Below, piece after piece: positions 1 to 23,859 of a DNA stretch of 23,859 nt. The DNA lies in IMG/VR virus record IMGVR_UViG_3300009414_000075, positions 1 through 23,859 of that record. One strand, given 5' to 3'. Position 1 is the stretch's first letter; each line of letters starts with the position of its first letter. The stretch is from a virus. The translations under genes were made by a program, and so were the position numbers. The notes beneath the pieces are model-generated. The model saw nothing but the letters and a program-made list of their open reading frames with translations. It had not been told where the DNA came from and made no database searches.

Positions 1-657
1 AGTAAGCTCATCAAATTTAGGGTGCCTTGGCAAACCAAACTCACCAGTAGGGCCTAATGGATACATTCTATCTTCAATATAACCACCTTCTGCAAACTGT
101 GCGAAAGGTTGATTTAGTCTAAGACCTGAATCACGTGTAAGAGCATTTTGTATACCTGTAGTCATACCTAGGTTTAACCTACGGCGAGGATCATATTTAG
201 CCATTGGGTCATCAGTTACACTATAGTCTGGCATAGCTGCAGCACCGATTGCGGGTAGACCTATAGCACCTGCTTTACCAGCACCCATAAGCGTACTACC
301 GCCACCTAAGTTACTTAAAAATTCTTTTCCTGAGGTTGGTGCTACACGGCTTACATCACGAAAGCCGCCTCCAATACTTGACGTTGTTACATTAGGTAAT
401 GTTTGGTCAACCATACCTGAGGGAAGTGCAGTTCCACTCATAGCTTTTCCTATCCCTGAACCGCCAAATCCTCCAAGACCACCTGAGACAGCTCCCATTA
501 AAGGGTCGTCTCCTGATAATGCAGCGATACCTGCACCTGTCAAAGCTCCTGCAGTTATTGCAGTACCAGCAGACCCAGCTAATGCTGCACCTCCAGGTCC
601 AAACATAGCTCCTGCGGCTATTGGTGCTAAAGTTCCGAAAATATTTCTTAAACTCAT
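1..657 (-). CDS. Gly/Ala-rich virion-associated protein, N-terminal part (3' end cut by window edge)
   Basis: Reading from the ATG at 657, the frame stays open for 219 codons to the window edge, so this is the N-terminal part of a longer protein. It begins MSLRNIFGTLAPIAAGAMFG. The first ~85 residues are almost entirely Gly, Ala, Ser and small hydrophobics (for example ALTGAGIAALSGDDPLMGAV), a composition seen in membrane-active or internal ejection proteins of short-tailed phages. From about residue 150 it becomes more polar and charged (DDPMAKYDPRRRLNLG). An AAAAGGA ribosome site lies about 10 bases before the ATG. It follows the gp10-like hub and two small tail genes, which suits a tail or internal virion role. 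I recognise no domain; the ejection or tape-like role is inference from composition and position. Confidence 0.75.
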   Translation of the reverse strand, partial: MSLRNIFGTLAPIAAGAMFGPGGAALAGSAGTAITAGALTGAGIAALSGDDPLMGAVSGGLGGFGGSGIGKAMSGTALPSGMVDQTLPNVTTSSIGGGFRDVSRVAPTSGKEFLSNLGGGSTLMGAGKAGAIGLPAIGAAAMPDYSVTDDPMAKYDPRRRLNLGMTTGIQNALTRDSGLRLNQPFAQFAEGGYIEDRMYPLGPTGEFGLPRHPKFDELT

Positions 658-688
658 AAACTTATAATAATCCTTTTATATTCATTGT

Positions 689-716
689 ATAATACCATCA
701 TTTATGTTGCGTACAA
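689..716 (-). promoter_or_regulatory. possible extended -10 promoter
   Basis: On the minus strand TTGTAC (711-716), a 16-base spacer and TATTAT (689-694) resemble a sigma-70 promoter, with a TGG just before the -10 box as in extended -10 promoters. It sits in a 73-base gap before the gene starting at 657, one of the few real gaps in this operon. The -35 match is weak, so this is tentative. Confidence 0.35.
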
Positions 717-730
717 ACCGTTTTATTCCC

Positions 731-1069
731 TTATTCAATAGCTTCTCCGCCTGAAACGTGAATTGTTAAACCTGTTGCACTACCTTTAAATTGTATAGTT
801 TCTGATTCACTTAAAATTTGTGTGCCCTTCCATTGGAAAGTAGTATTTGCAGCTATACTGGAGGCACTAAATAATGCATTCGCAGTTCCTGCAGTCCCTT
901 CATCAGGTACTAAACTTACAAATAAAGTTACTGCGTCACCTGTAGTGTTACATACAGTTATATCTTTAACATATGCACGAGTATTAGGTGGACATGTATA
1001 AATAGCTAAAAAAGCTGTAGTACTTGCTGCTTGGGCTAATCTTGTTGGAGTAACTCTTTGAAATGCCAT
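731..1069 (-). CDS. small beta-rich tail-region protein, unknown function
   Basis: 112 residues, starting MAFQRVTPTRLAQAAS. The pattern of alternating hydrophobic and polar stretches with Thr, Ser and Gly (AYVKDITVCNTTGDAVTLFV, then SETIQFKGSATGLTIHVSG) suggests a compact beta-sandwich without membrane segments or signal peptide. Its start codon shares one base with the stop of the upstream 61-residue gene (TAATG), so translation is probably coupled. It lies between the gp10-like hub and the Gly/Ala-rich protein, which points to a small tail or tail-tip component. I recognise it as a type of protein common in marine phage tail regions but cannot name a function. Confidence 0.8.
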   Translation of the reverse strand: MAFQRVTPTRLAQAASTTAFLAIYTCPPNTRAYVKDITVCNTTGDAVTLFVSLVPDEGTAGTANALFSASSIAANTTFQWKGTQILSESETIQFKGSATGLTIHVSGGEAIE

Positions 1070-1254
1070 TAGTTATCTCCTATCCAATTTAATACTACAA
1101 GCATATCTAAATTATTTTTTACCTGTTTATTAGTGCCATCTACCTGATTAAAATAAAGACGTAATTGATTTGTAAGTTGTAACTGTTGTTGTTCATCATA
1201 TTCCTTTTCAGGATTAGTTAAGTTAGGAGCTTTAGTTGAAGGTATATTTGACAT
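1069..1254 (-). CDS. small tail-region protein, unknown function
   Basis: 61 residues, MSNIPSTKAPNLTNPEKEYD onward. It is rich in Asn and Gln, with an amphipathic helix around residues 20-50 (QQLQLTNQLRLYFNQVDG). There is no signal peptide or membrane segment. It is joined to both neighbours by one-base TAATG overlaps, at 1254 with the gp10-like gene and at 1069 with the next gene, so all three are likely translated as a coupled set. Position directly after the tail hub suggests a tail accessory subunit; this is inference from context only. Confidence 0.75.
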   Translation of the reverse strand: MSNIPSTKAPNLTNPEKEYDEQQQLQLTNQLRLYFNQVDGTNKQVKNNLDMLVVLNWIGDN

Positions 1255-3419
1255 TATCCTCTCCTACCATCTGGTCTAAAGTCTACTCTAGTTGTACCTA
1301 ATTGCCATTGTACACCAATATCTTCTGAGGCAATTTTAAAATTCATTTGTCTACCTCGTGCTCTGACATATACTTGATTTGTATATTGGTCAACAGTAGC
1401 TGTAGTAACCACATCCCTAGATAATGTACTACCTACTACATCAGTAGTGCTATTTGCAGCTCCTGGAAAGTTTCTAACCCCTACTGTTACTTGCACTTCT
1501 GGTGTTAAAGTTGCACCTTGTGCAGTTGCTGTATCAGAGTTAGTGAAGTTTACGTCAGATATAATTCTTTTTGTTAATACGAATTGGTCTCCTTCGTCTA
1601 TACCCATATCTGCAGATTCAATAAATGACTCTATTGCAGTTGGAGTTGCACCTGGTGTAACTACATTATCTTTACCATCTTCGTGCTTATACACGTAACC
1701 ATTGTGTGTAGCCAATGGAAATTTAATAGTTCCACTATTAGCCCACGCTGTTCTAACTAAACTACCATAATACCAAATCTTATCTTGATAATTAAAAATT
1801 ACATACCTATCTACGCTGTTAGAAGCCTTTGAACAATAAAACCAAATAACTTCATTAAATTCACTATTAATTCCTGCAAAATTTAAATACCCATTATCTT
1901 TATTCATGTCCTCAAATACATATTGTTTTAAAGTACACGGCAGGGTATTAACTCTACCATCATAAGCATAGAATTTATCATTCCCCATCCAATATACTAC
2001 ATTGTTTGCTTCTGCCACAACATGAGGAGCCATAATATTAATAGAATCACTAATCTCTTGGATAGCAAATACTTCTTCTGTACCTAAAAATTGTAATGTT
2101 GAAAGTGTAGTATCAGTAAAAATCAAAACCTCTTGTCTTGTTCTAAATCCAGTCACAATTTCAGAACCTTGTTTTACCCTTATAAACCCTGCACTGTTAG
2201 TAATTTTAGGTTTCCATTCTGTAGGTGCGGGGCCAGTATCAGGGTCTACATTAGCCCATCTAATAAGTAACGGGTCATAAGTCCCTGAATAAGTTGCTTT
2301 AACATAAGTTCCTGCTGGACTTGCACTACCGCCTGGGTCATAAGGTAAAGTAATAGTAAATGTAGTACTTGATGGTACTGTAATTACTTGATATTCCCCT
2401 TGATAAGCTTGTGGTGCTTGACCACTAAATTCAACCCAATCCTTGATAGCTAGGCCATGCCCTGATCCTGTAGTTACTGTTGCTGTGGTACCAGACCTTG
2501 TAATACTAGAAATAGTTTGTCCTGCTGCAGTACTACGCCCATAAGAAGTACCTCTAAGAGCTAATAAATGTCCACTCGAGGAAAACATAGTTTTGCCTAC
2601 TTGTTCTGGTACTGCTCTTGAGCCAACTAATGTATTAAGTTTAACTGCACGATTAGATATACCAGAATCATACTCCCAGTAAAATATATCGCTATCTTGT
2701 ATATTATATATAACATCATTATTAAATTTATCTTGGAAAGTAATTCTAGGTGGTAAATCTACAGGAGCATCACTTGCAGAACTCCAAGTATTCCTGTTCC
2801 ATGTTCCTGCACTCCAACCATAACCATAGGTAACTGTTGAATAGCCTACAGCATATTGAAAGGCTGCAACTATACTTGTGCCTCCGCCTCCAGATACTGC
2901 TGAGGTTGCTGCAGAAGCTACTGTAATTTCAAACGTATTACTAGTAGTTTCACTTATTTCAAACTCTGTATTTAAATTAGCCGCTAATACTCCACCTACA
3001 GCCGCAGAACCACTAAAGGTTACATAATCTCCATCTGAGGCTCCATGTCCTGTAATACCAACAGTTACTGTAGTAGACGCATTGACTGTCGTAAAACAAT
3101 TATCTGTTGAGGGAGAAGTAGAAGTGGTATAAGTTGCTCTAAGAGGAGTTACATCAGTAAGTGCTGTTCCTAAAAGAATATAATTTTTTTTATTAGTAGC
3201 AATACTAACTATTTCATTACTATCTGTTGTACCATATTGAAGAATACTACTAGCTGCCCCAACATATGCAGTAAAGTTAATAGGAGTCCAACCACCTATT
3301 TTTTCAGGATAACCTTGTCTAAACCTTACTTTATCACAAGAATACCAGCTTCCCTCAGAAGAATAATTACTCCTATCTCTGTTTATTCCTGGTTGAAATA
3401 CAATTTTTTTAAGAGCCAT
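1254..3419 (-). CDS. gp10-like tail hub / DNA stabilisation protein with inserted beta-domains
   Basis: 721 residues. The opening (FQPGINRDRS, then SWYSCDKVRFRQGYPEKIGG at residues 24-43) is the characteristic start of tail hub proteins of the P22 gp10 / packaged-DNA stabilisation type, which close the portal-adaptor channel in short-tailed phages. Later segments such as NVVYWMGNDKFYAYDGRV and DRYVIFNYQDKIWYYG look like repeated beta-propeller blades. Two extra copies of a GHG-type beta-domain seem inserted, near residues 108-180 (VGITGHGASDGDYVTFSG) and 302-375 (TGSGHGLAIKDWVEFSG). The ATG at 3419 has an AAGGTGAG ribosome site that overlaps the endolysin stop. The last base overlaps the next start. 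Role assignment rests on motif memory and gene order, not on a search. Confidence 0.75.
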   Translation of the reverse strand: MALKKIVFQPGINRDRSNYSSEGSWYSCDKVRFRQGYPEKIGGWTPINFTAYVGAASSILQYGTTDSNEIVSIATNKKNYILLGTALTDVTPLRATYTTSTSPSTDNCFTTVNASTTVTVGITGHGASDGDYVTFSGSAAVGGVLAANLNTEFEISETTSNTFEITVASAATSAVSGGGGTSIVAAFQYAVGYSTVTYGYGWSAGTWNRNTWSSASDAPVDLPPRITFQDKFNNDVIYNIQDSDIFYWEYDSGISNRAVKLNTLVGSRAVPEQVGKTMFSSSGHLLALRGTSYGRSTAAGQTISSITRSGTTATVTTGSGHGLAIKDWVEFSGQAPQAYQGEYQVITVPSSTTFTITLPYDPGGSASPAGTYVKATYSGTYDPLLIRWANVDPDTGPAPTEWKPKITNSAGFIRVKQGSEIVTGFRTRQEVLIFTDTTLSTLQFLGTEEVFAIQEISDSINIMAPHVVAEANNVVYWMGNDKFYAYDGRVNTLPCTLKQYVFEDMNKDNGYLNFAGINSEFNEVIWFYCSKASNSVDRYVIFNYQDKIWYYGSLVRTAWANSGTIKFPLATHNGYVYKHEDGKDNVVTPGATPTAIESFIESADMGIDEGDQFVLTKRIISDVNFTNSDTATAQGATLTPEVQVTVGVRNFPGAANSTTDVVGSTLSRDVVTTATVDQYTNQVYVRARGRQMNFKIASEDIGVQWQLGTTRVDFRPDGRRG

Positions 3420-3429
3420 ATTATTTTTC

Positions 3430-3795
3430 TCACCTTAATTCAAAATGTGGTCCGTCTTTAAATGTTTTCCATGAACCACCCCATATATATGGAATGTTTA
3501 GCCGTACTGATGCATGACTAAAAGCACCATTAATTATCTCATAATCTGGAAAGTCCCACGATACTGCACCATCTTTCCACGCATATACATCTACTGCATG
3601 TCCTGTAAGATGTCTTGAGTTCATTATTTGACTCTTTCCTTGGGCAAACAATAACCGTTGTCTTTCTTTAGTACGCATCCCTTCTGAGATTCCAAAGTCA
3701 ATAAGAGATAAATCAATCGCCGCCTTAACTAATTCTTGCATATGTGGGTGTACCTCTTCTAATTTAGCTAACGATTTCTTTGATAACTTATACAT
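3430..3795 (-). CDS. endolysin, M15-family L-Ala-D-Glu / D-Ala-D-Ala type peptidase
   Basis: 121 residues, a single compact peptidase domain without cell-wall-binding domain or signal peptide. SRHLTGHAVD at residues 60-69 is the M15 SxHxxGxAxD motif, giving zinc ligands His62 and Asp69; DGPHFEL near the C-terminus gives the third ligand His117 and the catalytic acid Asp114. The D-x-x-H spacing matches the phage T5 type of endolysin. It should cleave peptide bonds in the peptidoglycan stem or cross-link of a Gram-negative host. With no signal peptide it needs a holin, and the holin gene lies immediately upstream with a one-base TAATG overlap, forming a lysis cassette embedded among tail genes. 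All metal and catalytic residues are present. Confidence 0.92.
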   Translation of the reverse strand: MYKLSKKSLAKLEEVHPHMQELVKAAIDLSLIDFGISEGMRTKERQRLLFAQGKSQIMNSRHLTGHAVDVYAWKDGAVSWDFPDYEIINGAFSHASVRLNIPYIWGGSWKTFKDGPHFELR

Positions 3796-4172
3796 TATTT
3801 TTTAAATTTACCGATTGATTTAAGCCCAAATGATGCACCAATACTAGCCATTACAGACCATTGTAACCATTCTGGAAAAGTTGCTAAGAACTCAATACCT
3901 TTTGCAACATGTGGTTGAAAATATGGAATAAATGAAAGAACTATTATAGCGATAAAACAAATTGTCCAGGCTTCATCTTTCCATGAGTCTTCAGAAGCCT
4001 TTGCCATAGCTGATTCCCATTCTACTTTGCCTTCTACTATTTTCTTTTGAACAGCAACTTTAGCATCTATCTCTGCAATTCTTAAATTACTTTTAGCAAC
4101 TGACTCTTTACCTTTATGTTCAAAATATCCACCAACTGCTTTGCTTAATCCTGATACGATAAGTCCAATCAT
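3795..4172 (-). CDS. holin, three-TM gene-transfer-agent type
   Basis: 125 residues from the ATG at 4172 (MIGLIVSGLSKAVGGYFEHK). A TTG at 4184 would add four residues, but the ribosome site GGAG lies between the two, so the ATG is the likely start. A charged helical middle (about residues 20-65, Lys/Glu rich) is followed by EDSWKDEAW and then by hydrophobic segments, WTICFIAIIVLSFIPYF and LQWSVMASIGASFGLKSIG. That layout and the SWKDE motif resemble the three-TM holin family first described in alphaproteobacterial gene transfer agents. It would form lesions in the inner membrane to release the M15 endolysin encoded directly after it. Its first ten codons recur as a fragment at 17127-17156. 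Confidence 0.82.
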   Translation of the reverse strand: MIGLIVSGLSKAVGGYFEHKGKESVAKSNLRIAEIDAKVAVQKKIVEGKVEWESAMAKASEDSWKDEAWTICFIAIIVLSFIPYFQPHVAKGIEFLATFPEWLQWSVMASIGASFGLKSIGKFKK

Positions 4173-4189
4173 AATATGCTCCAATATTA

Positions 4190-4195
4190 ATTATA
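4190..4195 (-). promoter_or_regulatory. possible -10 element upstream of the lysis cassette
   Basis: A perfect TATAAT on the minus strand lies 18 bases before the holin ATG, in the 66-base gap after the adhesin gene. No convincing -35 box is found 16-18 bases upstream. In an AT-rich gap this can arise by chance, so it is only a candidate for extra expression of holin and endolysin. Confidence 0.25.
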
Positions 4196-4238
4196 CTTTA
4201 TTTTATATCAACAATACTATAAATGCACCTTTTATGCT

Positions 4239-5171
4239 TTAGCTTGTTGCTCCGTTTCTTGTACCTGTAGCTGTAAATGTTGCAGTATTTCCGTTTAAGT
4301 TTACTGCTTTACCCGCTGCCCCAGCAGCACCAACTGCTCCGTTTGAGTCTTCAGTACTACCAAGTGTTCCTGCTGCTCCAACTGCTCCAGCTGCTCCACC
4401 ATCACCACCAGAATAAGAACTAGAACCGCCTCCTGCTCCAGCCGAACTTACTGTACCCGCAGCTCCTGCTGTTCCATTTGTGTTGGTAGTTCCACCAGAT
4501 GCTACACCGCCTGCTCCAGCAGCTCCACCACCAAAGCCGCCACCACCACCATCACCACCTCTCCTTTCTGAAGCACTGTCAGGCAAAGCTTTATAAGTAG
4601 AACCACCACCGCCACCGCCACCGCCGCCGCCAGAGATAGTTCCACCTGTATTATCTATAGTGGTATCAAATTGTAAATTTATAGCATGTCCACCAGCACC
4701 ACCAGCTACCGCAGATGATGCTGTACTACTTGAAACTGCTCCACCTGCTCCCCCGTCTCCCCCGTCTCCTACAATGGTAGAGTTATTGTCTATTGTAATA
4801 GTGTCTCCGCTTGTCCAACCAGAGCCAGTATCTAAAGCTGCTGTTCCTGTAGATGAAGATGAAATTACTGCATTATTAACAAGGGTAATATCAGCAAAAC
4901 CTGCAACATATGTTCCGCCTTTGTTACTAAAAATACTATAGTTTGCTGTATTACTGCCTATGGTTAATGTAATAGCTACACGAGCTGAAGACCCGTAGAA
5001 CTCAGATAATGCTATAGTTCCTGTACTTGGTATAGTTCCGCTGTCACCACTTGTGCCTGAAGCTACATTATCGCCACCAGCATAATATTCTGACATGGAT
5101 ATTGGATTAGACCCGCCAAACTCTGTTTGAATGGCTGAAAACGCTAAGGACCCTGAACTAGGTATCGCCAT
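4239..5171 (-). CDS. glycine-rich receptor-binding adhesin (T4-like gp38 style)
   Basis: 310 residues. The N-terminus (IPSSGSLAFSAIQTEFGG, then MSEYYAGGDNV and IALSEFYGSSARVAITLTIG) resembles the attachment region of marine phage adhesins. A beta region (LVNNAVISSSSTG, SGDTITIDNNSTIVGDGG) leads into a long tract from about residue 130 to 290 dominated by GG, GA and GGG motifs, including ten consecutive Gly. This is the composition of distal tail adhesins whose Gly-rich strands pack as a polyglycine-II sandwich and expose variable loops for receptor binding. It lies four bases after the S74 fibre gene, as expected for a fibre-tip protein. Local GC is much higher than in neighbours because of the Gly codons. 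Homology is inferred from composition and layout only. Confidence 0.75.
   Translation of the reverse strand: MAIPSSGSLAFSAIQTEFGGSNPISMSEYYAGGDNVASGTSGDSGTIPSTGTIALSEFYGSSARVAITLTIGSNTANYSIFSNKGGTYVAGFADITLVNNAVISSSSTGTAALDTGSGWTSGDTITIDNNSTIVGDGGDGGAGGAVSSSTASSAVAGGAGGHAINLQFDTTIDNTGGTISGGGGGGGGGGSTYKALPDSASERRGGDGGGGGFGGGAAGAGGVASGGTTNTNGTAGAAGTVSSAGAGGGSSSYSGGDGGAAGAVGAAGTLGSTEDSNGAVGAAGAAGKAVNLNGNTATFTATGTRNGATS
4603..4632 (-). repeat. GGN trinucleotide run coding for Gly10
   Basis: Ten consecutive glycine codons, nearly all GGC or GGT, form an imperfect triplet repeat inside the adhesin gene. Slippage would change Gly number in whole codons and keep the frame. Confidence 0.9.
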
Positions 5172-5175
5172 CTAT

Positions 5176-6498
5176 TTACCCCTTCTTTAGTTCATCTACT
5201 TCGGCTTTTAATTCTTTAATTGCTTCAATAAGAACACCAACAAGATTGCCGTAAGCAACTGACATATATTCCCCTTTATCATGTACTACTTCTGGCATTA
5301 TTTTTTGCACTTCTTGAGCAATCACACCTGTGCCTTGTCTACCATCTCTAGTAAAAGTGACACCTCTCATATTTTTTACTTTAGTCAAAGCATCTTCAAT
5401 AGTCTCAATATCATCTTTTAGACGTTCATCTGAGAAAGCTGTAACATCATTATTAAAAGTCGCAGCCCCAGCTCCACTCATATCAAGTGTTAATGCTGTT
5501 ATAGTTGAGCCACCATCATTACCTTTAAAAATTATATCTTTATCGGATATTGCGGAGTGAACAACAAAATCACTAGAACTATTTGTGAACCTTCCAATCT
5601 CCGTACCAGCATCTTTAAAAATAACATCTCCACCATCAGCATCTAATACAATATCTCCAGCTACATCTACTGTTAAATCACCACTAGATAAGTCAATTTC
5701 AGTTCCATCAATAGTTATATTATCTACTATTACACCAGCATTTGCTGTGACTGTGCTGTTAAAACTAGCAGCTCCTGCTGCACTCATATCTAGTGTTAAT
5801 GCTGTAATCCCACTACCACCATCATTACCTTGAATAAGGACATCCTTGTCGCTAACCAAAGATTTTATGGTTAGGTTATCGCTATCCATGCTAACATGAC
5901 CGACATTCGTACTACCATCTTTAAAGATAACTTCTTCTCCACCAGCATCTAATATAATATCTGCTGCTACATCTAAAGTTAAATCTCCAGAGGATAAGTC
6001 TATTTCTGTACCATCTATAGTTATATTATCAACAGTAACTCCTGCATCAGCATCAACTACACCACTAAAAGTTGCAGCTCCAGCTGTTAAAGTAGTTACA
6101 TGAGTAACAGCATCAACAACATTAGTACCGTCGTTATACACCCACATAGTTTTGCCTGTTGGAACAGCAATTCCTGTTCCTGATGGAGTTTTAATAGTGA
6201 TTGTGTCAGCAGTACCATTATTAACTATATAAGGTTTTTCTATAGCTGGAACTACTAAATTTTGTGCTCCACCTGATGTACCTGTTAAATTAAGTCTTAG
6301 ATGACGAGCTGATTGTGTTCCGTTTGAATCTGTTAAGGTAAGAGTTGCTGTACCACTTGAAAATGCTACATCAACTGATTCGGCAATAGCTTCTTCTATT
6401 GCTGTACCTAAATTAGTATTAGTTGTGGTACCCCAGCTTCCTGATTGTTCTCCAGTACCTATTAATTCTATTTTTAAATTTGAATATGAACTAGCCAT
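5176..6498 (-). CDS. tail fibre with C-terminal S74 intramolecular chaperone
   Basis: 440 residues. The N-terminal ~145 residues (MASSYSNLKIELIGTGEQSG, WGTTTNTNLGTAIEEAI) resemble the virion-proximal domain of marine phage fibres. Residues 151-252 and 253-352 are two copies of a ~100-residue beta-repeat (DNITIDGTEIDLSSGDLT ... SDKDVLIQGNDGG). Residues 356-440 are a peptidase S74 chaperone: SDERLKDDIETI gives the Ser356/Lys361 dyad, followed by GVIAQEVQKIMPEVV and a C-terminal coiled-coil helix. Members of this family trimerise the fibre and then cut themselves off just before that serine, leaving a mature fibre of about 355 residues. The start has a strong AAAGGAGAAAGGAG ribosome region. The same beta-repeat occurs in the 1141-residue fibre. 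Confidence 0.88.
   Translation of the reverse strand: MASSYSNLKIELIGTGEQSGSWGTTTNTNLGTAIEEAIAESVDVAFSSGTATLTLTDSNGTQSARHLRLNLTGTSGGAQNLVVPAIEKPYIVNNGTADTITIKTPSGTGIAVPTGKTMWVYNDGTNVVDAVTHVTTLTAGAATFSGVVDADAGVTVDNITIDGTEIDLSSGDLTLDVAADIILDAGGEEVIFKDGSTNVGHVSMDSDNLTIKSLVSDKDVLIQGNDGGSGITALTLDMSAAGAASFNSTVTANAGVIVDNITIDGTEIDLSSGDLTVDVAGDIVLDADGGDVIFKDAGTEIGRFTNSSSDFVVHSAISDKDIIFKGNDGGSTITALTLDMSGAGAATFNNDVTAFSDERLKDDIETIEDALTKVKNMRGVTFTRDGRQGTGVIAQEVQKIMPEVVHDKGEYMSVAYGNLVGVLIEAIKELKAEVDELKKG
5443..6048 (-). repeat. two tandem copies of the ~100-codon fibre module
   Basis: Codons 151-252 and 253-352 of the S74 fibre are copies with a period of 102 codons. Each starts with [DN]AGV-x-VDNITIDGTEIDL and ends with ITALTLDMS-x-AGAA-x-FN. 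The first copy is also nearly identical in protein sequence to a stretch of the large fibre at 11875-12168. Confidence 0.85.
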
Positions 6499-6563
6499 TC
6501 TTTTCTCCTTTCTCCTTTACGCTCTATTGTACCATCATCTAATTTTTTTGCTTGTATTATCAT
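6474..6563 (-). CDS. possible 29-residue micro-ORF
   Basis: An ATG at 6563 overlaps the TGA of the 47-residue gene (ATGA) and opens a frame of 29 residues, MIIQAKKLDDGTIERKGERR onward, ending inside the start of the S74 fibre gene in another frame. The first ~13 residues look protein-like, but the rest coincides with the purine-rich ribosome site of the fibre gene. There is no strong ribosome site of its own. It may be a real coupled leader peptide or chance. Confidence 0.3.
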   Translation of the reverse strand: MIIQAKKLDDGTIERKGERRKEWLVHIQI

Positions 6564-6703
6564 ACGGGTATCTCCGTCCAATTCGGTGTTTGAGAAGTAC
6601 TTATTGCTGCCCAACTCGGTGTTTGGGAAGTATTTATACTACCCCATATTGGAGTTAAAGAAGAAATAGGCTGTTCAGCAAAAGCGAAAAAACAAAATGG
6701 CAT
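6560..6703 (-). CDS. 47-residue Trp-repeat protein (SQTP-x-W)
   Basis: Starts MPFCFFAFAEQPISSLTPIW and contains a duplicated motif, INTSQTPSWAA then ISTSQTPNWTE, after a looser first copy LTPIWGS. The repeat is visible in the DNA as two near-identical stretches about 30 bases apart. The start lies one base after the stop of the TM/coiled-coil gene, and an AGGA sits about 7 bases upstream of the ATG. Small Trp-repeat proteins of this kind occur beside fibre genes of marine phages, but I know no function. A minor tail or fibre-associated peptide is the simplest guess. Confidence 0.65.
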   Translation of the reverse strand: MPFCFFAFAEQPISSLTPIWGSINTSQTPSWAAISTSQTPNWTEIPV

Positions 6704-6704
6704 A

Positions 6705-7046
6705 TTATTGTCCTAGTGGGTTATCGTTAATAATATCATATACTTTAGCTAATTCTCTTTCCATCCAAGCAGCTAATTCATCTTCCATGTCTTTAGCTTC
6801 AATATCAAGTTTTTCTATAGCGTTGTACATCTCTTTAAGAGAATCATTATTAAATTGCACTCGTTCTTCTACTGTAGTTAATCTGTCATTTAATACACCA
6901 GTATTGCTACTAGCTACCTTACCTTCCGTAGCCACCAAACGTGTGCTTAGGTCTGACATCCACCATACGAACCCACCTGCTGCTGGAACTACTGATAAGA
7001 TTATCGTAAGTAGCACTGCTGGTGAAAGCACTAATGTCTTGTTCAT
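6705..7046 (-). CDS. membrane-anchored coiled-coil protein (spanin- or holin-like)
   Basis: 113 residues. One N-terminal membrane segment (PAVLLTIILSVVPAAGGFVW, residues 9-28) is followed by a mostly helical, heptad-like region (VATEGKVASSNTGVLNDRLT, VEERVQFNNDSLKEMYNAIE) rich in Asp, Glu and Asn. This layout fits an inner-membrane spanin (Rz-like) with a periplasmic coiled coil, or a small holin-associated protein. No lipobox partner is seen nearby, so the spanin idea is unproven. The start codon has AGGAGAT upstream and lies inside the end of the preceding exported-protein gene, giving a 128-base out-of-frame overlap. Holin and endolysin are about 2.5 kb downstream in the same transcript. 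Confidence 0.72.
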   Translation of the reverse strand: MNKTLVLSPAVLLTIILSVVPAAGGFVWWMSDLSTRLVATEGKVASSNTGVLNDRLTTVEERVQFNNDSLKEMYNAIEKLDIEAKDMEDELAAWMERELAKVYDIINDNPLGQ

Positions 7047-8478
7047 ATATCATCTCCTGTGTCAAAGACACTGTTTCTTGTATTTTAATTGTTTCAGTTA
7101 TCATTTGCAAATATGCTTCTGGTAGAATGATTGTAACCATACTTTGCACGCCATTAATTTGAGTTGTATTTTTATTATTTGTATTTTTAATTGAGTTTTT
7201 AGTTTTATTGGTTTTACTGGCGGAGGTTTTAGTACCATCTTTGTTACTATTTTTATTTTTTTTAGGTCTATTTTTCTTGACGGTTTTATTTTTAGTAATT
7301 GGCTTTTTCTTAACTCCTTTTTTATTGGAGTCGGAGGATTTTGATAACTTGCTGTCATCATTTTTTCCATCTGTTTCTGTACTCTCCTGTTCTGACGTTT
7401 CGGCAGTTTCTTCTTCTTGTTCATTTTCGCTCTCCTGAATATCTTCAACATCTTCATTATTAGTATCTTCAGCTTCTGCTAAATCTTCTTCCATAGTATC
7501 TTCAGATAATTCTTCTGCAACTTCAATTACCTCGGCTTCTAATTCTTCTGCGACTTCAGCTACTTCGGTTTCTAACTCTACTGGTTCTTCTATTTCTTGA
7601 ATTTCTTGTATAGGTTCTATCTCAACAGTTTCTGGTAAATCTACAGGCATTTCAATTTCATTAATCGGTTGAATATCAACCATATTAGGTAACTCTATTT
7701 CAGGCATATCAACTGTTTCAATGGGAGATATACTTATTTCTATATTTTCTATTTCAGGCATATCAATCATTTCTAATTCAGGCATCACCTGAATATCTTG
7801 AATTAAATCTAAGGTTACTTCGGTAGATAAATCTAAACCCCCTATCATAGTTTCAACTACTACTTCTTCTACTATCGGGGCTATATATTCTTCAATAGTT
7901 AAAGTCAAATTAATATTATCTATAAGAGGACCATACCAATTACTGCTATTACCAGTATCATTCCCTGTTATAGTTAAACTAATATTTAAGTCATTAGTAT
8001 TAAATGTCCCCTCTACTTCTTCAGTAAAAGAATAAGTAGACCAGCCATCTTCATAGGGAGCTTCGGTTGTATTAGTTATTATTTCGGTAGTATCAGTAGA
8101 TGATAAAGTAATAACATTAACGATAGTGTCATCCGCCCCACCATAGCACCATTCACTTCCTGTATTTCCACAGCCAATACTTTGAAAGTTCATGTTGATT
8201 TCTTTAACAAGATGATTATCTAATACTTCTGAGATGTCTACATCTTGGCTTATGTTGCCATCTTGGTATCTGAATCTTACACTCTTAGATGCTGAACTAC
8301 TATAGGTATTAGGGTCCCGCTTAACTTTCTCTTGATTACTATCTGATAGTTCCCAGCCAGAAGTGTCAGTCGTAAAGCTATTATTAGTTATTAGGTTGTC
8401 CGTAGTTTCTGCTGCTGATAGGCTTTGGATGAACCACATCAAACTTAACAGGCTTACGACTAGGGTTTTTAATGACAT
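6919..8478 (-). CDS. exported protein: CBM-like domain, acidic tract, then basic tract
   Basis: 519 residues from the ATG at 8478 (MSLKTLVVSLLSLMWFIQSL), with GAGGA placed correctly before it; an ATG at 8490 overlaps that site. A signal peptide ends near SLSA-AET. The next ~170 residues (DNLITNNSFTTDTSGWELSD ... NWYGPLIDNINLTLT) look like a galactose-binding/CBM-type jelly roll with one Cys pair. The middle has repeated MPEIE and I-x-PI-x-E motifs and becomes extremely Glu-rich. It is followed by a Lys/Asn/Ser-rich basic stretch (KKKPITKNKTVKKNRPKKNK). The last ~80 residues are mixed helical and overlap the next gene. The upstream end overlaps the 174-residue exported protein by 95 bases. I recognise no full-length family; the function is unknown, perhaps surface or periplasmic, or a virion fibre with a cleaved leader. 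Confidence 0.8.
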   Translation of the reverse strand: MSLKTLVVSLLSLMWFIQSLSAAETTDNLITNNSFTTDTSGWELSDSNQEKVKRDPNTYSSSASKSVRFRYQDGNISQDVDISEVLDNHLVKEINMNFQSIGCGNTGSEWCYGGADDTIVNVITLSSTDTTEIITNTTEAPYEDGWSTYSFTEEVEGTFNTNDLNISLTITGNDTGNSSNWYGPLIDNINLTLTIEEYIAPIVEEVVVETMIGGLDLSTEVTLDLIQDIQVMPELEMIDMPEIENIEISISPIETVDMPEIELPNMVDIQPINEIEMPVDLPETVEIEPIQEIQEIEEPVELETEVAEVAEELEAEVIEVAEELSEDTMEEDLAEAEDTNNEDVEDIQESENEQEEETAETSEQESTETDGKNDDSKLSKSSDSNKKGVKKKPITKNKTVKKNRPKKNKNSNKDGTKTSASKTNKTKNSIKNTNNKNTTQINGVQSMVTIILPEAYLQMITETIKIQETVSLTQEMIYEQDISAFTSSATYDNLISSSSSRWVRMVDVRPKHTFGGYGR

Positions 8479-8908
8479 TATTATCCTCATCTATAATATT
8501 ACGTTTACGATATTCAGCTATTGCATCATCTCCTATCAAACCATTGACAGGACAAGGGCTTCCAGCTGCAAGCATTGCTTCAAATACACGGATATCTTGA
8601 CAAAGCATAGCCGTAGCGGAGACTTTCATCCCTAATTGAGCTAAGGCCCTAGAAAGTTTAATCATTTGACAGTTTTTATCTACCACTTGAATACCAGCAG
8701 AGATACCAATGAACCCACCTGATACACCGCCTGCTCTAGCTACCACACATATATCAGAGTAAGCCCCTGATGATGACATAGATGGTACGGTTGGAGTGGG
8801 TACTGGCATATCTCGGTAGTGTATATTGGATGTGCTATCAGCCGCATGAAGCGTAGCTGAATAAGCTAGAGTTATTGCAAATACAATAATGTAGAGTAAA
8901 ATTTTCAT
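8384..8908 (-). CDS. small exported four-cysteine protein
   Basis: 174 residues with a clear signal peptide (MKILLYIIVFAITLAYSATL, cleavage after HA, near residues 22-23). The mature part opens with a Pro/Ser segment (YRDMPVPTPTVPSMSSSGAY). Four cysteines follow, at 54, 80, 103 and 119, which fits two disulfides in the periplasm or outside the cell. A conserved-looking core reads VVDKNCQMIKLSRALAQLGM and LCQDIRVFEAMLAAGSPCP. The C-terminal third is polar and disordered-looking and is dual-coded with the signal peptide of the next gene. Its ATG shares a base with the upstream stop (TAATG). Similar exported proteins recur in marine phage fibre regions; their role is unknown to me. A virion surface or superinfection role is speculation. 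Confidence 0.8.
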   Translation of the reverse strand: MKILLYIIVFAITLAYSATLHAADSTSNIHYRDMPVPTPTVPSMSSSGAYSDICVVARAGGVSGGFIGISAGIQVVDKNCQMIKLSRALAQLGMKVSATAMLCQDIRVFEAMLAAGSPCPVNGLIGDDAIAEYRKRNIIDEDNNVIKNPSRKPVKFDVVHPKPISSRNYGQPNN

Positions 8909-9084
8909 TAGTCAGCAGCAGCTATAGTGTTACCAGCTTCTACCCACGCAAGAATCGCTTGGTAATCTACATTTTTATTGTCTAATGGAACATAACAAAC
9001 AACGCCATCAATAGTTGCTTTAACATTTACATTTCCATCGCCTATAAAACCTTGTTGATATTGTGCTGCGGTTACGGTTGCCAT
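8908..9084 (-). CDS. 58-residue fibre-associated small protein
   Basis: MATVTAAQYQQGFIGDGNVN, then VKATIDGVVCYVPLD and YQAILAWVEAGNTIAAAD. AGGAGAAAATAA precedes the ATG at 9084 and the gene ends in a TAATG joint with the exported protein. The short beta hairpin followed by a C-terminal helix with LAWVEAGN is a pattern I associate with tiny proteins beside tail fibre genes of marine phages and cyanophages. The function is unknown, perhaps fibre assembly or attachment. Confidence 0.75.
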   Translation of the reverse strand: MATVTAAQYQQGFIGDGNVNVKATIDGVVCYVPLDNKNVDYQAILAWVEAGNTIAAAD

Positions 9085-9096
9085 ATTTATTTTCTC

Positions 9097-12000
9097 CTAT
9101 ATTTCTGCATCAAATTGTACAAAAGCACTTCCAGATTGAAACACACCACAAGGATGTGTAGCAGTCATTCCTGTTCCACTTACTGTTATATCAGCCTCAA
9201 AACAATCAACATCAAGATAAGTTGCACTAAAACCAGTACTCGTCGGTTGATGACTATTGCTATAGAACCAAGACATAGTTCCTGACTGTGTAGCAGTCGG
9301 AGCTGCTCTAAATTGAGTAGGGAATAATCCCATTCTGGCTCTAGCTAATGTATTATTAGCATTAGCTGAACCTATCAATGGTGGCTGAGTATATTTTTGA
9401 AAGTAGCGTTGACATCTTTCAAAATTTTCTCCATAACTTTCGTGTTGAAATGATGGAATAGTATCTGAGGTATATGAACCGACTTCTAATCGCATTCCAG
9501 TTATTTTAATATCATTGTCAGTAGCATCAAAGAATGAACCAATCCCTGCTGCTGAGTTAGCATTATTAGTAGAAGCCCATGAACTCGCTAAAGTTCCACC
9601 TGTATAAGTTGCTCCAGCATGTAACCACATTCTGACACGCAAACTTTCCGCATTGTCATTGTCAAATTTTCCAGTAGTATCTGCTGCAAAGGATAATATA
9701 TGTTGAGTCCATGAGGTTGCAGAAGTAAAGGTTTTTGCTATATGTCTAGTGTTATCAATATCTGATAATTCTATTACATAAACTTTTGCATCTTGAGCTT
9801 TCATATAAAATGAAATGGTAATGGCTTTAGCACTAGAAAATCCTTTTTCAATCATTTGTAAATTTTGGCCTTCTATTCTCCAATCTAAAGTAAAGAGTTC
9901 TCCTGTCGCTATACTAGTATCTGCTGTAGTGCAATCTAAATGTAAACAATTAGAAAACCCAGCTAAATCTGTGATTGCTGTACGAGCTGATGTAAACCTA
10001 CCTGCACTCGTTGCTCCAATCGTATGTCTTACACGATCTACCGTAACATAGCCTTCATCTCCATCTCCTAATGCAGCTTCCGAAGTACTTCTTTGTGCCA
10101 CTTGCATATCGCCATTTATAATAATCGCTTTAGAATTACGTCTTAAAGAATCTCCACCCGATGCAGTTTCCCAAGCAATCGTGCCAGAACCATCAGTAGT
10201 TAATACTTGACCATCATCACCATCAGCAGTAGGCATTGAAAATGCAACGCTATTAGAAGTTAATATTAATTTACTTCCATCTGATGATACTGATTCCCCT
10301 GCATCATGTAACTGTAATGTTGGACTTCCACCACTATCTGTTAAAAGTAGCCCTGTGTCATGTACATGAGTTAAAGCAATTTCATCATTACCACCAAAAG
10401 ATAAAATCGCACCATCATGCTGTAGCTCTAAGTCTTGAGTTAGAGTAACATCTCCATCTGCCCCTATTGCTATTGCATCTACATCAGAAGCTGAACCTAT
10501 TGTTCCAGCATCTTTAATTATTATGTCATCTACAAATGTAACGATACCTGTACTTGCTATTGTTATAGCTGAAGTGCTTGAAGCAACACCAATCGTTGCA
10601 GCATCTTTCAATACTAAGTCATCTACTAAAGTAACGATACCTGTAGCAGCAATGGTTATAGCGGATGTACTTGAAGCTGAACCAATAGTACCTGCGTCTG
10701 GTACCACAATCCCTGCGTTAAATGTAGCTGCTCCAGCAGCACTCATATCAAAAGTCAATGCTGAAATAGGAGAGCCCCCATCATTACCTTGGAATATCAT
10801 ATCCTTATCACTAACTAACGACTTAATAGTTAGATTATCACTATCCATACTAACGTGACCTACATTAGTACTACCATCTTTAAAGATAACTTCATCACCT
10901 GCTGCATCTAATACAATATCACCTGCTGAATCTAAAGTAACTGTTGTTCCATCGGCCTCAAATGTACCATCAGCAGTTATTGTAATATTTGCTGCTGCCG
11001 CTGCCGCATCGGTAGTTACGATTGATAAAGTTCCATTTGTTCCAGCGGTAAGTACAGCTGTATCACTTGCTGACCCAGTCATAGTAACGACTTTGCCATC
11101 TACAGCCACATCGTCTACAGTAAGAGCTGTCAGAGTACCTAATGAAGTTATATTAGTCTGTGCTGCCGTAGTTAAAGTAACATCAGCAACATAAGTTTTT
11201 ACTCTTGACATGGCAGATTTTCTTTCTGTTCCACTAGCATTATCATCAACAATAATTAAATCAGCATCTGCAAGACCTGCTCCAATATCTGTAGCACCAT
11301 CAATATCTAGTGCACCAACGTCAACTTTATTAGCTGTAGAAATAGTAGCTAATTTACTATCAGCAATCGCAGCACCTGAAGCTACACTTGCGTTAACCAC
11401 AGCATCAGCTGCTAATTGGTCAGCACCCACAGCATCATCTGCAATTTTTGCTTGAGTTACATTATCATCAACAATAGAAGCAGTTACTACTGCACTTGCC
11501 GCTAATTGGTCAGCTCCTATAGCATCATCTGCCATTTTAGCTTGAGTTACATTATCATCAACAATAGAAGCAGTTACGACTGCACTAGCTGCTAATTGGT
11601 CAGCTCCTACAGCATCATCTGCAATTTTTGCTTGGGTTACATTGTCATCAACAATAGAAGCGGTTACTACTGCACTAGCTGCTAATTGGTCAGCTCCTAC
11701 AGCATCATCACCTATCATAGCTTGTTCTACTGCATCATTTGCGATAGTTACAGCACCACCCGAAGCAATACTAACATCACCACTTACTGCAACTTCTTCA
11801 TAGCTAGTGCCATCACTTACTAAAATTTTTGCGGACGTTACATCAGGCATTATTAATTTGCCCCCAACTGTAACATTATCATTAAAAGCAGCTGCTCCTG
11901 CAGCACTCATATCCAGAGTTAAAGCTGTAATACCAGAACCCCCGTCATTACCTTGAATAAGGACATCTTTATCACTAACTAGGGATTTAATAGTTAAATT

Positions 12001-12522
12001 ATCACTATCCATACTGACGTGGCCTACATTAGTACTACCATCTTTAAAGATAACCTCATCTCCAGCAGCATCTAAAATAATATCCCCCGCTACATCTAAG
12101 GTTAAATCTCCTGAACTTAAGTCTATTTCTGTACCATCTATATTTATGTTATCAACCGTAATACCTGCATCAACCGCTAATGCTCCTGATAATGTTAAAT
12201 TACCACTAGCATCTAATACAGTTGCTTTACTAGCTGGTAAACAACAAAATATAGTTTTTGTTCCTGCAGAAAAATCTACTACACTATCGCTATTAGAACT
12301 AGATATGATTGTAGTACGAGCAAGGGTTGAGCTATCTGAAGATAAAGTACCTAAACCTACTTCAAATTCTGCATTTAGTACAATACAGTAATAAGTTGTA
12401 TTACTATTACCAATACCTACAGCAAAAGTTTCAAACCCAGAAACAGCTCCAGCTAAAGTAACTGTGCCAGTACCTGTAGTTGAGGTAGTTTCTTTAACTC
12501 TATCATTAAGAACAAGTGCCAT
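9097..12522 (-). CDS. large repeat-built tail fibre with C-terminal receptor-binding region
   Basis: 1141 residues. The N-terminus (MALVLNDRVKETTSTTGTGT, FAVGIGNSNTTYYCIVLNAE) is a virion-attachment domain typical of marine phage fibres. Residues 119-216 carry the ~100-residue beta module shared with the S74 fibre; a shorter second copy covers about 531-604. Residues 271-375 are 3.5 tandem 30-residue repeats (ADDAVGADQLAASAVVTASI...), and residues 609-701 are three 31-residue repeats (DAGTIGSASSTSAITIA...). From about residue 795 (SKAIIINGDMQVAQRST) there is a lectin-like C-terminal region ending in IPSFQHESYGENFERCQRYF and a distal tail, the usual receptor-binding end. Unlike the other fibre it has no S74 chaperone. 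AGGAGATATAA precedes the ATG. Likely a trimeric host-recognition fibre. Confidence 0.85.
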   Translation of the reverse strand: MALVLNDRVKETTSTTGTGTVTLAGAVSGFETFAVGIGNSNTTYYCIVLNAEFEVGLGTLSSDSSTLARTTIISSSNSDSVVDFSAGTKTIFCCLPASKATVLDASGNLTLSGALAVDAGITVDNINIDGTEIDLSSGDLTLDVAGDIILDAAGDEVIFKDGSTNVGHVSMDSDNLTIKSLVSDKDVLIQGNDGGSGITALTLDMSAAGAAAFNDNVTVGGKLIMPDVTSAKILVSDGTSYEEVAVSGDVSIASGGAVTIANDAVEQAMIGDDAVGADQLAASAVVTASIVDDNVTQAKIADDAVGADQLAASAVVTASIVDDNVTQAKMADDAIGADQLAASAVVTASIVDDNVTQAKIADDAVGADQLAADAVVNASVASGAAIADSKLATISTANKVDVGALDIDGATDIGAGLADADLIIVDDNASGTERKSAMSRVKTYVADVTLTTAAQTNITSLGTLTALTVDDVAVDGKVVTMTGSASDTAVLTAGTNGTLSIVTTDAAAAAANITITADGTFEADGTTVTLDSAGDIVLDAAGDEVIFKDGSTNVGHVSMDSDNLTIKSLVSDKDMIFQGNDGGSPISALTFDMSAAGAATFNAGIVVPDAGTIGSASSTSAITIAATGIVTLVDDLVLKDAATIGVASSTSAITIASTGIVTFVDDIIIKDAGTIGSASDVDAIAIGADGDVTLTQDLELQHDGAILSFGGNDEIALTHVHDTGLLLTDSGGSPTLQLHDAGESVSSDGSKLILTSNSVAFSMPTADGDDGQVLTTDGSGTIAWETASGGDSLRRNSKAIIINGDMQVAQRSTSEAALGDGDEGYVTVDRVRHTIGATSAGRFTSARTAITDLAGFSNCLHLDCTTADTSIATGELFTLDWRIEGQNLQMIEKGFSSAKAITISFYMKAQDAKVYVIELSDIDNTRHIAKTFTSATSWTQHILSFAADTTGKFDNDNAESLRVRMWLHAGATYTGGTLASSWASTNNANSAAGIGSFFDATDNDIKITGMRLEVGSYTSDTIPSFQHESYGENFERCQRYFQKYTQPPLIGSANANNTLARARMGLFPTQFRAAPTATQSGTMSWFYSNSHQPTSTGFSATYLDVDCFEADITVSGTGMTATHPCGVFQSGSAFVQFDAEI
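10420..10698 (-). repeat. three 31-codon tandem repeats in the large fibre
   Basis: Codons 609-701 of the large fibre repeat DA[GA]TIG-x-AS-[SD]-x-[SD]-AI-x-I three times with a period of 31 codons (93 bases). The third copy has diverged most. Probably a beta-helical shaft. Confidence 0.8.
10711..10932 (-). repeat. second, shorter copy of the shared fibre module
   Basis: Codons 531-604 of the large fibre repeat the motif run AGDEVIFKDGSTNVGHVSMD ... SDKD-x-x-x-QGNDGGS found at 11875-12168 and in the S74 fibre. It lacks the ITVDN-IDGTEIDL opening. Confidence 0.8.
11398..11712 (-). repeat. 3.5 tandem 90-base repeats in the large fibre
   Basis: Codons 271-375 consist of a 30-codon unit (x-DDA-[VI]-GADQLAASAVVTASIVDDN-VTQAK) repeated three times and followed by half a copy. 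Copies are almost identical in protein and differ mainly at silent sites. Likely a fibre shaft whose length can change by unequal recombination. Confidence 0.9.
11875..12168 (-). repeat. fibre module shared with the S74 fibre gene
   Basis: Codons 119-216 of the large fibre match codons 151-248 of the S74 fibre at nearly every residue (DNINIDGTEIDLSSGDLTLD ... GITALTLDMSAAGAA), while the DNA differs at many third positions. Confidence 0.88.
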
Positions 12523-12534
12523 TTATATCTCCTA

Positions 12535-12981
12535 TTAAGCTATCCGTATAATGGCGTTGGAAGCATCTGCTGTTGGGAATACTACTGTAAAGTCCCCTGC
12601 TGTAGATGTTTTATCCCCACCAAAATCTAATACTGCCACAGCTTTATCACTTTGTGTATCATTATAAATTAATGCTCCACGAGCTGTAATAGTTGCTGTT
12701 GTCCATGTTTCATCACTAAAATCTAAGTACGCTGTAGTACTAGATGAAGTAGGAGCTACCGCTGTAAGTGCTTGACCTGTTGCTGTATATCCTGTGCCTG
12801 AAACTTCGTTTGATGATGTATATGCTGTGGTTGTAGCACCTAAAGTAGCTGATGAAGTATATAATGCCATTTTAAAAGTATCAGCAGTTGTGTCTCCACG
12901 AGCTACTGTTGTACTAAAAGCATGAATACCATTCAACAACTCAACTTTAAATGATGTACACATTGCTTGAGAGATTGCCAT
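12535..12981 (-). CDS. conserved virion structural protein, unknown role
   Basis: 148 residues starting MAISQAMCTSFKVELLNGIH. The motif series FKMALYTSSATLGA, EVSGTGYTATGQALT, TARGALIYNDTQSDKAVAVL and GDKTSTAGDFTVVFPTADAS, ending IIRIA, marks a family I recognise as very common in tail regions of marine and other tailed phages. It is beta-rich and has no membrane segment. It directly precedes the large fibre gene (12-base gap holding the AGGAGAT site), so a fibre-attachment or minor tail role is plausible but not established. Confidence 0.82.
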   Translation of the reverse strand: MAISQAMCTSFKVELLNGIHAFSTTVARGDTTADTFKMALYTSSATLGATTTAYTSSNEVSGTGYTATGQALTAVAPTSSSTTAYLDFSDETWTTATITARGALIYNDTQSDKAVAVLDFGGDKTSTAGDFTVVFPTADASNAIIRIA

Positions 12982-12983
12982 TT

Positions 12984-13271
12984 TTAAATCTCCAAGAGTT
13001 TAATTAATTCTGAATGCCCTACATTTCGCAGTTTATTCGCTATAGTTGTATGATTAGACTTAATAGCCTTTTTCATATACTGTATTAGAACATGTCTAAT
13101 ATTGTCTTTGTAAGCTTCTGCTTGCTCTTTTAATAAAGGATTAGCATCTTTACCTACATAAATTATTTTTGCTAAAGCCATTTCTGCAATTTGCTCAGGT
13201 GTATGCCCCTGACCTGATGTTGTTACCACGTCATAATCCACACCTCTTATTACTGCTGCTTTATTTTCCAC
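12984..13271 (-). CDS. small helical protein of the tail module, unknown function
   Basis: 95 residues, mostly helical (EQIAEMALAKIIYVGKDANP, LLKEQAEAYKDNIRHVLIQY, NKLRNVGHSELIKLLEI). The start used here is a GTG at 13271 that overlaps the end of the adaptor gene by 11 bases. The ribosome site is unclear because AGTAGG abuts the GTG, so an internal GTG ten codons later is an alternative. Two bases separate its stop from the next gene. The position between a head-tail adaptor and fibre genes suggests an assembly or minor structural role; no family is recognised. Confidence 0.7.
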   Translation of the reverse strand: MENKAAVIRGVDYDVVTTSGQGHTPEQIAEMALAKIIYVGKDANPLLKEQAEAYKDNIRHVLIQYMKKAIKSNHTTIANKLRNVGHSELIKLLEI

Positions 13272-13902
13272 CTACTGGTACCCTCTCTTGTCCATTTCTA
13301 TAAGAATCTCTTCTATTTTTACCTTCACCTAAATTTCTTAATAGCTGTATAGTCTCACTATATTTTGCTGTGTATTGAGTTACTGTATCTGGGTCTTCTT
13401 TCATGAACGCAGCAGCTTCGAGTAATGCTCCATAAAATAATGCTGTATCAAAATTATCCCCCAACCAAGTATTACTAGCAGTAACAATAGTTTCTGGATA
13501 GTAATAATAATGTAATTCAGCACTATAGTTAGCATCTGGTGTAGGCCCTAAAATCATTGTATTATCGTCAAATATAGCATAATATTCAGGTATTCCATAG
13601 AACCCTGAATCAGTATCAGGAAAAGCTTCTCTTATAAAGTTAACATCTTTATTTACAAGAAAGCTATGCTCATTACTACTGTTTATAACAGATATACTAA
13701 AAGTTGATAACCAATCACTAGGTAAAGCAAAATACTTATTTCCTGATGTCATAGTACCTGTAACATTTTTACGTAAATCAGGTAGCTGTACAGTATTATA
13801 TATACGTTGTTCCGCATTCTTAATAAATGTATTTACATCAGTGGTAGTATACTCATTCTCTGTGTAAGATTGTATTGCTGCTACTAATTCAGTATAAGTC
13901 AT
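13261..13902 (-). CDS. head-tail adaptor / tail tubular A-like protein
   Basis: 213 residues. The N-terminus TELVAAIQSYTENEY...VNTFIKNAEQRIYNTVQLPD is the helical opening typical of phage adaptor proteins (T7 gp11 and related tail tubular proteins). It is followed by a beta region (GTMTSGNKYFALPSDWLSTF, GIPEYYAIFDDNTMILGPTP, AELHYYYYPETIV) and a C-terminal helix (FDTALFYGALLEAAAFMKED). Such proteins form a dodecameric ring below the portal and join head to tail. It follows the tagged 55-residue gene by nine bases and overlaps the next gene. There is a second adaptor-like gene at 14599-15279; one may bind the portal and the other the tail hub. Confidence 0.78.
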   Translation of the reverse strand: MTYTELVAAIQSYTENEYTTTDVNTFIKNAEQRIYNTVQLPDLRKNVTGTMTSGNKYFALPSDWLSTFSISVINSSNEHSFLVNKDVNFIREAFPDTDSGFYGIPEYYAIFDDNTMILGPTPDANYSAELHYYYYPETIVTASNTWLGDNFDTALFYGALLEAAAFMKEDPDTVTQYTAKYSETIQLLRNLGEGKNRRDSYRNGQERVPVGGK

Positions 13903-13911
13903 TATTTATCC

Positions 13912-14079
13912 TTATGCCATTGGGCCTCTAGCTTTTTTACCTTTAGTAGCTGCTCCATTACCACGAGTAACTACACCCTCAGTCTTAACATCCTTTTCAG
14001 GATAACCACCTGTACTAGGTGCGGCAACATTTTCAGGTTGCTTGTAAGTTACTTTAGCTCCTTTTCTATCTTTATTCAT
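13912..14079 (-). CDS. 55-residue basic protein with diverged C-terminal tag
   Basis: MNKDRKGAKVTYKQPENVAA, a Pro/Gly linker, then the C-terminus TRGNGAATKGKKARGPMA. The ending matches the RGDGIA-K-RG tag of the genes at 15279-17089 in pattern (RG, Asn or Asp, G, x, A, x, Lys or Arg, G). AGGAG lies six bases before the ATG at 14079; a second ATG at 14082 is too close to it. The protein is small, basic and probably disordered. The function is unknown. Confidence 0.72.
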   Translation of the reverse strand: MNKDRKGAKVTYKQPENVAAPSTGGYPEKDVKTEGVVTRGNGAATKGKKARGPMA

Positions 14080-14088
14080 CATTTACTC

Positions 14089-14439
14089 CTAAGTTGTTGT
14101 AATAGTTACTGACCCTATTTGACCACTACTTTTTAAATTATCTACTAATCCTTCTAATTGTAAAGGATTATTAAGACCGACAGGGTCCCATCCATACTGA
14201 AAATTTCTTTGTGTATCTAAGTTTTTTTCAGGTCTTGGGTCTTTAACAGCTTGCGGATCATCTACAGGATACATACCTTGCATATTCTGTGGATGGTCTG
14301 GCTCCCAACACTCTTTACAAACTTTAATATGGGTATCTTTTGCTTTTATATATAAGTTTTTTAAATCGTGTAGTTTATATTGAAACCCACATCTATCACA
14401 TTCTGCAATCGTATGTTTTGCTGATGCGTACTTACTCAT
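14089..14439 (-). CDS. zinc-ribbon structural-region protein
   Basis: 116 residues. CDRC (Cys14, Cys17) and CKEC (Cys41, Cys44), about 24 residues apart, form a four-cysteine zinc ribbon: AECDRCGFQYKLHDLKNLYI, then KVCKECWEPDHPQN. The next part is Pro-rich (MYPVDDPQAVKDPRPEKN) and the C-terminus is polar (GQIGSVTITTT). Proteins with this ribbon and the DHPQN sequence recur in phage head-tail regions, where they are probably minor structural parts, but the role is not established. The ATG follows the stop of the 49-residue gene directly, with AGGAAGAAG as ribosome site inside that gene. Confidence 0.82.
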   Translation of the reverse strand: MSKYASAKHTIAECDRCGFQYKLHDLKNLYIKAKDTHIKVCKECWEPDHPQNMQGMYPVDDPQAVKDPRPEKNLDTQRNFQYGWDPVGLNNPLQLEGLVDNLKSSGQIGSVTITTT

Positions 14440-14589
14440 TTACTTCTTCCTTGGTTTAGTATGTCCGTAGCCTTTTTTCTTTAAGGCTAAGTGTTTAGCC
14501 ATAGTAGGGGCTTTTACACCTTTACCTGTTTTTTTGTCATACATCATATGAGCTTTAAAAGCTTTTTTCTTCATAACCTTTTTCTTCAT
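14440..14589 (-). CDS. 49-residue very basic protein
   Basis: MKKKVMKKKAFKAHMMYDKK, then GKGVKAPTMAKHLALKKKGY and a final GHTKPRKK. More than a third of residues are Lys or Arg. AGGAGAGATAT precedes the ATG at 14589. There are no cysteines and no membrane segment. It may bind nucleic acid or act in the virion interior, but nothing in the sequence proves this. It does not carry the RGDGIA tag of its neighbours. Confidence 0.7.
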   Translation of the reverse strand: MKKKVMKKKAFKAHMMYDKKTGKGVKAPTMAKHLALKKKGYGHTKPRKK

Positions 14590-14598
14590 ATATCTCTC

Positions 14599-15279
14599 CT
14601 ATATACTTTGTCTTTTAGGTACAATTCTTAAATCAGATTTTTCTCTATCTTCTGTTGAAGCTAACACCCACTGTTCTTCATACTCTTGTTTTAAAAACTG
14701 AGTTCTATCTCCTGCGTTAGGTATTTTTAAACTAAGATAGAAAGATAATCCTGCTACTAAACAAGGTAAAAACCTAAAGGGTATATCTTGGTTAGTAACC
14801 CCAGTACCTGCATCTTCAATTCTTTTGAGTGCCCAATAAACAAAGGTATAAGTATTATCTTCAGGAGCAGGCCACACATTAATAGTAGGTTGTGCTACTT
14901 GACGATTAATCCAAACTTGTACAGGTCTACCTGTAGAATTTTTATTAGGAATAACTCCATAAGAAGACGCTGATATTCTTGTAATATTTATATCTTCTTG
15001 GCTAGTTCCTGTGCCTGTCCTAATCACTTGTTCAAGTAAGTCAATAGTATCTGCAGGTAAATTATAAGTTATGGTGTCTTCAGTTAGAGAAACAGTACCT
15101 TCATCAATAGTCCAAAGATTAATACCTCTATTAGCCCATTCTGCCATTAGTAAATTTAAACTACGGCGAGCTGTACGTAAGTCATAACCTGTACGCATTT
15201 CTGATCCACATCTTTCAAATGCTTCTTCAACTATTTGGTTTAAATCTAAGTTAAACGCTGTTGTTCCTGATGTTGCCAT
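14599..15279 (-). CDS. gp4-like head-tail adaptor
   Basis: 226 residues. The N-terminus (NLDLNQIVEEAFERCGSEMR, YDLRTARRSLNLLMAEWANR) is an all-helical opening I associate with P22 gp4-like adaptors of marine phages. A beta domain follows (GTVSLTEDTITYNLPADTID, RPVQVWINRQVAQPTINVWP), then YTFVYWALKRIEDAG and a C-terminal helical arm (AGLSFYLSLKIPNAGDRTQF). It should bind the portal and carry the tail hub. The start overlaps the stop of the last tagged gene by one base (TAATG), with its ribosome site inside the tag codons. Assignment is by pattern and gene order. Confidence 0.8.
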   Translation of the reverse strand: MATSGTTAFNLDLNQIVEEAFERCGSEMRTGYDLRTARRSLNLLMAEWANRGINLWTIDEGTVSLTEDTITYNLPADTIDLLEQVIRTGTGTSQEDINITRISASSYGVIPNKNSTGRPVQVWINRQVAQPTINVWPAPEDNTYTFVYWALKRIEDAGTGVTNQDIPFRFLPCLVAGLSFYLSLKIPNAGDRTQFLKQEYEEQWVLASTEDREKSDLRIVPKRQSI

Positions 15280-15368
15280 TAGATAATTCTCCCTTTAGTT
15301 CTACCACGTTTAGCTATACCATCGCCACGATGAGATTTAGTTTTCTTTACTTTACCACCTTTTTTCAT
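15279..15368 (-). repeat. tag cassette copy 1
   Basis: Last 30 codons of tagged protein 1 including stop. Differs from copy 2 (15605-15694) at only two bases, both silent. The 3' end also holds the ribosome site and TAATG start of the next gene. Confidence 0.95.
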
Positions 15369-15605
15369 TTTCTTTTTGCTTTTCTTTTTATCCTTATCTC
15401 TTACTCTATCTTTATCTTTATAAATTTCTTGCATTTCCTTTAATCTTTTTTCTTTTAATCTTTTTACAACAGGAATTCTATCTGCTTCTAATCCAGGTAT
15501 AGCCAAAAATCTATTTCGAGCTTCTGGACTCTGTAGGTATTTTATAAAGGCTGTCTTATTTATCATTCTTGTTAATGGGTCTGTTTTTCTTCCTTTAATA
15601 GCCAT
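15279..15605 (-). CDS. tagged basic protein 1 (RGDGIA C-terminal tag)
   Basis: 108 residues. A unique body (MAIKGRKTDPLTRMINKTAF, IPGLEADRIPVVKRLKEKRL) is followed by a Lys/Asp tract and the 29-residue tag from MKKGGKVKKTKS to RGDGIAKRGRTKGRII. The tag peptide is identical to that of the next gene upstream. The start is a TAATG joint with that gene. The protein is highly basic and without membrane segment. The shared tag suggests that these proteins go to one place or bind one partner, such as the capsid interior or DNA; this is inference. Confidence 0.78.
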   Translation of the reverse strand: MAIKGRKTDPLTRMINKTAFIKYLQSPEARNRFLAIPGLEADRIPVVKRLKEKRLKEMQEIYKDKDRVRDKDKKKSKKKMKKGGKVKKTKSHRGDGIAKRGRTKGRII

Positions 15606-15694
15606 TAGATAATTCTCCCTTTAGTTCTACCACGTTTAGCAATACCATCGCCACGATGGGATTTAGTTTTCTTTACTTTACCACCTTTTTTCAT
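15605..15694 (-). repeat. tag cassette copy 2
   Basis: Last 30 codons of tagged protein 2 including stop; near-identical to copy 1 in DNA and identical in protein. Confidence 0.95.
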
Positions 15695-15895
15695 CCTTTT
15701 TCCACCTAATGGTCCTTTAGTAGCACCAAATTCCTCCTCACCACTAATATAAGGTGCATAATATCCACCCATTATTTTATCCATATCATTTAAAAGGCTT
15801 CTTTTACTCCTTTCTTTAAAGGTCCTATATTTGAGGTCGAGCTCCCTTCTTCTTTCTGGGGTCATTTTACGTCTTTTTGTAATCTGTCTAGCCAT
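15605..15895 (-). CDS. tagged basic protein 2 (RGDGIA C-terminal tag)
   Basis: 96 residues. The body (RQITKRRKMTPERRRELDLK, NDMDKIMGGYYAPYISGEEE) is unrelated to protein 1, but the last 29 residues are identical to it. It has an Arg/Lys-rich helical start and a Tyr/Gly middle. It is joined to both neighbours by TAATG overlaps. The ribosome site AGGGAG for the next gene lies within its own tag codons (TKGRI). The function is unknown. Confidence 0.78.
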   Translation of the reverse strand: MARQITKRRKMTPERRRELDLKYRTFKERSKRSLLNDMDKIMGGYYAPYISGEEEFGATKGPLGGKRMKKGGKVKKTKSHRGDGIAKRGRTKGRII

Positions 15896-15975
15896 TAGAC
15901 TATTCTCCCTTTAGTTCTACCACGTTTAGCAATACCATCGCCACGATGGGATTTAACTATACCGCCTTTTTTCAT
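15895..15975 (-). repeat. tag cassette copy 3
   Basis: Last 27 codons of tagged protein 3. The 3' half is almost identical in DNA to copies 1 and 2; the 5' half is shorter by three codons. Confidence 0.92.
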
Positions 15976-16314
15976 ACCTTTTTCCCTTTTATCTTCTTTT
16001 TTTAATACTGCTTGTGTTTTTAGATAGGCAGCTGTCTTTTTCTTAGACTCATCATCCTTCCTAGTACCCTTTAGGGTTGGAATGGGATTTCTGTAATCGC
16101 CTTTTCTATACTTAAATTTATCGTACATCGTAGCTTTAGTAGCTTTAATTCCTTCTCGTTTAGCGGCTATAAGTTTTTGTATTTCATCTTTTTGTTTGGG
16201 GTTAGCACTTTTCATAGCTTTTTTTAATTTTTCTATTTCTTTTCGCATACGATCTCTAACTGTTTCAACATGAAAGAAGCCGCTACTTTCTATGGTTTTT
16301 CCGCCTTGTGCCAT
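15895..16314 (-). CDS. tagged basic protein 3 (RGDGIA C-terminal tag)
   Basis: 139 residues. The body starts MAQGGKTIESSGFFHVETVR and contains a long charged helix (RMRKEIEKLKKAMKSANPKQ, DEIQKLIAAKREGIKATKAT), then a Tyr/Lys-rich segment (DKFKYRKGDYRNPIPTLKG). The tag is a shortened form, MKKGGIVKSHRGDGIAKRG then RTKGRIV, lacking the three-residue KKT insert. It is coupled by TAATG at both ends. The helix could form a coiled coil. The function is unknown. Confidence 0.77.
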   Translation of the reverse strand: MAQGGKTIESSGFFHVETVRDRMRKEIEKLKKAMKSANPKQKDEIQKLIAAKREGIKATKATMYDKFKYRKGDYRNPIPTLKGTRKDDESKKKTAAYLKTQAVLKKEDKREKGMKKGGIVKSHRGDGIAKRGRTKGRIV

Positions 16315-16394
16315 TAGACTATTCTCCCTTTAGTTCTACCACTTCTTGCTATACCATCGCCACGACGGGATTTAACTATGCCACCAGCTTTCTT
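16314..16394 (-). repeat. tag cassette copy 4
   Basis: Last 27 codons of tagged protein 4. Same length as copy 3, with several amino-acid changes (SRRGDGIARSGRTKGRIV). Confidence 0.9.
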
Positions 16395-16934
16395 TTTCTT
16401 ACTCTTTAAATTACTACTTCTCTCCAATAGTAGAGGAATACTTTTAACAGATAGAGGCACGCCTTTCTTTTTCTTTGCTACCTTTTTAGTAGATTGTTTC
16501 ATAGGTTTATCTAATTTTTCAATTTTTTTTAATAATGCTTTTCTTTCTTTTAAAGCTTTTTCTGCTAATGCTAAATTCTTATCTTTAATATGATAGTGCG
16601 TTTCCCAAAATTTATCAGTTGCTTTTTGGTCCAGCCTATCTTTTTCTGCAAAAGATGATGGTTTTTTTGCCTTAGCCGCCTTAGCACCTGCCTTCTTTTT
16701 AACTGCCTTACGTAGTCCAGAAGTAAAAACAGCAGAATGTAAATCTTGAGCCGCCTTAGTCGCCTTAGCACCTGCCTTCACACCTAAAGAACCTGGTATA
16801 ACTAAAGAAGCTATCTCTAGCCCCTTTCGAAAACTCTTTTTACCTTCAGGGTCTTTACGACCTGCTTTACGCTCTTGTTCCAATCTTGTTTTGATTGGAG
16901 ACTTACCACGTCTTGTACCAATTTTTCTAGCCAT
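16314..16934 (-). CDS. tagged basic protein 4 (RGDGIA-like C-terminal tag)
   Basis: 206 residues, the longest of the tagged set. The body includes a hydrophobic/Ala stretch (GLEIASLVIPGSLGVKAGAK), Ala/Lys repeats resembling DNA-binding tails (KKKAGAKAAKAKKPSSFAEK) and a helix (LALAEKALKERKALLKKIEK). The tag is diverged: AGGIVKSRRGDGIARSG then RTKGRIV. AGGAGCTTAAG precedes the ATG at 16934, 14 bases after the upstream tagged gene. The very high Lys/Ala content is histone-H1-like, so DNA condensation in the head is a reasonable but untested idea. Confidence 0.77.
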   Translation of the reverse strand: MARKIGTRRGKSPIKTRLEQERKAGRKDPEGKKSFRKGLEIASLVIPGSLGVKAGAKATKAAQDLHSAVFTSGLRKAVKKKAGAKAAKAKKPSSFAEKDRLDQKATDKFWETHYHIKDKNLALAEKALKERKALLKKIEKLDKPMKQSTKKVAKKKKGVPLSVKSIPLLLERSSNLKSKKKKAGGIVKSRRGDGIARSGRTKGRIV

Positions 16935-16948
16935 CTTAAGCTCCTAGA

Positions 16949-17020
16949 TTATCCTCTTGTCTTACCACGCATTGCAATACCATCACGAGGGCATTTACCA
17001 ACTTTACCGCCGTGTTTCAT
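16949..17020 (-). repeat. tag cassette copy 5 (diverged)
   Basis: Last 24 codons of the 46-residue gene: MKHGGKVGK then RDGIAMRGKTRG. Recognisable in protein, diverged in DNA. Confidence 0.8.
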
Positions 17021-17089
17021 CTTCTTAACTTCCTTCTTTACTGGTGGGCGTCCACGTTTAGTTCCGTAAGTTCCTTTACCGTATGGCAT
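16949..17089 (-). CDS. 46-residue tagged basic protein 5
   Basis: MPYGKGTYGTKRGRPPVKKE, then VKKMKHGGKVGKCPRDGIAM and RGKTRG. It is almost entirely tag plus a 20-residue leader containing an AT-hook-like GRPP core flanked by Arg and Lys. AGGAGAAGGAA precedes the ATG at 17089. It contains a single Cys. The tag is the most diverged of the adjacent five (PRDGIAMRG instead of RGDGIAKRG) and stops short of the final RI[IV]. It may be the ancestral or minimal form; the function is unknown. Confidence 0.72.
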   Translation of the reverse strand: MPYGKGTYGTKRGRPPVKKEVKKMKHGGKVGKCPRDGIAMRGKTRG

Positions 17090-17156
17090 TTCCTTCTCCT
17101 ATAATTGTTAAACTATTCTTTCCACTACTTAACCCTGATACAATAAGTCCAATCAT
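17076..17156 (-). pseudogene. 5' fragment of a second holin gene
   Basis: The ATG at 17156 overlaps the TGA of the XhlA-like gene (ATGA) and opens 26 codons: MIGLIVSGLSSGKNSLTII, then GEGNAIR. The first ten residues are identical to the start of the holin at 4172, and only three bases of those 30 differ, all at third positions. After that the match is lost, although KNSLTI weakly resembles KSNLRI of the holin. The frame then runs over the ribosome site and start of the tagged 46-residue gene. This looks like a relic of a holin gene, cut down by deletion, or a retained coupling peptide. Confidence 0.65.
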
Positions 17157-17356
17157 GGGCCTCCTCCATATTTAATAAAACCTAAAATAACTCCTGCAAT
17201 ACTACCAAGCCAAACTAAAGTTTTTACCGCACCTTTACCCATAGATATATTTGTTTGCAGTTCTTTTATATCTTTGCTGTTTTGTTCAACATCTTTATGA
17301 ACATGGTCTAATTTTGTTTCTAACCTTAATAAACATTGTTCTGTCTTTGAAGCCAT
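17153..17356 (-). CDS. XhlA-like small membrane protein (possible holin-associated)
   Basis: 67 residues. An N-terminal helical, heptad-like region (CLLRLETKLDHVHKDVEQNS, KDIKELQTNISMG) is followed by one membrane segment (AVKTLVWLGSIAGVILGFI, about residues 43-61) and a short KYGGGP end. This is the layout of haemolysin XhlA / small phage membrane proteins that work with holins. A holin fragment overlaps its stop codon, which supports a past or present lysis link. AGGTGG lies about 10 bases before the ATG at 17356. It is far from the complete holin and endolysin (3430-4172). It could instead be a general membrane-anchored coiled-coil protein. Confidence 0.72.
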   Translation of the reverse strand: MASKTEQCLLRLETKLDHVHKDVEQNSKDIKELQTNISMGKGAVKTLVWLGSIAGVILGFIKYGGGP

Positions 17357-17357
17357 T

Positions 17358-17654
17358 TTAACATTTCCACCTTTTTCTAGCCTGACGTAACCTTGAGTTA
17401 GGATTCTTAGCTGCTTTAGGAAACTTCTTCATTTGTCCTGCACTACGTGCACAAAATGATTTACGTCTCTTTGCAGCTTTAGAACCTTTCTTAACCTTTC
17501 CAGTTACTGCTGTTTTCAATTTACTACCAGGGTTGGCTTTACGATAGGCTTTGACCCCTTTCGTTGTCATTCCTGCCCCCGATTTAGTCTTTCTAAAATT
17601 ACCCGACTTAACCGAAGTTTTAATTCCCATACCCTTTTTTCTGGTAGTAGCCAT
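17358..17654 (-). CDS. DUF6321-like basic protein
   Basis: 98 residues, about one third Lys and Arg. MGIKTSVKSGNFRKTKSGAG, then KAYRKANPGSKLKTAVTG, SKAAKRRKSFCARSAGQMKK and a final NSRLRQARKRWKC are, as I recall, the signature of the DUF6321 family, frequent in marine T4-like cyanophages and other marine phages. Two cysteines (in SFCAR and the terminal WKC) are part of that pattern. The charge suggests binding to DNA or RNA, possibly in the virion. It lies seven bases after the structural gene and two before the XhlA-like gene. Its biochemical function is unknown. Confidence 0.85.
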   Translation of the reverse strand: MATTRKKGMGIKTSVKSGNFRKTKSGAGMTTKGVKAYRKANPGSKLKTAVTGKVKKGSKAAKRRKSFCARSAGQMKKFPKAAKNPNSRLRQARKRWKC

Positions 17655-17660
17655 ATACCT

Positions 17661-18263
17661 CTATGCGTAATAAAAATGCATCATATCTATTGTTCCAACA
17701 GTATATTTAATTGACATACCGTCTGCGAACAAAATACCTGCACCAGGCACTGTATAACCTTCGACACTATTATCTGTGCCGATAGTTCTTGCTTTAAATA
17801 AAGTTGTACCCGATTCTGGGGTACCATTAATCAACTCAATAACTCCTGCTGAACCGCCTGAAACTATTGAATAACCTTTCAGTCTTACTCTATCACCAAA
17901 TACAGCTTGTGCTGCACCTGTAGTAGAACCTACTTTCATGTTTGCTGCAAATTGAGCTGAACTTGTTACTGATGTAATTGTTTTAAAGTATTTTGTACCA
18001 TCTACTGCTTCTGCTGAACCAGTTGAGGTAATAACTTCTGTTAAAGAATCTCCAAAAACATCTGTTCCAACGATAGTGTTTGTTTTAGCATTATCGCCTG
18101 TGCCAGTTGTGGTAACATTTAAAATCCTTGCACCACCTGATGCGAAACTTGCGTTTGCAAGAGTTGCAGTTGTATTAGGTCGTGCCGCTGTTACAATAAA
18201 ATCATCATCTGCTGCAACTTCGTCACTTACAAAGGTTACTTGAATATCTGGATAACCTGCCAT
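17661..18263 (-). CDS. beta-rich virion structural protein
   Basis: 200 residues, MAGYPDIQVTFVSDEVAADD onward, rich in Thr, Ala, Ser and Gly with regular beta-strand alternation (TNTIVGTDVFGDSLTEVITS, GVIELINGTPESGTTLFKAR). There is no signal peptide, membrane segment or catalytic motif. GGAGATTAAT precedes the ATG. It follows the 302-residue structural protein, with a UUCG hairpin between them. Composition and position after the capsid genes suggest a head or tail surface protein; I cannot assign a precise role. Confidence 0.75.
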   Translation of the reverse strand: MAGYPDIQVTFVSDEVAADDDFIVTAARPNTTATLANASFASGGARILNVTTTGTGDNAKTNTIVGTDVFGDSLTEVITSTGSAEAVDGTKYFKTITSVTSSAQFAANMKVGSTTGAAQAVFGDRVRLKGYSIVSGGSAGVIELINGTPESGTTLFKARTIGTDNSVEGYTVPGAGILFADGMSIKYTVGTIDMMHFYYA

Positions 18264-18286
18264 ATTAATCTCCGTTAGTTATTAAC

Positions 18287-18306
18287 TGTGGGTCCGAAGA
18301 CCCACA
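18287..18306 (-). other. intercistronic C(UUCG)G hairpin
   Basis: On the minus strand TGTGGGTC-TTCG-GACCCACA forms a perfect 8-bp stem with the very stable cUUCGg tetraloop. It lies in the 54-base gap between two structural genes. No U-run follows it (GTTAATAACT), so it is not a standard terminator. It may protect or punctuate the mRNA. Confidence 0.8.
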
Positions 18307-18317
18307 ATTAAAATTAT

Positions 18318-19226
18318 TTATATAATGCCATAAAGGTTGATTAATGAATAATCAGTAGTTACATTAACAATCATAACTGTACCAATTACTTGTATAACAT
18401 CACCTGCAGCTGGTCCAACAGCACCAGTAGCACCTAATGGTACTGCATGGTTACCTACGACTAAAGTTCCTGAAGTTAATACTGTAGCTGGTCCTGAAAC
18501 TGCAAACCAACCATAATAGGCTGCTGTCATGTCTATAACTGTGACACCCATTGTTGCACCTGTAGTTGTAGCAGCTTGACCAATTAAAGCACTAAGTGGG
18601 TCAGCAATTAATGTTACTTTAGTATCATCAGATTCTAAAGCTGTTTTTAAATCATCATAACAAGTAATAATAACACTTGGATCAGATGAGTGGTCATGAG
18701 CAGGATTAGATTTAATCCTAAGCATTTGACCTTCACCTGTTGCATCATTTATATAAAGGTATCCACCTGCATATTGATCTGCTGTAAGGTCTGTACCCGC
18801 AGTTTCTACCGATATTGCTGTTTCACCAGCAGCCACATCAGCAGTAATTGCCAAATCAAAATGATGTGCGATTGATGCAGCGTGAGTTACACATTTACCT
18901 GCAGTTACTGCACCAGCACCCATTTTACCATAACGATAAGTTGTATTACCGTAAAGTAATAGGCTTCCTAAAGGAAATAACTGAGTTGAACTTTCTGTAT
19001 AAGGGTCTACAGTATTTGCAGAGCTTCCACCTTTTCCAACAATAAAGTCAGATGCTGCATATCCAGTTGCTGCTGTATATTTTAAATGTGAACCAGTTGT
19101 AGTAATCATTCTACCAGATGAATCAAACGTCATCTTGTCTGTATAAGCACCAGTAGTTGAATTTTTAGAAACGACTTTCAGACCAGATTCTGACCTGACT
19201 GTTCCGTTAAAAGTTGTATTTGCCAT
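18318..19226 (-). CDS. structural protein after the capsid operon (possible decoration or fibre-like)
   Basis: 302 residues from the ATG at 19226 (MANTTFNGTVRSESGLKVVS). A TTG at 19244 would add six residues but overlaps the GGAG ribosome site. The N-terminal part (STTGAYTDKMTFDSSGRMIT) resembles openings of marine phage structural proteins. The middle has TADQYAGGYLYINDATGEGQ, MLRIKSNPAHDHSS, and the end is beta-rich (DVIQVIGTVMIVNVTTDYSL). It is the first gene after the capsid terminator, with an AT-rich leader that may hold a promoter. No enzyme motif is seen. A virion surface role is likely; decoration is inferred from position. Confidence 0.77.
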   Translation of the reverse strand: MANTTFNGTVRSESGLKVVSKNSTTGAYTDKMTFDSSGRMITTTGSHLKYTAATGYAASDFIVGKGGSSANTVDPYTESSTQLFPLGSLLLYGNTTYRYGKMGAGAVTAGKCVTHAASIAHHFDLAITADVAAGETAISVETAGTDLTADQYAGGYLYINDATGEGQMLRIKSNPAHDHSSDPSVIITCYDDLKTALESDDTKVTLIADPLSALIGQAATTTGATMGVTVIDMTAAYYGWFAVSGPATVLTSGTLVVGNHAVPLGATGAVGPAAGDVIQVIGTVMIVNVTTDYSLINLYGII

Positions 19227-19305
19227 TTTTATATCTCCATACAAAGTTGTACTTATCTATCGTGTATGCGTCTGTTCGGGGCAGTAAGATAAGCAGTTGT
19301 TCCCG

Positions 19306-19340
19306 ATATATAAAGTATACTATATTTATAAATAAATAAA
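19306..19340 (-). promoter_or_regulatory. possible AT-rich promoter region after the terminator
   Basis: Minus-strand sequence between the terminator U-run and the gene at 19226 contains TATACT and TATATA boxes in a nearly pure A/T stretch, followed by a ~100-base leader. No good -35 box is present. A promoter here would restart transcription after the terminator, or be used by a phage RNA polymerase. Confidence 0.25.
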
Positions 19341-19379
19341 AGAAAAAAAGAAGACCCAGCGAGAGAGTGCCAGGTCTTC
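19338..19379 (-). terminator. intrinsic terminator after the major capsid gene
   Basis: On the minus strand GAAGACCTGGC pairs with GCTGGGTCTTC (11 bp with two G-U pairs) around an 8-base loop (19350-19379), followed at once by a U-rich run (TTTTTTTCTTTT, 19338-19349). It ends the head operon about 50 bases after the capsid stop codon. Confidence 0.92.
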
Positions 19380-19384
19380 AGAAT

Positions 19385-19414
19385 GGTGTTTAGAACTATG
19401 AAAAACTAAACACC
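19385..19414 (-). other. second hairpin between capsid stop and terminator
   Basis: GGTGTTTAG (19385-19393) and CTAAACACC (19406-19414) form a perfect 9-bp stem with a 12-base loop, five bases before the terminator stem in transcript order. It may stabilise the 3' end of the capsid mRNA. Confidence 0.8.
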
Positions 19415-19421
19415 CTCAAGT

Positions 19422-19436
19422 GTGCTTATTAAGCAC
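19422..19436 (-). other. small hairpin over the capsid stop codon
   Basis: GTGCTT and AAGCAC form a perfect 6-bp stem with a 3-base loop that includes the TAA stop of the capsid gene. It is the first of three hairpins in a row at the end of this transcript. Confidence 0.6.
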
Positions 19437-20337
19437 CTTGTGATCCCCACATTCCTAGAGGGTCTGACCAACCAAATGAATATCTTTCACGGGCTTTGTA
19501 TCTAACATTGCCTGTATCAAAATCTCCATCCATAGATGTAGTTAATGATGTTCTAGTAAAATGCTTTAGACCATTTGGTACATCGGTTGTTAAGAAATAG
19601 CCATCTGTATCAGTTAAGTAATGATTGATAGCATATCCTTCAGGTATTGCACCATTGTTTCTAATTGCGTTGATGTCATTATCAGCTGTGCCTGTTCTTT
19701 GCTCAGTATCTAATAAACGGGTTGCAACGAATTGTAACGCTGGTGGAATGATTAACTTACGTGGTTTAGCAGCAATCAACAAATCTCTTTCATCAGTCCA
19801 TGCAGCTATTTGAATAATTGCATTTTCTAATGATGACTCGTTTAAGTCAGCAGCTGTTGATTGGGTATTGCTATTTGAACCGCCAGATACTAACGGATGG
19901 TCTGTAGCAAATAATACTTTGCCATCACCACCAGTGTAACTAGAGTCCCAACCATTGTTTAATACGTTAGATGCTTTCACTTGTTTTGTGTTAGACATTG
20001 AACGTGCTAAAGCTTTAGTATATCTCGCAGATAAAGTGTCGTAGAGATTATCTTCGACTGCTTCTTCTGTTACTGAGAAACCTAAAGCAATGGTTTCGTG
20101 ATTATACCTAGCTGTAAAGGCTTCTTGTGCATTGTCATAAGCGACGGCGGAACCCTCGTCTTTGACAGGTGCTTGTCCAAAACCAGCTAGTTTTGTTTCT
20201 TCTTCAAAACTACGTTCTGATGTTTCAGCTTCGTAGATTTCTTTGTGCTCTTCACCATAACGACTGTATTCCATTCCGAATAAAGCATTAAGGCCAGGGA
20301 GCAACTCTTTTAATAACTGAGCTCTTGAAATTGCCAT
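19429..20337 (-). CDS. major capsid protein (HK97 fold, Mu gpT-like)
   Basis: 302 residues, starting MAISRAQLLKELLPGLNALF. The body carries FTARYNHETIALGFSVTEEA, then LYDTLSARYTKALARSMSNT, DGKVLFATDHPLVSGGSNSN and AKPRKLIIPPALQFVATRLL. The ATDHP and P-x-LIIPP features match the Mu gpT-like branch of HK97-fold capsid proteins known from marine phages. It ends YSFGWSDPLGMWGSQGA. No protease-cleaved delta domain is obvious at the N-terminus, so assembly probably relies on the separate scaffold gene upstream. AAAGGAGAATAAATC precedes the ATG. Three hairpins including a terminator follow the stop, consistent with very high expression of a capsid gene. Confidence 0.92.
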   Translation of the reverse strand: MAISRAQLLKELLPGLNALFGMEYSRYGEEHKEIYEAETSERSFEEETKLAGFGQAPVKDEGSAVAYDNAQEAFTARYNHETIALGFSVTEEAVEDNLYDTLSARYTKALARSMSNTKQVKASNVLNNGWDSSYTGGDGKVLFATDHPLVSGGSNSNTQSTAADLNESSLENAIIQIAAWTDERDLLIAAKPRKLIIPPALQFVATRLLDTEQRTGTADNDINAIRNNGAIPEGYAINHYLTDTDGYFLTTDVPNGLKHFTRTSLTTSMDGDFDTGNVRYKARERYSFGWSDPLGMWGSQGA

Positions 20338-20350
20338 GATTTATTCTCCT

Positions 20351-20953
20351 TTAAATACCAGTTGCGTTAGTGTATGAATGTTGAGCAATGTTAAACTTCA
20401 CTAATACATCAGTATAAGTATCGCCTACTGATGAACTTGGTGAATTAACAAAACCAACGACTCTAAAGCCCTGTGTGGTTGTTGCTACTGTAGCATCTAG
20501 TGCTGTAGTAGAATTTCCTGTTGTAGTAGAACCAGTAGAAGTAGATTGTACTGCTGCTAATGGAGCGTTTGCTCCAAGAGTAGCTTGAGCCATAGTGGCA
20601 TCTGCTTGAACTTGAAATACAACATCAGGGTCGTCCACAATATAACCAACAGCATCAGATGCTGATGTGCTTGCTGGCCAATATTGGCTAAAAGTCTTCT
20701 GACTAGAATTAGGGTCTGTATATGAACATCCAACGAATACACCAATTGTTCCTGCAGGGAAAACTGAAGAGTTAGAACCAACAGTGGTTACTATCTCGAT
20801 TGTTCCTGCTGCAACAATAGATACGATGCTTCCGTTATAGATATTTGTGTCATACGCAGACGCTATTTTAATTTGACGAGTAGAACCAGCATAAGGCTGT
20901 CCACCAATCAAATTTACGGGTTTAAACCCATAAGGTGCGGCTGAAGTTGCCAT
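20351..20953 (-). CDS. probable head decoration / capsid-associated protein
   Basis: 200 residues. The N-terminus MATSAAPYGFKPVNLIGGQP, followed by YAGSTRQIKIASAYDTNIYN, is a pattern I know from capsid-associated proteins encoded next to marine phage capsid genes. The rest is beta-rich with Thr/Ser/Val (GTIGVFVGCSYTDPNSSQKT, TTQGFRVVGFVNSPSSSVGD) and ends with DVLVKFNIAQHSYTNATGI. It sits 13 bases before the major capsid gene, with AAGGAGATAATATT before its ATG. Decoration is inferred from position and composition; a minor head protein is the alternative. Confidence 0.78.
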   Translation of the reverse strand: MATSAAPYGFKPVNLIGGQPYAGSTRQIKIASAYDTNIYNGSIVSIVAAGTIEIVTTVGSNSSVFPAGTIGVFVGCSYTDPNSSQKTFSQYWPASTSASDAVGYIVDDPDVVFQVQADATMAQATLGANAPLAAVQSTSTGSTTTGNSTTALDATVATTTQGFRVVGFVNSPSSSVGDTYTDVLVKFNIAQHSYTNATGI

Positions 20954-20973
20954 AATATTATCTCCTTAAAGAA

Positions 20974-21435
20974 TTATTTATTACCTTTCCCAAAAGAAGT
21001 GGTTGATTTTTTTTCAGAGAACAACGGCATTCTAGGGTCATTTTCTCGCATCAAGTTGTTGTCTACTGCTTTTTCTTGAGCTCGAGCTTTTTCCTTAAAA
21101 TATTCATTTCTCTGATCTACCATTTCCTGTGGCATTTTACATAATAGCAGTCCACCAATCTCAATACCGTCCTTGAATCTTGAATTAGGGTCTGCTGGTA
21201 TACTTACTTCTGGGTGTTCTGAATGTTTCACAGGTTCCCAGCCTTCACGCATACGAGAGGACACATTTAAATTATCAGCTTCGTTAGCTAATGAAACTCT
21301 AATCCAACGATATGCCCAGCCAGCTTCATGCTTAATTTCTGGTAATGTTGATCGAGGTTCCCATTGCTTTTTTCGAACTTCAGTTTCTTTACGAGTTACT
21401 GCTTCTCTACTTTTACGACTATTTGATTTATCCAT
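20974..21435 (-). CDS. conserved head-module protein, unknown function
   Basis: 153 residues, polar and basic at the start (MDKSNSRKSREAVTRKETEV), then an ordered middle (AGWAYRWIRVSLANEADNLN, SRMREGWEPVKHSEHPEVSI, FKDGIEIGGLLLCKMPQEMV) and a helical charged end. It lies between the scaffold-like and decoration-like genes in the position where marine phages of this type regularly have such a gene. The ATG at 21435 overlaps the scaffold stop by eight bases, with CGGAG upstream. There is no enzyme signature. It may help head assembly or maturation, but this rests on context. Confidence 0.78.
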   Translation of the reverse strand: MDKSNSRKSREAVTRKETEVRKKQWEPRSTLPEIKHEAGWAYRWIRVSLANEADNLNVSSRMREGWEPVKHSEHPEVSIPADPNSRFKDGIEIGGLLLCKMPQEMVDQRNEYFKEKARAQEKAVDNNLMRENDPRMPLFSEKKSTTSFGKGNK

Positions 21436-22504
21436 TTGTATTCTCCGTTTTAATTAATTCACGTGCATATTGCTCTGGTGTCAGCTTGAATTTCTTTGCT
21501 AAAGCTAACTGAGTTTTAGTCAGCCTAATCTTTTTAGGACTAGTCGACCTTGTTGCTGGAGCAACTACAGTTGAAGGTTTGCGTTGGGCAGGTTTTGCCT
21601 CTTCCAACGAATCAGTTTCCCCAAAATTCTCTGGGAAGCGTTTTTGCATCGTTTCATCTATACGACGATAGTATTGGTCAGACGATGGGTCAATCCCACT
21701 CCTAACTAATTTTTCATGCAACCCTAGGGCTAATGAAGTCATTTCTTCATCTTTCCCAAACCAAGTGTTTTTACCTTGCCAAGCAAGAGCTTTTGCATCT
21801 GGTCTAGCAACTCTAGGTTGTGTTGTATCTTGCTCTGAAGATACCTCATTTCCTGGAGTTTGTAAAGCCTCTTTGCTATATTGTGGCTTCCTATCTTGAG
21901 CTTGGCTTAATTTAAACTGAGCCTCATTCATCTTAGTTTGGGCTGCCACTAACTTTTCACCATCGCCCATATCATACGCATCTTTATATTCTCTTTGAGC
22001 ATTCGCTAAATCAGTTGTGTGCTTCTCTTGAAGGGTCTTAATATAATCTTCTTCCCCTAATGAAAGTGTTTTCCTTAACTTTTGATTTTCTTGTACAGAA
22101 AATGCAGCAACTCTTTCAGCTTCCTGCCTTTGTCTTTCAGCAGCTTCTTTCTCACGTCTTTCATCGTGCCAAGCTTTCTTAAGTTGAGCCATACGTTGCT
22201 TTACTCTATCTGAATATTCATCTAAAGTATCAGCTTCCAGCTCGTCTTTAATATCTTCAGGTAGAGGGTCTCTATTTCTATCAGCTTTAGGGGTATCGTC
22301 CTCTACCTCAACATCAAAATCTAACTCTAGCTGTTCAGGTTCATCTTTTTTAGTAGCTTCTTTTTTGGGCTTTTTGGTAACTTCAACTTCGCCTGTAGCT
22401 TCTTCTGTAGCAACTTTCTCAGCTTTGTCTTCCTTTACCTCTACTTCTTCGCCCTCCATTTGTAGCTCCTCTGGAATTTCATTAATAATTTCAGTTTTTG
22501 CCAT
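21428..22504 (-). CDS. head scaffolding-like protein
   Basis: 358 residues. Residues 1-100 are extremely acidic (EIPEELQMEGEEVEVKEDKA, EQLELDFDVEVEDDTPKADR). Residues ~105-215 form a long charged helix, probably coiled coil (LKKAWHDERREKEAAERQRQ, NAQREYKDAYDMGDGEKLVA). A disordered Pro/Ser/Thr linker follows, then a short basic helical C-terminus (KIRLTKTQLALAKKFKLTPE). Acidic N-terminus, coiled coil and basic C-terminal coat-binding helices are the usual layout of scaffolding proteins. Its place between portal and capsid genes agrees. AGGAGG lies five bases before the ATG. Assignment is by architecture, not motif identity. Confidence 0.82.
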   Translation of the reverse strand: MAKTEIINEIPEELQMEGEEVEVKEDKAEKVATEEATGEVEVTKKPKKEATKKDEPEQLELDFDVEVEDDTPKADRNRDPLPEDIKDELEADTLDEYSDRVKQRMAQLKKAWHDERREKEAAERQRQEAERVAAFSVQENQKLRKTLSLGEEDYIKTLQEKHTTDLANAQREYKDAYDMGDGEKLVAAQTKMNEAQFKLSQAQDRKPQYSKEALQTPGNEVSSEQDTTQPRVARPDAKALAWQGKNTWFGKDEEMTSLALGLHEKLVRSGIDPSSDQYYRRIDETMQKRFPENFGETDSLEEAKPAQRKPSTVVAPATRSTSPKKIRLTKTQLALAKKFKLTPEQYARELIKTENTNG

Positions 22505-22513
22505 GTCTACCTC

Positions 22514-22939
22514 CTATGCACGTTCGTAGCCTCGTGGGTCATCCACTACGGCTTCTACAGTGTCGTCGTTAATAATGCGAAACTCATTACCAAAAATTTT
22601 GATTCGAGTTCCAGAATATGCCCTAGTAATAACGAAGTCTCCTTCTTTACACCAAGGTCCTGTTGGAAAACGCTCTTCGTCCTTATAAGCGGTGTCTCCC
22701 AACTTCATCACAAATAAAACTACAGTTGAATGTTCTTCAATAGTTTTAGTTTTATCGGATTTGATTAGCCCACTCTTATAAGCCTCATCTACTTGAGGGA
22801 CCGCACATAAAATACGGTAGCCTTTAACATCAGGTAACTGAGCGGGGTTTTGTTCTGCTGGTTCGTCTTTAGTAACACCATTAATTGGTATACCATTAGG
22901 CGTAACAATCTCTGTTTTTAAAGTTTCAATTTTACTCAT
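22514..22939 (-). CDS. phage GroES-like co-chaperonin
   Basis: 141 residues from the second of two adjacent ATGs (22939), six bases after GGAGG. After a ~35-residue extension comes a GroES-type beta domain: LPDVKGYRILCAVPQVDEAY, then the mobile-loop region KSGLIKSDKTKTIEEHSTVV, VMKLGDTAYKDEERFPTGPW, CKEGDFVITRAYSGTRIKIF and EFRIINDDTVEAVV. The hydrophobic GLI in the loop stands where GroES has the IVL that binds GroEL. It would form a heptameric cap for the host GroEL, as T4 gp31 does, probably to fold the capsid protein encoded three genes later. It overlaps the 63-residue gene by eight bases. Longer than bacterial GroES (about 97 residues) mainly because of the N-terminal extension and an insertion near FPTGPW. 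Confidence 0.85.
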   Translation of the reverse strand: MSKIETLKTEIVTPNGIPINGVTKDEPAEQNPAQLPDVKGYRILCAVPQVDEAYKSGLIKSDKTKTIEEHSTVVLFVMKLGDTAYKDEERFPTGPWCKEGDFVITRAYSGTRIKIFGNEFRIINDDTVEAVVDDPRGYERA

Positions 22940-23123
22940 CATCTTCCTCCATATGCCTTAACATAGAAGCTATAAATCCTTGAGTAAGTTGAAATCCTCT
23001 GATAATACCACACGCATGCATATACTGTGCGTGCTCTTCGGCTCTACCTTGAGCCATATCATCTTTTATGCGTTGTTCTTCTTCGCCAATTTTATTAGCG
23101 AGAGCCATTAACGTTTCGTCCAT
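22932..23123 (-). CDS. 63-residue head-module protein, unknown function
   Basis: MDETLMALANKIGEEEQRIK, then DDMAQGRAEEHAQYMHACGI, IRGFQLTQGFIASMLRHMEE. It is mostly alpha-helical, with a single Cys and His residues in the middle. It starts directly after the portal stop codon and overlaps the co-chaperonin gene. Small proteins with a YMHACGIIRG-like centre regularly follow the portal gene in marine phages of this kind, but I know of no assigned function. A portal or packaging accessory is plausible from position alone. Confidence 0.78.
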   Translation of the reverse strand: MDETLMALANKIGEEEQRIKDDMAQGRAEEHAQYMHACGIIRGFQLTQGFIASMLRHMEEDDE

Positions 23124-23859
23124 CTATCTCTCCTGTTTTTTAGTTTGCGTTGTATTACGTTTTTCCTTCTGTTGTTTTACAGCTTCAGCACCTAACTTAG
23201 TGCCCTCTATAAATTCTTTTGCGTCCAACTCTTTTTGTTGGTTGACTGCGTCAGCACCAATCTTGGCACCAGCGATTCTTTCTTGTGACTCCATCTTCAT
23301 TTTATCTAACTCAAGTCGAGCTTGCTCAAGAACTGAATCATTATTCATTTTCTTAGCTTTAGCTTGAGCTTCTAACTGTTTAATTTCAAGTTCTTTTTTC
23401 TGCATTTGTAGAAGTGGGTCTTCTTGTTGTTGTGCAATTTCTTTTTGTTTAGCTTCAGCAATATTTTTTTGTAATAGCTGTTCGCCTGATTTAGCTACAA
23501 GTCTAGATAATTCAACTTCCACATCTTCTGGTAATGCTTCCTCTGGTGGAGGTAGTGGTGCTCCAAGTTCTTCTTCGAGTCTTTGTCTGTATGCAAAAGC
23601 AATATGTTCTGCAATATGAGCTTCCATAGCAGAATAAATTTTTGTAGCGTTTGGACTTTGTCCTATCATCTCACCAACGATAGGGTCTTTTATAAATGAC
23701 ATATGAGTTTTAATATGAGCTTCTGAATCTTGATAGATAAATGCTTTCACAGGTTTACTGTTAATAATATCCATGTTTTCTGAAACAGGATTTTTCGGTT
23801 TCATATTATCTTTTTCTGGTATTAATTTCTCTTTATTTTTAACCCCTAAGACATCTAAC
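23124..23859 (-). CDS. portal protein, C-terminal part (5' end cut by window edge)
   Basis: The frame is open from the window edge (first full codons read LDVLGVKNKEKLIPEKDN) through MKPKNPVSENMDIINSKPVK, so the methionine at 23804 is internal. The residues that follow (HIKTHMSFIKDPIVGEMIGQ, AMEAHIAEHIAFAYRQRLEE) are the helical distal part typical of P22-like portal proteins of marine phages. The end is a long Gln/Lys/Glu-rich helix (LLQMQKKELEIKQLEAQAKA) with a small internal repeat, KIGADAVNQQKE and KLGAEAVKQQKE, that could form the portal barrel or a coiled coil. About 245 residues are present; such portals are usually much longer. It is first in the head operon seen here; terminase genes would be expected further upstream. 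Confidence 0.8.
   Translation of the reverse strand, partial: LDVLGVKNKEKLIPEKDNMKPKNPVSENMDIINSKPVKAFIYQDSEAHIKTHMSFIKDPIVGEMIGQSPNATKIYSAMEAHIAEHIAFAYRQRLEEELGAPLPPPEEALPEDVEVELSRLVAKSGEQLLQKNIAEAKQKEIAQQQEDPLLQMQKKELEIKQLEAQAKAKKMNNDSVLEQARLELDKMKMESQERIAGAKIGADAVNQQKELDAKEFIEGTKLGAEAVKQQKEKRNTTQTKKQER

Follow-up and report, generated by a model that had tools for sequence, protein, structure and literature searches.

A linked three-gene module of two exported proteins and a membrane coiled-coil protein in an HTVC023P-type podovirus relative and many other phages of aquatic bacteria

The window, i.e. the whole stretch of DNA analysed here, is a 23,859-base virus record of IMG/VR; its capsid protein is 62.8-65.8% identical to those of the Pelagibacter phages HTVC023P and HTVC027P, and the window was therefore regarded as a relative of the HTVC023P-type podoviruses. 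Three of its genes, termed P1, P2 and P3, form a trio that is flanked by fibre genes, two of which separate P3 from the holin gene (Table 1). An earlier note on this DNA had described a cluster of two overlapping genes for exported proteins among fibre genes: the position is real in the window and so are both genes, but the cluster comprises three genes, since P3 and its conserved overlap with P2 had been missed.

Table 1. Coordinates of the module genes, their parts and the neighbouring genes in the window.
Feature	Positions	Strand	Length or remark
M15 peptidase endolysin	3430..3795	(-)	
Holin-like protein (putative)	3795..4184	(-)	phrog_2524, a family of unassigned function; holin is our reading
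Gp38-like fibre/adhesin	4239..5171	(-)	context
Fibre protein with S74 chaperone	5176..6498	(-)	context; between P3 and holin
P3, N-terminal membrane segment and coiled coil, C-terminal NPL	6705..7046	(-)	113 aa
P2/P3 overlap (last bases of P2, start of P3)	6919..7046	(-)	128 bases
P2, predicted exported protein	6919..8478	(-)	519 aa from second ATG at 8478; GAGG at 8485-8488
P2 residues ~200-440, acidic, then lysine-rich; predicted disordered	7159..7881	(-)	
P2 residues 23-200, modelled sugar-binding-type beta sandwich	7879..8412	(-)	
P1/P2 overlap (P1 tail, P2 signal peptide)	8384..8478	(-)	95 bases
P1, predicted exported protein, four Cys, phrog_20531 family	8384..8908	(-)	174 aa
P1 conserved four-Cys domain, residues 52-129	8522..8755	(-)	
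P1 signal peptide, residues 1-23, without lipobox	8840..8908	(-)	
Fibre-like protein, upstream of P1	9097..12522	(-)	context

The N-termini of P1 and P2 resemble cleavable, type-I-like signal peptides, with sites between ..TLHA and ADS and between ..SLSA and AET, respectively. A fixed signal-peptide heuristic was positive in 83 of 92 P1 relatives and 75 of 83 P2 relatives, as against 79 of the 539 other ORFs of at least 120 aa in the same loci; the signal peptides that had been proposed for two successive genes are thus not a matter of chance. No lipobox was present in P1 or P2 of the window, and a lipobox-like motif was seen in only 2/94 P1 and 2/85 P2 relatives.

P1 is the four-cysteine protein of the earlier note (Cys 54, 80, 103 and 119). 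In the 80 sequences on which its model and profile were built (the best 80 of at least 590 P1 matches), D52, C54, D77, C80, G93, C103, D105, M112, C119, P120, G123, G126 and A129 are invariant. Residues 33-120 match the profile of phrog_20531, a family of unassigned function (E 2.2e-11); an NCBIfam search gave no lead. With a mean pLDDT of 67.6, the structural model, a beta hairpin with helices, is of moderate confidence; no solved fold was matched, the fold search of the PDB returning one row (Z 2.7). In several contigs, the P1 N-terminus is a long N/T/S-rich stretch; the window P1 is nearly without such a repeat region. The Achromobacter phage JWAlpha possesses a protein that matches phrog_20531 end to end, yet neither a recognisable P2 nor an NPL-ending ORF lies beside it; the available part of the JWAlpha paper (PMC3915230) does not mention this gene by locus tag. 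Further distant P1-like genes of JP1 and of Achromobacter phage phiAxp-2, the latter among the viral P1 relatives, lie in small-gene regions, apparently without P2/P3 partners. According to the available part of the phiAxp-2 paper (PMC5037462), neither lysin nor holin was found in that phage.

P2, the 519-residue protein of the earlier note, is read from its second ATG with GAGG 6 nt upstream; from the first ATG the frame covers 6919-8490 (-). The CBM-like domain that had been ascribed to it could be placed by fold at residues 23-200, which were modelled mostly at pLDDT 75-95, while confidence is low past residue 200. A profile of 38 of the 85 P2 proteins hit the sugar-binding (FBA) domain of FBXO2 (E 5.6e-8), and the model aligned with FBXO2 (Z 15.3, rmsd 5.5, 180 residues), with a next structural match (Z 15.2, rmsd 3.0, 158 residues) and with CBM16 (Z 14.3, rmsd 3.3, 142 residues). 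Based on the model, the P2 head is confidently assigned to the jelly-roll beta sandwiches of the Galactose-binding-like/CBM fold. The likeness to FBXO2 and CBM16 is confined to residues 23-200; P2 has no catalytic domain and its head is matched by no Pfam model. Sugar binding is a prediction from fold. The heads of 68 loci fell into five similarity groups (45, 15, 5, 2 and 1 members), whereas P1 and P3 each formed one cluster. A P2 relative in contig AP013540 is annotated as 'carbohydrate binding'; Mizuno et al. considered 14 genes, but the text of their paper does not name this contig, and the relative is thus only a candidate for one of the 14.

P3 starts at the ATG at 7046, preceded by AGGAGA at 7053-7058, and ends in the codons for NPL at 6714-6722. 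This C-terminal N-P-L is the sole fully invariant part of an alignment of 39 P3 proteins, and an NPL/M end was found in all closed P3 ORFs of two P3-seeded sets (79/79 and 79/79). Hydropathy and coiled-coil predictions indicate an N-terminal transmembrane segment followed by a periplasmic coiled coil, the arrangement of an i-spanin; similarity to Rz-like PHROG families was weak (E 0.005 and 0.11), and a PDB profile search retrieved generic coiled coils only. The window P3 was also scored as signal-peptide-like by the fixed heuristic; because relatives carry a long N-terminal stretch ahead of the hydrophobic segment, a membrane anchor is favoured over a cleaved signal peptide.

The two overlaps of reading frames differ in their conservation. 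Compared with relative L095, merely 5 of the 128 bases of the P2/P3 overlap are changed, against 67/214 in P3-only and 559/1259 in P2-only sequence, and the overlap is therefore strongly constrained. The dual coding of 95 bases by P1 and P2, as reported in the earlier note, is present, but a special constraint on it was rejected: 23/95 bases differ as compared with 106/424 in P1-only sequence, i.e. no extra constraint is measurable. All of 15 hand-chosen loci have P2 in the +1 frame relative to P1, with overlaps of 62-128 bases; at further loci, the overlap comprises a few bases or is replaced by a gap.

The co-occurrence of the genes was followed in viral contigs, where a 12-sequence P1 alignment as query yielded at least 590 confirmed P1 relatives among at least 600 candidates. 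Among the matches listed, 67 loci had 3.5 kb or more of sequence past P1, and in 66 of these an ORF of 60-260 aa ending in NP[LM] (up to five trailing residues allowed) followed within that distance; the 573 other ORFs on the same strand included none with such an end. In the opposite direction, when two P3 subgroups served as queries, a same-strand P1 lay upstream in 59/59 and 47/47 loci (106/106) with at least 4.5 kb of upstream sequence, and in 62/63 and 51/51 at 3 kb; these scans are not fully independent of the P1 scans, as the P3 queries were taken from P1 loci and some contigs are common to the two sets (e.g. L030/L277, L031/L148, L068/L251, L076/L235, L079/L236, L081/L145). Distance correlations across 68 loci, eight named loci having been left out by hand, amounted to 0.59 for P1-P3, 0.65 for P1 and the P2 C-terminus and 0.29 for P1 and the P2 head. 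Carriers range from the 32-kb HTVC202P through the T4-like Mosig to contigs of 206-352 kb. The scan of bacterial and archaeal genomes returned only 28 loci, all in MAG, bin, single-cell or uncultured-assembly records, and 13 of 16 with room had the NPL gene; these loci thus appear to be phage contigs that were binned, and a cellular origin of the module was rejected on these grounds. One weak match came from a plasmid (Variovorax). The earlier note had held that absence of a gene from close relatives would speak against it: in the six closest contigs, no module gene is missing where the sequence reaches (L093 and L098 end in or just past P1, L096 in P2). Taken together, P1, P2 and P3 are a near-obligatory three-gene unit that occurs in a great many phages of marine and lake bacteria, and they almost certainly constitute one functional module; its export and linkage are well supported, its function is inferred. 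No description of such a module was found in the literature searched, subscription papers lying mostly outside it.

The linkage ends at the more distant HTVC027P, which lacks all three genes. HTVC023P has the order PurM-P1-P2-(51 aa)-P3-M15 endolysin, HTVC027P the order PurM-gp12-gp13-gp14-gp15-gp16-M15; the flanking PurM and M15 genes are 71% and 93% identical and the host strain is common to both phages. Neither P1 (by profile) nor P2 nor a P3-like NPL ORF was found in the slot of HTVC027P, and in 023Pt_psg01 the profile did not find P1 and there is no P3-like NPL ORF, from which it follows that the module is dispensable in related phages. In HTVC027P, mature P1, P2 and P3 are jointly absent and the slot is taken by a different exported protein with adjacent membrane coiled coils: gp14, by its sequence an exported Cys protein, resembles the P1 signal peptide in its first ~30 residues and is unlike P1 in the remainder, and gp13 and gp15 appear to be membrane coiled coils. 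The HTVC027P gp13/gp14 set hence shares with the module its position between the PurM-annotated gene and the M15 endolysin as well as the P1-like signal peptide, but differs in the unrelated mature domain of gp14. The DNA identity of gp14 to L266 (81% over 86 bases) stops at the signal-peptide end. Both kinds of genes are combined in L030, with the order PurM-P1-gp15-like-gp16-like-P2-P3-M15; a gp15/gp16-like pair, which could be the real spanin, lies inside the module in 36/58 A10 loci and in 0/68 A9 loci.

With regard to the wider gene neighbourhood, 32 of 58 loci had an endolysin or holin within 6 kb on the downstream side of P1, compared with 5 of 63 within 5 kb upstream, using 16 lysis seeds that are biased in that several derive from the same loci. 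A PHROG scan of the five genes after P3 and the five before P1 in 32 hand-chosen loci agreed: the 25 commonest families downstream (135 of 137 proteins; two were omitted and, for L064, one entry was replaced manually by the Rz reading) comprised 12 lysis-type rows, namely ten endolysin, one chitinase and one holin, and the 25 commonest upstream (136 proteins) none, the rows of these tables not being mutually independent. Downstream of P3, the loci L095, L015 and L017 have a single small TM gene and then a holin, after which an M15 endolysin comes in L017. A gene very similar to the small TM gene of L017/L095 is located at 17153-17356 of the window. The module co-occurs with several unrelated holin types. 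It is placed near holin or endolysin genes in many relatives and two fibre genes away from the holin in the window; in HTVC202P and Baldr it lies beside the terminase, and no lysis seed matched at either locus. As the module usually adjoins genes for bursting the host, a late role at the envelope is probable. Among the roles that the earlier note had offered for late-made exported proteins (coating of the host surface, a block of superinfection, action at lysis), export stands and the neighbourhood leans to lysis or late envelope handling.

The nearest known systems are the two-component spanins, Rz/Rz1 and kin, which by definition require an outer-membrane lipoprotein (both according to the available part of PMC6139136). 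The module resembles them in an inner-membrane protein whose N-terminal TM segment precedes a coiled coil, in exported partners, in overlapping genes and, for many relatives, in a place in or beside the lysis cassette; it differs from them by the missing outer-membrane lipoprotein, two exported partners, the sugar-binding-type head of P2, the invariant NPL tail of P3 and by its presence in L064 together with a GH19 endolysin and genes putatively read as canonical Rz/Rz1. Canonical spanins were rejected as an identity for P1-P3, no lipobox being present in P1 or P2 of the window. A lipobox scan of lysis regions was positive in 4/35; lambda Rz1 and T7 18.7 were recovered by it, whereas phage P2 LysC and the Rz1 reading of L064 were not, and the figure therefore says little.

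It is likely that P1, P2 and P3 form an envelope complex, which we infer from linkage and topology; the step from there to disruption of the outer membrane is weaker still. P1, P2 and P3 would meet in the periplasm, P3 serving as the inner-membrane anchor that reaches outward; the conserved C-terminus of P2 may bind P3 and its variable head may grip a glycan (murein or LPS), with P1, stabilised by disulfides, as the outer partner. Produced late, alongside holin and endolysin, such a complex could be trapped in the murein mesh until cleavage by the endolysin, whereupon the periplasm could collapse and the outer membrane be breached or weakened. The chances that the module acts at lysis appear evenly balanced, and the same holds for the reading of the trio as a lysis-stage complex that spans the periplasm and works like a spanin without the defining lipoprotein, which is nevertheless the likeliest of the readings considered; a spanin-like disruption of the outer membrane as such is somewhat doubtful. 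Against the lysis or spanin-like reading stand the rarity of the lipobox, L064 with its Rz/Rz1, the gp15/gp16 pair, the terminase-adjacent modules, HTVC027P without the module, the partnerless distant P1-like genes and the 26 of 58 loci without a lysis seed match within 6 kb downstream.

Three of these points, the Rz/Rz1 genes of L064, the gp15/gp16 pairs and the partnerless P1-like genes, are the reason for retaining superinfection exclusion or receptor masking as a less probable alternative: exported P1/P2 might occupy LPS or periplasmic sites and so stop injection by competing or sibling phages or the loss of progeny on debris, the variable P2 head tracking the glycans of the host surface. 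The sugar-binding-type fold of this head and its five groups versus one each for P1 and P3 agree with such a mask, as do the annotation of the AP013540 relative, which is the one used by Mizuno et al., and the location of the P1-like genes of JWAlpha, JP1 and phiAxp-2 outside the late genes. Lysis genes downstream, the slot just before the endolysin and an obligatory inner-membrane P3 would not be expected of a receptor mask, and similarity to Spackle (T4) was limited to weak Pfam matches in 3 of 80 P1 members (E 0.069 or worse). Still less probable is a secreted surface or appendage system, curli-like in spirit (adhesin, aggregation, sibling capture), whose extracellular structure would be built from the P1 repeats and extra exported genes: the long N/T/S-rich N-termini, three additional small exported genes in eight loci and the curli secretion genes reported in pelagiphages (available parts of PMC9599517 and PMC9004378) fit this idea, in contrast to the nearly repeat-free window P1 and the failure to find an outer-membrane channel or usher linked to the module. 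Membership in the curli proteins was rejected, as at E 0.1 neither the 80 P1 nor the 38 P2 proteins had a CsgA/B/F/G Pfam match.

That P1 and P2 are virion proteins with hydrophobic N-termini, an option of the earlier note, is suggested by the fibre genes on both sides of the trio in the window; it is rendered improbable by the relatives, in which the trio adjoins holin, endolysin, PurM, terminase or primase rather than fibres and signal peptides are retained, and by HTVC027P with the shared signal peptide on a different mature protein. Virion proteomics for a module carrier was not found in the literature searched, and the available part of PMC6811365 contains nothing that bears on it. A regulator of lysis timing, in which periplasmic P1/P2 would sense the envelope or superinfection state and act via P3 on the holin, is similarly improbable: P3 is a small membrane protein that adjoins holin genes in many loci, but the glycan-type head and long disordered stalk of P2 exceed the needs of a holin regulator, and unrelated holin types accompany the module.

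Returning to the lysis-stage complex, a general form of it may tentatively be entertained, although it seems unlikely: a lipoprotein-free, three-component trans-envelope machine that would open or remodel the outer membrane at lysis, common in phages of aquatic bacteria and encoded by a cassette swapped between unrelated lineages. In it, a stalk anchored in the inner membrane would dock through its NPL tail, a disordered linker would grip glycans and a four-Cys protein would be the outer partner. The interpretation of the AP013540 'carbohydrate binding' protein as a virion receptor-binding protein is put in question, since this protein belongs to an exported module. HTVC023P-type pelagiphages are widespread and abundant in the ocean (according to the available part of PMC9599517), and the literature searched, which mostly excludes subscription papers, contained no description of how they deal with their host's outer membrane at lysis. 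The module offers three co-inherited genes together with a pair of phages isolated on one host strain, of which HTVC023P has the module and HTVC027P lacks it; probably, these genes are a little-known element of the way in which such phages handle the host envelope late in infection.

The gp15/gp16 genes of HTVC027P are a candidate for a further spanin-like pair. Relatives were present in 36 of the 58 A10 loci (one of the two sets of loci compared for such genes), and a pair of this type was frequently inserted between the genes of P1, the exported four-Cys protein, and P2, the exported protein with a sugar-binding-type head.

Coordinates of P1-like proteins and of the gp15/gp16 pair
Feature	Coordinates	Remarks
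P1-like protein	L127:3422-4336	JWAlpha
P1-like protein	L128:7851-8411	JP1
P1-like protein	L129:14599-15156	phiAxp-2; assigned on protein length only
HTVC027P gp15/gp16	L293:1831-2461	membrane coiled-coil gene overlapping small two-Cys gene with hydrophobic N-terminus

Between P2 and P3, the membrane-anchored coiled coil, three additional small genes (about 166, 124-151 and 132-150 aa) with signal-peptide-like N-termini were located in L046, L051, L059, L063, L081, L083, L087 and L092; for six of the eight loci this comes from the sequences themselves, and for L063 and L092 the presence of the genes was deduced from an equal-sized gap. Those tested had no match in Pfam or PDB, and the first of the three none among phage isolates. 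Lysis cassettes 3' of the module encoded a holin-like transmembrane protein with an EF-hand-like segment (L059:6067-6387 and relatives). A small transmembrane gene of the window (17153-17356), approximately 10 kb from P3, directly followed P3 in the relatives L017 and L095. Four successive genes of unequal length (window 15279-16934) shared a nearly identical basic C-terminal tail (..SHRGDGIAKRGRTKGRI.).

P1-like proteins were also present in phages with cultivable hosts (JWAlpha, JP1, phiAxp-2). P2 and P3 were not recognisable in the genes adjoining that of JWAlpha; the neighbours in JP1 and phiAxp-2 were assessed on annotation only. In HTVC027P gp14, the P1 signal peptide was joined to an unrelated mature exported protein (L293:1301-1834 versus L266:3372-3457), a fusion that is, judging from the sequences, a product of recombination at the signal-peptide boundary.

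Follow-up and report, generated by a model that had tools for sequence, protein, structure and literature searches.

In T4-type phages, short intergenic repeats that combine a promoter with a stem-loop (PeSL) mediate gene shuffling between related phages, according to excerpts of two papers that cite the element (Arbiol 2010; Comeau 2014; cited in PMC4503421, PMC3797505). In cluster K mycobacteriophages, a repeated sequence (SAS) is tied to the translation starts of many genes; the excerpted account calls the function of its extended form (ESAS) unclear (PMC3203893). T4 internal proteins carry an N-terminal capsid-targeting signal that directs their packaging into the capsid (PMC12373910). Phage mosaicism can also arise by relaxed homologous recombination, in which phage recombinases join genomes at short homology (PMC3945230).

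The gene array described here resembles PeSL in that gene-exchange breakpoints lie at repeated elements, but its repeat codes for the C-terminus of the upstream protein and includes a ribosome site and an overlapping stop and start. Like SAS, the repeat lies at the starts of different genes (102/105 abutting starts); the excerpted description of SAS, unlike the array, gives no common C-terminal peptide. No arms of the ESAS-type upstream 17-bp imperfect inverted repeat were found in the cassettes. As with T4 internal proteins, unrelated small proteins carry one short peptide and the set varies among close relatives, although here the peptide is C-terminal rather than N-terminal. What sets the array apart from mosaicism by relaxed recombination is that a coding cassette, repeated several times per genome, supplies the short homology.

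Tag cassettes and array layout

In the window (the whole stretch of DNA analysed, a 23.9 kb virus record) the minus strand encodes the structural genes. Six small genes sit between two conserved anchors, the gene of a DUF6321 protein (17654-17358, minus strand) and the head-tail adaptor gene (15279-14599, minus strand; Pfam PF24175, SU10_adaptor). Four of the six, coding for 206, 139, 96 and 108 aa (16934-15279, minus strand), have unrelated bodies and one common tag, with consensus ...RGDGIA(K/R)(R/S)GRTKGRI(V/I).

The bodies, all on the minus strand, differ in their relationships. That of the 108-aa gene (15369-15605) has a homologue in L084/L062 that bears the other tag allele, and the 96-aa gene (body 15695-15895) matches relatives beyond the window phage by its tag only. 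The body of the 139-aa gene (15976-16314) has distant homologues in L018, L083 and L065, the last with the other tag class; the AlphaFold model of this protein has a helical body, but with pLDDT below 50 in the tag and a mean of 61 it could not support a fold search. At the N-terminus of the 206-aa gene product (body 16389-16934), 51 aa match the gene adjoining the adaptor in L018 at 76% identity.

Tag copies 1 (15279-15368) and 2 (15605-15694), both on the minus strand, are each 29 codons plus a stop (90 nt) and code for the same peptide, MKKGGKVKKTKSHRGDGIAKRGRTKGRII, ahead of the stop. Two silent substitutions separate them, at 15333 (TCT/TCC, Ser) and 15315 (ATA/ATT, Ile) and at the corresponding bases of copy 2. 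A blastn alignment of the two spans 94 nt at 97.9% identity, reaching into the ATG of the following gene, and a repeat finder extends it to 115 nt at 90%. In ACT AAA GGG AGA ATT ATC TAA TG, the ribosome-site core GGGAG lies 9 nt ahead of the ATG, and all four tagged genes have this core at this spacing. The stop and start overlap as TAATG after all four window tags; copy 1 overlaps the adaptor ATG (15277-15279) and copy 2 the ATG of the next gene. Copies 3 (15895-15975; MKKGGIVKSHRGDGIAKRGRTKGRIV, then the stop) and 4 (16314-16388; AGGIVKSRRGDGIARSGRTKGRIV, then the stop), also on the minus strand, are of the same type and more diverged. The preliminary description had reported the 90-nt copies with two silent differences, a ribosome site for the next gene within the codons for TKGRI, and the TAATG overlap; these observations are confirmed.

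A second cassette type lies ahead of the ATG of the 206-aa gene (16935-17020, minus strand; MKHGGKVGKCPRDGIAMRGKTRG, a stop, then TCTAGGAGCTTAAG). It closes a 46-aa gene (17089-16949) as CPRDGIAMRGKTRG, a stop, then TCTAGGAGCTTAAGATG, with the ribosome site outside the tag, and stands directly ahead of the adaptor in L003 and L004. A third tag form, seen in L126, L127, L157, L108, L142 and others, has a short extension after the tag with a GGYC-like end (e.g. ADGIASKGKTKGKMVKMMGGGYCG).

Other readings of the cassette were considered. Promoter and terminator readings were rejected: promoter-like sites are at the shuffled level, with no excess, no terminator was found on the coding strand (three terminator-like sites all lie on the non-coding plus strand), and folds are weak (z -0.7 to -1.8). 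The tag copies have in common a hairpin with a CATCG/CGATG-type stem and a 3-nt loop. An integron-like attC reading was also rejected, as the common hairpin is only a short stem around GTGGCGA and folding is near shuffled values.

Variation is not confined to the array. Relatives also differ in the spacing from the adaptor gene to the small conserved gene that follows it (14440-14599 in the window), with an offset of about 680 to 1190 nt, so gain and loss happen immediately downstream of the adaptor too. In a related spring-water phage (MW202675), the adaptor is directly followed by an annotated intron-associated endonuclease (L193:5690-6346). At 9097-12522 (minus strand), a large fibre-like ORF of 1141 aa holds four spaced 90-nt direct repeats at 11306-11747 and has 291-nt segments in common with a neighbouring tail-fibre-like ORF (5176-6498).

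Turnover of tagged genes among relatives

An adaptor-gene search found 537 encoding stretches in viral contigs, from which 80 loci were kept, and a search with the tag-bearing 96-aa protein brought in 80 loci; the mapped set comprises 125 related loci. The gene order capsid, DUF6321, variable region, adaptor is retained in relatives, and 72 of the 74 loci having both anchors contain one to five tagged genes. The mapped loci hold 190 distinct tagged proteins, whose bodies fall into 65 groups. Where the following start touches or overlaps the stop of the tag, a Shine-Dalgarno-like core lies within the tag codons in 102/105 cases. With so many tagged proteins and such consistency of the ribosome site, the cassette is not a product of chance. 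The sole residues common to 80 representatives are GG..DG.A..G.T.G, all in the C-terminal tag. Almost none of the tagged proteins has a Pfam match; in one body type, only the N-terminal 40–50 aa match PHROG families named virion structural protein.

The tagged phages are a widespread group, mostly uncultured and aquatic. A cultured member, Planktothrix phage Pag-Yong1 (L194:3770-4696, OL906435), has one tagged gene, annotated hypothetical, which ends GRDGCAKRGRTKGRFI and sits two places upstream of the portal-adaptor gene. A tagged protein of the Pag-Yong1 type occurs likewise in records OQ594354 and PP438419. A tblastn search of phage records with the short tag peptide gave no match; this search was blind, since Pag-Yong1 carries the tag. 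Literature searches on DUF6321 and on a described C-terminal tag returned nothing useful.

We measured turnover in 41 pairs of loci whose adaptor genes have a DNA identity of 93% or more. In these pairs, tagged bodies were missing or replaced in 104/148 comparisons and untagged genes of the same interval in 31/290; the tag remained in 68 of the 104. A fixed set of bodies in all relatives, with no breakpoints in the tag DNA, was the outcome that the preliminary description had set against its own interpretation, and these counts contradict it. Comparison of the 125 mapped loci for gain or loss of bodies with breakpoints in the cassettes was positive.

The edges of replaced segments are not randomly placed, with the reservation, for all counts drawn from pairs, that pairs of loci are non-independent and gene starts were called heuristically. 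Of the 5' edges, 46/100 lay no more than 10 nt from a start codon (null mean 7.9, maximum 17), while 40/102 3' edges fell in the tag (null 14.5, maximum 26) and 26/102 at the next start (null 7.9). A narrow definition of the tag leaves about twofold enrichment of 3' edges (18 versus 8.7). Start-codon edges pooled number 72 against 15.8 expected, which 0/2000 shuffles reach. DNA comparison of these relatives thus shows bodies or whole tagged genes swapped, gained or lost between them, and the edges of these changes lie at starts and in the tag.

Start-codon edges, the strongest signal, are also what ordinary mosaicism would produce, that is, random illegitimate recombination plus selection for joints at gene boundaries, with the tag DNA playing no part and the protein needing its tag. 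The gain and loss of untagged genes fits that account as well. The lopsidedness of the edges, 5' at starts and 3' in tags, speaks against it and is as exchange between two cassettes predicts: homology would stop at the start codon that closes the upstream cassette and resume at the beginning of the next tag.

Individual junctions include single tagged genes gained or lost exactly from ATG to ATG (L008/L009, L066/L052, L074/L080). In L008, AAAACATA runs directly into the adaptor, ATGGCAACATC, without an intervening tagged gene. In L009, whose adaptor is 99.2% identical, AAAACATA is followed by ATGGCTAAAG, the start of a 103-aa tagged gene, and then by GGATAGTATA joined to GTGGCGACATC. One 133-aa tagged gene (MVDKTK133) occupies the identical site in L052 and L080 (adaptors 99.8% identical to L066 and 97.1% to L074, respectively), and L018 has three tagged genes absent from L014 (adaptor 97.5%). 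The window differs from L003/L004 (adaptor 96.2%) in the cassette type abutting the adaptor; these two contigs begin 161 and 547 nt before the adaptor, and the absence of the four window bodies concerns the adaptor-adjoining stretch only. Several whole-gene insertions follow an untagged gene and match the recipient junction over about 5–8 nt (TA/ATGGC, the slash marking the joint), and tag homology alone therefore cannot account for them. The few bases in common at insertions of the L008/L009 type favour ordinary mosaicism.

Such junctions could in principle be artefacts, formed where short-read assemblers fused separate phages across the repeated tag. Short repeats as nearly identical as this one are typical sites of chimeric contigs, and all loci are metagenome contigs. 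Against this, the window array recurs in datasets 3300008220, 3300025270 and 3300025251; the L032-L035 arrangement occurs in four datasets, and L009/L010, L013/L015 and L083/L188 in two each, though some of all these may be re-assemblies of related samples. MVDKTK133 stands at one site in different lineages, and swapped flanks differ over DNA far longer than the tag. We consider misassembly a very improbable explanation.

Exchange within the tag DNA

Crossovers can be placed within the tag codons themselves. L036 and L039 are 99.3% identical starting 53 nt before the adaptor ATG, with unrelated bodies upstream; the body in L036 has its homologue in L028, a locus with the other 3' tag allele and an adaptor 82% identical. 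Between L039 and L041, identity is 97–100% across the preceding gene and the body (body 100%), drops to 83–90% in the tag and is 84% for the adaptors, so the change lies inside the tag. In L039 and L040, 92 nt of tag sequence are identical, with unrelated bodies on one side and 85%-identical adaptors on the other, and in L013/L083 a 330-nt tagged gene is >99% identical beside 84% adaptors.

All four combinations of the 5' (S/A) and 3' (TKGR/TRGR) alleles occur among 21 distinct tag haplotypes, and the spacing of incompatible sites is that expected under recombination (PHI-like test, p=0.0008; p=0.006 for the core only). Judged from these pairs, alleles and sites, the tag DNA is shown to be recombinant and common to separate lineages. 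A codon-by-codon gradient of tag identity, comparing same-downstream with same-body pairs, was dropped because the same-body pairs come from more distant phages.

Ordinary mosaicism accounts poorly for these data: the crossovers within tag codons (L036/L039, L039/L041), the identity of tag silent sites in L039/L040 though their adaptors differ by 15%, and the recombination detected by the PHI-like test all argue against tag DNA being a bystander. We regard it as unlikely.

Tags within one genome average 94% identical despite different bodies, and window tags are 75–87% identical to tags of homologous bodies elsewhere. Body nucleotide identities of unrelated pairs in this comparison were left unused, being inflated by omitted gap columns. 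The resemblance among tags of one genome, with copies 1 and 2 just two silent bases apart, might reflect growth of the array by duplication of one ancestral tagged gene, the bodies diverging fast and the tags alike by descent only. However, bodies within an array are unrelated, and homologous bodies occur in other genomes, where they carry another tag allele and occupy different positions. Loci whose adaptors are 99% identical also carry wholly different bodies, which leaves no time for divergence; we give duplication very little credence.

Proposed mechanism and meaning

The reading we favour, and hold to be very likely, is that tag, stop, ribosome site and next start together form a reusable junction for the exchange of bodies. 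The variable gene array that holds these junctions is bounded by the major-capsid/DUF6321 genes on one side and the adaptor on the other. Co-infecting phages would recombine homologously, probably by annealing, in about 50–90 nt of near-identical tag DNA; since the crossover would fall within the near-identical tag, the body would be exchanged and the tag, reading frame and translational coupling left intact. Gains after untagged genes may rely on the few matching bases at TA/ATGGC plus selection for a working stop and start; such insertions would need another route or donor flanks. Homologues of RecT, RecA, YqaJ and Erf were not found in the searched 58–61 kb relatives, so no recombinase was identified there. 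Rad52-like phage recombinases, reported to be active on short homologies, offer a precedent (PMC3945230).

The preliminary description proposed that recombination between copies would insert or delete whole bodies while keeping tag and translation intact. As an interpretation of sequence data this largely holds, with two changes. The exchange is shown between phage lineages, and none was observed between copies inside one genome (the window's own contigs, L001, L002, L159 and the analysed stretch of L161, carry identical sets of bodies); and the insertions after untagged genes are not explained by tag homology alone. Unequal crossing-over between copies within one genome is possible.

A further, tentative suggestion, which we think rather improbable as it stands, is that the tag acts as a signal for virion loading or anchoring and that the array is an exchangeable cargo rack whose exchange site is the tag DNA itself. 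Phages would then collect small proteins, each attached to one C-terminal signal, for delivery together with their DNA, for example to counter host defences. If true, the T4 internal-protein system would have a C-terminal counterpart coupled to recombination.

Cassette-mediated shuffling in these phages is well supported as real; cassette-mediated phage gene shuffling is already known, and this coding form of it is new. The usual account of phage mosaicism is random joining plus selection. In this array one short coding element appears to serve as protein tag, ribosome site and recombination junction together, and near-identical natural relatives make the junction role readable to single-base resolution. 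The 65 body groups with one sorting-like tag flag a large reservoir of unannotated small proteins, for which Pag-Yong1, being cultured, is a laboratory entry point.
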